Source: Natronobacterium gregoryi SP2 (lineage in GTDB: Archaea > Halobacteriota > Halobacteria > Halobacteriales > Natrialbaceae). Taken from it: a DNA stretch of 64,000 nt. Both the position numbers and the translations under genes were made by a program. Under the pieces are notes generated by a model. It made no database searches. It was not told where the DNA came from and saw only the letters and a list, made by a program, of their open reading frames with translations. The stretch lies in contig NC_019792.1 in the NCBI RefSeq assembly GCF_000230715.2, positions 3,162,001-3,226,000 of the forward strand, read 5' to 3'. Positions 1 to 64,000 of the stretch are shown piece by piece (positions within the stretch are counted from its first letter, which is position 1; the number at the start of each line of letters is the position of its first letter).

Positions 1-314
1 CCCATGCTGCCACCGCCCATCCCACCAAACGGGTCGCCGCCCATCCCGCCAGCGCCAGTACGGTCGCTCGCGTCGAAGCCGTGTTTCTCGGCCTGCTCGT
101 ATCGCTCGTGACCCATCCGATCGTAGGCCTGGCGTTTCTCTTCGTCGGTGAGAACCTGCTTGGCTTTCTGGATCTTCTTGAACTTCTCTTCGGCGTCAGG
201 GTCGTCGCTGACGTCCGGGTGGTATTCGGTGGCCTTCTCCCGATAGGCCTGTTTGATTTCGTCGGTGGAGGCGTCCGAACTCACACCGAGTACGTCGTAG
301 AAATCCTCGCTCAT
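1..314 (-). CDS. dnaJ: DnaJ co-chaperone, N-terminal part (cut by window edge)
   Basis: The reverse strand encodes [16 protein letters not shown] at its start, followed by a J-domain with the HPD tripeptide (YHPDVS) and then a Gly/Met-rich linker ([14 protein letters not shown]) where the window ends. The J-domain stimulates DnaK ATP hydrolysis; the zinc-finger and substrate-binding parts would lie left of position 1. The ATG at 312-314 is chosen because the J-domain begins directly there. It is transcribed in the same direction as dnaK but is separated from it by about 600 bp filled with repeats, so the pair is probably not one tight transcript. The gene looks intact as far as it is visible. 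Confidence 0.93.
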
Positions 315-533
315 TCGTTGTCCACCGGTAGTCCATTGAGCCACTTGAAACGAACGCTCGATGGTCGACTCGGCGAGAACGCACGGCCTAACTGACTAGC
401 GGCTGAAACAAACTGTCCGCTTCCGACAGTGTCGAACTCGGGGCGTTGCTTCCGACCGAAGACTGGCGTTTTGCACGACTTACTGTAGTCAACTCCCGTT
501 GATCGCCAGAACGGGGTCGGTGATCTGCGGTAA

Positions 534-811
534 CTAGTACTCCGCCAAGCGTCGACTGCTGCGTGAACCCAGACGACCGCATTCGGTTTCACCCATCAGT
601 TCAGGCTTGGCCCGCCACTAGTACTGTCCCAAGTCTACTCTGACTAGGGCACTCCACTTCTGATCGAGAATCGTGATCGGTTTTGGCCAACTCTCAACTA
701 GTCGGTCCATGCTTGGGATAGTACTAGTACCGTCCCAACCGTCGACTGACGGGTCGAACCGAGCGACACCGCCAGATTCGACCCTTCAGTTCAGGCTTGG
801 CCCGCCACTAG
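534..811. repeat. Array of three CTAG-bounded mini-elements
   Basis: Three units share their CTAG borders: 534-621, 618-727 and 724-811. The first and third end in GGCTTGGCCCGCCACTAG and begin CTAGTACTCCGCCAA or CTAGTACCGTCCCAA. Each carries an internal inverted repeat (for example GGGTCGAA with TTCGACCC in the third). The middle unit is a different subtype with terminal inverted repeats CTAGTACTGTCCCAA and TTGGGATAGTACTAG. The same family recurs at 6855-7026, 21068-21135 and 42976-43147. Bases 315-533, between dnaJ and the array, show no gene or repeat that I can recognise. Confidence 0.85.
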
Positions 812-821
812 TGACAACAAT

Positions 822-912
822 CCGTATGAGACGGACTGCTGTACCGCTTTACCGGCGCGACCCCAGGAGGGCTCGCGGTCGTGCCGGAGCTGACGGACAG
901 CAAACCGCCTCC
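822..912. repeat. GC-rich hairpin repeat, family 2, copy 1
   Basis: The segment begins CCGTATGAGACGGACTGCTGTACCG, has a central stem (CCGGCGCGACC paired with GGTCGTGCCGG, one mismatch) and ends ACGGACAGCAAACCG, which is the inverted counterpart of the start. It ends about 10 bp from the dnaK stop codon. Better preserved copies are at 2951-3034, 20323-20407 and 46319-46401. Confidence 0.8.
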
Positions 913-921
913 GTTCACGCG

Positions 922-2871
922 TTACTCGTCGTCGTCTTCCTCGAAGTCGACGTCTTCGAAGTCGGCATCGACGTACTCCTCGTCGTCGGCATCTGCACCG
1001 GCCGCGCCGGCACCGGGGTTCGGGCCACCGCCCATCCCGCCCATATCACCCATGCCGCCGGGACCCGCTCCTGCAGCGCCGCCGGCTGCGCCGCCAGCAG
1101 CGCCGCCGGCACCCGCTGCGCCCTCGGCCTGCTGGTAGACTTGCTTCCCGATCTCCTGCAGTTCCGTGCTCAGGTCTTCGGTCGCCGCCTCGATCGCCTC
1201 GGCGTCGGCATCGTCGTCGTCGATCGTCGCCTCGAGGTCTTCGACTGCCGCCTCGATCGATTCGCGGAGTTCGGCGTCGACCTGTTCGTCGTTCTCCTCG
1301 AGGAGTTTCTCGGCGCGCTGGATCGTCGCCTCGGCCGTGTTGCGGGCCTCGATTCGCTCGCGGCGTTTCTGGTCCTCTTCGGCGTGTTCTTCGGCTTCTT
1401 GCTGCAGGCGGTCGATCTCGTCGTCGGAGAGACCGGCACCACCTTCGATGGTGATCTCTTCGCTCTCGCCGGAGCCTTTGTCCTCGGCGGAGACGTTGAC
1501 GATCCCGTTCTCGTCGATCGAGAACGTGACCTCGATCTGGGGTGTTCCGGCTGGTGCCGGCGGGATGCCGGTCAAGTGGAACTCACCGAGCAGTTCGTTT
1601 TCCTCGGCGATCTCGCGTTCACCCTGGAAGACCCGTACCTGGACGGTCGTCTGGTTGTCCGCCGCGGTGGTGAAGATCTTCGACTCCTCGGTCGGGATCG
1701 TCGTGTTCTTCTCGATCAGACGCTCGAAGAGACCGCCCTTGACCTCGATGCCCAGCGAGAGAGGCGTCACGTCGAGCAAGACGATATCGTCGACTTCGCC
1801 GCCGAGGACACCACCCTGGATCGCCGCGCCAAGTGCGACGGCCTCGTCGGGATTGACGTTTTTCTGTGGTTCCTTTCCGGTGAGTTCCGCGACCTGTTCT
1901 TCGACCTGTGGCATCCGCGTGGAGCCACCGACGAGCAGCACTTCGTCGATGTCGTCTTTCGAGTACCCGGCGTCCTCGAGTGCCTGCTCGGTCGGGTCGA
2001 CGGTGCGCTCAATGAGGGCCTCGCTCAGCGACTCGAACTTCGCGCGAGTGAGCGACTCCTCTAAGTGGATCGGGCCGTCGTCGGTTGCGGTGATAAAGGG
2101 GAGGTTGATCTCGGTTTCCTTGCGCGAGGAGAGTTCGATCTTGGCTTCCTCGGCGGCGTCTTTCAGACGCTGCAGGGCCTGTCGATCCTCGCGGAGGTCG
2201 ATTCCGTGTTCGGCCTCGAAGGTCTCGGCGAGCCAGTCGATGATCGCCTGGTCCCAGTCGTCGCCACCGAGGTCGTTGTCACCGTTGGTGGCGACGACCT
2301 CGTAGACGCCGCCGCCGAGATCGAGAATAGAGACGTCGAAGGTGCCGCCCCCGAGGTCGTAGACGAGGACGGTCTGGTCGGATTCGTCGTCGAGGCCGTA
2401 GGCCATCGACGCGGCGGTCGGCTCGTTGACGATGCGCTCGACCTCGAAGCCGGCGATCTCGCCGGCGTCTTTGGTCGCCTGGCGCTGTCGGTCCGAGAAG
2501 TACGCAGGGACCGTGATGACGGCCTTCTCGACCTCGTCGCCGAGGTACTCTTCGGCGTCGTGTTTGATCTTCTGGAGGATCATCGCCGAAATCTCTTCGG
2601 GCGTGTACTCCTCGCCCTCGATCTCGACGGTGTAGTCCTCTTCCCCCATGTGACGCTTGATGGACTGAATCGTCTTCTCGGGGTTCTGGACGGCCTGGTT
2701 CTTCGCGGGCTTCCCGACGAGTCGCTCGTCGTCGTCGGTGAAGGCGACTATCGAGGGCGTCGTCCGTTCACCCTCGGCGTTGGCGATGATCTCCGGATCG
2801 CCGCCTTCCATCACTGCGAAGGCACTGTTCGTCGTTCCGAGGTCGATTCCGAGAATCTTGTTGCTCGCCAT
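922..2871 (-). CDS. dnaK: Hsp70 molecular chaperone DnaK
   Basis: The 649-residue product begins [20 protein letters not shown], the Hsp70 phosphate-1 motif, and contains the nucleotide-binding motifs [12 protein letters not shown] and [10 protein letters not shown], the [10 protein letters not shown] linker region and a helical C-terminal lid. It folds proteins in the cytoplasm through ATP cycles with DnaJ and GrpE. The tail is Gly/Ala/Met-rich and ends in an acidic run (EEDDDE), as expected of a haloarchaeal protein. The ATG at 2869-2871 is preferred over one seven codons upstream because the family starts here and the TATA-like TTTTAAGC lies about 26-33 bp upstream. No grpE is visible next to it, whereas haloarchaea often have grpE nearby. 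Confidence 0.97.
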
Positions 2872-2884
2872 TATGGGGGGTATT

Positions 2885-2904
2885 GTGCGCACTTTGTTTT
2901 AAGC
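2885..2904 (-). promoter_or_regulatory. dnaK core promoter
   Basis: On the reverse strand a TATA-like GCTTAAAAC (2896-2904) sits 26-33 bp from the dnaK start codon. That places transcription initiation at or very near the ATG, typical of haloarchaeal leaderless or short-leader genes. An 8-bp palindrome GTGCGCAC (2885-2892) lies between the box and the start; its role is unknown. Confidence 0.5.
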
Positions 2905-2950
2905 GTTACTAGCCAGATCGACGAGGCGAATAAAAACCCACAGCACCGCT

Positions 2951-3034
2951 CATACGGTTTGCTGTCAGTCATCTCCGGCGCGACCCCAGGAGCGCTCGCG
3001 GTCGCGCCAGGACATCGGTACAGCATTCTGTATC
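2951..3034. repeat. GC-rich hairpin repeat, family 2, copy 2
   Basis: The outer arms are ATACGGTTTGCTGT (2952-2965) and ACAGCATTCTGTAT (3020-3033), which are inverted relatives of each other. The inner arms are CCGGCGCGACC and GGTCGCGCC. The copy lies between the divergent dnaK and purM genes, about 80 bp upstream of dnaK, so it is not restricted to 3' ends. The rest of the 2872-3163 interval holds only the dnaK promoter and the purM leader. Confidence 0.85.
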
Positions 3035-3163
3035 AGTAGTCCATACCGCGACCGCCGAGTGGCGGGCCGATACGACACAACAGGACGCGACGCCGATTCC
3101 CGTTCGACGAGCGGCTGCGGCGGGACCGGTGATCTTTTGCTCGCGCCACGAGGTCGTTCACTC

Positions 3164-4156
3164 ATGACCGATCCAGCTGACGACGGGACGGAGGACCGAC
3201 TCACCTACGCCGACACCGGCGTCGACATCGAGGCCAGCGAGAACGCCACCGCAGCGCTGCTCGAGGCCTTCGGGAGCGACCTCACGACAGAGTACGCAGG
3301 GCTGATCGACATCGGCGATCGCTACCTGGCACTCGCAACCGACGGTGTCGGCACGAAACTGCTCGTCGCCGAGGCCATCGAGGAGTTCTCGACGATCGGC
3401 ATCGACTGCATTGCGATGAACGTCAACGACCTCGTCGCCGCGGGCGTCGAACCCGTCGGCTTCGTCGACTACCTCGCGATCGACGACCCCGACGAGACCA
3501 TCACCAACGAGATCGGCGAGGGTCTCGCGGTCGGTCTGGAGGAAGCCGACCTGACGATGCTCGGCGGCGAGACCGCGGTGATGCCCGATGTCGTGCAGGG
3601 CTTCGACCTCGCGGGAACCTGTGCTGGTCTGGCAGCGAAAGACGAACTTCTCGAGGGCGAGGCCGCCGTTGGGGACACGCTGGTCGGGTTCCCATCGAAT
3701 GGCATCCACTCGAACGGGCTCACCCTAGCACGCGAGGCCGTCACCCGCGATCACGAGTACACCGATCCGTTCCCGTACGACGACGAGCGCACGATCGGCG
3801 AAGAGCTGTTGCGTCCGACCCGAATCTACACGGACCTGCTCGAGTCGATGCACGACCACGGCGTCCGTGCGGCGGCTCACGTCACTGGCGGCGGGTGGAC
3901 GAACCTCCTGCGGATGGGTAAGTACGAGTACGCGATCGACGATCCGTGCCCGGCCCAGTCGGTCTTCAAGTTCGTTCAGGAAGAGGGCAACGTGACCGAC
4001 GAGGAGATGCACCGAACGTTCAACATGGGCACCGGTTTCGTCGTCGCCGTCCCCGAGGAACGAGCCGACGACCTCGTGGCCGAGACCGACGGCCGGATCA
4101 TCGGTCACGTCGAGGACGGGCGTTCGGTGGAGATCCGCGGTCTTTCGCTGTCCTGA
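3164..4156 (+). CDS. purM: Phosphoribosylformylglycinamidine cyclo-ligase (AIR synthetase)
   Basis: The 330-residue protein converts FGAM to 5-aminoimidazole ribonucleotide with ATP in purine synthesis. Recognisable PurM features are the N-terminal LTYADTGVDIEA, the ATDGVGTKLL motif, the IDCIAMNVNDLVAAG segment, LGGETAVMPD, and HVTGGGWTNLLRM with NMGTGF near the C-terminus. The ATG at 3164 is chosen because the family begins shortly before TYADTGVDI; an upstream in-frame ATG at 3059 would add a basic, non-conserved extension running out of the repeat. The gene stands alone; purL and guaB elsewhere in the window belong to the same pathway. Confidence 0.96.
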   Translation: MTDPADDGTEDRLTYADTGVDIEASENATAALLEAFGSDLTTEYAGLIDIGDRYLALATDGVGTKLLVAEAIEEFSTIGIDCIAMNVNDLVAAGVEPVGFVDYLAIDDPDETITNEIGEGLAVGLEEADLTMLGGETAVMPDVVQGFDLAGTCAGLAAKDELLEGEAAVGDTLVGFPSNGIHSNGLTLAREAVTRDHEYTDPFPYDDERTIGEELLRPTRIYTDLLESMHDHGVRAAAHVTGGGWTNLLRMGKYEYAIDDPCPAQSVFKFVQEEGNVTDEEMHRTFNMGTGFVVAVPEERADDLVAETDGRIIGHVEDGRSVEIRGLSLS

Positions 4157-4208
4157 GACACTTCCTGTAACTGGGAACGGAGTGATTCGGTTCCCGACTC
4201 GAGAGCGA

Positions 4209-4765
4209 TCAGCTCTCGGCCGACGCGTCGTCGCTCTCCCGCAGATCGTCCAGTTTGGCAAGTAAATCGCTGATTGTTGGCCGGTCGAACGTCGAGTTCC
4301 GGCTCCTCACCGCGGCGGTCGACGACCGCGACCTCGGGCATCCGGTCGAAGAAATCGCTCATCCAGCCGAGAATACCTGGCCGGACGGACTGAGCGTAGT
4401 TCTCGCCGACCGATACGTCCGCGTCTGCAAGCAGGGGGACGGAAGGTCGTAGTTGGCCTGCCACTCCGCGACGCGCTCGCGCGGTTCGGGACCGATCGAG
4501 ACCGTTCGGTGTCTCGCTCGCGGAAGTCGTCGATCCTGTCGGCTAGATCCTGAACTGAACCTGACGCCGGCAGTTCGTACAGTAGTAGTCCCGCTGGAAG
4601 AACAACACCGCGAAGTCGACGGTCGCCGGCAGGTCGGCGAGCGAGAACGGGTCCGGTCCGGGACCGACGTTCGGGAGCGGGAAGTCCTCCGGCTCCCTCG
4701 ATTCGGTGGTCGTACGTCTCTTTCGGTGCCGATTGCAAAGCCGCTGTCTCTCCGCCGACAGTCAC
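4209..4765 (-). pseudogene. Redoxin (AhpC/TSA-type peroxiredoxin-like) pseudogene
   Basis: Fragments of one redoxin protein are spread over the reading frames of the reverse strand. Reading from the 5' end, a GTG at 4763-4765 opens VTVGGETAALQSAPKE. Another frame gives EPEDFPLPNVGPGPDPF and FFQRDYYCTNCRRQVQ, which is the thioredoxin-fold strand with its CxxC. Further frames give DLADRIDDFRERDTE, then PEPRERVAEWQANYDLP, then LLADADVSVGENYAQ and MPEVAVVDRRGEEPEL, and finally TISDLLAKLDDLRESD with a stop at 4209. At least four frame changes are needed, so the gene is dead unless the sequence is wrong. The GTG overlaps the stop codon of the upstream gene (GTGA), which suggests the two were once translationally coupled. 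Confidence 0.85.
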
Positions 4766-5466
4766 CCGTCGCCGTCGTCGAACTGCCTCCCGATCTCTCT
4801 TTTTGTCTCTGCGATCACCTGTCGCTCGGCCCGACACATCGCCCGGACCGCCTCGTCGGTGTACTCGAGCGAGACGCTCGGCAGACTGGCAGTGAACCGG
4901 CCGCCGAGCACGTCACCGGGATCGACCTCGACCACGAACGCGAACGCCTCTCGGTGTCGCTGCAACGGATCGGTAAATGGGAAGGCCTCGTCGACGAGAT
5001 CGGTCGCCTCTCCCGCGTCGAACGCCGCCCTGGCTGCCGGCCAGAACCGCTTTTCCGGCCGCTGGACGATCGGCTCGACCCCGTCTCGGAGCCGCTGCAG
5101 TCGCTCGAGCGTCGCCTCCTCGATAGCTCGTCGCTTCGACGGCTCGGCCTGGGGAGCGAGCGCCGCCACGTACCCGTCGCGCTCGAGTAACTCGTCGGCG
5201 ACGGCGTCGACCGGTTCACCGCTATCGACGCACTCGAGGACGAGCCGGAACTGTTCGACCGATCGTCGCCGGTAGGTATCTAGCTCCGGCTCGACGACGG
5301 CCCGCTCGAGAGCATCGGCGTTTCGGCGGAGTTTGTCGACGACGATTCCACCGGCTCCGAGCCCCGTCCCCTCGAGGGCGCGAGCGACGCTGAACTCCCG
5401 TCTGGTCGTCTCGATGGTGTCGTTTACGAACGTCTCGAACCCGCTTTCCGCGGCCGTTCGGGTCAT
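4762..5466 (-). CDS. Conserved-looking haloarchaeal protein of unknown function
   Basis: I do not recognise this 234-residue acidic, largely helical protein. It has no signal peptide, membrane segment or metal motif. The N-terminal part reads TRTAAESGFETFVNDTIETT, and a Gly-rich stretch (GTGLGAGGIVVDKL) around residues 37-50 is the only distinctive segment. An ATG 20 codons upstream (5524-5526) would lengthen it, but the A-rich TATA-like box (AATAAAAATA, reverse strand near 5527-5536) would place initiation downstream of that ATG, favouring 5466. It is intact while both neighbours, a redoxin and a DUF547 gene, are broken. Its stop overlaps the start of the redoxin remnant by 4 bp. Confidence 0.6.
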   Translation of the reverse strand: MTRTAAESGFETFVNDTIETTRREFSVARALEGTGLGAGGIVVDKLRRNADALERAVVEPELDTYRRRSVEQFRLVLECVDSGEPVDAVADELLERDGYVAALAPQAEPSKRRAIEEATLERLQRLRDGVEPIVQRPEKRFWPAARAAFDAGEATDLVDEAFPFTDPLQRHREAFAFVVEVDPGDVLGGRFTASLPSVSLEYTDEAVRAMCRAERQVIAETKREIGRQFDDGDG

Positions 5467-5538
5467 TCGACTCGCTCTGTGTTCAGGACGGAATCGGCTT
5501 GAAGCTTCGCCAGTATTCGTAAGCATATTTTTATTGCG

Positions 5539-5966
5539 ATGTCGTGTACTCGAGGTCGAGTCGTGTCCGTCACGCAACTCCGTGCGGCGCTCGTCGGCTA
5601 CCTGCCCCAGCTGCCCCGATCGGGGTTTCTGAGCGAGTATCGCCTCGAGTCCGATCCCCGGATTCACTTCGCGCTCAACTGCGGGGCCGAGAGCTGTCCG
5701 TTGATAGGCCGTACGATCCGGCGACCGTCGACGAGGCACTCGACGACTCGACGCGAGTCCATCTCGAGCAGACTGTCGAATACGATCCCGATCGCGAACG
5801 AGTCCGGGTCCCGCGGCTCTGTCTGTGGTTCGTCGGCGACTTCGGCGGCCGGTCCGGACTGTACGCGTTCCTCCGGGAGTACGAGCAACTCCCCGAGGAG
5901 ACGAGGCCGTCGCTGCGGGTCGACGGGTACGACTGGACGAAAACGCCGCGGGCGTTCGCCGGCTGA
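5539..5966 (+). pseudogene. DUF547-family remnant, 5'-truncated and frameshifted
   Basis: The first frame encodes LRAALVGYLPQLPRSGF and DPRIHFALNCGAESCPLIG, the diagnostic DUF547 segment. The continuation, RPYDPATVDEALDDSTRV through LWFVGDFGGRSGLYAFL to YDWTKTPRAFAG, lies in a different frame. The change of frame falls at about 5695-5710. The N-terminal part of the family is absent: upstream DNA is the promoter and start of the divergent unknown gene. DUF547 has no established function. The remnant ends at a TGA (5964-5966). Confidence 0.8.
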
Positions 5967-6006
5967 TGGCTGGACCGGGTTTCGATCGAGCCTTCGTGAC
6001 GGTTCG

Positions 6007-6531
6007 CTATCGGTCGGCTTCGGTGTCGGACGTCTGTTCGGCGGTCGCCGACCGAATCGCGTCGTACTCCTCGTCGCCGTAGGCGATGAACCGGACGTCC
6101 TCGAGTGTCTCCGGTTCGGACGCTTCGATCTACTCGCCGATTATCTCGGCACCCTCGAGCAGGTCGAACCCAGCGACGCCACAGCCCAGCGCCGGCAGAA
6201 CGAGCGACTCGCAGCCGAGTTCGTCCGCCGTCTCGAGCGCGTTCTGGGTCGCGTCGCGGATGCTCGCCTCGGTCGCCTCACCGTCGCCGTAGTGTGGCAT
6301 CGCCGCCGCGTGGATGACGCGGCCCGCGTCCAGGTCGTAGGCGTCGGTGACGGCGACCTCGCCCAGATCCACTGGTCCGCTCTCCACCGCTTCCTCGTTG
6401 ATCTCCTCGCCGGCGGCCCGCCCGAGCGCGCCGGCGACGTCCGAGCCCATCCGGAGACTGGTTCCGGCGGCGTTGACGAACGCGTCGGCGGACTGTTCGG
6501 CGATGTCTCCCTGAACGATGTCGAACTCCAT
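6007..6531 (-). pseudogene. Macro-domain (ADP-ribose-binding) gene interrupted by an in-frame TAG
   Basis: The protein starts MEFDIVQGDIAEQSADAFVNAAG and contains the macro-domain ligand motifs GSDVAGALGRAAG and LPALGCGVAGF. Translation stops at TAG (6130-6132) after GAEIIGE. If that codon is read through, the same frame continues with IEASEPETLEDVRFIAYGD and further coding sequence to a TAG at 6007-6009, giving a normal 174-residue macro domain. The C-terminal helix and strand are therefore lost by one nonsense change, probably GAG to TAG. Macro domains bind or hydrolyse ADP-ribose derivatives; whether the 133-residue product still folds is unknown. Confidence 0.8.
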
Positions 6532-6660
6532 ACGCGCGAGTACGACCGCGATCAGGGTGAAAGTACACCACGCAGTCGTTCTGTCACCTGCTGTCGAACT
6601 GGACGACGCGCAGACACTCACGATGGGAGAGGCTTCTCAACGTCTTCAGCTGACCAAAAC

Positions 6661-6684
6661 CCTTTTAGATTTAGGCTCACCTAA
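6661..6684 (+). promoter_or_regulatory. TATA-like box with iron-box-like palindrome
   Basis: TTAGGCTCACCTAA (6671-6684) has perfect TTAGG/CCTAA arms around four bases and resembles the DtxR/IdeR-type iron box. It lies directly downstream of a TATA-like CCTTTTAGAT (6661-6670) and 9 bp before the ATG at 6694. A bound repressor would block initiation. The box assignment rests on resemblance only. Confidence 0.5.
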
Positions 6685-6693
6685 CTCATCGTA

Positions 6694-6858
6694 ATGGACG
6701 TACCCGCCCGCAGGCAGGATTCCGATGCCGACGAACCCGAGGAGCCCTCGGCAGTCGTGACCAGCCACGAAACTCGTCCCGGCAACGTCGTCTTTACCGA
6801 ACGCGACAACACCGACGGCTGGATCGCGACTGATCTGACCGTCGAGGTCGACCGCTAG
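6694..6858 (+). CDS. Small acidic protein, 54 aa, unknown function
   Basis: The product starts MDVPARRQDSDADEPEEPS and ends with ETRPGNVVFTERDN and TDGWIATDLTVEVDR. The GWIATD ending resembles short haloarchaeal proteins in which a Trp-Ile-containing tail follows an acidic leader; I cannot assign a function. The TATA-like box about 30 bp upstream fits a leaderless transcript. The stop codon TAG is part of the CTAG that opens the following mini-element, so insertion of the element may have set the present C-terminus. Confidence 0.6.
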   Translation: MDVPARRQDSDADEPEEPSAVVTSHETRPGNVVFTERDNTDGWIATDLTVEVDR

Positions 6859-7026
6859 TACTCCGCCAAGCGTCGACTGATGCGTGAACCCAGACGACCG
6901 CATTCAGTTTCACTCATCCGTTCAGGCTTGCCAAAGCACTAGTACCGTCCCAACCGTCGACTGACGGGTCGAATCGAGCCACGCCGCCAGATTCGACCCA
7001 TCAGTGCAGGCTTGGCCCGCCACTAG
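6855..7026. repeat. Two tandem CTAG-bounded mini-elements
   Basis: Units 6855-6942 and 6939-7026 share a CTAG. The first starts CTAGTACTCCGCCAAGCGTC and ends GGCTTGCCAAAGCACTAG; the second starts CTAGTACCGTCCCAACCGTC and ends GGCTTGGCCCGCCACTAG. They closely match the reverse complement of the pair at 42976-43147. From 7027 to 7318 I see no gene or clear repeat. Confidence 0.85.
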
Positions 7027-7318
7027 ACGATACGGCCCTCCAGCGCCGAAATCGAGCCACGACCGGTTCGTCTCTCGAACACTGGTGTAGCTTGCTGTAC
7101 CGACATCCGGTGTCTCCGCTTCCGGTCGCGGGCGTACCGACGACTCCAACAACCCGTCTGCGCAGTTCACCACGCAACTCCCTCGAGATGCACTCCTGAC
7201 CGTCTGACTCTTCGTCGGCGTGAGTTACAGCCGCCGTGAAAAACACTCGGTATCGGTCTCGGTCCGTCAACTCAGGCCAGAGACGCCACCCGACCACTCG
7301 CCAGCCGCACGCGACTCC

Positions 7319-7864
7319 TTACTTCGTCGCTTCCTCGAGCACCAGCGTGTCGTCCTCGAGGTAGTGTTCGAAGTGGTGGGCGTCTTCCTCGAGTTCGACG
7401 AGGATCTCGCGGAGGAGTTCGGCCGTAGCGTAGTCACCGAGGTTGTCCGCGAGTTCGATGCTCCCACGCATCGACTCGATGATGTCGCCGTACATCTCGA
7501 GGTCGTTTTCGAGCATCGTTCGAACGTCGTAGACGTCCTCGCCCTCGAACTCGACGGTCGCGCGCTGCTCTTGGTTCGTCGGGCCGGAAACGGGGACGCC
7601 GCCGAGCGCCTGGGCGCGTTCGGCAACGACGTCTGCACCCTCTTCGACGTGCTCGTAGGCCTCCTCGAGGAACTCGTGCAGCGGCAGGAACTCGGCACCC
7701 TCGACTACCCAGTGGTGTTTCTTGAGCTGGTGGTACAGCACGTACGAGTTCGCCAGTTCCGTGTTCAGCGCGTCGACGATCTGTTCGGCTTTCTCTTGGT
7801 CGAGACGAAGGTCGTTGTCCTCGACAGTGTCTGCTGACTGGCGGACGGTCTGCTGTTTACTCAT
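7319..7864 (-). CDS. dpsA: Dps-type ferritin DpsA
   Basis: This 181-residue four-helix ferritin-like protein forms a dodecameric cage that oxidises and stores iron and protects DNA. The di-iron site residues of the family are visible in LYHQLKKHHWVVEG and LHEFLEEAYEHVEEGADVVAERAQALGG, with the typical Dps spacing. The acidic C-terminal helix ends HHFEHYLEDDTLVLEE. The ATG is at 7862-7864, with a TATA-like CTTTAAGT about 27-34 bp upstream on the reverse strand, so the leader is very short. An iron-box-like site lies 1.2 kb away before another gene, so a shared iron theme is possible but unproven. Confidence 0.95.
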   Translation of the reverse strand: MSKQQTVRQSADTVEDNDLRLDQEKAEQIVDALNTELANSYVLYHQLKKHHWVVEGAEFLPLHEFLEEAYEHVEEGADVVAERAQALGGVPVSGPTNQEQRATVEFEGEDVYDVRTMLENDLEMYGDIIESMRGSIELADNLGDYATAELLREILVELEEDAHHFEHYLEDDTLVLEEATK

Positions 7865-7889
7865 AGCAATTCAGTGTATGCCGCCGAAC

Positions 7890-7953
7890 TACTTAAAGCC
7901 TTCCCATCGGAGAAGATTTTTTCCTCATTAGCAAATAATCAGTCCTAATTTGC
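7890..7953 (-). promoter_or_regulatory. dpsA promoter and upstream inverted repeat
   Basis: On the reverse strand a TATA-like CTTTAAGT (about 7891-7898) precedes dpsA. About 35-60 bp further upstream, GCAAAT (7931-7936) and ATTTGC (7948-7953) form a perfect 6-bp inverted repeat with an 11-base spacer in otherwise AT-rich DNA, a candidate activator or repressor site. Confidence 0.4.
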
Positions 7954-8145
7954 CATAGATTGTTTCCTATACTCGCACTCGGACTGATCGCGTTCGGGAC
8001 GCTACGACACGGCGTCCGCGGTGGGGTGACGCTGCGTCGTCGACGAGCGACTCTAGACTGACACCACTGGTCGCCAGACACACGCTGTCGGAACACGGGA
8101 ACTGCAAGCTACCGGCATAACAGTGTTCGATCCGTTTTTACTCGT

Positions 8146-9291
8146 ATGGCAACCGGATTTCGGGACGCCATCTCGTTTGGCAAGGCCGTCGTCGCAGGCA
8201 TCCAGGAGAAGAACGTCCCGTTTATGGCTGCAAGCATCGCCTACCAGGCGTTTATTTCGCTGCTGCCGTTGCTCGTGCTCTTGTTTTTCTTCGTGACGCT
8301 CGTCGGCGACGACGCCTTCGCGGCGCAGGTTACCGAGACGACCGAGGGTGTTCTCCCCGAGAGCGGACAGCTGTTGATCGAGGAATCCCTCGAAGACTCG
8401 CCGGCGACCGCTGGCTCGACAGCCCTCGGCGTCGTCGTCCTCGTATGGGGATCGCTGAAAATCTTCCGCGGCTTGCATACGGCGTTCTCGGAGATCTATG
8501 GAACGACAGATGCAGGCTCGTTCGTCGGCCAGCTACGGGACGCTTTCCTCGTGTTCGGAGCGATCGGCGGTGGGCTGTTCGCGGCTGCTGGCACCGGAAT
8601 CCTCTTCGCGTTTCTCCCCGACGTTCCCGGCTTCGGTCTGTTACAGTCGCTCCTGCTGGTCGTGGTTCTCACGGCCGCGTTCTACCCGATGTACTACTAC
8701 TTCCCGGGCGTCGACGTCTCCAAGCTGGAAGTCGTTCCCGGCGTCGTCCTCGCGGCAGTGGGCTGGATGGTCCTGCAGTCGCTGTTCCGGGTGTACGTCT
8801 CCATCGCCACCAGCTCCGAAGCCGCGGGCGTAGTCGGGGCTATTCTCCTGTTGCTGACCTGGCTTTACTTCGGCGGACTCGTCTTGCTCGCCGGTGCCGT
8901 CGTCAACGCAACCGGGACTGGCTATCTCGAGCCCGGCGACGAGACATTCGAGACGAACGAGACGGCTATCGCCGAGCAGAGTTCCGACCCTGACCGGCTC
9001 CCGTTTACCGACGCCCGACAGCGTGAACGCGATCACCTCGCCGAGCGTGTGTCGACCCTCGAACGCGAGCGCGATCAGTTACGCAACAACCTCAAAGCAC
9101 AGCGAACGCGCCGCTATCGACTCGAGGACGAAGTCGACGACCTCGAGCGACGAACTCGAAGTCTCGAGACCGAGAACGAGCGATTGCGGCGCGAACTCGG
9201 GAAACGCCGGAAACCAGCGTGGCAGCGGACGGTGGAAGCAGTCCTCGCACGCATCGGTGACGTTCGAATCGGCGTCGTCAAACGCGAGTAA
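8146..9291 (+). CDS. YihY/BrkB-family integral membrane protein
   Basis: The 381-residue protein has the YihY/virulence-factor-BrkB fold, with about six membrane segments between residues 30 and 265, including LPLLVLLFFFVTLVG, LGVVVLVWGSLKIFRGLHTAF, YYYFPGVDV and LLTWLYFGGLVLLAGAVVNA. The family was once called ribonuclease BN, but no nuclease motif is present and its transport or other role is unsettled. A hydrophilic C-terminal extension (about residues 275-380) is predicted to form a coiled coil from its Arg/Glu/Leu heptads (LERERDQLRNNLKAQ, LETENERLRREL). The upstream 7954-8145 stretch shows nothing beyond a weak T-rich promoter-like segment. Confidence 0.88.
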   Translation: MATGFRDAISFGKAVVAGIQEKNVPFMAASIAYQAFISLLPLLVLLFFFVTLVGDDAFAAQVTETTEGVLPESGQLLIEESLEDSPATAGSTALGVVVLVWGSLKIFRGLHTAFSEIYGTTDAGSFVGQLRDAFLVFGAIGGGLFAAAGTGILFAFLPDVPGFGLLQSLLLVVVLTAAFYPMYYYFPGVDVSKLEVVPGVVLAAVGWMVLQSLFRVYVSIATSSEAAGVVGAILLLLTWLYFGGLVLLAGAVVNATGTGYLEPGDETFETNETAIAEQSSDPDRLPFTDARQRERDHLAERVSTLERERDQLRNNLKAQRTRRYRLEDEVDDLERRTRSLETENERLRRELGKRRKPAWQRTVEAVLARIGDVRIGVVKRE

Positions 9292-9346
9292 CTGGGCTGG
9301 ACCGGGAGTCGGGAGATTGTAGTAGCTCGCGAGCACATCGACGGTC

Positions 9347-9760
9347 GTGTCGAACCCGGTACGCGAGACGCGACGGCGACTCCGCGAGGACCACGGCTCG
9401 ATCGTCGCAACCGTCGACTGCTGTGCCGACGCCGTCGCCGAACCCTGGGACACTGCACGAACGACGAACCGCGATGCGCTCGTGGACGAGTTCCGATCGG
9501 AACTCGAGACGGCGGGCGTACTCGAGGAGTTTCCGGCGGTCCTCGAAGACGCCGTCGACGCGACGGGGTACGAACTGCAGGCCCAACCGATCCCCGGCCC
9601 GCCGTACGTCGTCGTGACTAGCCGCGGACCGATGCTCCGGGCGACAATCGATCCCGGTCGGCTGGTGATCCGGTTTGACGCCTTCGAGGTCGTTCGCACC
9701 GACCGCGGAGCGAGCTACCGGCGTCGTGACGGGGTCGAACTCGTGGTTGCACTCGAGTAA
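9347..9760 (+). CDS. Small conserved haloarchaeal protein, 137 aa
   Basis: The product starts with a GTG codon (VSNPVRETRRRLREDHGSI) and has a C-terminal beta-rich half (PYVVVTSRGPMLRATI, LVIRFDAFEVVR). It lacks membrane segments, a signal peptide and a metal site. I do not recognise a characterised family. It follows the YihY/BrkB gene by 55 bp in the same direction and may be co-transcribed. Confidence 0.6.
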   Translation: MSNPVRETRRRLREDHGSIVATVDCCADAVAEPWDTARTTNRDALVDEFRSELETAGVLEEFPAVLEDAVDATGYELQAQPIPGPPYVVVTSRGPMLRATIDPGRLVIRFDAFEVVRTDRGASYRRRDGVELVVALE

Positions 9761-9892
9761 CGTCTTGCTGATTTCTCCCGATCGGGTAGTCATTTCCACG
9801 TGCGACGACTGTTTCTCTCCCTCGAGTGCGCGCACAAAATACAGGCTCTCCGGGGAACGATGGTGGCGGTCGACACACGACGCGTCGCCGTC

Positions 9893-9977
9893 TGATACGG
9901 ATTGCTGTCCCAGCTCGTCGGTGTAACTGCTTGTGTCGCGGAGTGCGCCGGCACTGGCTGGCAGGAAACCGTCCGAG
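9893..9977. repeat. Family 2 hairpin repeat, degenerate copy
   Basis: It starts TGATACGGATTGCTGTCCC and ends GGCAGGAAACCGTCCGAG, matching the two ends of the family 2 elements. The central GCGCGACC stem has decayed. The remainder of the 9761-10074 interval contains nothing else recognisable. Confidence 0.5.
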
Positions 9978-10074
9978 GCCGTCCGACACGACGGGTGTCG
10001 TCGAACGACATGCGTTTCGCTCGAGTAGCTACCACTCCGGACTCTTAGTAATGTCGAATACACAGTTAGGTCTT

Positions 10075-10118
10075 GTTAATAATATCGTTAGATTCATTAC
10101 TAACTCTCCGCAAGGGGG
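10075..10118 (+). promoter_or_regulatory. Inverted repeat and Shine-Dalgarno before the His-rich lipoprotein
   Basis: GTTAATAAT (10075-10083) and ATTACTAAC (10096-10104) form a 9-bp inverted repeat with one mismatch and a 12-base spacer in AT-rich DNA. A purine-rich AAGGGGGTG follows and is spaced as a ribosome binding site for the ATG at 10127. Related GTTAnTAAC words recur in the promoter of the next gene, which suggests a shared metalloregulator. Confidence 0.45.
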
Positions 10119-10126
10119 TGTTACAG

Positions 10127-11077
10127 ATGACTGACGCACCACATTCGACGTCCCGCCGAACGCTACTCGCGACGACCGGTTCGCTGACTGCACTCGGTGT
10201 CGCCGGTTGTCTCGGCGACGACGGTGACGGCGACGACCACGGCGATGAGCACGACGACGATGACGATCACGACGACGACCACGATCACGACGACGACCCC
10301 GATCACGGCGACGTCTACGACGAGATCGGCATCGAAGAGTTCGAAGTACTCGACCGCGACCACGAAGAGGACATCCTCGTCTACGTTCACGGCGATCACT
10401 GGCACGACGACCCGCTCGAGGTACCCCACGACGACAACCTCTCGCTCGGTGCCTACGTCGAAGACGAGGAGGGTGACGAGGTCGAACTCGGTGACGAACT
10501 CGAACTGACTGGCGAAGTCGTCGAGGGAGCAAACGAGATCGTCGAGATCGAGTCCCACGGCGATCACATCCACGTCCACGGCGAGGAAGACGGCTTCACG
10601 GACGTCGTCTTCCAACTCGTCGAGGACGGCGACGTCGTCTACGAGACGCCCGAACTCGAGACGGAGGTCGGCCACCACGACGACGGTCACGATCACGGCC
10701 ACGTCGAGGTCGAGGATCTCGAGATCGTCGATCGGTCGGACGACGAAGTCGTCGCGGACGTCCACGACGACCACTGGCACGGCGAACTGCCACATATTCA
10801 CGTCGATGACAACGTCTCGCTGGGTGCGGTGTTCACCGACGATCACGGCGACGAGATCCCGATCGGCAGCAACGAGGAGTACGCACTCGCTGTCTCGGTC
10901 GCTGACGACGCCGAAGGAGGTATCGTCGAGATCGATTCCGACGAGCACTGGCACGGCGACCACGTCCACATCTACGGTGAGTCCGAGGGCGAGACGGAAG
11001 TCGTCTTCAAGCTCTGGCACGACGACCACGCCGACTGGGAGAGCCCGCCGATCGAGGTCGAAGTCGAAGACCACTGA
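10127..11077 (+). CDS. His/Asp-rich Tat lipoprotein with two repeated domains, putative metal-binding
   Basis: The 316-residue precursor has a twin-arginine signal (SRRTLL, residues 9-14) and a lipobox ending at Cys28 (LGVAGC), so it should be anchored outside the membrane. Residues 31-62 are almost only Asp, His and Gly. Two homologous domains follow, about 70-181 and 196-314, each with an HWH motif (DHWHDD, DDHWHGELP), a GDE-containing strand, HVHGEEDG or HIYGESEG and a VVF(Q/K)L strand; a His-rich linker (HHDDGHDHGH) joins them. A third copy of the domain is embedded in the neighbouring substrate-binding protein. Its position before an ABC metal uptake operon suggests it gathers Zn, Mn or Ni for the transporter; the metal is inferred. 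Confidence 0.8.
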   Translation: MTDAPHSTSRRTLLATTGSLTALGVAGCLGDDGDGDDHGDEHDDDDDHDDDHDHDDDPDHGDVYDEIGIEEFEVLDRDHEEDILVYVHGDHWHDDPLEVPHDDNLSLGAYVEDEEGDEVELGDELELTGEVVEGANEIVEIESHGDHIHVHGEEDGFTDVVFQLVEDGDVVYETPELETEVGHHDDGHDHGHVEVEDLEIVDRSDDEVVADVHDDHWHGELPHIHVDDNVSLGAVFTDDHGDEIPIGSNEEYALAVSVADDAEGGIVEIDSDEHWHGDHVHIYGESEGETEVVFKLWHDDHADWESPPIEVEVEDH

Positions 11078-11205
11078 TCTACGTCCCCCGTTCGTCTCCA
11101 TCCTCTAGTCGGTCGTCGCACCGGCGCTCGCTCCGTTTCGTTTTCGACCTCGTACTGCGAGAGTCCCGACTGTTACTAACCCGACTCCACCGACTGCCAC
11201 CAGTT

Positions 11206-11238
11206 GTTAAATAACTCTTACAATATAATAATACTTTT
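11206..11238 (+). promoter_or_regulatory. AT-rich promoter of the metal ABC operon
   Basis: The segment contains the near-palindrome GTTAAATAAC (11206-11215) and an AATATAATAATAC TATA-like region about 25-40 bp before the ATG at 11263. GTTACTAAC (11172-11180) lies slightly upstream. These resemble the words in front of the preceding lipoprotein gene. Confidence 0.45.
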
Positions 11239-11262
11239 AACCACGAGCGCGTACTGTCACAC

Positions 11263-12657
11263 ATGAAACTATCACGCCGTTCGCTGCTCTGCGCGAGCAC
11301 CGGTGCACTCGCGCTGGGGACGGTCGCCGGCTGTCTGAGCGAGCCCGGCGAGGATGGAAGCCCCGGCGAGACAGAGGGGTACGCTGCGTTTTTCACCCTC
11401 TGGGACTGGACGGAAGAGATCGTCGGCGACGAGATAGAGATCACGAACCCGGTCGACGTCGGCGAGATGGGACACGGCTGGGAGCCGCCGGCCGACCTCC
11501 AGCGCAATGTCGCCGGGTCGGATGTCTTCGTCTACCTCGACACGCCCGAGTTCTCCTGGGCCCAGGACATCGCGGACGAGATTGCAGACGAAGATGTCGA
11601 TACGGTGCTAATCGACGCGATGGGCGGTCTCGAGAACCAGCTACTGCCGATGAACGAGGAGACGGAGGCCGACAGGGAGCCTGCCGACGCCGAGTTCGAT
11701 CCCGAGACGGTCTCGATCGGCGACTTCGCCGTCTACGACGGACAGACGGGGGACGAGACTGCAGACTGGCATATCGACCACTGGCACGGAGAACTGCCGG
11801 CGATCCCCGTCGACGGCTCCGCCGCCGTCGAGGGCATCTTCGAGGACGACGAGGGGCGGGTTCTCCCGGTCGGAACAGACGAACAGTTCCAGTTCGACGC
11901 CCGGATCGTCGACGGCGCGAACGAGGATGTCCTCGAAATCGCGTCGGAGGGCGACGAGGTGATCTTCCACGGCGAAGAAACCGGTCGGACCAGGGTCGTC
12001 TTCGAACTCGTCGCCGACGGTGAGGTCGTCTGGGACACGAGCGCCGACAACGTGACCGCCGAAGTCGTCGAGGAACTCGGAGACGATGCCGCACCGGATT
12101 TCTACGATCCCCACGTTTGGGCCGATCCCGTCCTGGCCCAGCGGATGGTCGAGACGATCGCCGACGGACTCGGCGAGGCGGACCCGGACAACGCTGAACT
12201 GTACGCAGCCAACGCTGCAGACTACGTCGAGCGACTCGAGGACGTTCACGACCAGTTCGAACAGCTCGCGGCGGACGCCGAGCGCGACGTAGCGGTCCTC
12301 GCGGGCCACGACGCGTTCCAGTACCTCGAGAAGCGCTACGACTTCGAGATCCACACGCCGGTCGGGATCTCGCCCGACGCCGCCGAGACCGAGTCGGACA
12401 TCTCTGAGTCGATCTCGGTCGTCGAGGAGCTCGACATCGATACGATTCTCTACGATCCCTTCGAGACACCGGACCCAGACGAGGACATCCCACAGATGGT
12501 CGAATTGCTACTGGAAAACACAGACGCCGACGAGTACGCACCGGTCACCCCCGCCGAGGGGACCACAGCCGAGTGGAACGAACGGGGCTGGGGCTGGATC
12601 GAACAGATGGAAGAGGTTACGATCCCCTCGCTCCGGCAGGCCCTGGGCGCGGAGTAA
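11263..12657 (+). CDS. ZnuA/TroA-family metal-binding lipoprotein of an ABC importer, with inserted domain
   Basis: The 464-residue protein has a Tat lipoprotein signal (SRRSLL, lipobox VAGC, Cys24). Cluster A-I metal-binding features are GHGWEPP (His71), DPHVWADP (His284), the helix with LAGHDAFQYLEKRY and the C-terminal DPFETPD. Between residues about 150 and 269, exactly where ZnuA proteins carry a short His-rich loop, lies a complete domain (HIDHWHGELPAIPVD, VIFHGEETG, VVFELVADG) homologous to the repeats of the preceding lipoprotein. The mature protein presumably delivers Zn or Mn to the permease encoded downstream; the metal cannot be decided from sequence. Confidence 0.9.
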   Translation: MKLSRRSLLCASTGALALGTVAGCLSEPGEDGSPGETEGYAAFFTLWDWTEEIVGDEIEITNPVDVGEMGHGWEPPADLQRNVAGSDVFVYLDTPEFSWAQDIADEIADEDVDTVLIDAMGGLENQLLPMNEETEADREPADAEFDPETVSIGDFAVYDGQTGDETADWHIDHWHGELPAIPVDGSAAVEGIFEDDEGRVLPVGTDEQFQFDARIVDGANEDVLEIASEGDEVIFHGEETGRTRVVFELVADGEVVWDTSADNVTAEVVEELGDDAAPDFYDPHVWADPVLAQRMVETIADGLGEADPDNAELYAANAADYVERLEDVHDQFEQLAADAERDVAVLAGHDAFQYLEKRYDFEIHTPVGISPDAAETESDISESISVVEELDIDTILYDPFETPDPDEDIPQMVELLLENTDADEYAPVTPAEGTTAEWNERGWGWIEQMEEVTIPSLRQALGAE

Positions 12658-12711
12658 GAGGAAAATGGAAGACCTAAACGCACGAGCGACGGAAAGGAGA
12701 GTGAACTACCA

Positions 12712-13452
12712 GTGACATCGGTCGTCGACGTTCGAAACGTCTCGTTTGCCTACGGAGACTCGCTGGCCCTCGAGGAGGTGACTCTCACCGTCGAGAACGG
12801 TGATTTTCTCGGACTCATCGGGCCGAACGGCTCCGGGAAGACGACGCTGTTGCACGTCATGCTCGGACTGCTCTCTCCCGACAGCGGCTCCGTCCGGCTG
12901 TTCGACCAGCCGATCGAGGAGTTCGAGGCCGGCGAACGGATCGGGTACGTCTCACAGAAGGCGACCGACCGCGGTGGGACGATGCCCGTCACCGTCCGCG
13001 AGTGCGTCCTGATGGGGCGGTTCGCCCACGTCGGACACGGCCGGCTGAACGACGAAGACCACGAGACCGTGGCTGACGCACTCGAGACGGTCGGCATCGC
13101 CGACCTCGCTGACCAGCAGATGAACCAGCTCTCTGGCGGCCAGCGCCAGCGCGCTTACATCGCGCGTGCACTCGCCTCCGAGGCCGACCTGCTCGCGCTG
13201 GACGAACCGACCGTCGGCGTCGACGCCGAGTCCCGCGACGAATTCTACCGGTTGCTCGACTCGCTGAATCGGTCGGGGATCACGATCATCCTGATCGAAC
13301 ACGACATCGGCGTCGTCACCGATCGGGCCAACCGGATCGCGTGTATCAACACGGAACTGTACCACCACGGCGACACGGAGTCGTTCGTCGAGAGCGAGGC
13401 CCTGAGCGAAGCCTACGGAAAGACTGGCGAGATCGTCCACCACCACCACTGA
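12712..13452 (+). CDS. Metal ABC transporter ATP-binding protein (ZnuC-like)
   Basis: The 246-residue ATPase has Walker A GPNGSGKTT, Q-loop (YVSQK), signature LSGGQRQR, Walker B LLALDEPT and the switch His in LIEHDIG. It energises uptake by the adjoining permease at the cytoplasmic face. Translation starts with a GTG at 12712, with an AAGGAG sequence about 12 bp upstream. It ends in a natural His run (VHHHH), in keeping with the His-rich tails and loops of the other proteins of the locus. The permease gene begins 1 bp after the stop. Confidence 0.93.
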   Translation: MTSVVDVRNVSFAYGDSLALEEVTLTVENGDFLGLIGPNGSGKTTLLHVMLGLLSPDSGSVRLFDQPIEEFEAGERIGYVSQKATDRGGTMPVTVRECVLMGRFAHVGHGRLNDEDHETVADALETVGIADLADQQMNQLSGGQRQRAYIARALASEADLLALDEPTVGVDAESRDEFYRLLDSLNRSGITIILIEHDIGVVTDRANRIACINTELYHHGDTESFVESEALSEAYGKTGEIVHHHH

Positions 13453-13453
13453 G

Positions 13454-14644
13454 ATGACGGGAAGCAAAGATCACGACCACGACCACGACGACGAGAGCAG
13501 CGATACGCACGAAACCGCTGCAGTCGACGGCGGCACTGCCGCCTACGGTGGGCCGACGATCCGCTCGAGGCCGTCACATCTCCGCCGAAATATCGAACTC
13601 ATCGGGGTCGCACTCGTCGGCGTCCTTGCAGCCGCGATGATCGGCTTCATCGCCCTCGATTGGCTCCGACGGTACCCGGGTGCGGACGCGTTCGGTCCGC
13701 TCGAGGCAGTTTACTCGGCGACCGGAATCGATCCCGCGGCTGGCTACCTGTTCGACCAGTTTCTGATCGCGGGAGAGTGGATCGACCACTTCCTGGGAAC
13801 GGAAGTCTTCCAGTACGCGTTCATGTGGCGCAACATCGCGACCGGCGTCCTCGTCGGCGTCGTCGCGCCGCTCGTGGGAACGTATCTCGTCCACCGACAG
13901 ATGGCGTTGATCGGCGAAACCCTGGCCCACACCGCGTTCGCGGGCGTCGCGGTCGGCCTGCTGTTCGTCGCCGTCACCGGTTGGCAGGGATCGTTGCTGT
14001 ACGTCGCACTCGTCGTCAGCGTAATCGGGGCGCTTGGCGTCCAGTGGCTGACCGAACGGACGAACTCCTTTGGCGACGTACCGATCGCGATCATGCTCAC
14101 CGGCAGCTTTGCGGTCGGAACGTTGCTGATCAGTTGGGGACGCGGATTCATGTCCATTGGCGTCGACATCGAGGAGTTTCTCTTCGGGAGCCTCTCGGTC
14201 GTCTCGGCGAGCGGTTCGCGACTGATGGCAGCCCTAACCGTCGGAGTCGTCGCCATCGTCGCCGTCACGTACAAACAGTTGCTGTTCATCACCTTCGACG
14301 AACAGGCCGCCCGCGTCGCCCGACTCAACGTCTCGGCATACAACACGCTGCTCGTGGTGATGACGGCAGTCGTCGTCGTCGGCGCGATGCAGGTGCTCGG
14401 CGTCATCCTCGTCGCCGGCATGCTCGTGATCCCCGTCGCGGCGGCCTCACAGATCGCCCACAGCTTTCGGGAGACGCTGTTCCTCTCGATCCTCTTCGGA
14501 CAGCTGTCTATCCTCGGTGGGTACACGTTCGCGCTGACACAGAGCCTTCCGTCCGGTGGCTCGATCATCGTCGTCGCTATCGGAATCTACCTGGCAGCGA
14601 TCGCCGTCTCCGATCGCTCCGGAGCGGCAATCTCGCTCCACTGA
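13454..14644 (+). CDS. Metal ABC transporter permease (ZnuB-like)
   Basis: The 396-residue protein belongs to the ABC-3 permease family, with about eight or nine membrane segments and the coupling-helix region containing GETLAHTAFAGVAVG. The first 25 residues are hydrophilic and His/Asp-rich (DHDHDHDDESSDTHE), probably a cytoplasmic metal-sequestering tail, and the N-terminal portion is longer than in bacterial ZnuB. It lies 1 bp after the ATPase gene, so the two are surely co-translated. With the lipoproteins upstream it forms a complete binding-protein-dependent importer. Confidence 0.92.
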   Translation: MTGSKDHDHDHDDESSDTHETAAVDGGTAAYGGPTIRSRPSHLRRNIELIGVALVGVLAAAMIGFIALDWLRRYPGADAFGPLEAVYSATGIDPAAGYLFDQFLIAGEWIDHFLGTEVFQYAFMWRNIATGVLVGVVAPLVGTYLVHRQMALIGETLAHTAFAGVAVGLLFVAVTGWQGSLLYVALVVSVIGALGVQWLTERTNSFGDVPIAIMLTGSFAVGTLLISWGRGFMSIGVDIEEFLFGSLSVVSASGSRLMAALTVGVVAIVAVTYKQLLFITFDEQAARVARLNVSAYNTLLVVMTAVVVVGAMQVLGVILVAGMLVIPVAAASQIAHSFRETLFLSILFGQLSILGGYTFALTQSLPSGGSIIVVAIGIYLAAIAVSDRSGAAISLH

Positions 14645-14707
14645 TCCTGTCCCGATTCGTCGGACGGAGACACCCCCGCTCTGGCCACCCGGTGGGACAC
14701 AGGGGCG

Positions 14708-14739
14708 GATTTAACCTGTTCGGGAACGACTGCCCGAAC
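14708..14739 (+). promoter_or_regulatory. TATA box and palindromic operator of the acyl-CoA synthetase gene
   Basis: A TATA-like GGATTTAACC (about 14708-14716) is followed by GTTCGGG (14718-14724) and CCCGAAC (14733-14739), a perfect 7-bp inverted repeat with an 8-base spacer that ends one base before the ATG at 14741. The gene is therefore leaderless, and a protein bound here would cover the initiation site. Confidence 0.5.
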
Positions 14740-14740
14740 G

Positions 14741-16837
14741 ATGGGACGGTTAGCCGAGCTATTCAGACCCGAGTCAGTCGCCGTGATCGGCGCGACCGAC
14801 CGCGAGGGAGCGGTCGGCCGGGCGATCCTCGAGAACCTGCAGGCCGATTACACAGGCGAGATCGTTCCGGTCAACCCGAAACGGGACGAGGTGCTCGGGC
14901 TCGAGTGTTACCCCGGCGTCGAGAGTGCACCGTCTGTCGATCTAGCGGTCGTCGTCGTCCCCCCACCGATCGTCCTCGAGTCGGTCCGGGAACTCGGGAA
15001 AGCTGGAACGAAGAACGTGGTCGTCGTCACTGCGGGCTTCTCCGAGACCGGCGGCGAGGGTGCCGAGCGAGAGCGAGAACTCCGGGAGATAGCCGACGAG
15101 TACGACCTCAACGTCGTCGGCCCCAACAGCCTGGGGATCATGTCGACCGCAGTCGGTATGAACGCCACGTTCGGCCCCGAGAACGCCCGCGAGGGCTCGA
15201 TTTCTTTCATGAGTCAGTCGGGCGCGTTCATCACCGCCGTGTTAGACTGGGCCAACGAACAGAAGATCGGCTTTCGCGACGTCGTCTCGGTCGGCAACAA
15301 GTCCGTCCTCGACGAGACCGACTTCGTCGACGAGTGGGGCGACGACCCCGACACCGACGTCGTCATCGGCTACCTCGAGGACATCGACGACGGACAGGCG
15401 TTCATCGAGACGGCCCGTGAGGTGACCGACGAGACGCCGATCGTACTAGTCAAGTCCGGACGAACCGACGCCGGCGCACAGGCCGCTTCCTCCCATACAG
15501 GTGCGATCGCCGGCAGCGAACGCGCCTACGAGGCCGGCCTCGAGCAGGCGGGCGTGATCCGGGCCGAGTCCGTCCAAGAACTGTTCGACTCCGCGCGTGC
15601 CCTCTCGGGACTGCCCGACCCCAAATCGGACGGCGTCGCCATCGTCACCAACGCCGGCGGTCCGGGCGTGCTAACCACCGACGCAGTCGGCGACTCGACA
15701 CTCGAGATGGCCGACTTCACCGACGTGACGATCGATCGACTCACCGAGGCGATGCCGGACGAAGCCAACGTCTATAACCCGATCGACGCGATCGGCGACG
15801 CCGACGTCGACCGGTTCGCCGAGGCCCTCGAGATCGCACTGGACGACCCCAACGTCGGCAGTGCGGTCGTCGTCAGCGCACCGACGGCAGTGTTGCCCTA
15901 CGACGAACTCTCCGAGGTCGTCATCGAGAAACGCGATACGTACGACAAACCGGTCGTCACCTGTCTCATGGGTGGAGAACGTGCTCGTGCAGCCGAAGAT
16001 GTCCTGCGAGATGTCGGTATTCCAAACTACTTCGATCCCTCGCGGGCGGTCCAGGGACTCGACGCGCTCGCTCGCTATCGCGACGTCCGTCAGCGAGCGA
16101 CCGACGACCCAACCGCGTTCGACGTCGACCGCGAGCGCGCTCGCGAGATCTTAGAGCGGACGAAAGACCGCGACGACAACCGGCTGGGCGTCGAGTCGAT
16201 GGACTTGCTCGAAGCCTACGGCATCCCGATCCCGGAGGGCGAAATCGTCGACGACCCCGATCGAGCACGGGAAGTCGCCCAGTCGATCGAGGGCGACGTC
16301 GTAATGAAGATCGTCAGCCCCGACATCTCCCACAAGTCCGACATCGGCGGCGTCAAGGTCGGCGTCGCCGACGACGATGTCTACGACGCCTACGAGGAGA
16401 TCGTCACTCGGGCGCGCAACTACCAGCCCGACGCGACGATCGTCGGCATCCAGGTCCAAGAGATGGTCGACCTCGAGTCCTCGACCGAAACGATCGTCGG
16501 GATGAATCGCGATCCGCAGTTCGGACCGCTGTTGCTCTTTGGGCTCGGCGGCATCTTCGTCGAGATCCTCGAGGACACGTCGGTTCGTGTCGCCCCGATC
16601 GGCGAGGGCGACGCCCGCGAGATGATCGACGAGATCCAGGCGGCACCGCTGTTACGCGGCGCTCGCGGCCGGGAGCCAGCCGACGTCGACGAGGTCGTCG
16701 AGACGATCCAGCGACTCTCACAACTGGTGACCGACTTCCCGTCGATCCTCGAACTCGACGTGAACCCGCTCGTCGCGGGACCAGACGGCGTACAGGCGAT
16801 CGATCTTCGACTCACCGTTGACACGGAGAAACTATGA
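14741..16837 (+). CDS. acd: Acetate--CoA ligase (ADP-forming), fused alpha-beta
   Basis: The 698-residue enzyme interconverts acetyl-CoA (or another acyl-CoA), ADP and Pi with acid, CoA and ATP; haloarchaea use it for acetate formation with ATP gain. The N-terminal CoA-binding domain carries SVAVIGATDREG, the succinyl-CoA-ligase-like part has SQSGAFITAVLDWA, and the conserved phosphohistidine candidate is His252 in SSHTGAIAG. The C-terminal ATP-grasp domain has KIVSPDISHKSDIGGV. Alpha and beta parts are fused, as is usual in haloarchaea. Its stop overlaps the next start by 4 bp (ATGA). Confidence 0.93.
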   Translation: MGRLAELFRPESVAVIGATDREGAVGRAILENLQADYTGEIVPVNPKRDEVLGLECYPGVESAPSVDLAVVVVPPPIVLESVRELGKAGTKNVVVVTAGFSETGGEGAERERELREIADEYDLNVVGPNSLGIMSTAVGMNATFGPENAREGSISFMSQSGAFITAVLDWANEQKIGFRDVVSVGNKSVLDETDFVDEWGDDPDTDVVIGYLEDIDDGQAFIETAREVTDETPIVLVKSGRTDAGAQAASSHTGAIAGSERAYEAGLEQAGVIRAESVQELFDSARALSGLPDPKSDGVAIVTNAGGPGVLTTDAVGDSTLEMADFTDVTIDRLTEAMPDEANVYNPIDAIGDADVDRFAEALEIALDDPNVGSAVVVSAPTAVLPYDELSEVVIEKRDTYDKPVVTCLMGGERARAAEDVLRDVGIPNYFDPSRAVQGLDALARYRDVRQRATDDPTAFDVDRERAREILERTKDRDDNRLGVESMDLLEAYGIPIPEGEIVDDPDRAREVAQSIEGDVVMKIVSPDISHKSDIGGVKVGVADDDVYDAYEEIVTRARNYQPDATIVGIQVQEMVDLESSTETIVGMNRDPQFGPLLLFGLGGIFVEILEDTSVRVAPIGEGDAREMIDEIQAAPLLRGARGREPADVDEVVETIQRLSQLVTDFPSILELDVNPLVAGPDGVQAIDLRLTVDTEKL

Positions 16838-17937
16838 CCGACACCGATACCCAGAACGACACGACCGGAACCGACACCGACCCGATCCTCTTTGCCTCGC
16901 TCGAGGAGAGTACCGGGAAAACTGCCATCACACTGGCGCTCGCCCGAATCGCCGCCACAGAGGGTGATAGCGTCGGCTACATGAAACCCAAAGGGACCCG
17001 ACTCCAGAGCAACGTCGGAAAGACTCTCGACGAAGACCCCATGCTCGCACGCGACCTGCTCGAACTGGACGGCGAAATGCACGACTTAGAGCCCGTCGTC
17101 TACTCCCCGACGTTCATCGAGCAGGCGCTTCGAGGACGTGAGGACCCCGACGATCTCCGGGAGCGAGTCCGAGAGGCGTTCGAGACGCTCGCGGTGAACC
17201 ACGACCGGCTGTTCGTCGAGGGCGGCGGCCAGTACGACGTCGGCGGCATCGTCGAACTCACCGACGCCGACGTCGCAGACTTGCTCGACGCGCAAGTCGT
17301 GATCGTCGCACCGTACGAACGACCCAGCGACGTCGACGACGTGCTCGCTGCAGCACACAGTTTCGGGGAGCGACTCGCTGGCGTCGTCTTCAACGACGTC
17401 GCCGATGCCGTCTACGACCAACTCGAGACCGATGTCGTCCCCTTCCTCGAGGGACGTGACGTTCCAGTCCACGGAGTGGTGCCACGAGAACAGACGCTGT
17501 CTGGTGTCACTGTCGGTGAACTCGCGAACGAACTCGGGGCGACCACGCTCGTCGAGGAGGGAACCGACGCCTACCTCGAGCGGTTCGCCGTCGGAGCGAT
17601 GGGTGCAGACAGCGCACTACGACACTTCCGTCGCACGAAAGATGCCGCCGTGATCACGGGCGGTGACCGCGCCGAGATTCACGCGGCCGCTCTCGAGGCC
17701 TCCGGCGTCCGCTGTCTCATCCTGACTGGCGGTCATCGTCCATCGGGCGCACTCATCGGTCAGGCTGCCGACAAGGGGGTGCCGATCCTCTCGGTCCAGA
17801 CTGATACGTTGACCACGGTCGAGCGCGCAGAAGACGTCGTTCGAACCGGGCGTACTCGCGACGAGGAGACTGTCGACCGAATGCAGGAACTGTTGACCGA
17901 TCACGCGGCCGTCGACACGATTCTCGGCCACCAGTAG
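16834..17937 (+). CDS. BioD-like/DRTGG-domain protein (phosphotransacetylase N-terminal-like)
   Basis: The 367-residue protein starts with a P-loop-type segment (ESTGKTAITLALARI) of the dethiobiotin-synthetase-like AAA family and continues with a DRTGG domain (residues about 220-340; TLSGVTVGELANELGA, VITGGDRAEIHAAALEASG). This architecture equals the regulatory N-terminal region of some phosphate acetyltransferases without the catalytic part. The 4-bp overlap with the ADP-forming acetyl-CoA synthetase indicates co-translation and a role in acetyl-CoA/acetate metabolism, perhaps as a nucleotide sensor; that is inference. Confidence 0.85.
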   Translation: MTDTDTQNDTTGTDTDPILFASLEESTGKTAITLALARIAATEGDSVGYMKPKGTRLQSNVGKTLDEDPMLARDLLELDGEMHDLEPVVYSPTFIEQALRGREDPDDLRERVREAFETLAVNHDRLFVEGGGQYDVGGIVELTDADVADLLDAQVVIVAPYERPSDVDDVLAAAHSFGERLAGVVFNDVADAVYDQLETDVVPFLEGRDVPVHGVVPREQTLSGVTVGELANELGATTLVEEGTDAYLERFAVGAMGADSALRHFRRTKDAAVITGGDRAEIHAAALEASGVRCLILTGGHRPSGALIGQAADKGVPILSVQTDTLTTVERAEDVVRTGRTRDEETVDRMQELLTDHAAVDTILGHQ

Positions 17938-17967
17938 CGCCGATCGTCGGTGAGCGGTCGGCACCAG

Positions 17968-18051
17968 TGATACGGTTTCCCATCAGCCGTTTTCAATGCA
18001 ACCGCTTTAGGTCGCATCCCAGCGGTACCTCGTTACGACAATCCGTCCGAG
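17968..18051. repeat. Family 2 hairpin repeat, probable degenerate copy
   Basis: It starts TGATACGGTTTCCCATCAGCC and ends CAATCCGTCCGAG, with a shortened central ACCGC/GCGGT inverted repeat. Both ends resemble the family 2 elements, but the centre does not, so the assignment is tentative. Confidence 0.35.
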
Positions 18052-18098
18052 TCTCCGTCTGACCAAGAATTAAGAGTCAGCCCCCCATGAGGCCACAC

Positions 18099-18401
18099 AT
18101 GGTAGACATGGACGACTCTCCACAAGAGATCACCTCCCTCGTCGGCCGCGAGGTGTACTCGAACAGCGGCGTCTTCGTCGGCGAAGTCGAGGATCTACAA
18201 CTAAACGTCGACGGCGAAGCCGTCACCGGACTCGCACTGGGGAACCTGAACGCCGAGCTGTTTACGACCGAAACGGAGACGGGACAGGGCGTCATCGTCC
18301 CCTACCGGTGGGTCCGCGCAGTCGGTGACGTCGTCCTCGTCAACGACGTCGTCGAACGCGTCCGTGATCCGGACGAGGAACAAGAGGAACTAGTCGCCTA
18401 A
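18099..18401 (+). CDS. PRC-barrel domain protein
   Basis: The 100-residue protein is a single PRC-barrel (EITSLVGREVYSNSGVFVGEVEDLQL through GVIVPYRWVRAVGDVVLV), a small beta-barrel found in RNA-processing and photosynthetic-complex proteins; haloarchaea have many stand-alone versions of unknown role. The second in-frame ATG (18099) is preferred because the TATA-like GAATTAAGAG (18067-18076) lies about 25-32 bp before it, making the mRNA leaderless. The gene converges on the DHH gene with a 4-bp overlap at the 3' ends. Confidence 0.88.
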   Translation: MVDMDDSPQEITSLVGREVYSNSGVFVGEVEDLQLNVDGEAVTGLALGNLNAELFTTETETGQGVIVPYRWVRAVGDVVLVNDVVERVRDPDEEQEELVA

Positions 18402-19846
18402 TTCCCGTTCGATCCTTCCGCCCCATCGACGCCCATCGCGTCGAACAGCGTTCGCTTGACCGCCTCTTCGGTCAACTGTAACAGCGTGTCACGCGTATCT
18501 TCGGAGATTTCGATCCCCGTGAAGATGCCCAGTGGGATCTCCGCACTCGCTTGCGTCGAGTGACCCGCCGTTTCACCGATATCGCCGTAGGCGTCGTCTA
18601 ACACCTTGCCGATGTTGATCCGAATGTCTTTCGAACGTCCCGCAAGGAAGATCGTCTCGTCGGCGATCCCGAAAACGGCGGTCGTCGTGACGCCCTCGAG
18701 ATTCAGGAGGTGACTCGCTGCCTGCGTGAGCGCCTCGCGGTCGCGAACGAAACCGGCGTTCGAGACGAGATGGCTCCCCTGGACGTCACGGTTGGCGATC
18801 GCCTCCGCGAGGACGTCCAGTGTCTCGGGCGACATCGACGGCGACTCCACTTGTTCTAGGGTGTCGTGGTTTGCGAACGGATAGAGGTAGGCAGCGGCGG
18901 TGAGGTCCGCAGGAGTCGTGTCGCGTTTAAAATCCAGGGTCTCGGCGCGGATTCCGTACAGAAGCGCCGTTGCAACCTCCTCGGAGACGTTCATGTCGAA
19001 CTCCTGAATGTACTTCGTCATGATAGTCGATGTCGATGACATATTCGGTCGAATATCGACGAAGCCCGGTTCGTACTCGTCTTCGGGTTCGGAGTGATCG
19101 ATGAGGGCGTCGACCTCGAGATCGATCTCCCCGCTGGTCGCGTGATCGACCATCGTGACGGTGTCGTAGTCCGAGGCGTCCTCGATCTCGCTCCACTGGA
19201 CGAGATCGATCCCCAACAGGTTGACGAACGCCCGATTCTCCTGGTGGCCGACGTCACCCAGGTAGATGATGTCCGAGTCAACACCCAGGTGGTCTGCGAT
19301 AGCCTGCATCGCCGCCGCCGCCGCAATCGAATCCGGGTCCGGACTGTCCTTGGTGATGATCGCCAGCCGATTCGCCGTCTCCTCGAGGGTTGCGGCGAGT
19401 TTACCCGCGTTGTACTCGAGTTCCCCCGACTCGAGTGCCCGCAGTGCAGACTCGGCGATCACCGACGACGGATTGATGACGATGTCGGCCCCGAGTTCCT
19501 CGAGTTCGTCGCCCGAGACGGGATCGCTGGCTCGAGCAACGACGAATTGCCCGTCGTTCTCCTCGCGGATGTGGGAGACGGCTTCCTTGTTGGATTCGAC
19601 GTCCGAGGCGAGAATGAGGATAACGTCGCGTTCGGCGACCAGGTCCGCGACGTCGGGTTCGCGGATGTCTGCGGTTCGTGCGTCTAGATCCTGGTCTCGA
19701 AGCGATTCGACGCGACTCTCGTCGCGGTCGATGATACGGACGTTTTTCCCCTGTTCGACGAGTTCCTCGGCAACGGCGTAGCCAACGCTCCCACACCCCA
19801 AGATAGCGTAGTCAGATATCGACGAGATCGTAACCCCCGTACTCAT
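18398..19846 (-). CDS. TrkA-N/DHH phosphoesterase protein
   Basis: The 482-residue protein joins an N-terminal Rossmann TrkA-N domain (YAILGCGSVGYAVAEEL, residues about 10-130) to a DHH/DHHA1 phosphoesterase-like domain (DSPDPDSIAAAAAMQ, MVDHAT, HSTQASAEIP near the C-terminus). The arrangement is found in haloarchaeal proteins annotated as DHH family or potassium-channel-like. A role in nucleotide (c-di-AMP or oligonucleotide) hydrolysis linked to a regulatory nucleotide domain is suggested by the families, not shown here. The ATG at 19844-19846 is chosen because a TATA-like CGTTAAGTG lies about 28 bp upstream with a perfect palindrome in between. Confidence 0.85.
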   Translation of the reverse strand: MSTGVTISSISDYAILGCGSVGYAVAEELVEQGKNVRIIDRDESRVESLRDQDLDARTADIREPDVADLVAERDVILILASDVESNKEAVSHIREENDGQFVVARASDPVSGDELEELGADIVINPSSVIAESALRALESGELEYNAGKLAATLEETANRLAIITKDSPDPDSIAAAAAMQAIADHLGVDSDIIYLGDVGHQENRAFVNLLGIDLVQWSEIEDASDYDTVTMVDHATSGEIDLEVDALIDHSEPEDEYEPGFVDIRPNMSSTSTIMTKYIQEFDMNVSEEVATALLYGIRAETLDFKRDTTPADLTAAAYLYPFANHDTLEQVESPSMSPETLDVLAEAIANRDVQGSHLVSNAGFVRDREALTQAASHLLNLEGVTTTAVFGIADETIFLAGRSKDIRINIGKVLDDAYGDIGETAGHSTQASAEIPLGIFTGIEISEDTRDTLLQLTEEAVKRTLFDAMGVDGAEGSNGN

Positions 19847-19851
19847 TGAAC

Positions 19852-19877
19852 GTGTGGTCGGACCGACCACACTTAAC
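19852..19877 (-). promoter_or_regulatory. 21-bp palindrome between TATA box and start of the DHH gene
   Basis: GTGTGGTCGG and CCGACCACAC flank a single central base (19852-19872) and are exact inverted repeats. A TATA-like CGTTAAGTG overlaps the upstream edge (19869-19877), and the start codon of the leaderless gene lies 5 bp beyond the other edge. The site should act as an operator. The rest of the 19878-20160 interval shows only a TATA-like stretch (GTATTTCAAC, about 20127-20136) for the tRNA. Confidence 0.6.
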
Positions 19878-20160
19878 GCTCCCGAAGATTGGTACCTTTT
19901 GCGACCGATCGCCCGCTCCGGTATTGATGAAACGCTTCTCGAAACCGGGCGGCTGCCTGTGATCTATCGTCCCGACGAACGGCCGACACAGAGAGAAAGA
20001 CGGCCGCAGTGGGCCGCTGACGGACGGCAACTCGTATCGCCGGGCCGTCGCTGAACGGGGAAGGCAGTTCTCGAGTGGATCGTCGGTCGCGTGCCTTTCA
20101 CTGTCACGACGGTCTCCAAGGGAAACGTATTTCAACGCCCGACGGGAACCTGGGGGTGTA

Positions 20161-20234
20161 GGGCCGGTAGCTCAGTCCGGCAGAGCGTCTGACTCTTAAT
20201 CAGACGGTCGCGTGTTCAAATCGCGCCCGGCCCG
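20161..20234 (+). tRNA. tRNA-Lys (anticodon CUU)
   Basis: The sequence folds into a full cloverleaf: acceptor GGGCCGG/CCGGCCC, D stem GCTC/GAGC, anticodon stem TCTGA/TCAGA with loop CTCTTAA, T stem GCGTG/CGCGC with loop TTCAAAT, discriminator G. The anticodon CTT (20195-20197) reads AAG lysine codons. No intron is present, no CCA is encoded, and a T run (CTTTTG) follows. No integrase-associated attachment duplicate was seen nearby. Confidence 0.95.
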
Positions 20235-20322
20235 CTTTTGCGACGAACACTTTCGTGAAGAGCAAAGCGGCCAAAGCAATTCGACTGCAGGAAGCGGACG
20301 CGCCGACGCGAGCAACTCGTCT

Positions 20323-20407
20323 CATACGGTTTGCTGCCAGCCATTTCCGGCGCGACCGCAGGAGAACTCGCGGTCGCGCCGGGACATCGGGACAGCAGTC
20401 CGTATCA
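20323..20407. repeat. GC-rich hairpin repeat, family 2, copy 3
   Basis: The outer arms are CATACGGTTTGCTGC and ACAGCAGTCCGTATC; the inner stem is CCGGCGCGACCGC with GCGGTCGCGCCGG separated by a few bases. The last bases TATCA include the complement of the mobB stop codon, so the element abuts or defines that gene's end. Confidence 0.85.
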
Positions 20408-20968
20408 CGCGTCCGGACGCGTCTCGAAAGCAATCTCCTCGAGTGTCTGAATCGTCTCGACCAGTTCCTCGAGCTCGTCGTCGCCACGGCCGACGATTTC
20501 GCCGGCGACCGTGTCCGGTTCCCGGTCGCCGACGAGAATCGTCGGGAGTGGGGCGTCAGTAAACCCCTCTACGACGACGATGTCGTACCCGCGCCGGGAG
20601 AGACGCGCGAGTGTGCTCTCGAGTGCTTGTAGCTCTCGGTCGTCTGGGTCGGAGTCCACGAGGCCGCCGTCCGTTCCCCGCGGAAGTTCCGGTGGCTTTT
20701 GTTTGCCACGCGTGCTGATGTCGAACGTGAGTTCGGGTGTAATTCCGACGACTGTCTCGGCCCCGGCCGTTCGATGACGATGGGTGTCGGCCCCCGGAGT
20801 ATCGATTTCGACGTCGTGGTGGATCGACTTGACGGTCGCGACGCGGTAGTGTTCCGTGAGCCGTGGCACGAGTTTCTCGACGAGCGTCGTTTTTCCCGAA
20901 TCGCTCGGACCGGCCAGACAGACGACCCGAAGTGGATTGTTCGAGGTAGATGACGAATGGCGGCCCAT
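20405..20968 (-). CDS. mobB: Molybdopterin-guanine dinucleotide biosynthesis protein B
   Basis: The 187-residue P-loop protein has AGPSDSGKTTLVEKL (residues about 19-33) followed by the MobB-typical TVKSIHHDVEIDTPGADTHRHRTAGA and DIVVVEGFTDAPLPTI. MobB binds GTP and assists MobA in attaching GMP to molybdopterin for DMSO/nitrate-reductase-type enzymes. The start codon at 20966-20968 gives the usual short leader before the P-loop. It stands alone, with a family 2 repeat at its 3' end and a mini-element upstream. Confidence 0.93.
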   Translation of the reverse strand: MGRHSSSTSNNPLRVVCLAGPSDSGKTTLVEKLVPRLTEHYRVATVKSIHHDVEIDTPGADTHRHRTAGAETVVGITPELTFDISTRGKQKPPELPRGTDGGLVDSDPDDRELQALESTLARLSRRGYDIVVVEGFTDAPLPTILVGDREPDTVAGEIVGRGDDELEELVETIQTLEEIAFETRPDA

Positions 20969-21067
20969 GGGCAGTGTACTGACCTTTCTCGTCCGAGCTA
21001 CAAGTCGGTTACTGCTGCGTGTGTCGCAAGAGACGACGCCGAGCCCACGTATCGGCAGTGTCTCGGT

Positions 21068-21135
21068 CTAGTACCGTTCCAACCGAACGACTGCATCTGG
21101 TTCTGCTCAGCAGTCGACGCTTGGAACGGTACTAG
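21068..21135. repeat. CTAG-bounded mini-element, short TIR subtype
   Basis: The 68-bp element has exact 15-bp terminal inverted repeats, CTAGTACCGTTCCAA and TTGGAACGGTACTAG. Internal bases GCAGTCGACGC match the right part of the longer elements at 43060-43147. It is a sister of the middle unit of the 534-811 array. The surrounding 20969-21067 and 21136-21289 stretches show nothing else. Confidence 0.85.
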
Positions 21136-21289
21136 TATCGAGCAGCGATCACGAACGTCTGCGCGAAGCCGCGACACTAAAATATCGTCCCCGCCAAGTA
21201 CGAACAGACTGTCCGGAGATGGGTACGACGAGTGTAGGCCGCGTCAAGACCGACCGCCGCTCTAACGGACTACCTGCGGGTGACCGACC

Positions 21290-23203
21290 GTGAGTGCTCG
21301 ATCTATTCCCGTCGCCGACCGCGTCACGGACGCGTTTTTCGCACTGGACACCGACTTCCGGTTTACCTATCTCAACGAACGGGCCGAGACCCTGCTGAAA
21401 CGTTCCCGCTCGGACCTGATCGGGCGAGTCATGTGGGACGAGTTCCCCCAGACTGTCGAGACGCAGTTTCCCGACGGCTTCCACCGGGCGATGGACGAAC
21501 AGGTTCCAGTCTCCTTCGAGGTGTATCACACCCACCTCGAAACCTGGTTCGAGGCACGCGCTTACCCCTCCGAGACGGGGCTGTCGGTGTACATGCGCGA
21601 TGTCACCGAGCGCAAAGAACAGGAGACCACGATCGCACAGCACGCTGCAGTGATCGAGGCGATCGACGACGGCGTCGTCACGCTCGATCCAACCCGCGAG
21701 ATCGTTTCGGTCAACGATGCGATGGAGCGTCTCCTCGGGCAGAGTCGTGACGACCTCGTCGGCGAACACGTCGAAGTCGTCCCCGAACTGGCCGGTATCG
21801 CCGACGAGGACGCCGTCGAGATGGGCCGTGCGATCGCCGACGTCGATGTCGGCAACACCGCGAAACGCCAACTCGAGGCTCCGGTCACTGACGCCGATGG
21901 AGCCGATCGGGTGGCCGAGATCAGGATCGTCCCGATCGAGGACGAGACGGCGACAATCGCAGTCATCCTCCGTGACATCACCGATCAGCACGAGCACGAG
22001 CGCATCGCTGCCTCGCTGCACGAGGTAACTCGCTGGCTACTCGAGTCCGACGATCCCGAGGAGATCTGTGCGATCGCGGTCCACTCGGGGAGCGATCTGC
22101 TGGGCCTGCAGATCAGCGGTATCTGGTTGCTCGAGGACGAGCACGGCTATCTAGAGCCCGTCGCTGGCACTGCCGGTGCGTACGAGGAGTTTGGCGGTTT
22201 GCCACGTTTCAACCCCGGTGACGGACTCGTCTGGAACGTTTTCGAGGCCGGTGAGATCGAGCGGTTCGACGATCTTGCCGAAGAGGAGGAGGTCTCTAAC
22301 TCCTCGACGCCGCTTCGCTCACAGATCGTCGCGCCAATTGGGACACACGGCGTGCTCATGACGGGGTCGCTCGACCCCAACCGGTTCGACGAGACCGACG
22401 CCGAGTTGCTCTCGACGCTCGCCGAGAACACGCGTGCCGCGCTCGATCGAGCCGAGCGGGAACGTGTTCTCCGGGATCGAACTGCGGAACTCGAGCGCCA
22501 GACGGAACGACTCGAAGGGGTTGCGAACGTCCTCTCGAGCGATCTGAAACGGCGACTCGAGACTGTCGCTGACGCGGTCGAAGACGATTCCGACCTCGAC
22601 TGGGAGTTCCCGCTTGCGGAGAAGTCCGTCGAGCAGACGCTCGATCGGGCCGAACGACTCGTCGATGACGTTCGGGAGTTTGCGCGCAACGCCTCTGCAG
22701 TCAGAACGCGGAGTCGCGTCACGCTCGAGCGGACGGTCGGGGAAGCGGTCAGTGAGTCGAAACTCGCCGAGACGGACGTGGTCGTCGAGGAGGACGCGGC
22801 GTTACGTGCGGATTCGGATCGGTTCGCTTACCTGCTCGAGACGGCGTTCGACGACGCCGCTGCGCGTGCAGACGCCGCCGACGTCACGGTTCGAGTCGGC
22901 GTTCTCGGTCGCGAGGGATCGCCGCGGCTGCGTGGCTTCTACCTCCTCGACGATGCCGGCGACCCGCCCGCGAGTGCACAGGATAGACTGCTCGAACCGC
23001 CGTCGGACGGCGAGCGATCGGGTGACGGACTGGGGCTTGCCCTCGTCCGGGCGATTGCCGAGGCTCACGACTGGGAGCTGTCGATCGATGCGGAGGCAAA
23101 CGGCCGGACGCGGATCGAGGTCAGGGACGTGACGACACTCGAACCTCGGGAGCCGGAGGAAGAGCCTGAATCCAGTCCTGAACCGACGTGGGGTGACAGG
23201 TGA
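21290..23203 (+). CDS. PAS-PAS-GAF sensor protein with degenerate histidine-kinase core
   Basis: The 637-residue protein (GTG start) has two PAS domains (about 12-108 and 117-235), a GAF-like domain (240-385), a coiled coil with a HisKA-like segment (400-465) and an ATPase-like end with GDGLGLALVRAIAEAH. At the place of the phosphoacceptor, haloarchaeal kinases read SHDLRNPL; here it is SSDLKRRL (416-423), so the His is missing. The N-box Asn is also replaced (AFDDAAARADA). No membrane segment is present, so it is a cytoplasmic sensor that probably cannot autophosphorylate. It converges on purL with adjoining stop codons. Confidence 0.85.
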   Translation: MSARSIPVADRVTDAFFALDTDFRFTYLNERAETLLKRSRSDLIGRVMWDEFPQTVETQFPDGFHRAMDEQVPVSFEVYHTHLETWFEARAYPSETGLSVYMRDVTERKEQETTIAQHAAVIEAIDDGVVTLDPTREIVSVNDAMERLLGQSRDDLVGEHVEVVPELAGIADEDAVEMGRAIADVDVGNTAKRQLEAPVTDADGADRVAEIRIVPIEDETATIAVILRDITDQHEHERIAASLHEVTRWLLESDDPEEICAIAVHSGSDLLGLQISGIWLLEDEHGYLEPVAGTAGAYEEFGGLPRFNPGDGLVWNVFEAGEIERFDDLAEEEEVSNSSTPLRSQIVAPIGTHGVLMTGSLDPNRFDETDAELLSTLAENTRAALDRAERERVLRDRTAELERQTERLEGVANVLSSDLKRRLETVADAVEDDSDLDWEFPLAEKSVEQTLDRAERLVDDVREFARNASAVRTRSRVTLERTVGEAVSESKLAETDVVVEEDAALRADSDRFAYLLETAFDDAAARADAADVTVRVGVLGREGSPRLRGFYLLDDAGDPPASAQDRLLEPPSDGERSGDGLGLALVRAIAEAHDWELSIDAEANGRTRIEVRDVTTLEPREPEEEPESSPEPTWGDR

Positions 23204-25450
23204 TTACGCGAGTTCGTCTTCGATCGTCGCCCGCAGTTCCCGAATCGTCGCCGCGTCGGCGGTGATCGTTCGTTCTTCTGCCGTGATCTCGAGTCGGCCG
23301 TCGTCGGTCACCGAGCCGACTTTGACGACGGGCGCAACGTTCTCGAACGCCGACGCGACGGCGTCGGGCGACTCGGTCTGGATCAGCACGCGGCCGGGCT
23401 GTTCGTGGAACAAGGGTGCCGCGAGGTCGGCGTCGGTGACGGGCAGTTCGACTGTGAGGCCGGCCTCGTCGGTCACCATCTCGGCGAGCGAGACGGCGAG
23501 GCCGCCGTGACTGACGTCGTGGACGGCACGCGTCGAGTCGTCGTCTGCAATCTCGGCGATTGCCTCGACGAGCGCGGCTGGATCGTCGGGTAGCGCGGGG
23601 AATCGATCGCTGCCGTCGAACCGGGCGAGGTACTCCGACCCGCCGAGGGCGAGGTCGCCGGCCTCGAGTCCGAGGTCGCCGACCAACAACAGATCGGTAT
23701 TCGCTTTGGGTGCGAGCGACAGTGATGGTGCGTCGTAGCCGTCTTTGGTTCCGACCAGCGCGAGCGTCGGCGTCGGTGGGATCGGTCCGGCCGCGGAGTC
23801 GTTGTACAGTGAGACGTTGCCGCCGACGACGGGTGCATCGATCGTCTCACACATGTCCGCGAGGCCGTCGACGATCCCCTCGAAGCCGCCATAGACGTCT
23901 GGCTTTTCCGGGTTGGCGCCGTTGAGACAGTTGACTGCTGCAAGCGGTGTCGCACCTTTGGCTGCGACGTTGGTCGCGTTCTCGAGAGCGACTGCACGAG
24001 CGCCCTCGTAGGGAGCCGTCGAGGTCCAGTTGGGTGCACTACCGGTGGAGATGGCGAGTCCTTGTTCGGCTTCTCGAACGGCGACGATGGCGGCGTCGTC
24101 ACCCGGCCCGACGCTTGTCCGGACCCCGACCTCGTGATCGTACTGTCGGTAAACCCACCGCTTCGAGGCCGTGTTCGGACTCGAGACAACCGTCTCGAAG
24201 GCCGCCTCTACGTCGACCTCGGGAAGGTCGGTGTCGGGCTGTTCTGGCTTCTCACTCTCGAGATCGTTCATCGGCGCGCCTTCACCGAGGAAGTGGGCAT
24301 CGACATCGACGACCGTCTCGCGCTCTCGCGGTTCGCTCTGCTCACCGCTCGAGTCGTCCGAGGTGTGTCGCGTTTCGCTATTCTCGAAGGTGCAGACGTA
24401 GTTCCCGTCAGTGACCTCGCCGATCACCGAACAGCCCAGGTCGAACCGCTCTGTGATCTCTTCGACGCGGTCGACGTTCTCGGGTTCGACTTCGTAACAC
24501 ATCCGTTCTTGGGACTCGGCGAGCAGTATCTCGAGGGCATTCATCTTCGGCTCGCGCTGGTGGACGCGCTCGAGTTCGATGTGTGCGCCGAGGCCGCCCT
24601 TGGCGACCATCTCGCTTGAGGCACCACCGAGGCCCGCAGCGCCGAGGTCGCGGGCGGACTCGATCAGGCCTTCTTCGATCAGTTGCTCGTTGGCCTCGAT
24701 GAGGAGCTTCTCGGCGTAGGGGTCGCCAACCTGGACCGCAGGGCGGTCTTCGGTTTCTGCGTCCTCCGAGAGGTCTTCGCTGGCGAAGGAGGCGCCACCG
24801 AGGCCGTCGCGGCCGGTCGCGTTGCCGACGAGGACGAGTTTGTTACCGGGTTCTTGTGCCTCGGCGGTGACGAGTCGATCCTCGTTGGTCAGGCCGATAC
24901 AGGCGACGTTCACGAGCGGGTTACCCTCGTAATCTTCGTGGAAGTCGACGCTCCCCGCGACCGTGGGGACGCCGATACAGTTGCCGTAGTGGCTGATCCC
25001 CTCGACGACGCCCTCGAAGAGGTACTTGGCGTGTTCACGGTTGAACTCGCCGAAGTACAGCGAGTCAGCCAGGGCGATCGGATAGGCACCCATCGACAGT
25101 GTGTCCCGGACGATGCCGCCGACGCCGGTCGCGGCACCGTCGAACGGATCGACGTAGGAGGGGTGGTTGTGGCTCTCGATGCCCATCGTGATGTAGGTCT
25201 CGTCGTCTGCGCGCCCGCTGGCAGGATCGTCGTCACCGTCAGCCGACGGCAAAGCGACGACTGCCGCGTCGTCGCCTGGCCCGACGACGACCTGCTCACC
25301 GTCGCTTTCGAAGGCCGAAAGCAGTGGTCTCGAGGAGCGGTACGCGCAGTGTTCGCTCCAGAGGTTCTCGAACAGCGCCGCCTCCGCCGGAGTCGGCTCC
25401 CGGCCTAGTTCCTCGACGACGAGTTCGCGGTCCGAATCGGCAAGGCTCAT
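23204..25450 (-). CDS. purL: Phosphoribosylformylglycinamidine synthase subunit PurL
   Basis: The 748-residue enzyme makes FGAM from FGAR and glutamine-derived ammonia with ATP, working with small PurS and PurQ subunits not in this window. Family signatures include [15 protein letters not shown] near the N-terminus, [43 protein letters not shown] and [15 protein letters not shown]. The length is that of the archaeal/Gram-positive PurL, not the fused bacterial form. The start at 25448-25450 is supported by the conserved N-terminus. Confidence 0.96.
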
Positions 25451-25462
25451 TCATCTAGATGA
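25451..25462 (-). promoter_or_regulatory. 12-bp palindrome at the purL start
   Basis: TCATCTAGATGA is a perfect palindrome directly abutting the purL start codon, and a further TTCAT/ATGAA extends it imperfectly. It contains the otherwise rare CTAG. It could be an operator. The remaining interval 25463-25789 holds no recognisable gene or repeat; short open frames there look like noise. Confidence 0.35.
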
Positions 25463-25789
25463 TGAAAGTCGGCCGGTAAAGGGGTTTCTATATGCACGTT
25501 TGTGTATTATATCGGCGGCACCGGCCGGGACGCCGTCGTTCGAGAGAGCGGCGCTCGCTCGTACTTCGAGCGTCGTCGATGCCCGGCTCACTCGGCCTCG
25601 AAGCGGTTGACGCGACGCAACACGGATCGGTCCAGATGGGGCTAGAGGGTCGAAGCAGTGAGCAAGAAGACTCGTGGTGGTGTCACAGCCTCTTTGCCGA
25701 CAGCCATGAGAGACATCCGCGTCGTTGCCGTCACGAGGGCGCGGGTTCGTCGGCGTCTTCTCGTGATCGGAAAACGGAGCGACGACGAA

Positions 25790-26725
25790 TTACGTGTGAC
25801 GCTCGAGCAGGTCGTAGCTGCGTTCCCACTCGGCGTCGTCGTCGAAGTAGCGCTCGGCGAGTGGCTGGTCAGGGAGCTCGCCGACGGCCTGCTTCTCCTC
25901 GGTGTAGGACGGCCGGTCGTCGTCGACGTAATACCGGCCGGTGAGGACGGTCCCCTCGTTGAGGACGTTCTCCGTCTCGCGCATCATCTCGGCGGCTTCC
26001 TCCCGGTCGTGGATGTCGAACTCGTAGTCGTCGGACTCTTGGACGTCGACGTAGGGGACGTACTGGCGGGCGTCCTTGTTCCAGGTCGGACACTGGGTGA
26101 GGAAGTCGACGTGTGCGAAGCCATCGTGTTCGATCGCTTCCGCGATGATCTCTTTGGCCTGGTTGGGGTTGACGGCGGCGGTGCGGGCGACGTAGCTCGC
26201 ACCGGCGGTCAGCGACAGCGACAGCGGTCGAATCGGCGTCTTGGCGCTGCCCGATGGCTGGGTCTTTGACTTGTGGCCCTTCGGGCTCGTCGGCGATGTT
26301 TGGCCCTTCGTTAGCCCGAAGATTTCGTTGTTGAACACGATGTAGGTCATGTCGTGGTTCTCTCGGGCCGAGTGAATGAAGTGATTGCCGCCGATCCCGT
26401 AGCCGTCACCGTCACCACCAGCGGCGATGACCTCGAGGTCGGAGTTGGCCAACTTGGCTGCGCGGGCGACCGGCAGCGCGCGGCCGTGAATTGTGTGGAA
26501 CCCGTACGTGTCGAGATAGCTATTCAGCTTGCCGGAACAGCCGATCCCGGTGACAGTCAGGACCTCTTCGGGCGTTCTCCCGACCTCCGGAAGCGCCTGC
26601 TTCAGCGCCTTCAGGACGCTGAAGTCGCCACAGCCCGGACACCAAGTCGGCTGCGGTTCGACACCGGGCGTAAACTCCTCCCGGTCGATCTCTCGTTCTT
26701 CTTCGATTGCGTTGAATGCACTCAT
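25790..26725 (-). CDS. korB: 2-oxoacid:ferredoxin oxidoreductase, beta subunit
   Basis: The 311-residue subunit holds the thiamine diphosphate site: PTWCPGCGDF with Cys29 and Cys32, GGDGDGYGIGGNHF and the NN of IVFNNEIFGLT. With the adjoining alpha subunit it oxidatively decarboxylates a 2-oxoacid with ferredoxin as acceptor, replacing the NAD-dependent complex in haloarchaeal central metabolism. Haloarchaea have a pyruvate and a 2-oxoglutarate version; the sequence looks to me more like the Kor pair, but the substrate is not settled by motifs. It lies 2 bp downstream of the alpha gene, so they form one operon. Confidence 0.9.
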   Translation of the reverse strand: MSAFNAIEEEREIDREEFTPGVEPQPTWCPGCGDFSVLKALKQALPEVGRTPEEVLTVTGIGCSGKLNSYLDTYGFHTIHGRALPVARAAKLANSDLEVIAAGGDGDGYGIGGNHFIHSARENHDMTYIVFNNEIFGLTKGQTSPTSPKGHKSKTQPSGSAKTPIRPLSLSLTAGASYVARTAAVNPNQAKEIIAEAIEHDGFAHVDFLTQCPTWNKDARQYVPYVDVQESDDYEFDIHDREEAAEMMRETENVLNEGTVLTGRYYVDDDRPSYTEEKQAVGELPDQPLAERYFDDDAEWERSYDLLERHT

Positions 26726-26727
26726 TG

Positions 26728-28632
26728 TTAGTCACCTGCAGCAGGTTCGATTCGTACCTGTGCGGTTGGTTCGCGTTCTTCCTCGGCGACGTTGACCTCG
26801 TAGGCCTCGACGACCTCGGCGGGCTCGAAGGGGTTGCCGTTGTACTTCAGGAGGCTGGTCAACTTCTCGCCGAACCGACCGAGTTCCTTCTGGACCAGGC
26901 CGCGAAACTGGGCAGTGGCGTTCATCTCGACGACCATCGCCTCGTCGACACTCTCGAGGAACTCCGTCATCTCGGCCTCGGGGAACGGCATCATATCGGA
27001 GACGCTGATCCCCTTGACACTGTGGCCCTGCTCGTTCAGCCGCTCGATTGCTTCGGCGACGGCACCCTGACTCGAGCCCCAGGTGACGATGCCGTACTCG
27101 GCCTCTTCGGGCCCGAAGTACGTCTGTGTCGACTCGCGTTCCTCGTCGAGTTCCTCGCGGATGGACTCGAGTTTCTCGAGGCGACGGTCCATCTGGTGGA
27201 CGCGGTTGTCGGGGTCCTCGCTGATGTGGCCGACGGGGCTGTGCTCGTTGCCCGTCGCGAGGTATCGACCGCCTTTCTGACCGGGCAGCGAGCGCGGTGC
27301 GACGCCGTCCTCGGCGTCCTCGTGGTTGAACCGCTTGAACTTCCCGGAGTTGTCGTGGGCAGCCTCGGAGAGTTCTGCTTCGGTCAGCGTCGATCCCAGG
27401 TCAGGGGACGGTTCGCGGTCGAAGAACTCGACGTCGACGTTCTTGTTCTCGCCGCTGAGCTTCTGGTCGTAGATGAGCAGCGTGGGGATTTGGTAGTCCC
27501 ACGCGATTTCGAAGGCCAGTCGGGTCTGTTCGTAGGCTTCTTCGATGTTACCCGGTGCGAAGACGACACGCTGGGAGTCACCCTGGCTCGTATAGAGGAC
27601 GTGCTCTAAGTCGCCCTGTTCGGGCTTGGTCGGCATCCCGGTCGAGGGGCCGGCACGCATCGCTTCGATGAGGACGATCGGCGTTTCGGTCATCTCTGCG
27701 AGGCCGAGTGGCTCGGACATCAGGGCGAACCCGCCACCCGACGAGCCGGACATCGCCTTGACGCCGGCGTGGCTCGCACCAACCGCGAGCGCGGCCGCGG
27801 CAATCTCGTCTTCGACCTGTTCGGAGACGCCGCCCATGTCGGGAAAGTTCTGGCTGAGGATGGTGAACACGTCCGTCCACGGCGTCATCGGGTAGCCGGA
27901 GATGAACCGACAGCCGGCGTCGATGGCACCGTAGGCGATCGCGTTCGACCCGGACAGCAACGCCTGTTCGGTCTCGTGGGAGCCCTCGGGCGCACGCAGG
28001 TCGTGTTCGAAGTCGTACTCCTCCTCGATCGTCTCGTAGGCCTCGTGAAGGATGTCGAGGTTGGACTCGAGTACGTCACCGCCCATGGCGTCGGACATGA
28101 GGTCCTCGATGTGGTCCAATTCCATCTCGAGGAGTGCTGCGGTGACGCCGACGCCTGCCGTGTTCCGCATGACCTCGCGCCCGTGTTCTTTCGCGAGGCC
28201 ACGCAGATCCATCGGGTAGACGTGCCAGCCGTTTTCCTCGGCACGTTCCGCTAGGTTCAACTCCTCGACGTCGTCCTCGCTGATGAGGCCCTCGTCGTAG
28301 ACGATGACACCTCCCTCACGGAGGTCGTCCAAGTTCTCCGAGAGGGGTTTGACCTCTTCGTTACCGTAGTAGGCATCCTCGCTGGGGTTGCGGGCGAACG
28401 AGTCACCCAGGGCAAGCAGGAAGTTGTAGCCGTCTCCTCGTGACTGTACCTCCTGATCCGCGGCCCGGATCTCGACGTACGTGTGGCCGCCACGAATCCG
28501 GGATGGATAGTGGCGATGTGTGAATACGTCAAGCCCCGAGCGCATCAGCGCTTTCGCGAAATTCTGGCTCGTCGAGTCGATTCCGTCGCCGGAACCGCCT
28601 GCGATTCGCCAGATGAGTTCGTCGTCGCTCAT
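26728..28632 (-). CDS. korA: 2-oxoacid:ferredoxin oxidoreductase, fused gamma-alpha subunit
   Basis: The 634-residue subunit begins with the gamma domain (IAGGSGDGIDSTSQNFAKAL, RGGHTYVEIR) and continues with the alpha pyrimidine-binding domain (SGYPMTPWTDVFTIL, SGSSGGGFALMSEPLGLAEM). It ends with a C-terminal domain (VTWGSSQGAVAEAIERL) that helps hold CoA. The fusion is typical for haloarchaea. A TATA-like GCTTTAGG on the reverse strand (28686-28693) precedes the start by about 55 bp, with a TTGGCC/GGCCAC inverted repeat between. The 255-bp gap to the divergent E2 gene contains only these promoters. Confidence 0.92.
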   Translation of the reverse strand: MSDDELIWRIAGGSGDGIDSTSQNFAKALMRSGLDVFTHRHYPSRIRGGHTYVEIRAADQEVQSRGDGYNFLLALGDSFARNPSEDAYYGNEEVKPLSENLDDLREGGVIVYDEGLISEDDVEELNLAERAEENGWHVYPMDLRGLAKEHGREVMRNTAGVGVTAALLEMELDHIEDLMSDAMGGDVLESNLDILHEAYETIEEEYDFEHDLRAPEGSHETEQALLSGSNAIAYGAIDAGCRFISGYPMTPWTDVFTILSQNFPDMGGVSEQVEDEIAAAALAVGASHAGVKAMSGSSGGGFALMSEPLGLAEMTETPIVLIEAMRAGPSTGMPTKPEQGDLEHVLYTSQGDSQRVVFAPGNIEEAYEQTRLAFEIAWDYQIPTLLIYDQKLSGENKNVDVEFFDREPSPDLGSTLTEAELSEAAHDNSGKFKRFNHEDAEDGVAPRSLPGQKGGRYLATGNEHSPVGHISEDPDNRVHQMDRRLEKLESIREELDEERESTQTYFGPEEAEYGIVTWGSSQGAVAEAIERLNEQGHSVKGISVSDMMPFPEAEMTEFLESVDEAMVVEMNATAQFRGLVQKELGRFGEKLTSLLKYNGNPFEPAEVVEAYEVNVAEEEREPTAQVRIEPAAGD

Positions 28633-28887
28633 AGGTAAATCAGTGGCCGGTGGGCCAACCGTACCTGAGATTTCCCCTACTGAACCTAAAGCCTTTGCTA
28701 TACATTACCAGGAATCTTTCGTGAAGAATGGGCAGTCGTTCAGAATTATGCATGAAAGATTATTATTGTACTGGCGACATCCCGTGTCGATTTCCGTTCT
28801 TTGATGATCGGATCTGGGGTTGCGAGGGCACGGCTGACGCGTTTGGGTCTGCGATAGCTTTTACTCTCTATTCGCCGTAGAAACACT

Positions 28888-30705
28888 ATGGGATACATCG
28901 TTCGGATGCCAAAACTCGGCCTCGAGATGGAACGTGGCGTCCTTCTCGAGTGGCACGTCGGCGAGGGGGAGACGGTCGAGGAGGGAGCACTCGTCGCCGA
29001 GGTGGAGTCCGAAAAGAGCGTCGGCGAAGTCGAAGCCAGAGAAGACGGGGTCCTCCGGCGCACCTATCTCGAGGAGGGAAAGGAAGTGCCGCCGGGGACG
29101 CCGATCGGTATCGTCGCGCCGACCGACGACGAGATCGACGACCTCGAGGCGGAAGCGGAGGCGGACCTCGATGGCGAGGAAACCGACGCCGAAGAGACGA
29201 CGGCAGCCGAACCCACGACGGAGTCAGCCGACGCCGCCGGCGGGAGCGCCGAAACGGGAGCCGCGACCGACGACGTTCGCGCATCGCCACGTGCTCGAGA
29301 ACGCGCACAAGAACTGGGCGTCGACCTCGAGACGGTCGAGGGAAGCGGCTATCAGGGAGCGATCACGGAAGCAGACGTGGAGGCCGCCACGGATACCGAC
29401 GCGGACCCAGAAGCCGGCGAGATACAGGCGTCTCCACGGGCGCGAAAGCGCGCAGACGAACTCGGCGTGAACCTCGCAACCGTCGAAGGAAGCGGTTATC
29501 AGGGAGCGATCACGGAAGCAGACGTGGAAGCCGCAGCCGCCGATGCGGGCGAAGCAACCGCGGGAGCCGACGACAGGACGCTCGCCGAAGAACGCTCGTT
29601 CGACGGGATGCGCCGAACGATCGCAACGCGGCTGAGTGAGAGCTACCGCGAGGCCGTCCACGTGACCGTCCATCGAGAGGCCGACGTCGAGGAACTGTTC
29701 GACGCCGTCGACGCCGCAGACGCCGCCCTCGAAGCCGACGTCTCGATTCAGGATCTGCTCTTGCTCGCGGTGTCGGAGACGCTCGAGGCTCATCCGGAGT
29801 TCAACGCCACCTTCGAGGACGATGTCCACCGGCTCTGGGAGGAACACAACGTCGGACTCGCGGTCGACGTCGAGCAGGGATTGATCACGCCGGTGGTGCG
29901 TGACGTCGGCTCGAAGTCGCTGTCCGATCTCTCCGACGAGCGTCGCCGCCTCGTCGACGACGCGCTGCGTGGAGAGTACACGATGGACGACCTGCGCGGC
30001 GGGACGTTCACGGTGACGAACCTCGGCGTCCTCGGCTCCGAGTCATTCGATCCGATCATCAACCCGCCACAGATCGCGATTCTGGGCGTCAACGCCGTCG
30101 AAGAACAGCCAGTGCGTAGCGAGCGCGACGACGTCGACTGGCACCGCCACCTCCCACTCGATCTCTCGTTCGACCACCGCGTCGTCGACGGTGCCGACGC
30201 CGCCCGCTTCCTCGAGACGCTGGTCGACACGCTCGAGAATCCATGGCAGCTCTTGCCCGAGCCAGTCGACGACAGCGCCCGGGACCGGGCTGGCAAGACG
30301 GAGATGCCTGGCCGCACCGTCACTGCCACGACCGCCGACGGCATGGCCGGCCGGATCGAAGCAGGGTCCTTCGAGTGGCAGTACGACGAACCCGAGGACA
30401 GCGGCGGTACCGAGACCGGTCCGACGCCCGTCGACGTCTTCCTCGGCGGACTCGCTTCCTGTCTCTCCTTGAGCACGCGTTACCAGGCCGAGAAGCGAGA
30501 CACCGACGTTGGAACGATCTCCGTGACGACCGACGCCGACCCCGAACACGGCGCAGTCGAGTCGATCGAGGCGACGATCCACCTCGAGACAGACGCAGAC
30601 GACGACGACGTCGAACGCCTGGTCGAACTCGGCGAGCGTGGCTGTCACGTTTCGCAACTACTCCGCGCGGACCTCGAGCTAGAGCTTTCGTGGGACCGAC
30701 GGTGA
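28888..30705 (+). CDS. Lipoyl E2 acyltransferase with duplicated E3-binding domain, fused to an OsmC domain
   Basis: The 605-residue protein has a lipoyl domain (1-78; lipoylated Lys43 in VESEKSVGE), an acidic linker and two peripheral-subunit-binding domains (131-166 and 180-215; both contain EGSGYQGAITEADVEAA). The acyltransferase core (235-455) has the catalytic SFDHRVVDG, His430. A further domain (about 475-605) is OsmC-like, with Cys525 (GGLASCLSLS) and Cys586 (GCHVSQLL) placed as the family's redox pair. E2 carries acyl groups in a 2-oxoacid or acetoin dehydrogenase. Its E1 partners are encoded convergently downstream. A CTTTTACTC box (28858-28866) lies about 25 bp before the ATG. Confidence 0.88.
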   Translation: MGYIVRMPKLGLEMERGVLLEWHVGEGETVEEGALVAEVESEKSVGEVEAREDGVLRRTYLEEGKEVPPGTPIGIVAPTDDEIDDLEAEAEADLDGEETDAEETTAAEPTTESADAAGGSAETGAATDDVRASPRARERAQELGVDLETVEGSGYQGAITEADVEAATDTDADPEAGEIQASPRARKRADELGVNLATVEGSGYQGAITEADVEAAAADAGEATAGADDRTLAEERSFDGMRRTIATRLSESYREAVHVTVHREADVEELFDAVDAADAALEADVSIQDLLLLAVSETLEAHPEFNATFEDDVHRLWEEHNVGLAVDVEQGLITPVVRDVGSKSLSDLSDERRRLVDDALRGEYTMDDLRGGTFTVTNLGVLGSESFDPIINPPQIAILGVNAVEEQPVRSERDDVDWHRHLPLDLSFDHRVVDGADAARFLETLVDTLENPWQLLPEPVDDSARDRAGKTEMPGRTVTATTADGMAGRIEAGSFEWQYDEPEDSGGTETGPTPVDVFLGGLASCLSLSTRYQAEKRDTDVGTISVTTDADPEHGAVESIEATIHLETDADDDDVERLVELGERGCHVSQLLRADLELELSWDRR

Positions 30706-30792
30706 GGTAGGCGACCGATCGCCCTCGCGCCAAGAGTAGTGGAGTGAGTTCGACGGCCTGGTCTCGAAACTCGAGTCTCGACTACTCCTGTG

Positions 30793-31878
30793 CTAGGACG
30801 TTGCGTCGACATCGAACCCGCTGCGTTTCGCTCCGGCTTCGAGCGCACGTTCGACATCGACGAGTCGCGGTCCGTCCTCGAGTGGACGCAATTCGACTGT
30901 CGCGTCGGTGGCCTCGAGTTCGCGCTCGCCGTCGGCCCCGACTACGCCGTCGGGTAGCTCGAACGAGACCGAGTCGCCGGGAGCGAGTCGCTCCCACGAC
31001 TCGACCCCGATCGTCGCGAGGATGCCGGGTGCGACGACCGCACGGACGGTCCGTTCGGCCTCGTCGGGGTCGGCGAGTCTGACGGCGACGCCGCCGGGAT
31101 CGTCACCGGCCACGGGTTCGGACGTGACCGCGCCGGCGACTGCCGACAGGCCAACGTCGCCAGGGTGTGCACGCGAGACGACGCCACCGCGTAGATCGGC
31201 GGGATCGAGCAGGGCACGCGTCCCGACGAACGACCGCGACGAAAGTTCTGCCGAAGCGAGCGCAGTCAGTCGATCCCGGTCGGCTGCCCTGCCGGACCGA
31301 ACTGCTGCGTCGACTGTCCCGTGTTGCGTCGTCACGTCGTCGGTCGGGACGACACCCGTCGCGACGAGGCCAGCTGCGACGCCCGCGAGCGTCCCGTCGA
31401 CCGGCGACGGAACGACAGTGTTCGTTCCCGTCGCAACTGCGACGACCGGCACCGAGCCAATCTCGAGCGCCACGTCCCGGGTCGTTCCATCACCACCCAG
31501 AACGACGACGACGTCTGCCTCCTCGCGGAACCGAGCCGCTGCAGCCTTAGTGTCGGCCGACGATCCCTCGAGAGTCAACTCGAGCAGGCCGACCGGAAAC
31601 GCGTCACCGGCGACGGGTGACGCTTCGACGGCGTCCTGGGCGATCCCAGTCAGGGTCGGCATCGCGGTCACCTCGATTCCGTCAGCGGCGACAGTCAAAC
31701 CCTCGAGGACGCACTCGGCGACGCGGCGTTTCGCGTAGTTGTCGACGACGCTCGCCCCGCCGGTGAGTCGGCGAACGTCTCGACCCGCAGCGGGGTTGAC
31801 GACGAGCCCGACGCGGGCTCGGTTCGAGTCGGCCTCTGATTCGGCGGCCACACTGGAGTCGGAATCGGACGATCTCAC
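30793..31878 (-). CDS. ATP-NAD kinase-family protein (AcoX-like)
   Basis: The 361-residue protein contains the NAD-kinase/diacylglycerol-kinase-fold motifs LVVNPAAGRD at its N-terminus and VVVLGGDGTTRDVA around residue 130. Proteins of this subtype (AcoX) are encoded in acetoin dehydrogenase operons; their catalytic role is unclear. Translation probably begins at the GTG 31876-31878, 1 bp after the stop of the E1 beta gene; the upstream reading frame inside E1 beta is basic and unlike the family. It is the third gene of the E1 alpha-E1 beta-AcoX operon. Confidence 0.82.
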   Translation of the reverse strand: MRSSDSDSSVAAESEADSNRARVGLVVNPAAGRDVRRLTGGASVVDNYAKRRVAECVLEGLTVAADGIEVTAMPTLTGIAQDAVEASPVAGDAFPVGLLELTLEGSSADTKAAAARFREEADVVVVLGGDGTTRDVALEIGSVPVVAVATGTNTVVPSPVDGTLAGVAAGLVATGVVPTDDVTTQHGTVDAAVRSGRAADRDRLTALASAELSSRSFVGTRALLDPADLRGGVVSRAHPGDVGLSAVAGAVTSEPVAGDDPGGVAVRLADPDEAERTVRAVVAPGILATIGVESWERLAPGDSVSFELPDGVVGADGERELEATDATVELRPLEDGPRLVDVERALEAGAKRSGFDVDATS

Positions 31879-31879
31879 G

Positions 31880-32893
31880 TTACGAGATCCGTTCGATCGC
31901 CGCCCGCACGTCGTCACCGCCGGGCAAGACCTCGCTCTCCAGTGGCGGACTAAACGGCATGTGCGTGTCCGGCGTGCCGACTCGCTGGATCGGCGCGTCG
32001 AGGCTGAAAAACGCCTCTTCCTGGACTCGCGCGACGATTTCTGCGTGCGTGCCATACGAGAGTGGACTCTCGTCTGCGACGATCAGCCGCCCAGTCTTGC
32101 GGACGCTCTCGACGAGCGTCTCGGTGTCGAGCGGGTACAGCGACTGCAGGTCGATCACCTCGACCTCGAGGCCGAGGTCGTCCGCGACGCCCTCGGCGGT
32201 CTGGAGACTCTCACCGACGAGTCGCTGTGTGGCGACGACGGTGACGTCGTCGCCCTCACGCTCGACCGACGCCTCGCCAATCGGGATCGTAAACTCCTCG
32301 TCGGTCGGGACCGGTCCGGACTGTTCGTAGATCATCTTGTTCTCGAAGACGAACACCGGATCGTTCGACCGGATCGCGGCCTTCGTCAGCCCCTTTGCGG
32401 CTGCGGCGGTCCCGGGTGTGACGGCTTTCAGGCCAGGGAAGTGACCGATCCAGGTGTGGACCGTCCCCGAGTGCTGGCTCGCGGCACCCATCCCACCACC
32501 CTCGGTCGTCCGGACGGTAACTGGCATTTCTGCTTTCCCGCCGAACATGTATCGCATCTTCGCCATCTGGTTCATAATCTGTTCCATCGCGACGCCGGTG
32601 AAGTCGGAGAACATGAGCTCGACGACCGGACGCGTCCCGGTCGCCGCCGCGCCCGTCGCGGCACCGGTGAAGCCGGCTTCGCTGATCGGCGTATCCTTGA
32701 TTCGTTCGTCGTCGAAATCCTGGTAGAGGTCGCCGGTCACCTCGAGCACGCCGCCGAACTCGCCGATATCCTCGCCGATGAGGAAGACGTCCTCGTCGCG
32801 TTCGAGTTCCTCTCGTAGCGCCTGTCGGATCGCCTCTCTGACGGTCAGCTCTTCCGTTTCAGTCTCGAGTTCTTGTTCGACCTGTGCAGTCAT
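31880..32893 (-). CDS. 2-oxoacid/acetoin dehydrogenase E1 beta subunit
   Basis: The 337-residue transketolase-type subunit has EDIGEFGGVLEVT near the N-terminus, GTRPVVELMFSDF, the RTTEGGGMGAASQHSG loop and the C-terminal domain VIDLQSLYPLDTETL. It forms the alpha2beta2 E1 with the upstream gene, which it overlaps by 4 bp. In haloarchaea such complexes are encoded and transcribed, but pyruvate and 2-oxoglutarate flow mainly through ferredoxin enzymes. A branched-chain oxoacid or acetoin substrate is therefore more likely; the AcoX-like neighbour supports acetoin. Confidence 0.88.
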   Translation of the reverse strand: MTAQVEQELETETEELTVREAIRQALREELERDEDVFLIGEDIGEFGGVLEVTGDLYQDFDDERIKDTPISEAGFTGAATGAAATGTRPVVELMFSDFTGVAMEQIMNQMAKMRYMFGGKAEMPVTVRTTEGGGMGAASQHSGTVHTWIGHFPGLKAVTPGTAAAAKGLTKAAIRSNDPVFVFENKMIYEQSGPVPTDEEFTIPIGEASVEREGDDVTVVATQRLVGESLQTAEGVADDLGLEVEVIDLQSLYPLDTETLVESVRKTGRLIVADESPLSYGTHAEIVARVQEEAFFSLDAPIQRVGTPDTHMPFSPPLESEVLPGGDDVRAAIERIS

Positions 32894-33936
32894 TGTCGGT
32901 CACCTCTCGGAGTGCCGCCGTCGGTCCGAGCGGCGGTGGCGAAGCGTTCGATCTCCGGCGGCATCTCGCCGAACATGTCGGCGTATGCCTCGTGTGGTTC
33001 CGGCGGCGCGGCATCCTGGGCGTAGTCGACGGCGTCTTGGATTTCCGCTTCGACCTCGCTTTGCAGACGTTCGACCTCGTCTGCCGTCAGTTCCCCGCGG
33101 TCGATCAGCCGCTGTTTGAACGTGTCGATCGGATCGCGGTCCTTCCAGCGCTCGATCTCCGCCTCGTCGCGGTACGGTTCCTCGTCACCTTCGTAGTGGC
33201 CGCGGTACCGGTAGGTCTCGGCTTCTACGAGGGTCGGTCCCTTGCCGTTGCGAGCACGCAAGCGTGCTTCGCCGACGGCCTCGGCGACTGCGGTGACGTC
33301 CATCCCGTCGACGGTCAAACCCGGAATGTCGTAGGCCTGTGCCGTGTCGCTCAGGTTGTCGACGTTGTGCTGTTCTTCGACCGGCGTCCCTTCGCCGTAG
33401 TGGTTGTTCTCGACGACGAAGACGGCCGGCAGGTCCCACGTCGCTGCGATGTTGATCGCCTCGTGTACCTGTCCTTGCGCGACCGCGCCGTCTCCGAGGA
33501 AACTGACGGCGATCTTGTCGCGGTCGTCGTAGTCGATCGACAGCGCCGCACCCGTCGCCAGCGGCGGGCCCGCGCCGACGATCCCGTTCGCGCCGAGCAT
33601 ACCGGCGTCGACATCCGCGATGTGCATCGAACCGCCTTTCCCCTTACAGTATCCGTCGGCCTTACCGTACAACTCGGCCATCATGTACTTCGGATCGAGC
33701 CCCTTCGCAATGCAGTGGCCGTGCCCCCGATGGGTGCTCGCGATGTAGTCGTCCGGTTCCAGGGCCGCACAGGTGCCGACGCCGACCGCCTCTTCACCGA
33801 TATAGAGGTGGACGAACCCCGGTATTTCTCCGTCCGCGAATCGATCCCCCGCCTCCTCGTCGAACGCACGGATCAACAGCATCCGGCGCAGCGCCTCTAC
33901 TCGTCCTTCCGAACTCTCGAGGTCGTAGTCTGCCAT
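32890..33936 (-). CDS. 2-oxoacid/acetoin dehydrogenase E1 alpha subunit
   Basis: The 348-residue subunit has the thiamine diphosphate motif GDGAVAQGQVHEA ending in VVENNHYGEGTP, the HRGHGHCIAKG segment and KGKGGSMHIAD. The ATG at 33934-33936 is used rather than one ten codons upstream because the family begins soon after it. It is the first gene of the operon E1 alpha, E1 beta, AcoX-like. No dihydrolipoamide dehydrogenase (E3) gene lies in the window, so E3 must come from elsewhere. Confidence 0.88.
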   Translation of the reverse strand: MADYDLESSEGRVEALRRMLLIRAFDEEAGDRFADGEIPGFVHLYIGEEAVGVGTCAALEPDDYIASTHRGHGHCIAKGLDPKYMMAELYGKADGYCKGKGGSMHIADVDAGMLGANGIVGAGPPLATGAALSIDYDDRDKIAVSFLGDGAVAQGQVHEAINIAATWDLPAVFVVENNHYGEGTPVEEQHNVDNLSDTAQAYDIPGLTVDGMDVTAVAEAVGEARLRARNGKGPTLVEAETYRYRGHYEGDEEPYRDEAEIERWKDRDPIDTFKQRLIDRGELTADEVERLQSEVEAEIQDAVDYAQDAAPPEPHEAYADMFGEMPPEIERFATAARTDGGTPRGDRQ

Positions 33937-33962
33937 GTGGCAACGTGGATCTACAACGGGAG

Positions 33963-33972
33963 TCAATATATG
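33963..33972 (-). promoter_or_regulatory. TATA box of the E1 operon
   Basis: CATATATTGA on the reverse strand lies 27-36 bp before the E1 alpha start codon, fitting a leaderless or short-leader transcript. A CTAG (GCCCTAGCAC) is just upstream. Confidence 0.5.
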
Positions 33973-34253
33973 TGCTAGGGCCTACCACACAGTAATATTA
34001 ACCACTCATCCGCCCCCATCCAACAAACGTTCCGCTCGAGCCAGAATTTTAATTCATCCGAGCATCAGCGAACCGACTAGTTCGAGATTCATGACTTCGA
34101 GACGACCCGGGAAAAGCAGGCTGACCAGTGTTTCCCTCGAGGCGTCGGTGGCCGATACTGGCTCTCCGCTCGAGTCCGCCGAGGACGACGAGACACCGGT
34201 TCGGACCGGTAATCGCCGCACGCGGCGGATGATCGGTCGGACAGTAGCCACTG

Positions 34254-34305
34254 CACACCAGCTTCCAGACGTCGACCCAGCAGATCAGGCTTGGACCGCC
34301 ACTAC
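34254..34305. repeat. Relic of a CTAG mini-element
   Basis: The bases ATCAGGCTTGGACCGCCACTA near 34285-34305 match the right end of the CTAG family (TCAGGCTTGGCCCGCCACTAG) with two or three changes, preceded by a decayed GTCGAC core. The rest of the 33973-34253 stretch shows no convincing gene; an open frame on the reverse strand (34054-34251) has no recognisable features. Confidence 0.5.
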
Positions 34306-34971
34306 CCGTCGGCCACCCATGGCGGAGACGACAGTGCCTCGACCGAACCGATGCGGTACGTGGGCTCGTATCCTGCAGAGTCCTCGCTCTCGGCTACCCA
34401 CCCGACTCGAGTCCGGCAGCGGCCGCACCGGCGACGTCCGTCTCGAGCGAGTCGCCGACGTGGACCGTCGTCTCGGGCGTCGTCTCGAGCGCCCGGAGGA
34501 CCCGTTCGAACGGCTCCGGGTCCGGTATCGGCGGGATCTCGTGTCCGGTGACGACGACCGCGTCGATCCACCGCTCGAGACCGACGGCCGCGATTTTCTG
34601 GCGCTGGGCGTCCCGTGCCCCGTTCGTAACGATGCCAAGACGGTAGTTGTCGGCGAGGTCGTCGAGCACGTCGGCGACCGACGGCAGCAGTTCGACGTTC
34701 GACTGGTCGCGTTCCGCGGCGAACGCCGCGGCGACGTCTCTCCCAAGCCCCCGATCGTAGCCGTTCTCCTCGGCGAGCGCGGCGAAACACTCGCGTCGGA
34801 GATCGTCTATCGAGTCGCATCTGCGGGCGAACTCGTCGTACCGGGCGTAGTAGTCTTCGACGGAAAACAGCGGTGCGAGTCCCAGGTTCTCGAACGCCGT
34901 CCCAACACCTCGCCGGACGACCGAACGTAGCGGAGCAAGGTTCCGTCGAGGTCGAACGAGACGGTCTCGAT
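34302..34971 (-). pseudogene. HAD-superfamily hydrolase pseudogene
   Basis: Three segments of one HAD phosphatase lie in different frames of the reverse strand. IETVSFDLDGTLLRYVRSSGEVLG carries the catalytic DxD motif but has no start codon, ATC standing where ATG is expected. The long central frame runs GTAFENLGLAPLFSVEDYYARY through GIVTNGARDAQRQKI to VHVGDSLETDVAGAAAAGL. After another shift the C-terminus WVAESEDSAGYEPTYRI ends at TAG 34302-34304, which falls in the repeat relic. Two frameshifts and a missing start make function unlikely. Confidence 0.85.
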
Positions 34972-35175
34972 TCAGGCCACACGTTCGGGATTCCGTTCGA
35001 ACCCGCAAAAACGAACTGGTCGGCTCTGGTGAAATCCTTCTCCGGTAACAACTGATGCGTACTGAATACAGGGCGCGAATTCAGCAATTGTTCTATCTCC
35101 GTACTAAAAAGTATACGCCCAATTATGATTGTAGATACGAAACCAGCAAGGTGGTAGCGGTCCCAGTGAGTACAT

Positions 35176-35733
35176 ATGACGGACCCCAAAGAAACGATCA
35201 CCATCGAGAATGTCGTTGCCTCGACTGGAATTGGGCAGGAACTTGATCTCGGACCCGTGGCGATGGATCTCGAGGGGGTAGAGTATGACCCGGAGCTGTT
35301 CCCCGGGGCCGTCTATCGGATAGACGATCCCAAGGCAGCCCTGCTGTTGTTTCGCTCCGGGAAGATCGTTTGTACCGGTGCGAAAAGCACCGACGATATG
35401 CGCCGTGCGGTCGAGATTGTATTTGAGAAGCTACGCGACCTGTCGATTCCGGTTGAACCGGACGGTGTGACCGTCCAGAATATCGTCTCGTCGGCTGATC
35501 TGGGCCATCATCTCAACCTCAACGCCATTGCAATCGGCCTCGGGCTCGAGAACATCGAATACGAACCCGAACAGTTCCCCGGACTCGTCTACCGGATCGA
35601 CGATCCCGATGTCGTTCTGCTGTTATTTGGGAGTGGAAAAATCGTTATCACGGGGGGAGAGCAACCTGACGACGCTGAACAGGCCGTTGGTCAAGTGCGG
35701 AATCGACTCGGCGAACTTGGTCTGCTCACGTGA
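35176..35733 (+). CDS. tbp: TATA-box-binding protein
   Basis: The 185-residue protein consists of two homologous saddle repeats, each with FPG(A/L)VYRIDDP and LLF(R/G)SGKIV(C/I)TG. Repeat 1 spans about 8-92 and repeat 2 about 99-183. TBP recruits TFB and RNA polymerase to promoters; haloarchaea carry several variants, and this one, next to an insertion sequence and pseudogene, is more likely an accessory copy than the main one. The ATG follows a GCAAGGTGGT Shine-Dalgarno-like sequence. A CTAAAAAGTATAC TATA-like box lies about 60-70 bp upstream. Confidence 0.95.
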   Translation: MTDPKETITIENVVASTGIGQELDLGPVAMDLEGVEYDPELFPGAVYRIDDPKAALLLFRSGKIVCTGAKSTDDMRRAVEIVFEKLRDLSIPVEPDGVTVQNIVSSADLGHHLNLNAIAIGLGLENIEYEPEQFPGLVYRIDDPDVVLLLFGSGKIVITGGEQPDDAEQAVGQVRNRLGELGLLT

Positions 35734-35844
35734 ACGATTTGAGACAGGTGGTTGCTGGCAGAATGGAAATAGGGGGACCGAGAAAAGGTATTGGTACGGC
35801 TCACGCCGCGGGCTCTCCATGAACTGTCTATTGAGACGGAGGTA

Positions 35845-37249
35845 CTATCCGTCTTTAACTAAGCGAAGAACCACGTGACAGCAGCGGCTTATCGAGACAT
35901 CTTTTCGAGAGGAATGAGGAGGCAACGGCTGTGTCCACCAATGCCTCCTCATCTCGGATTATGCGTCGGCTCACTACACTGTTTCCCTCTGAGTTCCTCG
36001 AAGAGCACGCCGAGGAACTCGGCGTGATCGAACGCGACCGCAAGCTCCAGATCCCTGCCTTCGTCTGGGCATTCGTGTTCGGCTTCGCCGCAGGCGAAAG
36101 CCGAACACTCGCTGGCTTCAGACGCAGCTACAACTCGACAGCTGATGAGACGATCTCTCCCGGCGGCTTCTATCACCGGTTGACGCCGTCTCCCGCAGAG
36201 TACTTCCGCGACCTCGTCGAGCGTGGCCTCGACGAGGTCGCTGTCCCTGACACTGTTGACGCCGATATCGACCGATTCAAGGACGTGATGATCGCTGATG
36301 GAACCGTCCTGCGGTTGCACGAGTTCCTTGCCGATGAGTACGAAGCTCGCAAGGAGGAGCAGGCTGGAGCGAAGCTCCACCTGCTCCACAATGCCACTGA
36401 GCAGACGATAGAATGGCTCGACGTGACTGACGAGAAAACGCACGACAGCACGTTGTTTCACACAGGATCGTGGCTCGAAGATCGGCTCGTTCTGTTCGAC
36501 CGAGCCTACTTCAAGTACCGCCGCTTCGCGTTGATCGATGAGAACGACGGCTACTTCGTGAGTCGGCTGAAAGAGAGCGCAAATCCGGTCGTAACGGAGG
36601 AATTACGGGAATGGCGCGGGCGCGCCATTCCCTTGGAAGGTGAGCAGATCCACGATGTTGTGGATGATCTGCACCGCGAGTACATCGACGTGGAAGTCGA
36701 AGCCGAGTTCGACCGAAGACCGTACGGAGGAACGCAGTCACGCGATACGAAGCGGTTTCGCGTCGTCGGCGTCCGCAAAGAGGACGCCGACGACTACCAC
36801 CTGTACATCACGAATCTCCCGAGAGAGGAGTTCCTGCCGTCGGATCTAGGGACGATCTATCGGTGTCGGTGGGAGGTGGAGTTGCTATTCCGTGAGTTGA
36901 AGACGCAATACGAACTGGACGAGCTCGATACAACAAAGAAGCATGTTGTCGAGATTCTGCTGTACGCGGCGTTGCTGTCACTGCTCGTGAGTCGTGAATT
37001 GCTCGATCTGGTCACCGAACAGGCGGACGACGAGATCGTGTTCCCGCCGGAACGCTGGGCGGCGACCTTCCGGTCGCACGCCCAGCTCATCCTCCACGAA
37101 CTTGGCGAATATCTTGGCTACTCGCCACCACCGCTGCTCGAGCGACTGATCGACGACGCACAGAAGATCCACCAGCAACGCCCAGTGTTACAAGAGACGC
37201 TCGCTACCGCTACGCAACCGAGGTGTGAGTCTTAGCTAAAGACGAATAG
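35845..37249 (+). mobile_element. ISH8-type insertion sequence (IS4 family)
   Basis: The element is about 1405 bp, the length known for ISH8. It is bounded by CTATCCGTCTTTAACTAAG (35845-35863) and, inverted at the right, CTTAGCTAAAGACGAATAG (37231-37249), a 17-of-19 terminal inverted repeat. I found no clear target-site duplication in the adjoining bases. The transposase stop codon lies inside the right inverted repeat. Confidence 0.9.
35961..37235 (+). CDS. ISH8-type transposase
   Basis: The 424-residue DDE transposase starts MRRLTTLFPSEFLEEHAEE; a GTG ten codons upstream (35931) is an alternative. Catalytic residues lie in MIADGTVLRL (first Asp), LVLFDRAYFKY (second Asp) and YRCRWEVELLFRELKTQYELD (Glu with the IS4 Y-R-E-K signature). 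The C-terminal region FPPERWAATFRSHAQLIL is typical of the ISH8 group. No frameshift or internal stop is seen, so the element may be active. Confidence 0.93.
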   Translation: MRRLTTLFPSEFLEEHAEELGVIERDRKLQIPAFVWAFVFGFAAGESRTLAGFRRSYNSTADETISPGGFYHRLTPSPAEYFRDLVERGLDEVAVPDTVDADIDRFKDVMIADGTVLRLHEFLADEYEARKEEQAGAKLHLLHNATEQTIEWLDVTDEKTHDSTLFHTGSWLEDRLVLFDRAYFKYRRFALIDENDGYFVSRLKESANPVVTEELREWRGRAIPLEGEQIHDVVDDLHREYIDVEVEAEFDRRPYGGTQSRDTKRFRVVGVRKEDADDYHLYITNLPREEFLPSDLGTIYRCRWEVELLFRELKTQYELDELDTTKKHVVEILLYAALLSLLVSRELLDLVTEQADDEIVFPPERWAATFRSHAQLILHELGEYLGYSPPPLLERLIDDAQKIHQQRPVLQETLATATQPRCES

Positions 37250-37352
37250 ACATAGCAGTTTGGCTCGTTTTCAATCCATCTGCTGAATTCGCGCGCTGTA
37301 TGCAGCAAGACTCCTGGGACCTATCACCGGCTACGAGTTTCGACAGAGCCGT

Positions 37353-38492
37353 TTACGTCTCTTCGTTCTCGAGGTCTCGAGCGCCGATGTCTCTGATCAG
37401 TCGGTCCTCCGTCCGCGACTCGGGGACTGCGATCGCGCGTTCGGGGACGGAGGTTCGAAGCGCGGGCGTCGAAGGCGTCGCGTCGCGTCGGTACCGATCG
37501 TCGTCGTCCGGTTCGGCACGAACGCCACGTGGCGTCAGGTAGTCGCCGTCGACCTCGACGCCGGCCTCGCGACAGAGCCGTTTGAGCACGGAGCGTGCGC
37601 CCTCGGTCGTGATCGCCGGCGGTGCGATGGCTCGCTCGCGTGCCAGTTCGGTCGCCGTGTTGCCCTCGAGCAGGGCTTCGACCTCCTCGTCGCCGTGACC
37701 GCGTTCACGAAGTCGCTTGCGAACGCGACTGGCGATCGAGGGGGCGTGTCGCGTCGGGAACAGGGGCCAGTCGTTCGAGGGCGGATCGAGGACGACGCCG
37801 TACCGGCGCAGCGGCGTTCGCGCGGGTGCGAGCAACGTCACGTCTTCCTGGCGCTGTGACTTGCCGAGGACGCGGATCGTCCCCGTGTAGAAGTCGACAT
37901 CGTCCCACGTCGCGCCCGTCCGCCGATCGTCCTCGGGGACCCGGAACAGTTCTGAGCCACGCACGGCCGAGTGTGCGAGCAGAGCGACCATCGCGTACTC
38001 GCGAAGCCGGTTGCGTCGTTTGTCGGCGTCCGAGGGGGTGCCTTCGAGCGCGCGTTCCCGGACGTATCGCTCGAGTTTCCGCCGGGAGTCGGCAGTCCAG
38101 CGGTCCTCGTCGACTGGCTGGGTCGTGGTCGGCAGTTCTGACTCTGCATCCCGTACGGTGGCCGGGTTCTCCGCGAGAATGCCGCCGCGAACACACCAGG
38201 AGAGAAACGCCCGGACGACCGCGTAGTAGGTGTGGGCAGTCGATGCCGTGTAGGTCCCTTCGTCGGCGCGGTCGCGCAGTTCGCCAGCGTACGACTGCAT
38301 GTGAGACGCCTCGAGCGCCCGGATCGCTGTCACGCCGTGCTCGCGTTCGGCCCACTCGGCGAACCGCCGGAGGATCGACTCGGCGTTGGCCGCGTAGGTG
38401 CCGGCACCGGGGCTGTCGGGATCGCCGACGGCTTTCCGCTGGAGGTAGGCGTCGACCGCGTCCGCAATCGCCACGTCGATGCCGTCGCTCAT
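37353..38492 (-). CDS. Tyrosine-recombinase-like protein lacking catalytic residues
   Basis: The 379-residue protein has a SAM-like N-terminal domain (residues about 5-115, TYAANAESILRRFAEWAER) and a phage-integrase fold. The first catalytic Arg (Arg178, HSAVRGSELF) and the beta-hairpin Lys (Lys211, VLGKSQRQED) are present. The HxxR box reads PRGVR (His replaced by Arg322), the second His is Thr347 (ALRTSV) and no nucleophilic Tyr follows. It should bind DNA but not cut it, unless the end has been altered by mutation. No attachment site or other prophage genes accompany it, apart from the neighbouring IS element. Confidence 0.75.
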   Translation of the reverse strand: MSDGIDVAIADAVDAYLQRKAVGDPDSPGAGTYAANAESILRRFAEWAEREHGVTAIRALEASHMQSYAGELRDRADEGTYTASTAHTYYAVVRAFLSWCVRGGILAENPATVRDAESELPTTTQPVDEDRWTADSRRKLERYVRERALEGTPSDADKRRNRLREYAMVALLAHSAVRGSELFRVPEDDRRTGATWDDVDFYTGTIRVLGKSQRQEDVTLLAPARTPLRRYGVVLDPPSNDWPLFPTRHAPSIASRVRKRLRERGHGDEEVEALLEGNTATELARERAIAPPAITTEGARSVLKRLCREAGVEVDGDYLTPRGVRAEPDDDDRYRRDATPSTPALRTSVPERAIAVPESRTEDRLIRDIGARDLENEET

Positions 38493-38787
38493 CGCCCACT
38501 CACCTCGCCGTCCCTCGAGTCTGGGCCTCGAGTCGAGGGAGCCGTCGCGGTAGTCGTCGCCTGGTCCCTTCTGGGATCACTGGGGACTCGCTCACTGGAA
38601 TCGACGCGACGGGTCATTCGTACGAGTGTTACTGTTTCACTCCCGTAAATCTGTGTTTCGTTCTCGGCGATGCGGCCGAACGGGCAGCGGGCAGTCTGAC
38701 TCCTGCAGTCGGGTATCGGAACTGATCCGAGAGCCACTCGAGCGGGCGTGCGGTTCGACGTGGCACAGAAAGGCCGTCGACGATCCG

Positions 38788-40401
38788 TCACTCGAGATAG
38801 CCCAGATCCGCGAGTCGCTGTTCGACTGCGGCGTCGTCTGTGTCAGTCGAGCGGTCGTCGTCCAGCCGTGGGTAGCGACGGGTGCCCGGCGAGTCGACAC
38901 AGGGGAGCGGCTGGCCGTCCATCCGGTCGTCGACCGGCACGTCGAGTGTCGCTAGGACGGTCGGTGCGACGTCGAAGAGGTGTGCGTTCCCGACGCCAGC
39001 GTCGCCGTCGACGGCGGTTCCCCTGGCGGCGACGGTGCCCTCGAGTTTGTGGTTCCAGGGTTCGGATGGCGGGCCGAACTGGGCGTCGCGCAAGGTCGCC
39101 GAAAGGAAGTGGTCGAAGTCGGTGGGGACGGTGACGACGTCGACGGCGTGTTCGCTCTCGGGGCCGTGGAAGAACTCCTCGCGGGGCCGGACGGCTTCGA
39201 ACACCGGCTCGCCGTCTGGTGTCTCGACCGATCTGAGCGCGTCGATGATCCGCGTTCGAACGGCCTCGTACTCCTCGGGCGGGACGACGCCGTCGGGTTC
39301 GCGCCCTTCGAGGTTGATCCGGACGCCCAGTTCGATCCGCGAGCGGACGAAGGCCCTGGAGGACGCGAAGTCGACCTGGGTCGCACCCGCGTTGACGACG
39401 CTGGTGGGTGCATAGCGTGCCACGGTCTCTTCGATACCGAACCGCTCGAGGACGGCTCCGATTCGCTGGCTGGTCAGCCCGAAGGTCGCGGCCGTCGCCA
39501 TCGCCCGTTCGCCGAGGCCGGGTTCGCGGTCGGTGGTCTCGGTGCCGGCCTTGAGCGCGTCGTCCCGAACCGTCGCCCAGGTCGGCATCCCGCGGCCGCC
39601 GCGTTCGGTCTCGACGATTCCCTCTGTACGGAGGTACTCGTTGACTCGGAACTCGTGGCCGTCGTACGGTCCCATCCCGTGGTCGCTCGCGAGGATCACG
39701 TTGTCCGGATCACAGGTCTCTATCGTCTCGGCGAGTTGGCGGTCGACTTCACGGTATATCCTGCGGATCGCCTCCTCGTCGTCGGGATCTTTGTGGAAAA
39801 TCGAGTCGGTCACCTGGAACTCGAGGAAGCCGAAATCTGACTCGAACCGACCGGCGAGGTAGCGAAACGCCTCGCCTCGCATGCGCGCACAGTCGCTGTA
39901 GTTCTCGGCGCGGTCGTCGATTGTCTCGTCGGGGTAGACGCGATACTCACCGATCTCCTCTCGAACGTCCTCGAGCAGGCCGTCGGGATGACAGTCGGGG
40001 TTCTCGGGCGCGGTGTAGCCCGGAATCACCGCGCCGTCGAACTCCCGGGGTGGGTGGGTGACGGGAACGTTGACGACGACGCTCGAGAGCCCCCGGTCCG
40101 AGAGTAGTTCCCACAGCGCCTGCTCGCGGACATCGGTCGCGTTGACCACGTCCCAGTCGTAGCCGTCGAACGAGAGGAAGCCGTAAACGCCGTGTTTGCC
40201 GGGGTTTTTCCCCGTGTACATCGAGGGCCAGGCACTCGCCGTCCACGGCGGGATCTGTGACTCGAGCGGGCCGCTCGCTCCACCCTCGTCGTCGTAGAAC
40301 GACGCGAGCGTCGGGATCTCGCCGTCGGAAAACAGTGGCTCGAGCACTCGGTCACAGGCCGCGTCGATGCCGACGAGCAGCGTTCGAAGCGAAGATTCCA
40401 T
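38788..40401 (-). CDS. Alkaline-phosphatase-superfamily phosphodiesterase/pyrophosphatase (paralog 1)
   Basis: The 537-residue enzyme has the metal and nucleophile motifs of the type I phosphodiesterase/nucleotide pyrophosphatase group: LLVGIDAACDRVLEPL (Asp), PPWTASAWPSMYTGKNPGKHG (nucleophile region), ILASDHGMGPYDGH (Asp-His) and a late ligand in the DFDHF region. No signal peptide is seen. The second ATG (40399-40401) is preferred over one five codons upstream, since a CATAACC box on the reverse strand lies about 33 bp before it. It ends LADLGYLE, as does its paralog at 54398-56005 (LKGLGYME). Proteins of this kind occur in haloarchaeal glycan clusters. Confidence 0.85.
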   Translation of the reverse strand: MESSLRTLLVGIDAACDRVLEPLFSDGEIPTLASFYDDEGGASGPLESQIPPWTASAWPSMYTGKNPGKHGVYGFLSFDGYDWDVVNATDVREQALWELLSDRGLSSVVVNVPVTHPPREFDGAVIPGYTAPENPDCHPDGLLEDVREEIGEYRVYPDETIDDRAENYSDCARMRGEAFRYLAGRFESDFGFLEFQVTDSIFHKDPDDEEAIRRIYREVDRQLAETIETCDPDNVILASDHGMGPYDGHEFRVNEYLRTEGIVETERGGRGMPTWATVRDDALKAGTETTDREPGLGERAMATAATFGLTSQRIGAVLERFGIEETVARYAPTSVVNAGATQVDFASSRAFVRSRIELGVRINLEGREPDGVVPPEEYEAVRTRIIDALRSVETPDGEPVFEAVRPREEFFHGPESEHAVDVVTVPTDFDHFLSATLRDAQFGPPSEPWNHKLEGTVAARGTAVDGDAGVGNAHLFDVAPTVLATLDVPVDDRMDGQPLPCVDSPGTRRYPRLDDDRSTDTDDAAVEQRLADLGYLE

Positions 40402-40633
40402 TGCCGGGCATTCCACGAGGAGGAGACTTGGTTATGGACGCTGTTACGCGTCGAATCCGCTGCCTTCGGCTGGTCGTCGCCGTTTGCCGATTCACGGCGG
40501 CCGGTCAGAACCACCGCGTTTTTGCTTCCCCGAGCTGTTTTCCCGGCATAGCTGACGCCATCGGTCGCGGTTGCGAACTCTGCTGAATGGGCGGGATGCT
40601 TATACGTCCGGCCCACAATCGTGTCAAATAGTA

Positions 40634-41428
40634 ATGGCGAGCGGCGACGATGAGGCCGTGGCCGGGTTCGAGACGCTGGCGACTCTGACACGTTCACCCG
40701 TTCGACTTCGCGTCCTCGAGCACCTGCTCGAGCGTGGCGCTGGGACCGCCTCGGACATCGCTCCCCACGTCGACGCCTCTCGGCGGACCGTCTCTCGATC
40801 GCTCTCGGCTCTCGACGAACAACGGCTGGCGACGAGCAAGGGCCAGACCTACCGTGTGACGACCTACGCGGAGTTGGTCGCCGACGACATCTTTTCTCTC
40901 CTCGAACGTCTAGAGCGGGGCCACGAGTTCGCGACCTTCCTCGAGGTGTTTCCGACGGAGGAGTTCGGTTTCACCGCGTCTGACATCGCAACCGTGGATG
41001 GGACGACGACGTGCCGTCGATCCGCCGACCCACACGCTCCAGTGTCTCACGTGATCGACGCCCTCGACGACACACGACGCGTACGGGTGCTCGCGCCGAT
41101 CGCGTCGCCGCTGTACGTTCGACCGCTCGTCGCTCGCGTTCGCGACGGCGCGACGGTCGATGCTGTCGTCGATGCCGACGCCTACAACTCATTTTGCTCG
41201 AAGCTCCGCGGGGGTGTCCGAGTCGCCGCGACGCTTGCAGATGTCTCGCTCGCCGTTCACGACGACGTTTCGTTTGGCCTGCTCGAGTGTGACAAGCGGG
41301 TCGTGCTCGGGGCCTACGACGATGGCGTCCTGCAGGCAACGTTCGAAACCGACGACGAGGGCGTTCGGGACGCGTCGCGGGACGTCTACGACCGGTATCG
41401 AACGGCGGCGAATCGGGTCGTCGACTGA
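40634..41428 (+). CDS. HTH transcriptional regulator with C-terminal effector-like domain
   Basis: The 264-residue protein has an N-terminal winged helix (SPVRLRVLEHLLERGAGTASDIAPHVDASRRTVSR split over residues 20-55) and a C-terminal domain of the methanogen FilR1/DUF1724 kind (RRVRVLAPIASPLYVRPL, GVRVAATLADVSLAVHDDVSF). The ATG at 40634 follows a GCTTATACG TATA box by about 22-26 bp, so the transcript is leaderless. The 40402-40607 stretch upstream contains only the two divergent promoters. The regulated genes may include the adjoining phosphodiesterase gene. Confidence 0.82.
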   Translation: MASGDDEAVAGFETLATLTRSPVRLRVLEHLLERGAGTASDIAPHVDASRRTVSRSLSALDEQRLATSKGQTYRVTTYAELVADDIFSLLERLERGHEFATFLEVFPTEEFGFTASDIATVDGTTTCRRSADPHAPVSHVIDALDDTRRVRVLAPIASPLYVRPLVARVRDGATVDAVVDADAYNSFCSKLRGGVRVAATLADVSLAVHDDVSFGLLECDKRVVLGAYDDGVLQATFETDDEGVRDASRDVYDRYRTAANRVVD

Positions 41429-41510
41429 TCGGGCGGTCAGAGCCGACAGGGAGAGACCCTCTCGTGAAACGGACGGTCGCGGTCATTGCGATGGTCGCCG
41501 TTCGAATTTC

Positions 41511-41813
41511 GTTAGGAGTACCGTTGACAGCCTCGGACCAACCAGTCCGATCGTCTCCCTCGGTATCGGTCGGGGCGTCCAACGCATCGCTATCGATCGG
41601 CTCGTTCTCGCGGTCGTCGCCGTCTTCTGGACGGTCGCACTCGGAACGTGGGGCCTCGGGTACGTCTTCACCACCGCCGGTATCGACGGCGGGATCGTCT
41701 TCGAGGCCGTCCGGACGATCTGGTTCGCCGTCGTCTACCTGATCGCCCTCGTCGTCTCCGTGCTCACCGTCGTCGGACGTGAACTTCGGCGCGAAATCGC
41801 GGCCCGTCGGTAG
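41511..41813 (+). pseudogene. Possible two-helix membrane-protein remnant without start codon
   Basis: The frame ending at TAG 41811-41813 encodes IDRLVLAVVAVFWTVALGTWGL and TIWFAVVYLIALVVSVLTVV, two clear membrane helices with basic ends (RELRREIAARR). No ATG, GTG or TTG occurs in frame shortly upstream. Another frame just before it (GTG at 41464, VKRTVAVIAMVAVRISLG) looks like a signal-peptide-like start that does not connect in frame. I infer a frameshifted or 5'-decayed gene, but the identity is unknown and it could be chance. Confidence 0.35.
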
Positions 41814-41814
41814 C

Positions 41815-42825
41815 TCACTTTACCGAATCGTACAGCGACGCCGCCTGTCGCATCCCCCAGCTCCCGTACTCGAGGCTGTAGTAGGTCCGCAACTCGGGGT
41901 TGAACTTCGCCTTGTACCGGTTGATGCGGCGGTTGTCCGCCCCGACGAGATCGTAGCCGGCGAGCCCGCGCTCGAGGCCGTCTTCCATGATCGCCCAGTC
42001 CAGCAGGTCGTTCGTCGGGAGATCGACCCCCGTGTCGGACCGGACGCCACCGAGCCACCGGCCAGTGGTGTCGCCGTACTCGGCGGCCAGAATGCCGCCG
42101 ACGAATTCGCCGTCGACCCGCAGCGTGTAGGGTCGAATCGCACCGCCCGTCACCCGCTCGTGGAGGTCCAGCACGAATTCGTCGGTGACCCGAAAGTCGA
42201 TCCCCTGGGATTCGTAGCGGTTGCGGACCTGTGCCATGATCAGTTCGATATCTTCGGGGCCACCGACGGTGACCTCGAAGGCATCCTCGTCCGTGTTCCG
42301 GACGTTGCTTCGCGCGTCACTGCTAAAGGACAGCAGAAGCTCCTCACGGTCCCGTGTGAGGTCGACGACGTAGGTGTACTCCGGCGAGGCGTCGTACTCG
42401 TTCCACTCGAGCGGCCGGGCGTCCGCGAAGCCGGCGGTGGTGCGGACGTGGCCGTACTTCGGGTTCAGTTCCGACCGGACCCACTCCATGCAGTCGTCGA
42501 CGAACGCCAACCGCCGTCGTTCGCGTTTGCGCTGTTTCAACTTCTCCACGTTCAGAAACACCGGCCCGAGGTACGGCACCCGCAGGTGCGGCGGCGGCGA
42601 GAAGACGGTGGTGACAAACCGCTTGTCGACCTCGAAGACGGGAAAGAGTCCGACTGGTTCCTGGCCCTTGAACCCGATAAGCGGGTGGAGCGTCGCGCCG
42701 GCATAGTCGGCCTGTACCGCCAGGGCCTCGAGTTCGTGCCACAGCCGTCCCTGGGGAGAGCGCTCGACGTAGCGGTTCCAGCGCTCGCGGTCGTCGTCCG
42801 TGGCAAGGCGAACCTCGACGCTCAT
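41815..42825 (-). CDS. FemAB/GNAT-type acyltransferase in glycan region
   Basis: The 336-residue protein resembles the FemX/BioF2-like double-GNAT proteins often found in exopolysaccharide clusters (GRLWHELEALAVQADYAGATLHPLIGF split; LLLSFSSDARSNVRNTDE; VGGILAAEYGDTTGRWLGGV; DYDLVGADNRRINRYKAKFNPEL variants). It would transfer an acyl or aminoacyl group to a sugar or lipid-linked carrier; the substrate is not predictable. No signal peptide or membrane segment. The ATG at 42823-42825 fits the family start. Confidence 0.8.
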   Translation of the reverse strand: MSVEVRLATDDDRERWNRYVERSPQGRLWHELEALAVQADYAGATLHPLIGFKGQEPVGLFPVFEVDKRFVTTVFSPPPHLRVPYLGPVFLNVEKLKQRKRERRRLAFVDDCMEWVRSELNPKYGHVRTTAGFADARPLEWNEYDASPEYTYVVDLTRDREELLLSFSSDARSNVRNTDEDAFEVTVGGPEDIELIMAQVRNRYESQGIDFRVTDEFVLDLHERVTGGAIRPYTLRVDGEFVGGILAAEYGDTTGRWLGGVRSDTGVDLPTNDLLDWAIMEDGLERGLAGYDLVGADNRRINRYKAKFNPELRTYYSLEYGSWGMRQAASLYDSVK

Positions 42826-42975
42826 CGGTTGCCCTCTCTCTTTTCGGTCGGCTGGTCAGTTCCGTCGCTCGATCGTCGCTTCATACGGACGGCGTCGCCG
42901 CCGACGACCTTTGTAAGCGCCCTGTTTCCACCGCTCGTCTGGCGGGGTCGCCGATCGCTCGAGCCGCGAGACGGT

Positions 42976-43147
42976 CTAGTGGCGGGCCAAGCCTGAACTG
43001 ATGGGTCGAATCTGGCGGTGTGGCCCGATTCGACCCGTCAGTCGACGGTTGGGACGGTACTAGTGCTTTGGCAAGCCTGAACGGATGAGTGAAACCGAAT
43101 GCGGTCGTCTGGGTTCACTCAGCAGTCGACGCTTGGCGGAGTACTAG
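42976..43147. repeat. Two tandem CTAG-bounded mini-elements
   Basis: Unit 42976-43063 begins CTAGTGGCGGGCCAAGCCTG and ends GGTTGGGACGGTACTAG; its centre has GGGTCGAATC inverted as GATTCGACCC. Unit 43060-43147 begins CTAGTGCTTTGGCAAGCCTG and ends GCTTGGCGGAGTACTAG, with GAGTGAAACC inverted as GGGTTCACTC. They are the reverse-complement arrangement of the pair at 6855-7026. The rest of the 42826-43286 gap is featureless. Confidence 0.88.
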
Positions 43148-43286
43148 GTCGGCACTACTCGTCACCTGTGCTCTCTCGACGTCCCACTCGAGCCGCTTGT
43201 AGTGTCTCCGATCCGAACGGTCATCACTCCCTGACAGTCGGTTATCCGACCAGTAACAATGACCGGATCGGTCGAGTCGTCGGTCG

Positions 43287-44306
43287 ATGAAGGAACGTTT
43301 GATTCGACCGTTCGGGACCGGTTCCGGGCAAGCGACGCTGCTCGCTCGGATACCGACAGACCTGACCGGTCTCACGGCGTTCGTCCTCCTGGCGGCCGTC
43401 CTGCTTGCCGCCGTCGACATCGCGTCGCCAGTCGTCCGGGCTCTCGTCGGCTTTCCACTGCTGTTTCTCGCACCGGGATACGCCGTCGTCTCGGTCCTGT
43501 TCCCGCGAGGCGTCCGCGCCGACCGGGCCGAACGACTCCCGGTAATCGGACAGACGGAGACCGTCACGGAGACAGAACGTGTAGCGCTCGCGTTCGGTCT
43601 GAGTTTCGCCGTCCTTCCGCTGCTGGGGCTGGCGATGGCCGCTATCGGTTGGCAGTACACGACAGCGGCCGTCGTCTGGTCTGTAACCGGCTTCGTCCTC
43701 CTGGCGATTGCAGTCGCGACCGTCCGTCGAGCGCGCGTCTCTTCCGCCGAGCGATACCGGTTCGAGCTGGGACGGAAGCTCGGTGCACTGCGAGCGGGGC
43801 TTTTCGACAGTCGAGCGTCGGTCACGGCGATCAACCTGTTGCTGGTCGTCAGCATGGTGGTCGCGGTGACGGCCGTCGGCTACGCTCTCGTGGCTCCACA
43901 GAACGACGAACAGTACACGGACCTCAGACTGCTCACCGAGACCGACGACGGCGAGTACGTCGCCGGCGACCTCCCAGACACCGTCGACTCCGACGAGTCG
44001 ATCCCGCTGGTCGTCACTGTCGAAAATCAGGAAGGTGACCACGAAGAGTACACGGCCGTCGTCCAAGAACAATGGGTCGACGACGGCGACGTCCTCGAGC
44101 GAACCGAGTTACGCCAGATCGACTACAGCCTCGGCGACGGCACGACCGGTCACGGCGACCGCACGGTCACTCCCGAGGCCGACGCTGGCGAAGTCCGAAT
44201 CGCCGTCATGCTGTTCGACGACGACGTCCCCGAGACCCCAACGGCCGACGACGCCTACCGTTACACCCACTTCTGGATCGAAATCGAGGACGACGACCTC
44301 GAGTAA
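43287..44306 (+). CDS. DUF1616 membrane protein
   Basis: The 339-residue protein has four membrane segments in the first 200 residues (TAFVLLAAVLLAAVDIA, GFPLLFLAPGYAVVSVLF, LAFGLSFAVLPLLGLAMAAIG, VTGFVLLAIAVATVRRA), another near 190-212 (INLLLVVSMVVAVTAVGYAL) and a C-terminal extracellular beta-domain. This is the DUF1616 arrangement, whose FLAPGYA motif is diagnostic. Such proteins recur in haloarchaeal surface-glycan clusters; a function is not established. The extracellular domain resembles an immunoglobulin-like fold (VVTVENQEGDHEEYTAVVQEQWV split). Confidence 0.85.
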   Translation: MKERLIRPFGTGSGQATLLARIPTDLTGLTAFVLLAAVLLAAVDIASPVVRALVGFPLLFLAPGYAVVSVLFPRGVRADRAERLPVIGQTETVTETERVALAFGLSFAVLPLLGLAMAAIGWQYTTAAVVWSVTGFVLLAIAVATVRRARVSSAERYRFELGRKLGALRAGLFDSRASVTAINLLLVVSMVVAVTAVGYALVAPQNDEQYTDLRLLTETDDGEYVAGDLPDTVDSDESIPLVVTVENQEGDHEEYTAVVQEQWVDDGDVLERTELRQIDYSLGDGTTGHGDRTVTPEADAGEVRIAVMLFDDDVPETPTADDAYRYTHFWIEIEDDDLE

Positions 44307-44491
44307 GTCACCGCTCGTTCGCTGTTCCGGCCGGCGCTCGTCGCTCGAGGCGACACCGGTTGGTCCTGTAGCGGTCGAAACGCCGCTTGCCGTCAGCTCG
44401 ATCGTCGAAGTCAACGACGGTATTCCGTGGCTTACAGTCTGCAATCGGAGAATAACAAGTACTGCAACGGGAAAACGACGGAGCAATCCGA

Positions 44492-46321
44492 ATGTCCGCC
44501 AACTCAGCCTCTGTCGACGAACCGTTCCGAAAGGTCGCACTTGCGATTGGATTCTTCGTCCTCGCTGGTAGCGTTCTCCTGGCTCGCTCGAGGCCGGCGA
44601 CGGGGTACGAACTGTCGCTGTACACGTCGACCCCGCTGCTGTTCTGGGTCGGCCTGCTGCTTGCAGTCGGGATCGGGATTGCAGTCGCGTTCGTCTCGCC
44701 GACCGGCAGCGGTCGAACCCGGCCAGTCGCGCTCGTCCTCGGCGGGCTCTCGATGCTCGTTTTTGCCGGGCTGCCGATCGTTCGCGGGTATCGGTTCTAC
44801 GGCCACCACGACGCTCTGACCCATCTCGGCTGGGCGCGTGCGATCACCGAGGGAACGATGCTTCCGTTCGAACTGTACTATCCGGGAATACATACGGTGA
44901 CGACGCTCGTTCACTCGACGCTTGGCACGTCGGTAGCGCAGTCGCTGTTGTACGTGGTGGTGCTCTCGATTCTCGTCTTCTGTGTGTTCGTGCCGCTTGC
45001 CGTCGGGACGATCGTCGAAGACGGACGTGCGATGGTGGTCGCGGCCTTCGCGGGGTTTCTGCTCTTGCCGATCACGACGATCTCTATGTACATGTCCGCC
45101 CACGCGATGTCTCAGGCAGTCATGTTCTCGGCGTTGCTTTGCTACCTGCTCGCGCGATACCTCCGCACCGACGGGGCCGCGTCGCCGTCCTCGGCACTCG
45201 GAATCGCACTCGGGCTCACAGCGGTTGCGACGGTCGTCTACCACCCACAGCTCGTCGCTCACCTGATCGTCGTCTTCCTCGGGATCGCCGTCGTCCAGTA
45301 CCTCGCAAAACGCGTCGCGAGCGACGGTCAGATCGCCGGCCAGACGCCAGTGTACGGCCACACAGTCCTGTTGATCGCGTTGTTCTTGGTGTGGACCTCG
45401 AACCATGGGTTCTTCGGCGGGATGTTCGAGTACTTCCTCACCTCGGCCGTCGAGTTCGTCCTCGAGGGCCGCGGCGGTGCGGACACGGTCGCGACACAAG
45501 GTGCATCGCTGTCGGCGATCGGTGGTAGTCTGGGCGAGATATTCTTCAAGTTGTTTTTCGCTCAGTTGGTCTTCGTGTTACTCACCGTCGCCCTCGCGTT
45601 CGGAGTCGTCGGTTCCCGGTCTGCACTGATCCGACGCGTTCGCCCCGAGACGACGTACTTCACCGTCGCCCTGGTCGCGCTCGGCCCGCCGTTCGTGATC
45701 TACTTCGTCGCGCCGGGATCGACGATGCACTTTCGCGTGTTCGGACTGATGATGGTGTTCGTCACGATCCTCGGCTCGATCGCGGCCTTTAGCCTCTTCG
45801 CGTGGCTCACCGATTCCGACGAGCCGCGCTCGAGGGCGCGTCTCCCGGGAAGTCGGCCGCTTTTCGCCGTCGGCTTCGCCTGCCTGCTCGTACTCTCGCT
45901 CGCGGCGGTCTTCCCCTCGCCGTACACGTATCACGCCTCACCACACGTCAGCGACACGCAGATGGAGGGCTACGAGACGGCCTTCGACGGACAGCTCGAG
46001 GACGTGCAGTTCGTCGGGTTGCGAAACGGGCCAAACAGGTACGACGACGCCGTAAACGGCAACGCCGAACGGATGGGACTTCACGAGGGCCCACCCGACG
46101 AGGGAATCGGTGCCGGACTCGCCGACCAGTACGACGAGGACCGCTATTTCGTCCTCACACAGGCCGACTACGAACGCGAGACGATCGCCTATCAGGAGCT
46201 TCGACACACCGGGAGTGAACTCGAGTCGGTTACAGACCAGCCCGACGTCGATCGTATCCAGTCGAACGGCGAGTTCGAACTCTACTACGTGAACGCCGAG
46301 CCGGAATTTGCAGAGGCCTGA
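44492..46321 (+). CDS. Large multi-pass membrane protein, GT-C-like
   Basis: The 609-residue protein has about 12 membrane segments followed by a C-terminal hydrophilic domain (residues about 485-609). The first external loop contains FYGHHDALTHLGWARAI, an acidic-His motif of the sort found in GT-C glycosyltransferases that use lipid-phosphate sugar donors. It is most likely a membrane glycosyltransferase or polymerase of the surrounding glycan cluster, but no catalytic assignment can be proved. Its TGA stop is the first three bases of a family 2 hairpin repeat. Confidence 0.75.
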   Translation: MSANSASVDEPFRKVALAIGFFVLAGSVLLARSRPATGYELSLYTSTPLLFWVGLLLAVGIGIAVAFVSPTGSGRTRPVALVLGGLSMLVFAGLPIVRGYRFYGHHDALTHLGWARAITEGTMLPFELYYPGIHTVTTLVHSTLGTSVAQSLLYVVVLSILVFCVFVPLAVGTIVEDGRAMVVAAFAGFLLLPITTISMYMSAHAMSQAVMFSALLCYLLARYLRTDGAASPSSALGIALGLTAVATVVYHPQLVAHLIVVFLGIAVVQYLAKRVASDGQIAGQTPVYGHTVLLIALFLVWTSNHGFFGGMFEYFLTSAVEFVLEGRGGADTVATQGASLSAIGGSLGEIFFKLFFAQLVFVLLTVALAFGVVGSRSALIRRVRPETTYFTVALVALGPPFVIYFVAPGSTMHFRVFGLMMVFVTILGSIAAFSLFAWLTDSDEPRSRARLPGSRPLFAVGFACLLVLSLAAVFPSPYTYHASPHVSDTQMEGYETAFDGQLEDVQFVGLRNGPNRYDDAVNGNAERMGLHEGPPDEGIGAGLADQYDEDRYFVLTQADYERETIAYQELRHTGSELESVTDQPDVDRIQSNGEFELYYVNAEPEFAEA

Positions 46322-46401
46322 TACGGAAGACTGTACCGATGTCCCGGCGCGACCGCAGGAGCGCGGTCGCGCCGGAACTGACTGACAGCAAACCGTCTGA
46401 G
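46319..46401. repeat. GC-rich hairpin repeat, family 2, copy 4
   Basis: CCGGCGCGACCGC (46344-46356) and GCGGTCGCGCCGG (46363-46375) form a perfect 13-bp stem with a six-base loop. The ends TGATACGG and AAACCGTCTGAG complete the family 2 structure. It lies between two convergent genes and could serve as a bidirectional terminator. Bases 46402-46455 hold nothing else. Confidence 0.88.
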
Positions 46402-46455
46402 ACGGACGTTGTGACGATTTCTTTTCGACACGTACTCGACCGCGGTCCCCAGACG

Positions 46456-47670
46456 TCACTCCGAGAACGACCGGCCGCGTCTGTCTGGGCGGGGATGACG
46501 GTTCTCTTCTCGGCTGCGGTCCACAGACCCCGCCCCGTGCTCGTCTTCGTCTTCGCCCTCGTCCTCGAGCACGCGCCGGCAAAACGCCACGAGTCGGTCG
46601 GCCTGTGACGCCCAGGAGTACTGTCGTGCCGTTTCCCGACCGGTCTCGGCGAGTTCGTCGCGACGCGAGGGGGACGCGAGAATCGACTCGAGAGCGGCCG
46701 CGAGGTCGTCGACGTGCCGTGGCGAGACGAGCAAGGCGTTCTCTCCGTGGTCGGCGTACTCCCGCACTCCGGGGATGTCCGTCGTCACGACGGGGAGCCC
46801 ACAGGCCATCGCCTCGAGATTCACCATCCCGAACCCCTCGTACCGCGTCGGGTTGCAGAACACGTCACAGGCGGTGTAGTAGCCGGGGAGCTCTTCGTGG
46901 GGGACTTCCCCGACCAGTGTGACGGCTTCGTCCACGCCGAGATCGGTTGCCTGCCGTTGGACCGACGCGAGGTCACCGTCACCGACGACGTACAACTGGG
47001 CGTCCAGCGACAGGCGAGCGACGCTCTCGAGTAGCTCGGAGACTCCTTTTCCCGCCCGGACGCGGCCGACGAAGAGGATCGACGGCGCGTCGGGGTGTAA
47101 CCCCGGCGTCGCCTCCGGAGTGAATCGCTCGAGGTCGAGTCCCGGCGAGACGATGCCGTCGACGTCTCTGTCGAGTTTCTCTCGGACCTCGTGGGCGATC
47201 TGTGTCGAGTTCGCCAGGTGGTAGTCCGTCGCGCTGCAGTGTTCCCGCGTTCGCGCCCCGAGACCGACGCTTGCGACGTTGTGATACTGGTAGACTGTCG
47301 GCACGTCGACGACGTTCGAGAGCACTGTGTCCTCGAGAAACCGGTGGGTCAGCAAGACGTCGACGCTCTCGTTTACGTGCGACCGCAGGCCCGACCGGAG
47401 CCCACTAACTAGCGGCAGCAGGTCAGCCGTCCCCAGTGGCGTTCGCTGGTGGACGAACCGGCGGACGCGGTCGCTCTCGACCGGTGGAATCCGGTACAGC
47501 GACGCGTCCGACTCGAGCAGCGAGTCGGCGACGTCCGCGCGTCGGTCGAACTCCGTGTAGAGGACGACCTCGTGGCCGCTCGCCAGTTCGCGGGCCAACT
47601 GTCGGACGAAGACTGCTTTCCCGCCGGCGCTTTTCGTCCCTGCGTGTGCGTGATAGAGTCCGAACCGCAT
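46456..47670 (-). CDS. Glycosyltransferase family 4 protein
   Basis: The 404-residue GT-B enzyme has the GT4 donor-binding motif EGFGMVNLEAMACGLPVV (two Glu seven residues apart), the ILFVGRVRAGKGVSELLE strand and an N-terminal acceptor domain starting MRFGLYHAHAGTKSAGGKAVF. It transfers a sugar from a nucleotide donor to a growing glycan at the cytoplasmic side. The last 35 residues are hydrophilic and rich in Glu, Asp and Arg, and are not part of the fold. Confidence 0.9.
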   Translation of the reverse strand: MRFGLYHAHAGTKSAGGKAVFVRQLARELASGHEVVLYTEFDRRADVADSLLESDASLYRIPPVESDRVRRFVHQRTPLGTADLLPLVSGLRSGLRSHVNESVDVLLTHRFLEDTVLSNVVDVPTVYQYHNVASVGLGARTREHCSATDYHLANSTQIAHEVREKLDRDVDGIVSPGLDLERFTPEATPGLHPDAPSILFVGRVRAGKGVSELLESVARLSLDAQLYVVGDGDLASVQRQATDLGVDEAVTLVGEVPHEELPGYYTACDVFCNPTRYEGFGMVNLEAMACGLPVVTTDIPGVREYADHGENALLVSPRHVDDLAAALESILASPSRRDELAETGRETARQYSWASQADRLVAFCRRVLEDEGEDEDEHGAGSVDRSREENRHPRPDRRGRSFSE

Positions 47671-48072
47671 CGTTACGCTCCGGGAGCCGCGGCCGTCACT
47701 CTCACTCGAGGGGACGACACATCCGGCGTCGGTCGGTCGAGCGGTGAGCGATACGTTCGTCTCGGACGCCTCGAGACCGCACGGGATCGAGAGACAGCCA
47801 TCTCGTAACAGACCACTGGCCGGCAGTGGTTTGTTATGACCTCGCTGTGGCCGGTTGGACGCGTCTTACCGCGCTCTCGAGGCGGTTCTCGGACGAGCCG
47901 AGTGACGAGCATCACCGGCGACGCGGTCCGTCGGTTGCAGGTAGCAGGATCGTAACAATGGACGGATTCGTACAATGGAGCGACAGTGACCACGACGATC
48001 ACGGGACACGCCGAGAGGGGAGTATCGACCATCGAACGCGTTCGAGTCGGGCCACGAGCGTGCCGATAGGAG
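47671..48072. other. Intergenic gap without recognisable content
   Basis: This 402-bp interval separates the divergent glycosyltransferase and flippase genes. Open frames here have the composition of antisense noise. I see no repeat of either family, no RNA and no convincing TATA box. Confidence 0.5.
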
Positions 48073-49536
48073 ATGTCGACGAGTCGAATCATAGACGGGT
48101 TCAAGGCGACGGTCGGGGCGCGTCTGTTCAACACTGTCGCAAACGGGCTGTTGATCTTTCTGCTCGCGGGCGTCCTGTTATCTCCCGACGAGTACGGACT
48201 CCTGTTTCTGGTGATTTCGATCGTCTCGATCGCCCAGATCGGTTCCGACCTCGGGCTCGCACGCTCGGCTGCACGGTACGTCTCGGACCGAAAAGAGACC
48301 GATCCTGGCTCGGTCAGGTTCGTCCTCCGGACGTCCATCCGGTACCGGCTACTCCTGCTCGGACTCGTCGCCGGCGCGCTCGTCGTCGGGAGAGACGTGA
48401 TCGCGCTCGTCCTCGAGACGCCAGAACTGACTGTCCTCCTCTTGGTGGGCGCGCTCTATCTCTGTGCGATATCGCTGTACTCGTACCACCAGACGCTGTT
48501 CCAGGGGTTCAATCGCGTGGAGCTGAGTGCCAGAATAGAAGTGATCAACTCGCTGGGACGTGTCGTCTTCGTCGTCGCGTTCACCGCGCTCGGACTCGGG
48601 GTCGCCGGCGCACTATTTGGGTACGTCCTCGGCGCTGGCATCGCGGCCGTGACTGGTGCGGTACTGCTCTACCGGCGGTTCTATACGGCCTATCCGGAGA
48701 GCGGTGGCAGTCGATCGCTCCGGAACCGACTCCTCGAGTACAGCGTTCCGCTGACGGCTTCCCAGAGCGCGAACGTCCTCGACCGACAGTTCGATACCGT
48801 CCTCGTCGGCTACTTTCTCACGCCCGTCGCGGTCAGCTACTACGTCCTCGGCAAACAGATTTCGGAGTTCGTCACCGTCGTCTCGGGATCGCTGGGGTTT
48901 TCGATCTCGCCGTCGTTCGGCGAGCAGAAGGCGACTGAATCGCTCGAGCGTGCGGCACGGCTCTACGAGACATCTCTCCAGTACGTGTTGTTGCTGTACC
49001 TGCCCGCCGCCGTTGGGCTCTTCCTCGTCGCGGACCCCGCCATCTCGCTCGTCTTCGGGGTGGAGTATGCCGGCGCAGCGCCAGTCTTGCAGGTGCTGGG
49101 GATCTACGTCGTCTTCCAGTCGATCACCGACATCACGACCAACAGCCTCGATTACCTCGGCCGGGCGAAAGCACGTGCGATCGCGAAGGGCGTGACATCG
49201 GTCGCAAACGTCGTCTTGAACGTCGTCTTGATCCCGATCTATGGCGTGGTCGGAGCCGCCATCGCCACCGTCGTCACCTTCGGTATCTACACGCTGGTAA
49301 ACGTCTACGTGATGCACCTCGAGCTCTCGCTCGACGTCTGGCGGCTCGGACGCGCGGTCGGGATCGCTGGCGGTATCGCGGGAGCGATGGGAGTGGCCGT
49401 CCTCTCGCTCGTTCCGTACGTCTCGACACTGCCGACGCTCGTTGGCGTCGTCGTGGTAGGCATCGGCGTCTGGGCTGGGTTGGCCGTCGTGAGCGGGCTC
49501 GTCGATCCACGTGAGGCCGTCGCACAGTTGACCTGA
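48073..49536 (+). CDS. Polysaccharide/lipid-linked sugar flippase (MOP superfamily)
   Basis: The 487-residue protein has 12 to 14 membrane segments spread over its whole length and the Wzx/AglR-like N-terminus (GARLFNTVANGLLIFLLAGVLLSPDEYGLLFLV split), with the family's conserved SDLGLARSAARYVS loop. It is expected to flip a lipid-linked oligosaccharide or surface polysaccharide unit across the membrane. Its position between a GT4 and other glycan genes supports that role. Confidence 0.9.
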   Translation: MSTSRIIDGFKATVGARLFNTVANGLLIFLLAGVLLSPDEYGLLFLVISIVSIAQIGSDLGLARSAARYVSDRKETDPGSVRFVLRTSIRYRLLLLGLVAGALVVGRDVIALVLETPELTVLLLVGALYLCAISLYSYHQTLFQGFNRVELSARIEVINSLGRVVFVVAFTALGLGVAGALFGYVLGAGIAAVTGAVLLYRRFYTAYPESGGSRSLRNRLLEYSVPLTASQSANVLDRQFDTVLVGYFLTPVAVSYYVLGKQISEFVTVVSGSLGFSISPSFGEQKATESLERAARLYETSLQYVLLLYLPAAVGLFLVADPAISLVFGVEYAGAAPVLQVLGIYVVFQSITDITTNSLDYLGRAKARAIAKGVTSVANVVLNVVLIPIYGVVGAAIATVVTFGIYTLVNVYVMHLELSLDVWRLGRAVGIAGGIAGAMGVAVLSLVPYVSTLPTLVGVVVVGIGVWAGLAVVSGLVDPREAVAQLT

Positions 49537-49737
49537 GCCGGCAGGCCTCACACGGAAACGCGTTCCCGGGGAAGACGGGCCACGTCGTTCCGGCCGTCAA
49601 TATCTCCAGTTGCGAGGGTCTGACTGGCGCGACTCGAGGCCACCGATTCTCCGCTGTAATCGATACTACGGATCTAACTCCCCGGACGAGATCTCTCTGT
49701 GGCTGTCCCCCGTTACGGTTCGGTCGCGTTTCTAACT

Positions 49738-49826
49738 CCAATATATGTATAAATATTTGTGATATAATACACAGGATTTTTTGACATTCGACTTGTTTTA
49801 CTTTAATCGTACGAGAAAGTTTATAC
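49738..49826 (+). promoter_or_regulatory. AT-rich promoter region of the beta-helix gene
   Basis: About 90 bp of strongly AT-rich DNA (ATATATGTATAAATATTTGTG and following) ends in AAGTTTATACC (49816-49826), a good TATA box 27-37 bp before the ATG at 49853. The contrast with the GC-rich surroundings suggests a strong or regulated promoter. The flank 49537-49737 shows nothing else. Confidence 0.5.
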
Positions 49827-49852
49827 CGGTAGAATGTCGTTAGTCGCAATGC

Positions 49853-51484
49853 ATGGCACGCGATCCAAAGAAACTGGATGACGATAGACGCGATAGAAGA
49901 GACGCTGGAACCGCCGATATCGGGAGTAATGACTCATTACTCGGCCGTAGGTCGTACCTGAAAGCAGCCGGCGTGACGTCGATAGTCGGCGCGGGGTTCG
50001 CTGCGAGTGCTGGAAGCGCGGCTGCCTCCGAAGAGTACGACGTGATCGAGGTCGGCCCGGGCGAGTTCTGGCAGCACCGACTCAGCGAGGGCGAGACGTT
50101 CGAGAACGTCTTGATCGACATCACTGCTCAGGGTGCCCAGGCGAAGATCTGGGCGACCGGCATTAGTGACTTCGAGATCAGAAACGTCGGCTGGCTCGGC
50201 CGGTGGGACACGCGAGAACGCCACGCGTTCATCCACGCCGCCTGCAGTGGCCACGGCGTGATCGAGAACGTCTACATGGGCGACGGCGCGGCCTCGACGA
50301 ACTATCCGAACAGCCCGACGGGCGTCTTCGTGAACCGAAGACACTCCGGCCACATCGACATAGACAACCTCCACGTCCAGCACGTGGCCGACAACGCAGT
50401 GTACGCCTCCGAACCGACGCGAACCGGTGGCGGAACCGTCGACATCCGCAACTCCTACGCCCGCGATATGCAGCCTGCCGCGTGGCGCGTTCCCGGCGGC
50501 TCGACCGTCGAAAACTGCGTCGCGATCAACTGTCACCGCGGCGTCTGGGTCCGCTACGGCGAGATCGACGTAATCGACTGCGACCTCCAGGGTAACCGCG
50601 TCGGCGACATGGTCGCTCACGCGAGTGGAATCGCTGGCCACGCTGCACCCGTCATCAACGCGGAGAACACAGCCTGGGGGACAGATACCGTCCAGTCCAG
50701 CGGCGCGATCAACGGCTCCTCGGTCGGCTCCACGCGACGTACCGATCCCGAAGATGTCGACGGCGTCCCGCTGAGTGCGGAAGAAGCTGCCGGCGGCGAG
50801 TCCGGTGATTCAAGCCCGAGTCCACCCTCAAACCCGGGAAACGGTGACGATGGAGACGGCGAAGACGACCCCGACCTCGAAGACATCTGGAACGACGACG
50901 AACCCAACCATCTCGTCCTCGAGGACGGGACAAGCGGCGTCTCCGAATATCAATTGACCGGTTACGGTACCGCAGAGGCGGGCGACGACGCCGATACGAA
51001 CCCGGACGATCCTTACCGGGACACCGTCTCCAGCGACGGCGACGAGTTCGTCGTCGAGGGCTTTCTCGGCGGTTACCGCGACGACTTCTACGTCGAGGGC
51101 CGGATCGACTCGGTGACGGTCGATTCTGACGTTACGGCCGTCGTCAACGGCAACGCGTTCGATCCTGATGAACTCGAGGGTGTCGGTTCGTGGGACGACG
51201 AAGACGAGAGCAGCGACGATTCGGACGAACAGCTCCCACACGTCCTACTGTTCGATGGCACCGAGGCCAGCGGTCCGACGACCTACTCGTTTACGATCGA
51301 CGGTGAGGTCGAGCCGTCCGAGTACAGGGGAGCCACCATCGACGACGAAAACGAGATCGAGGGAACGACGGTTCGCGGAATCGTCGCGAACTGGCGGGAC
51401 GCCTACCGGTTCAGCGGCGACATCACCGACTTCAGACTCGCCGGTGAAGCCGACATCAACCTCGAGTACGACGTCGACGAGTAG
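49853..51484 (+). CDS. Secreted Tat protein with right-handed beta-helix, surface-associated
   Basis: The 543-residue protein has a twin-arginine signal (GRRSYLKAAGVTSIVGAGFAAS, residues about 31-52) without a lipobox. A beta-helix region (60-290) has repeated short coils such as SDFEIRNVGWLGRW, GHIDIDNLHVQHVADNAVYA and STVENCVAINCHRGVWVRYG. A Ser/Pro/Asp linker (305-345) leads to two similar C-terminal domains (LVLEDGTSGVSEYQLTGYG and VLLFDGTEASGPTTYSFTI). Such proteins are carbohydrate lyases, depolymerases or polysaccharide-bound surface proteins; catalytic residues cannot be assigned. The location in a glycan cluster fits modification of surface polysaccharide. Confidence 0.82.
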   Translation: MARDPKKLDDDRRDRRDAGTADIGSNDSLLGRRSYLKAAGVTSIVGAGFAASAGSAAASEEYDVIEVGPGEFWQHRLSEGETFENVLIDITAQGAQAKIWATGISDFEIRNVGWLGRWDTRERHAFIHAACSGHGVIENVYMGDGAASTNYPNSPTGVFVNRRHSGHIDIDNLHVQHVADNAVYASEPTRTGGGTVDIRNSYARDMQPAAWRVPGGSTVENCVAINCHRGVWVRYGEIDVIDCDLQGNRVGDMVAHASGIAGHAAPVINAENTAWGTDTVQSSGAINGSSVGSTRRTDPEDVDGVPLSAEEAAGGESGDSSPSPPSNPGNGDDGDGEDDPDLEDIWNDDEPNHLVLEDGTSGVSEYQLTGYGTAEAGDDADTNPDDPYRDTVSSDGDEFVVEGFLGGYRDDFYVEGRIDSVTVDSDVTAVVNGNAFDPDELEGVGSWDDEDESSDDSDEQLPHVLLFDGTEASGPTTYSFTIDGEVEPSEYRGATIDDENEIEGTTVRGIVANWRDAYRFSGDITDFRLAGEADINLEYDVDE

Positions 51485-51525
51485 CGCTCGCGTCGGCGAG
51501 CACGCGTTCTTTACAGAGCAGGCGG

Positions 51526-52758
51526 TCAGACGCGTCCGTTGTAGTGGTCGTACGCTTCACGCATGTCCCACAGGAATGGCCGGGGGTCGTCGACGCTCGC
51601 ACAGTCGAATCGCGGGTGTTCGATGATCGATCCGACGATCTCCGACACTGCCTTCGAGAACGACGGTTTCTCCGCGAGATCGACGTCTTCGGAGAGTATC
51701 GACCGAAGGTAGAGTAACTCTCCGCGGATCAGGTGACCGGCTAGTCCGGCCTCGTACTCGTGGTCGACGAGGTCTTTCCGACCGTTCGCAACCTGCCAGT
51801 AGTAGTAGGGGAAGTCGGCTCCTGCCTGCACTGAGAACGGGAGCGACGACCAGAACCGGGGGTTGATCTCCATCAGTTTGAACTCGCCTGTCTCGTCGTC
51901 CCGCAGGAACTCGACCATCGCGAGACCGTGCCACTCGAGGTGGTCGAGCACGTTCCGGCCGGCCTCCTCGAGAGCCGGAATTCGGACGGATTCGCGAAAC
52001 GAACTCGCGCCGCCGGCGTAGCTGTAGCCGCGTCGCTGTCGGTGCTGGAAGGTTGCAAGTGGCTCACCGTGGTCGTACAGCGCGAAGAAGCCGTACTCGT
52101 CGGTCGTGGAGACGTACTCCTGGAGCAGAGGGACGTGGTCCATCTCCCGGCGGAACCGGGCTACGTCGGGTTCGACGCCGGATTGGAGATACGCAGTCTT
52201 GGGCGGGTCGAGAAACTCTGTCGGCGCGTACCGGTCGACGTACTCGTCGACGAGAATCGAGTAGCGTGCCTTGACGATCCACTCACGGTCCCAGTCGTCG
52301 CGGTCGTCGTCGAGCAGTTCGGTCTCGGGGACGGCGACGCCGGCCGCTTTCGCGGCGTCGAACAGTCGTATCCGATCCTGAGTCGCCCGGAGCGTCTCGA
52401 TGTCCGGCCAGGGAGTGCTCACGTGTTCGTCGAACTCGTCTCTGTACTTCGCGAGGACGTAGACGTCGACGTCTCGAACGGGGATGATCGTCCGCACGTC
52501 GGGCCGCATCGCAATCGACAGCAGCGCGTCTTTGTACGCGACCAGGTCTTCGTGGGGAGAGGGGACCGGAACGGACTCGTCGCAGTACTTCGAGCGCGTC
52601 GCCGGAATGCCGTCACGATTCGCGAGTGCAATCGTTCGAATCCGTTCTCCGTCGTGACGCCCGAGCGACCGGAAACACGCGAGCGTACTCGGCGCTGTGA
52701 TTGCGGGAACGGCAACCGATCGCCCGGCCCACGTCCCCTCAGTGGCGGGACTAGCCAT
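51526..52758 (-). CDS. ATP-grasp domain carboxylate-amine ligase-like protein
   Basis: The 410-residue protein starts MASPATEGTWAGRSVAVPAI and has the ATP-grasp architecture: WIVKARYSILVDEY, LLQEYVSTTDEYGFFAL, and the metal-binding EFKLMEINPRFWSSLPFS. It ligates a carboxylate to an amine or similar group with ATP. Haloarchaeal and bacterial capsule clusters often contain such enzymes, for amino-acid or peptide decoration of glycans. The ATG at 52756-52758 is chosen over one 32 codons upstream that adds a non-conserved stretch. Confidence 0.82.
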   Translation of the reverse strand: MASPATEGTWAGRSVAVPAITAPSTLACFRSLGRHDGERIRTIALANRDGIPATRSKYCDESVPVPSPHEDLVAYKDALLSIAMRPDVRTIIPVRDVDVYVLAKYRDEFDEHVSTPWPDIETLRATQDRIRLFDAAKAAGVAVPETELLDDDRDDWDREWIVKARYSILVDEYVDRYAPTEFLDPPKTAYLQSGVEPDVARFRREMDHVPLLQEYVSTTDEYGFFALYDHGEPLATFQHRQRRGYSYAGGASSFRESVRIPALEEAGRNVLDHLEWHGLAMVEFLRDDETGEFKLMEINPRFWSSLPFSVQAGADFPYYYWQVANGRKDLVDHEYEAGLAGHLIRGELLYLRSILSEDVDLAEKPSFSKAVSEIVGSIIEHPRFDCASVDDPRPFLWDMREAYDHYNGRV

Positions 52759-53067
52759 CGGGACCACCGGTCGAAGTCGGCCTCTCGACCAGAGCGGCCA
52801 CAAAGTGACGCCGGCCGAGAACCGCCACACCAGCCCAGCGTGCGACGGCAGCAATCCCGTTCACTCGAGGAGGCTCCAGTCCCGCGTCGTCGTCAGCCAT
52901 GTCAGCCAGTATCGGATTCTGCTCGTTAGTTAACAACGATATAACGCGGTCCTGTCGACGAGATACCGCGACGACACGCTACTTCCGGGGCGACGGGTCC
53001 CTCAGTTCAGCCCGCGGTAGACGCTGCTTACGGCGTTCTCGTGAGATAATAGTGTCCATACTTAACA

Positions 53068-53080
53068 ATTCAATTTGAAT
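53068..53080. promoter_or_regulatory. 13-bp palindrome before the deacetylase gene
   Basis: ATTCAATTTGAAT is a perfect palindrome in an AT-rich segment (CATACTTAACAATTCAATTT) about 93 bp upstream of the ATG at 53173. It could be a regulator site or part of the promoter. The remainder of 52759-53172 contains no gene or repeat. Confidence 0.35.
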
Positions 53081-53172
53081 AACATAGCGTGTGGCGAGCC
53101 AGGGCCGCGAAGGCCGGTGTCAGCTATGAGAAAGCCCGAGAGCAACCGACCGGGACGACAGCGAGGAAAACA

Positions 53173-54192
53173 ATGGGGCGGGTAGTCGTTTCGATCGACG
53201 CCGAACTCGCGTGGGGGTTTCACGACCTCGAACAACCCCCGGAACGGCGGGTCCGGCGGGCTCGCAGGGGGTGGCGGCGGCTGCTCGAGTGGCTGGACGC
53301 CTACGAGATTCCCGCGACGTGGGCGGTCGTCGGTCACCTCTTTCTCGAGGAGTGTGATGGTCGACACGCGTCCCACCCCGCAGCAGCCGACGACTGGTTC
53401 GAACGCGATCCGGGTGGCAAGGCCGACGAACACGACCGCTGGTTCGGTCCAGACCTGATCGAGCGCATTCAGGACGCCGAGGCCGACCACGAGATCGGCT
53501 GTCACTCCTTTTCCCACCTCCAGTTCGATCCGACTGCGATCGACCGCGAGGTCGCCGAAGCCGAACTCGAGGCCTGTCTCGACGTCGCCCAGGAGTGGGG
53601 GGTCGCACTCGAGTCGTTTGTCTTCCCACGGAACGTCGTCGGCTATCGTGATGTCCTCGCGGAGTACGACGTGACGTGTTATCGAGGCGTCGAACCGTCG
53701 CGGTGGTACGACGGCTCCTGGTGGTATCCGCTGGGCAAGTTCGCGAGCTACTCCGCGGGCAGGACTGCACCGCCGCTCGTCTCACCGACGCTCGACGAAT
53801 ACGGCCTCGTCAACGTCCCCGGATCGCTGTGTCTGTTCTCGTTCGAAGGCCTCGCACGGTCTGTCGTCGAACCGGTCGCTGGCGACCCGGTCCTCCGAAA
53901 GGCGAAACTCGGCATCGACGCCGCCGCCGAACGCGACGCCACCTGTCACCTCTGGCTTCACCCCAACGACCTCACGACCGCCCGCAACGTCCGTCGACTG
54001 CGGCGAGTCCTCGAGTACGTCGACGAGCAGCGACACAACGGCGATCTACGAGTCCAGACGATGTCCGAGGCCGCGACAGACGCGCTCGCGGAGCCACGGG
54101 AGCCGAAACTGGTCCCGCCGACATCCGAGCCCGAGCAGGGACTCGAAAGCGACGTCGAGACGACGGTCACAGCCGAATCGTGGAAGCGGTGA
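53173..54192 (+). CDS. Polysaccharide deacetylase family protein
   Basis: The 339-residue protein has the NodB-type motifs VVSIDAELAWGF (catalytic-base/metal Asp region) and GCHSFSHLQFD (metal-binding His pair), with ATWAVVGHLF between them. It removes N- or O-acetyl groups from sugars of surface polysaccharide. The ATG at 53173 follows an AGCGAGGAAA Shine-Dalgarno-like stretch; a frame extending upstream is basic and not conserved. It lacks a signal peptide, suggesting action on a lipid-linked or cytoplasmic precursor. The C-terminal 30 residues are disordered-looking. Confidence 0.88.
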   Translation: MGRVVVSIDAELAWGFHDLEQPPERRVRRARRGWRRLLEWLDAYEIPATWAVVGHLFLEECDGRHASHPAAADDWFERDPGGKADEHDRWFGPDLIERIQDAEADHEIGCHSFSHLQFDPTAIDREVAEAELEACLDVAQEWGVALESFVFPRNVVGYRDVLAEYDVTCYRGVEPSRWYDGSWWYPLGKFASYSAGRTAPPLVSPTLDEYGLVNVPGSLCLFSFEGLARSVVEPVAGDPVLRKAKLGIDAAAERDATCHLWLHPNDLTTARNVRRLRRVLEYVDEQRHNGDLRVQTMSEAATDALAEPREPKLVPPTSEPEQGLESDVETTVTAESWKR

Positions 54193-54397
54193 TAGTGCTG
54201 TGTGGCTGGCGACACGTGTCGGTTTCAGTTTCGAACGCGACGCGTCCCACCAGGCAGCGACCCGTCACGGGTCGCTCGTGCTCGAACGACCCTCTCGAGG
54301 CGAGGGCGTTCGTCTCTTGCAGGTTACGTCGACGATTCGAACGGTAACTCCGGTCATAACAATCAGTGTTTCCGGTGGGTCGTCTAGCGAACTCCCT

Positions 54398-56005
54398 ATG
54401 ACCAGAGTTAGTGACACCGACCGTGCGTTCGTATTTGGCATCGACGGCGTCCCCTGGAACCTTCTGCGAAAGTGGATCGATGCCGGCGAACTACCCGCGT
54501 TTCGGCGGCTCCGCGAGGACGGCGTCGCTGCACCGCTCGAGAGCACGATGCCGCCGACGACTCCGACAGCGTGGCCGACGATCGCGACCGGGGCCCGGCC
54601 GGACAACCACGGCATCTACGGCTTTCAGAAGCTCCAGCACGACTACACTCAGGAGATGAACACGAGCACCGATCGAAAGCGGCCGGCACTGTGGGACCGT
54701 CTCTCGCCGGCCGTCGTCGGCAACGTTCCGATGACGTACCCTGCAGACGAGATCGACGGGACGATGGTCTCGGGGATGATCTCGCCGTCGGTCAACGAGC
54801 GATTCGCGCACCCTTCCGACCTCGCCGACGAGATTACAGCGGAGATCCCCGACTACCGAATCGGACTGAACTGGTACGACTACGCCGGCGAGGAACGGCA
54901 GTTCCAGGACGATCTGCACTCGCTGGTCGCTGCACGGCGTGCTCTCATGGACCGACTCATGGCGATCGACGACTGGCGGCTGTTCTTTTTCGTCTTCACC
55001 GCGCCCGACCGCCTCCAGCATCTCATCTGGGAAGAAGACATCATTCTCGACCACTACAAACAGTTCGACGACGTCCTGGCCGACGTCCTCGAGTACGTCG
55101 ACGAACGCGACGCCAATCTCTTCGTCGCCTCCGACCACGGCTTTGGCCCGATCTCGAAGTTCGTCCACTTGAACGTTGTCTTGGAGCAGGACGGGTTTCT
55201 CTCCCGGAAAGACCGCAGCGCAACCGGGAGTTCGCTCGCCCAGCTCGGCGTAACGAAGTCGAACGTCCTCGGGACGCTGAAACGTGTCGGCATCGACGAG
55301 AAGCGATTCGTTCAGTCACTTCCCAAAGGCCTTGTCGACGGGCTCGCCGAACAGGTGCCGGGCGATCACGGGCTGTACGACGTCGACTTCGAGGAGACGA
55401 TCGCGTTCGCTCACGGTCCGAGCTACGTCTACGTCAACGACACCGACCGGTTCGAAGCGGGGACGGTGGCACCCGCCAACGTGGATTCGGTCAAGCGAGA
55501 ACTGCGCGCCGCGTTCGAAGACGTCATCGATCCCGACACCGGTGATCGGGTGCTGTCGGTCTCCGACGGCGACGACGTCTTCCCCGCCGACGACGCGTCA
55601 CCCGATCTCGTCGTCGTCGGCGAGGACGGCTACGAGGAGAAGACGAAACTCGACGACGACGTCTTCGCACCCGCTGGCACGAAAGCCGCCAGCCATCGCA
55701 GCGAGGGCGTGTTCTTCGCTCACGGCCCGGCAATCGACGGGTCCCTCGAGACTGTCAATCTCGACGCCCTCTCGGTCGTCGACGTCGCACCCACGCTGCT
55801 ACACAGCGTCGGCGAACCGATCCCCGACGACGTAGACGGCGAGGTACGGACGGAACTGCTCGAGTCGGACGTCGATCCGACGGTACAGGAGGACGAACCA
55901 CAGGCGACCGTCGGTTCCAAGAGCGAGCGCGAGCAAGCCGAGGACGTCGACGAGGACTTCGACGGCGTCGAAGAGCGGTTGAAAGGGCTCGGCTACATGG
56001 AGTGA
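54398..56005 (+). CDS. Alkaline-phosphatase-superfamily phosphodiesterase (paralog 2)
   Basis: The 535-residue enzyme has the family motifs FVFGIDGVPWNLL (metal Asp), MPPTTPTAWPTIATGARPDNHG (nucleophile Thr region), FTAPDRLQHLIWEED, FVASDHGFGPISKFV (Asp-His) and a late PGDHGLYDVDF (His). It is a paralog of the product of 38788-40401, sharing overall plan and C-terminal signature (LKGLGYME). No signal peptide is seen. A start at 54398 fits the family; the upstream frame is basic. It may hydrolyse a nucleotide-sugar or lipid-phosphate diester in glycan metabolism. Confidence 0.85.
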   Translation: MTRVSDTDRAFVFGIDGVPWNLLRKWIDAGELPAFRRLREDGVAAPLESTMPPTTPTAWPTIATGARPDNHGIYGFQKLQHDYTQEMNTSTDRKRPALWDRLSPAVVGNVPMTYPADEIDGTMVSGMISPSVNERFAHPSDLADEITAEIPDYRIGLNWYDYAGEERQFQDDLHSLVAARRALMDRLMAIDDWRLFFFVFTAPDRLQHLIWEEDIILDHYKQFDDVLADVLEYVDERDANLFVASDHGFGPISKFVHLNVVLEQDGFLSRKDRSATGSSLAQLGVTKSNVLGTLKRVGIDEKRFVQSLPKGLVDGLAEQVPGDHGLYDVDFEETIAFAHGPSYVYVNDTDRFEAGTVAPANVDSVKRELRAAFEDVIDPDTGDRVLSVSDGDDVFPADDASPDLVVVGEDGYEEKTKLDDDVFAPAGTKAASHRSEGVFFAHGPAIDGSLETVNLDALSVVDVAPTLLHSVGEPIPDDVDGEVRTELLESDVDPTVQEDEPQATVGSKSEREQAEDVDEDFDGVEERLKGLGYME

Positions 56006-56200
56006 TGACGAAACACTTCGACAGGACGACCGACAGTAGCTACTGTCGCTCACTCCACACCCGAGTACCAGTCGTGTGAGCAGTGCGCAACGATCGTAAC
56101 CCGAGACACAGCCGGCCGTTCTACGGAGGTCAGCACGAACAGTCCGCGAGTTACCGCAACACCAACTTTTTTGCCTCTCTCGTGGGGGACAACGGACGAA

Positions 56201-56989
56201 ATGGACTTACAGATCGACGGCAACGCGGCACTCGTAACGGCGTCTTCGAGCGGTCTCGGCAAAGCCTCCGCGAAAGCACTCGCTCGAGAGGGAGTAAACG
56301 TCGTCGTCAACGGCCGCGACGAGGACCGACTCGAGGACGCGAGAGCGGACCTCGAGGCAATTGCGGCAGGCGAGGTCGTCGCTCAGCAGGGTGACCTGAC
56401 CGACGGGGACGACGTCGAACGGCTAGTCGAGACGACCGTCGACGAGTTCGGCGGACTCGACCACCTCGTGACCAGCGCCGGCGGTCCGCCGTCGGGGCCG
56501 TTTCTCGAGACCGACGACGAGGACTGGTACGAGGCCTACGACCTGCTCGTGATGAGCGTCGTCCGGTTGGCTCGCGAGGCCGAGCCCTACCTGAAAGAGA
56601 GCGACCACGGCACGATCGTCAACGTCACTTCCCGAAGCGTCAAGGAGGCCATCGACAGTCTCGTGCTGTCGAACGCAGTCCGCATGAGCGTCATCGGGCT
56701 CGAGAAGACTCTCTCTAAGGAGTTCGCTCCCGAGGTCCGGGCGAACGCCGTTTTGCCTGGCCCACACGAAACAGCTCGTATCGAGAGTCTCGTCGAACAG
56801 GCGGTCGACCGTGGCGAGTACGACTCCTACGAGGAGGGACTGGCCGACTGGGCGGGCAATCCACTCGAGCGCGTCGGTGATCCGATGGAGTTGGGCAACA
56901 CCGTCGCCTTCCTCTCCTCGCCAGCGTCGGGGTTCATCAACGGTGAGAGCGTCCTGATCGACGGCGGCTCCACGGGAGCGAACCTATGA
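56201..56989 (+). CDS. Atypical short-chain dehydrogenase/reductase
   Basis: The 262-residue protein has the SDR cofactor motif TASSSGLG (residues 13-20), the NAG-like SAGGPPSGP and the C-terminal FINGESVLIDGGST. The classical YxxxK active site is absent; at the aligned place it reads SNAVR (Ser157, Arg161), preceded by TSRS. Related proteins without the tyrosine exist in archaea and actinobacteria, and their reaction is not clear. The ATG at 56201 follows a T-rich box at about 56166-56174. It is the first gene of a three-gene operon (cupin and fumarylacetoacetase-like follow). Confidence 0.82.
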   Translation: MDLQIDGNAALVTASSSGLGKASAKALAREGVNVVVNGRDEDRLEDARADLEAIAAGEVVAQQGDLTDGDDVERLVETTVDEFGGLDHLVTSAGGPPSGPFLETDDEDWYEAYDLLVMSVVRLAREAEPYLKESDHGTIVNVTSRSVKEAIDSLVLSNAVRMSVIGLEKTLSKEFAPEVRANAVLPGPHETARIESLVEQAVDRGEYDSYEEGLADWAGNPLERVGDPMELGNTVAFLSSPASGFINGESVLIDGGSTGANL

Positions 56990-57336
56990 AACCAGTCGAG
57001 TTCGACGACGCCGAAACCTACGAGCCAGACGAGGGGTGGCAACGGCGTGCACTCGCCGGCAGCGACCAGTGTAGTTTCGAGTGGTTCGAGAAACCGCCGG
57101 GTCACAGCTCCCCGATGCACTCCCACGAGAACGAACAGGTTTGTCTCTGTCTCGAGGGCGAACTCACCGTCACAACCGAGGACGGCGACTCGGTCACCCT
57201 CGGGCAGTACGACTCGGTATTGCTCGAGTCCGAGGAACCCCACCGTGTCGAGAACACCGGTGACGAACTGGCCGTCGGGCTCGACGTGTTCGCGCCGGGC
57301 CGTTCCTTCGACTTCTGGACGGATCGAGCGGAATGA
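56986..57336 (+). CDS. Small cupin-domain protein
   Basis: The 116-residue single-domain cupin has the metal-binding motif 1 GHSSPMHSHENEQVCLCLEGE and motif 2 ESEEPHRVENTG. It may be an isomerase, dioxygenase or binding protein. Its start overlaps the SDR stop by 4 bp and its stop overlaps the next start, so all three are co-translated. Confidence 0.88.
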   Translation: MKPVEFDDAETYEPDEGWQRRALAGSDQCSFEWFEKPPGHSSPMHSHENEQVCLCLEGELTVTTEDGDSVTLGQYDSVLLESEEPHRVENTGDELAVGLDVFAPGRSFDFWTDRAE

Positions 57337-58169
57337 AGTATCTCGCTCGAACGACCGACGGCCGACCGCTGCTGGGCGACGAGGAGGGGTTCGTTCCGCT
57401 TCCGGCAGCCGCACCCGACCTCGAGACGGTCGCCGACGCGCTTCCTCGAGCCGCAGCGGGAACGCTGCCGGACCTCGAGGACGTTCCGGCCGACCGGATC
57501 GACGGCGATCACCGCCAGCTTGGACCGCCACTCGCCGAGTTCGGCAAGCTCTGGGGCATCGGCCTGAACTACGAGGATCACGCAGGCGACCTCGGCGAGG
57601 GTCGCCCGGAGGAGCCGGCGAGCTTCATGAAACCCTCGACGGCCGTGACGGGTCCCGGCGGGCCTATCCGACTCCCGCCGGTCGAACAGACCGACGGCGT
57701 CACGGCCGAGGCCGAACTCGCGGTCGTGATCGGCCGCGGGTGTCGCAATCTCGAGGACGAGTCGACAGTCGACGACGTCGTCGCGGGCTACCTGCCGGTC
57801 GTCGACGTGACTGCGGAGGACGTTCTCCAGCGAAACCCGCGATTCCTGACGCGAGCGAAGAGCTTCGATACCTTCCTCGTCGTCGGACCGGCGATCGCCG
57901 TTCCCGAAGATTCGATCGACCTCGAGGAGCTGACCGTCAAAACGATCGTGAATGGCGAGATCGCGGCCGAAAACGAGGTGCGAAACATGCTGTTTCCGCC
58001 TCGAGAGATCGTCGCTTTCCACTCTCGCGTGATGACACTCGAGGCCGGCGACCTGTTCAGCACGGGGACACCCGGCGCGGAACCGATCGAATCCGGCGAT
58101 CACGTCCGAGCGGACATCGAAGGGATCGGATCGGTCGAAGCGCCCGTGGTGCGCTGCCGTCGGCGGTGA
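57333..58169 (+). CDS. Fumarylacetoacetate hydrolase-family protein
   Basis: The 278-residue protein has the FAH core, with LWGIGLNYEDHA, ASFMKPSTAVTGPGGPI and the metal-binding AEAELAVVIGRGC. The domain handles 2-oxo-acid type substrates in aromatic, sugar-acid or amino-acid catabolism (hydrolase, isomerase or decarboxylase). The SDR and cupin co-encoded with it point to a catabolic pathway for a sugar acid or similar compound; the substrate is unknown. Confidence 0.9.
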   Translation: MKYLARTTDGRPLLGDEEGFVPLPAAAPDLETVADALPRAAAGTLPDLEDVPADRIDGDHRQLGPPLAEFGKLWGIGLNYEDHAGDLGEGRPEEPASFMKPSTAVTGPGGPIRLPPVEQTDGVTAEAELAVVIGRGCRNLEDESTVDDVVAGYLPVVDVTAEDVLQRNPRFLTRAKSFDTFLVVGPAIAVPEDSIDLEELTVKTIVNGEIAAENEVRNMLFPPREIVAFHSRVMTLEAGDLFSTGTPGAEPIESGDHVRADIEGIGSVEAPVVRCRRR

Positions 58170-58314
58170 CTGGCCGTCTGCAACCTGGGAAGTGCGAATC
58201 GAGAAGACGCCGGCTCCCCTGTGCTTACGAATTCCGGGTAAGCGACGAAGTGTCGCGGCCTCCAACAGACGGACTGACGATCGGAGACGACCAACGAGGG
58301 CTGGAGACACCACT

Positions 58315-59280
58315 ATGAGTGATATCGGATACCACGCATCTCACGAACAGTTTACCCCATCGACGTTGCTCGAGTACGTCGGCCTCGCGGACGAGTACGG
58401 ATTTACCGACGTGCTCGCTTCGGATCACTTCCATCCCTGGAGCGAACGGCAGGGGGAGTCGGGCTTCGTCTGGTCGTGGCTCGGCTCCGCGATGGAACGG
58501 ACCGGGATGGCGTTCGGGACGGTCAACGCGCCGGGTTATCGCTATCATCCAGCGATAATCGCTCAGGCAGCCGCCACACTTCGGGAGAGCTATCCCGAAC
58601 GGTTCTGGCTGTCCGTCGGGAGCGGACAGTTGCTCAACGAGGGGATCACCGGGACAGACTGGCCGATCAAGGACGACCGTAACGCCAGACTCGAGGAGTG
58701 TGCCGAACTCATGCGCCGGCTCTGGGACGGCGAGGAGGTCACCCACGAGGCGCAACTTACCGTCGAACGGGCGCGCCTCTACACGCGTCCGGAGACGGCA
58801 CCGCCCCTGGTCGGCGCAGCGCTCTCCGAGGAGACCGCCAGGTGGCTCGGCGAGTGTGACTGGACCGACGGCCTGATCACCGTCGCGACGCCGGACCAGG
58901 AGGGACTCGAGCGGCGAATCGAGGCGTTCCGAGACGGGTCGCCCGACGGCGACGTTTACTGTAAGGTACAACTCTCCTACGACACGGACGAGGACGACGC
59001 GCTCGAGGGTGCCTACGATCAGTGGCGGACGAACTGCGTCCCTGGACCGGTAACACAAACGTTGCGAACGCCCGGAGAGTTCGACGAACTCGGCGAGGAG
59101 ATAAGCAGCGAACAGGTCGCAGAGAACGTCCGCGTGTCCGCGGATCTAGACGAACACCGCGAGTGGCTCGAGACGGACCGTGCTCTCGGCGTCGACAAAC
59201 TACTCCTCCACAACGTCAATCGGAACCAAGAGCAGTTTATCGAGGCGTTCGGCGAGTCGGTGCTGCCGGAACTCGAGTGA
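58315..59280 (+). CDS. LLM-class F420-type oxidoreductase
   Basis: The 321-residue protein has the TIM-barrel luciferase-like fold starting SDIGYHASHEQFTP, with DVLASDHFHPWSERQGESGFVWSWLGSAM split over residues 30-57 and VGSGQLLNEGITG. These resemble F420-dependent glucose-6-phosphate dehydrogenase-like and TIGR03557-type proteins. It likely uses F420 or FMN to oxidise or reduce an unidentified compound. The start at 58315 is chosen because the frame upstream is basic and non-conserved. It may follow the FAH operon, 145 bp downstream. Confidence 0.85.
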   Translation: MSDIGYHASHEQFTPSTLLEYVGLADEYGFTDVLASDHFHPWSERQGESGFVWSWLGSAMERTGMAFGTVNAPGYRYHPAIIAQAAATLRESYPERFWLSVGSGQLLNEGITGTDWPIKDDRNARLEECAELMRRLWDGEEVTHEAQLTVERARLYTRPETAPPLVGAALSEETARWLGECDWTDGLITVATPDQEGLERRIEAFRDGSPDGDVYCKVQLSYDTDEDDALEGAYDQWRTNCVPGPVTQTLRTPGEFDELGEEISSEQVAENVRVSADLDEHREWLETDRALGVDKLLLHNVNRNQEQFIEAFGESVLPELE

Positions 59281-59390
59281 CACCCGTCTCGATTTACTGA
59301 CAGAACTGCAAGATATCTGGCGCTCGCTCCGGAACCGACGCCCCACAGTCTGGGGCCGGGGCTTATTAGATATCTCGTGGTCCGTCCTGT

Positions 59391-59497
59391 ATGGTCGACA
59401 GCAGGACCTACGCGTTCGAGGGAACGGAACCGAGCATCCACGAGAAGGCGTCAGTGAGTTACGAGGCGACGGCCGTGGTGAATCGCCATACGGCGCT
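59391..59497 (+). pseudogene. Gamma carbonic anhydrase fragment, truncated by an insertion sequence
   Basis: The start MVDSRTYAFEGTEPSIHEKA followed by SVSYEATAVV matches the beginning of gamma-class carbonic anhydrase (left-handed beta-helix) proteins. After about 30 codons the frame departs into IS sequence (NRHTALDFAS, stop at 59511-59513). A CTTATTAGAT box (59362-59371) lies about 20-30 bp before the ATG. None of the remaining enzyme is found beyond the IS element. Confidence 0.7.
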
Positions 59498-59505
59498 TGA
59501 TTTCG

Positions 59506-60330
59506 CTAGTTGACGGTACGCTTGATGTTGTATACGGCACACATTAGGACGATTTCACGGAACTCACGATACCAGCTTCGCGCACGCACGGCGTCGCCGA
59601 GCGTGCGCTTGATCACCGAGAAGACGGTCTCAGACAACGCTCTCTGGCCGTAGAGAGTCCCATCGATCCGCGCGTTATGCGCGTGATCGATGGGACGGAA
59701 CTCTCGATGCTTGATCAGCGGTCTTACGTCCTCTTCCCGGAGTTTATCACGGAACCGTTGCCAGTCGTAGCCTTTGTCGGCGGCGAGGCTGTGCAACTCG
59801 CCAGCGTTGCGGCGGGCGAGTTGCCAGCCGATCTGCGTGTCGTGACGTTTCTTGGTTGTGCAGTGAACGTCGAGGATAGCTTGTGACTCAGTATCGACCA
59901 GAGCCGTTGTTTTGAGCGTCTGAACGCGGTAATTCGTCCGTCGGCAGTAGTGTTTGCTCGCGTTTTCGCGGTCGAAAAACGTCGCATCCATCGCCGCATG
60001 GCCAGATGGCTCGTGCAGCTGCGCCGACAGGCGCAGCAGCACTCGCCAGACTGCCATCTTGATCCTATCAAATGCTTTCACTAGCGTAGAGTGATCAGGG
60101 AGATCGGCCTCCTCAAGGCCGATCTCCGCCAGTATTTGTGGCATCTCGCTCAACAGGTCAAGTGCTTCCCGGTAGGATTTCTCCAAGTAAATCCGCAGAC
60201 AGTGCAGCGAAACGACGGCGTAGTCGGCGAATCCGCCGCCACCCTGCGGGGCGGCGGATTCGCCTCGGCCACCAACAGCACTTTTAGCCAACGTCACGAC
60301 CTTCCCAGTGAAGCGGGAAATTTTGGACAT
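59506..60330 (-). CDS. IS5-family transposase
   Basis: The 274-residue transposase starts MSKISRFTGKVVTLAKSAVG and has DDE motifs AAMDATFFDRENASKHYC (first Asp), LHSLAADKGYDW (second Asp) and a late LSETVFSVIKRTLG (Glu) with the family's RRTNYRVQTLKTTALVDTE segment. It is typical of haloarchaeal IS5 elements. No frameshift is seen. The stop codon is TAG in a CTAG. Confidence 0.9.
   Translation of the reverse strand: MSKISRFTGKVVTLAKSAVGGRGESAAPQGGGGFADYAVVSLHCLRIYLEKSYREALDLLSEMPQILAEIGLEEADLPDHSTLVKAFDRIKMAVWRVLLRLSAQLHEPSGHAAMDATFFDRENASKHYCRRTNYRVQTLKTTALVDTESQAILDVHCTTKKRHDTQIGWQLARRNAGELHSLAADKGYDWQRFRDKLREEDVRPLIKHREFRPIDHAHNARIDGTLYGQRALSETVFSVIKRTLGDAVRARSWYREFREIVLMCAVYNIKRTVN
60226..60264. 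repeat. Perfect 15-bp hairpin in the 5' part of the transposase gene
   Basis: GGCGAATCCGCCGCC (60226-60240) and GGCGGCGGATTCGCC (60250-60264) are exact inverted repeats separated by nine bases. The pair encodes Gly-Glu-Ser-Ala-Ala-Pro-Gln-Gly-Gly-Gly-Gly-Phe of the transposase, about 65-105 nt after its start codon. Confidence 0.85.
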
Positions 60331-60390
60331 AGAGCATCCGCCGTTTCCCGCTTCAACTCCCTAGTTCTGACGGTCGAAGTCTATGCAGTC

Positions 60391-60786
60391 ATGCGATTCA
60401 CCAGAGCCAACTACTTCGAACTCGAGCCCGGTGAGGCGTTCTCGAGTGGCCTCCACACCCACTACGACCAGGAGGAGGTCTTCTACGTACAGGCGGGAAC
60501 CGCCATCTTCGACACCGGTACGGGCGAGGTCCCCGTCGAAGCCGGCGAAGTGATTCATTTTGCGCCAGGTGACTTTCAGCAAGGATACAACCCCGAGGAC
60601 GCCGAGGGCCGGGTTGTCGCCTTCGCCTTCGGCGCACCCGGGGCGAAACACGACTGGGATCAGATAGAATCACTGGTTTACTGTCGTCACTGCGACGACA
60701 AAGAGGGCCACAGCCTCTCGGTGACGGACGACGCCACCTTCGAACTGACCTGTTCGGAGTGTGGGAACTCGTTCGTCCTCGATTAA
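60391..60786 (+). CDS. Cupin-domain protein with zinc-ribbon-like tail, probably N-terminally truncated
   Basis: The 131-residue product starts MRFTRANYFELEPGEAFSSG, has the cupin motif HTHYDQEEVFYVQAG and ends with VYCRHCDDKEG and ELTCSECGNSFVLD, two Cys-x2-Cys knuckles. Related haloarchaeal cupins carry about 30 further N-terminal residues, so the IS element on its left probably removed the true start. The present ATG at 60391 may be an accidental restart. Its promoter would have been lost as well. Confidence 0.75.
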   Translation: MRFTRANYFELEPGEAFSSGLHTHYDQEEVFYVQAGTAIFDTGTGEVPVEAGEVIHFAPGDFQQGYNPEDAEGRVVAFAFGAPGAKHDWDQIESLVYCRHCDDKEGHSLSVTDDATFELTCSECGNSFVLD

Positions 60787-60835
60787 CCGGTCGACAGCCG
60801 GACGTTTTTTCACGTTGACGAGTGTCTGGAGAGAT

Positions 60836-61447
60836 ATGACCGTTGACGAGCAGTCGATGTCGGAGATCGACACGACCCTCTTCGTTACCGTCTCCGGACC
60901 ACCGGGCTGTGGCGCGACGACGCTCTGTGAACGCCTCTCGGAGGCGACCGGCTGTCCGTACGTCTCCGGCGGCGACATCTTCCGCGAAATCGCCGAAGAA
61001 CGGGACCTGACCCTCACACAACTGACCGCGAAAGCCGAAGAATCCGACGAGATCGATCGGGCCCTCGACCAGCGACTGCAGACGATCGCCGAAGAGTGGG
61101 GAATGGCCAACAAACCGTTTCTCCTCGAGTCACGGCTTGCGGGCTGGCTCGCTGGTGACCGTGCAGACCTTCGGATCTGGCTCGACGCCCCCGAAGAGGT
61201 CCGAGTTCGTCGGATCGAGGATCGCGTCGAAACCGAACCGGAGATGCGAGTCCGAGAAGTCAGCGAAGCCGGCCGGTACCAGTCGTACTACGAGATCGAC
61301 ATCGGCGAACGGGAGTTCTACGATCTCACGATCAACACTGCCCGCTGGGGGAAAGAGGCCGTCTTCGATATCGTCAGGGCTGCACTCGAGTCCTACGAGC
61401 CGTCGGAAGACGACGGTGCGTTCGAGACGCCTGCGATCGACCTCTAG
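60836..61447 (+). CDS. Cytidylate-kinase-like protein without P-loop lysine
   Basis: The 203-residue protein has the archaeal Cmk plan: SGPPGCGATTLCERL, PYVSGGDIFREIAEERDLTL, LLESRLAGWLAG, LRIWLDAPEEVRVRRI and YYEIDIGEREFYDLTINTARW. The phosphate-binding loop reads GPPGCGATT, with Ala27 where nucleoside kinases have Lys, so catalysis may be altered. The ATG at 60836 lies about 25-30 bp after GACGTTTTTT; a second in-frame ATG is at 60857. It converges on guaB with a 4-bp overlap. Confidence 0.85.
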   Translation: MTVDEQSMSEIDTTLFVTVSGPPGCGATTLCERLSEATGCPYVSGGDIFREIAEERDLTLTQLTAKAEESDEIDRALDQRLQTIAEEWGMANKPFLLESRLAGWLAGDRADLRIWLDAPEEVRVRRIEDRVETEPEMRVREVSEAGRYQSYYEIDIGEREFYDLTINTARWGKEAVFDIVRAALESYEPSEDDGAFETPAIDL

Positions 61448-62946
61448 CTACTGTCAGGAGAGTAGTTCGGTGCTTCGTCGGTGATGACGACGTCGTGGGC
61501 GTGGCTCTCGGCCTGACCAGCCGAGGAAATGCGGACGAACTCGCTGCGTTCCTTGAACGTGGGGATCGTCTCGGCACCGACATAGCCCATGCCCGACTGC
61601 ATTCCACCGGCGAGCTGGTGGAGTTCGGACTTGAGGGTACCCTTGTACGGTGTCGCCGCCTCGACGCCTTCGGGGACGTAGTCTTCCTCTTCGTCGGGCT
61701 CTTCTTTCAGATAGCGGTCACTGTCGCCGGACTTCATCGCCCCGACCGATCCCATGCCGCGGTACTGCTTGTACTTTTTGCCGTTCATCGTGACGACGCG
61801 GCCGGGTGCCTCCTCGGTGCCGGCGAAGTACGAACCGAGCATGACGGCGTCTGCACCGGCGGCGACTGCCTTGATAGCATCGCCGGAGTAACGGATACCG
61901 CCGTCCGCGATGACCGGAACGTCTTCCTGGCTGGCGACGTCGGCAACTTGCGCAACGGCAGTGATCTGGGGCATTCCCGCACCGGAGACGACGCGAGTGG
62001 TACAGATCGAGCCCGGACCGATACCGACCTTGATCCCGTCGGCGAAGTCGACGAGTTCCTGGGCGGCCTCGCGGGTACCGACGTTGCCGACGACGACGTC
62101 TGCCTCCACGGTTTCCTTGATCTCGCGTGCACCCTCGATGACGTTTCGATTGTGGGCGTGTGCGGTGTCGATAAAGAGGATATCCGCGCCGGCTTCGTCG
62201 GCCGCCTCGGCACGGTCGTCCTCGAAGGGGCTGACCGCGACGCCGAGCCGGAGCCGTCCCTCCTCGTCGCGGACGGCCTCCTTGTACTCACGCCGCTGGA
62301 GGATACCCTGCATCGTGACCAGCCCCACGAGGAGGTTCTCGTCGTCGACGACCGGAACGCGCTCGATCTTGTGCTCGTACATCAGATCGAACGCGTCGCG
62401 GGGATCGACGCCTTCATCGACCGTGATGACTTCGTCGGTCATCGCCTCGGTGACCGGATCGTCCTCGTTGACCTCGAGGTGCGGGCGGATGTCGGTGCTC
62501 GAGATGATGCCGAGTACTTCACCGCGCGTGTTGACGACGGGTGCGCCGCCGACACCTTCGTGAGCCATCAGGTTGTCTACCTCGCGGACGGTCATCTCGG
62601 GGTCCGCGGTGACCACATTCTCGGCGGGGATGACGAGCTCGTCGGCGCTTTTGACGCGTTCGATCTCCTCGACCATCTCGTCGACGTTCATGTTCCGGTG
62701 GAGGACGCCGAGACCGCCGTGGCGAGCCATCGCGATCGCCATTTCACTTTCCGTGACAGTGTCCATCGCCGCCGAGAGAATCGGGACCGACACCGCGACG
62801 TTCGTGGAGACTTGCGAGGTGAGGTCCGCGTCGTCCGGTTCGACCCGGCTCTCTTTGGGTCGCAATAAGACGTCGTCGAACGTTAGCGCTTCCGGTACCT
62901 GGAGTTTCGAAGAATAAGGCTCGTGCTCGGGAACGTCGTTCGCCAT
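61444..62946 (-). CDS. guaB: IMP dehydrogenase
   Basis: The 500-residue enzyme oxidises IMP to XMP with NAD+, the first committed step to GMP. Motifs include ALTFDDVLLRPKESRV at the N-terminus, two CBS repeats (residues about 105-220), the catalytic Cys loop GPGSICTTRVVSGAG and the flap GMGSVGAMKSGDSDRY. The ATG at 62944-62946 is the family start; an upstream frame extends 34 codons without conservation. With purM and purL it represents purine synthesis in this window. Confidence 0.97.
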   Translation of the reverse strand: MANDVPEHEPYSSKLQVPEALTFDDVLLRPKESRVEPDDADLTSQVSTNVAVSVPILSAAMDTVTESEMAIAMARHGGLGVLHRNMNVDEMVEEIERVKSADELVIPAENVVTADPEMTVREVDNLMAHEGVGGAPVVNTRGEVLGIISSTDIRPHLEVNEDDPVTEAMTDEVITVDEGVDPRDAFDLMYEHKIERVPVVDDENLLVGLVTMQGILQRREYKEAVRDEEGRLRLGVAVSPFEDDRAEAADEAGADILFIDTAHAHNRNVIEGAREIKETVEADVVVGNVGTREAAQELVDFADGIKVGIGPGSICTTRVVSGAGMPQITAVAQVADVASQEDVPVIADGGIRYSGDAIKAVAAGADAVMLGSYFAGTEEAPGRVVTMNGKKYKQYRGMGSVGAMKSGDSDRYLKEEPDEEEDYVPEGVEAATPYKGTLKSELHQLAGGMQSGMGYVGAETIPTFKERSEFVRISSAGQAESHAHDVVITDEAPNYSPDSS

Positions 62947-63153
62947 GTAAACCGTCCGAACCCGCGAGTCAAAAGCGTTGCGAGATGCGACCCGGCTGTG
63001 AACTGTCGACACGGTTCCCGACGGCGTGCTCGCAGCCCCGCAACACAAATTCGTACATCTGAAACCGTATCTGGCCGCTAGTGTTTGCGGACAAATGTAT
63101 CGTGAAAACTCGTCTCACACAACGTTTATTGACAATCCGATCATTGGTCTTGG

Positions 63154-63367
63154 TATGTACGCTGTGAGTTCCAGCGGGGCCCGAATCGGTGGTCGGATGA
63201 GTGCCGTCTCCGCCTCCAAATTTACATTCGGGAATATCAAACTCACAGCACGAGGGCGTAATCGGGCGGACTGGTGGAATCTCCTTCAAGCCTGCCACCA
63301 GTTGCAACCTGAACGGGAACGTCCGTCACATCGCCCACCGGCCTCGGGTCATGGCCATCGACCCTAA
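63154..63367 (+). other. Uncertain short ORF or leader between guaB and the DUF5794 gene
   Basis: A TATA-like ACGTTTATTGAC (63120-63131) is followed 23-34 bp later by an ATG at 63154 opening a 70-codon frame (MYAVSSSGARIGGRMSAVSA at its start). The peptide is basic and His/Pro-rich, unlike haloarchaeal proteins, so a non-coding leader of the downstream gene is at least as likely. The remainder of 62947-63370 shows no other gene or repeat. Confidence 0.25.
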
Positions 63368-63370
63368 GCC

Positions 63371-64000
63371 ATGAGCTCGTCCGAACACCCGGTTGCCCTC
63401 CGCCTCGAGTCGTTAGTCGGTGGTAACGCCCGCCTGCTGGCGCTGGTGATGATGCTACCGTTGATCGACGGCGTCTTCCCGGCGCTGATCCTCGCGGGCG
63501 CGCTCGACGACCCGATCGGGGCCGTCCAGGTCGGTCTGCTGATCTTCGGCGGCAGCGCGACGGTTGCCGTCATTCTGGCGGAGATGACCGGGACGCCCCG
63601 TGAACAGGCCAAGGTCGTCTTACTCGTCGGCATCCCGGTGATACTGCTCTCGGCGGTGCAGGCAGCGCTCGCGCCGGCAATCGAGAGCGTCCTCAATATC
63701 GTCATCTTCGAACGGTTCGCGGCACTCGTGATCCTCGCCATCGCGGCCAAAACTGCAAGCGCGACGATCGGCGAGTATCTCCCCAGCCCAGGAGTCATCA
63801 TCGGCCTCGGACTGGTTGCGAGCCTGGATCTCAACGGCATGGCGTTTATCATGATGGACGATCCTGCGCTGGTCGCAAACTCCATCCTTGCGGCCGTCGT
63901 TGGCGTCGTCTTCGCGCTGGCAGTCGCGCTCGGTGGCCCATACCTCCGGAAGTACATGGACATCGACCGGTTCCGCTTTGGCAGCGCGGTCGCACTCGGC
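63371..64000 (+). CDS. DUF5794-type multi-pass membrane protein (cut by window edge)
   Basis: The visible 210 residues begin MSSSEHPVALRLESLVGGNA and include membrane segments LLALVMMLPLIDGVFPALIL, VGLLIFGGSATVAVILAEM, VVLLVGIPVILLSAVQAAL and ILAAVVGVVFALAVALGG. The plan corresponds to haloarchaeal DUF5794 proteins of unknown function. The start follows four bases after the end of the short upstream frame. The gene continues beyond position 64000. Confidence 0.75.
   Translation, partial: MSSSEHPVALRLESLVGGNARLLALVMMLPLIDGVFPALILAGALDDPIGAVQVGLLIFGGSATVAVILAEMTGTPREQAKVVLLVGIPVILLSAVQAALAPAIESVLNIVIFERFAALVILAIAAKTASATIGEYLPSPGVIIGLGLVASLDLNGMAFIMMDDPALVANSILAAVVGVVFALAVALGGPYLRKYMDIDRFRFGSAVALG

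Follow-up and report, generated by a model that had tools for sequence, protein, structure and literature searches.

The window, a 64,000-nucleotide stretch of the Natronobacterium gregoryi SP2 genome (contig NC_019792.1, positions 3,162,001 to 3,226,000), carries four genes on one strand that encode a lipoprotein, a substrate-binding protein (SBP), an ABC-type ATPase and a permease. The SBP contains one copy of an extracytoplasmic module (copy A), and the lipoprotein contains two (copies B and C). Coordinates are listed in Table 1. An open reading frame about 2 kb upstream of this metal operon (7319-7864, minus strand) resembles, by eye, a Dps-type ferritin-like protein. A second ZnuA-type SBP, which has no insert, is encoded elsewhere in the genome.

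Table 1. Genes, module copies and candidate regulatory sites at the locus (positions in the window)
Feature	Position	Strand	Evidence or remark
Lipoprotein, Tat/lipobox (SRRTLL...VAGC), with His/Asp-rich linker and two module copies	10127..11077	+	Homologues 5' of the SBP in related genomes
ZnuA/AztC-type cluster A-I metal SBP, lipoprotein (SRRSLL...VAGC)	11263..12657	+	PF01297, E 6e-43
ZnuC/AztA-type ABC ATPase	12712..13452	+	PF00005; AztA is the best NCBIfam match, E 2e-55
ZnuB/AztB-type ABC-3 permease	13454..14644	+	PF00950, E 1.5e-53; AztB, E 5.5e-41
Module copy B (first in lipoprotein)	10322..10678	+	Alignment and HMM
Module copy C (second in lipoprotein), Ig-like beta-sandwich	10700..11074	+	Alignment, HMM, AlphaFold2 pLDDT 93
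Module copy A, at the SBP His-loop position, about 120 residues	11707..12075	+	Alignment, HMM, model
H-x2-H-W-H triad codons of copy A	11770, 11779, 11785	+	
Putative operator 5' of the lipoprotein	10045..10103	+	Three TTANTAA sites, spacing 31 and 21 bp
Operator sites TTAGTAA; TTAATAA; TTACTAA	10045-10051; 10076-10082; 10097-10103	+	
TTACTAA site 5' of the SBP gene	11173..11179	+	Same motif as at the lipoprotein

The SBP is a member of the cluster A-I (ZnuA, PF01297) family, and its Pfam match (147.7 bits against a cut-off of 29) spans both sides of the insert. Phmmer alignments to SBPs in the PDB cover residues ~41-140 and ~273-458 and skip the insert. The latter ends immediately ahead of DPHVW, at the position of the His loop in ZnuA and AdcA. 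In two close relatives that lack the insert (L014 and L015), a plain loop rich in His and Asp occupies this place, which confirms the position given in the preliminary description. All four ligand motifs (GHxWEP, DPHxW, GHD[AS]F and YDPF) are present in the window SBP, and they occur in 57, 49, 53 and 47, respectively, of 60 insert-bearing SBPs. We take the resulting His/His/His/Asp set to resemble that of zinc-binding SBPs, so zinc is favored over manganese. Pfam scans detect no ZinT match in the lipoprotein, the SBP or the module, and the NCBIfam AdcA match on the SBP is limited to its ZnuA part.

The three module copies are 36-38% identical in pairwise alignments that score 19-23 SD over composition-preserving shuffles, so the lipoprotein does carry two homologues of the insert, and shared elements (the H-x2-H-W-H region, GD, HGE and VVF-L-DG) are seen in all three. 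Calling the module His-rich suits the lipoprotein copies, which have 9 and 14 His residues, but not the SBP copy, which has 4 among 122 residues. No Pfam, NCBIfam or PDB sequence matches the module above cut-off, and a sequence search of solved structures gave no credible match. Matches to PB1, Strep_his_triad and PIR1-like domains were considered and are all sub-threshold. The module represents an extracytoplasmic domain family that neither Pfam nor NCBIfam has named.

An AlphaFold2 model of copy C, based on 26 aligned modules, is an all-beta sandwich with mean pLDDT of 93. The SBP model, based on 14 sequences, has an overall pLDDT of 83, with the module mostly near 90, and the strand order of copy A within it is that of copy C. 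Together with the three-copy alignment, these predictions support assigning copies A, B and C to one fold family. By Foldseek and VIA, copy C groups with Ig-like domains of the S-layer, Lig, BIG_2 and filamin type. The best VIA match is an SbsC domain (Z 9.4-9.0, rmsd 2.2-2.6 over 87-89 residues); numerous further Ig-like chains match at Z 6-9. The likeness to BIG_2, SbsC and filamin domains is one of fold alone and implies no family relation; because the Ig-like fold is widespread, it is also uninformative about function.

A profile search of 393 genomes of the archaeal phylum, including 292 of the haloarchaeal class, revealed other carriers of the module. Within the class, it is found in 51 of 292 genomes and 22 of 77 genera; outside the class, matches occur in three genomes of a single methanogen genus. 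The 51 haloarchaeal genomes contain 114 module-bearing ORFs: 58 are SBPs with the insert, 33 are SBP-adjacent proteins (42 modules), 7 are large or nested proteins with a second domain, HAC (12 modules), and 16 are lone copies. One copy (L098) sits in a GLUG-motif protein, where no metal context was seen. After removal of duplicates, the haloarchaeal and methanogen copies comprise 134 distinct modules.

Conservation is strongest at an H-x2-H-W-[H/D/E] triad that lies close to the N-terminus of the module and is present in nearly all 134 copies. Position 22 is His in 126 copies, position 25 is His in 123, and position 27 is His, Asp or Glu in 133; among the SBP copies, positions 22 and 25 are His in 58 of 58. 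Lipoprotein copies usually add a second cluster, H-G-D-H-x-H, whose His residues (positions 81, 84 and 86) are kept in most lipoprotein copies and in all methanogen copies. SBP copies mostly lack this cluster, with His fractions of 0.36, 0.41 and 0.10 at the three positions. The HxxHxH motif of the streptococcal histidine triad is found in 96 of 134 copies, compared with 3% in shuffles.

Insert-bearing SBPs fall into two subfamilies: type-1, the main type, has the DPHVW motif, and type-2 has YDAKFF in its place and has lost one canonical His ligand. Type-2 SBPs (L057, L060, L063, L066, L072, L076, L079, L088, L100, L104 and L110) mostly have long His-rich loops around the module, and an ATPase gene was found nearby in none of the 11 loci. 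Each subfamily has insert-free relatives. A single insertion was considered, but the SBP tree, a quick tree computed without bootstrap, requires at least three changes; with the root among insert-free SBPs, it can be read as two gains and one loss of the insert. Type-2 SBPs and a few of type-1 have kept a His-rich loop, and the module is found next to it or within it. The earlier proposal that the module replaces the loop is therefore apt for the window SBP but not for many relatives, and describes an end state. In a quick tree of the modules, type-1 SBP copies form one clade (SH-aLRT 98) apart from the lipoprotein copies. Hence, the copies that had been described as duplicated in the neighboring gene are homologous, but they belong to separate old clades and do not derive from a recent local duplication.

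The suggestion that the module is mobile fits its evolutionary distribution, which includes two SBP subfamilies, lipoproteins, a nested position within a HAC domain and a place beside a methanogen cobalt transporter. Searches of plasmids and viral contigs revealed no relative, so there is no sign of mobility borne by plasmids or viruses. The HAC domain is a second secreted domain with a His-rich loop of its own (D-x-HAC-x-H ... H-x-x-[YW] ... GYVxFD ... FYTADG). It has no Pfam match and recurs beside these SBPs (L113:4677-13769, L058:3177-8888, L051:3533-9091, L065, L085, L012:5165-5863, L049 and L099). In L109, a module is nested within a HAC domain, and without it two partial HAC matches (56.5 and 57.2 bits) become a single match of 81.6 bits.

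Type-1 SBP genes are usually accompanied by a gene for another module protein. Such a neighbor is found at 33 of 47 type-1 loci, and at 8 more there is a HAC protein, which seems to stand in for the module lipoprotein; the remaining 6 have neither. None of the 11 type-2 loci has a module-bearing neighbor, and no insert-free SBP lies beside a module protein among the loci examined. Of the 38 neighbor pairs, 36 have an upstream partner and 35 a partner on the same strand.

The TTANTAA motif is present in 21 of 35 upstream regions of module lipoproteins and in 39 of 52 upstream regions of SBPs, compared with 1-3 in shuffles, and it is absent upstream of all 10 lone copies examined. The preferred spacing is 21 bp at lipoproteins and 31-32 bp at SBPs. 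The upstream region of the lipoprotein is the sole place in the 3.79-Mb genome where two sites occur 21-32 bp apart; in 12 relatives, such pairs are found at both module loci and at some other places. The natural reading of these upstream sequences is that the lipoprotein and SBP genes are under a common regulator, and the motif points to a haloarchaeal regulator that is not yet characterized. In two genomes (L166 and L167, near 1501), a pair spaced by 21 bp lies between a formyltetrahydrofolate-deformylase-like gene and a gene for an FAD-dependent oxidoreductase, and may mark a further member of the regulon.

Several module proteins are found near metal importers of other types. In the methanogens, a membrane-anchored protein with two modules is encoded directly before CbiM (L131:5085-6107 and L132:5344-6369), after cobalamin-synthesis-type genes and with CbiQ and CbiO further on. 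By its gene context, this protein is possibly a cobalt-capture partner of the ECF transporter. Single-module membrane proteins of these methanogens (L133:5551-6108, L134:5947-7125 and L135:5027-6205) adjoin a molybdopterin oxidoreductase that resembles formate dehydrogenase. A variant module, VHWHG...SHWH, adjoins DUF7350/Iron_transport (PF10634) proteins in L107, L112 and L119, and in L112 it is also near a DUF7405 protein; lone copies in L101, L102, L103, L108 and L114 are like this variant. Perhaps it is an iron or copper version of the module. The cobalt and iron contexts indicate that the module need not be specific for zinc.

Transfer of metal from a scavenger to a cluster A-I SBP is already known, and the view that the arrangement at this locus had no described counterpart does not hold; here, the proposed hand-off would be built on a new domain family. 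Pht proteins bind zinc through an HxxHxH motif, and transfer of zinc from PhtD to AdcAII has been shown by NMR (PMC3842936). The Streptococcus pneumoniae phtD-adcAII operon resembles the present locus in having a surface scavenger with repeated HxxHxH-containing units beside a cluster A-I zinc SBP, but the Pht units are short, three-stranded and of another fold. We know of no Pht unit inside AdcAII. Among 26 modules, one matches Strep_his_triad (PF04270), with 16.3 bits (E 0.0099) against a cut-off of 27.

A hand-off from ZinT to ZnuA or AdcA has also been proposed, with the His-rich loop of the SBP as the contact site in ZnuA (PMC6689063). As in that system, the scavenger domain can be a separate partner or a covalent part of the SBP, but ZinT belongs to another family and in AdcA is fused to the SBP rather than inserted in a loop. 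In AztABCD, a loop of AztC is needed for transfer from the metallochaperone AztD (PMC6689063). The window SBP, ATPase and permease score best with AztC, AztA and AztB, at 87, 187 and 141 bits against equivalog cut-offs of 350, 220 and 280. However, AztD has a beta-propeller fold, and where the window SBP has a domain, a short loop is found in AztC.

In Corynebacterium diphtheriae, the troA-dip0445 operon, which is regulated by Zur and zinc, also encodes surface-anchored proteins (PMC6711530). The SBP model of the actinobacterial anchored-repeat system (TIGR03769-03773), to which this operon belongs, has ~180 extra positions before DPHVW, in profile coordinates, and this insertion is comparable in place and size to that of the window SBP. 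Membership in this family was rejected: TIGR03769 (P_ac_wall_RPT) exceeds its cut-off in none of 59 genomes, its weak matches are not on modules, and TIGR03772 reaches 57.7 bits in the window genome against a cut-off of 350. Because no sequence relation was found, the likeness may be convergent. No paper on the module domain was found in the open-licence literature. As far as this literature was searched, the promoter motif and the domain family are new, as are the presence of the domain in both scavenger and SBP, its insertion at the His loop of archaeal SBPs and its nesting inside another domain that has a His loop.

We consider it probable, at roughly 0.6, that the module plugs into the SBP at its hand-off loop as a metal-binding domain and is fed by a co-regulated scavenger lipoprotein. 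The lipoprotein, with its two modules and His/Asp-rich linker, would capture metal at the cell surface, most likely Zn2+, and pass it to the SBP module, from which it would move to the SBP cleft (His3/Asp) and then to the permease. The SBP module sits at the element that, in ZnuA and AztC, has been linked to the receipt of metal from a partner. What we infer from these data is that metal is bound, that it is zinc and that it moves in this direction. This relay is favored by the homology of the copies, the agreement of two AlphaFold2 models in strand order and the His loop at or around the insertion site; by the conserved triad, the co-occurrence of SBP and lipoprotein and the TTANTAA motif at both genes; and by the metal contexts elsewhere (CbiM/Q/O and PF10634) and the known hand-offs from PhtD to AdcAII and from AztD to AztC. 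Degradation of the triad in some modules of large HAC proteins counts against it, as does the common occurrence of acidic segments rich in His and Asp among haloarchaeal lipoproteins. The loss of the second His cluster in the SBP copy and the six type-1 SBPs without a neighbor imply that the partner is not essential, and given the methanogen cobalt context, zinc may not be the right metal for the module in general.

The presence of the module in both partners could instead reflect docking, in which SBP and lipoprotein copies pair by their Ig-like faces while metal travels through His-rich tails or free solution. An Ig-like fold of the kind found in filamin and S-layer assemblies would suit this role, as would the absence of the second His cluster from SBP copies. 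However, the triad is the best-conserved feature even in SBP copies, and it is kept in lone copies and in type-2 SBPs that have no module-bearing neighbor, which makes docking unlikely. The same unaccompanied SBPs, 6 of type-1 and all 11 of type-2, would be expected if the insert acted by itself in the SBP, as a buffer for metal or a filter for specificity that stores metal or keeps it out when the load is high, and if the lipoprotein were an independent sink or protective surface protein. Indeed, a sensor or buffer role has been discussed for the ZnuA His loop. Yet those module lipoproteins that lie near SBPs adjoin insert-bearing SBPs only, and the two share a promoter motif, so that we regard independent action as improbable. 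Haloarchaeal surface proteins often contain acidic Ig-like domains, and the insert might be a structural spacer or an adaptation to salt in which the His residues are incidental, as the copy in the GLUG-motif protein might suggest. The near-invariance of the triad, the enrichment of HxxHxH over shuffles and the recurrence of metal-importer contexts in several systems make such a role very improbable.

Extending the relay to the other carriers, we tentatively suggest, at somewhat less than even odds, that one mobile Ig-like module is an interchangeable relay part for unrelated archaeal metal importers, set into the receiver at its hand-off loop and present as repeats in the scavenger, with metal passing from copy to copy. 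The importer types would be zinc ABC-transporter SBPs (twice), HAC-type scavengers, cobalt ECF transporters and iron-transport loci.

The module adds a family not named in Pfam or NCBIfam to extracytoplasmic metal trafficking. The SBP loop is implicated in metal hand-off and is poorly understood, and these SBPs provide a natural experiment in which it is a flexible His stretch, a His stretch with the module inside, or the module alone. Because scavenger and SBP share the module, the question of transfer becomes directly testable with short soluble proteins.
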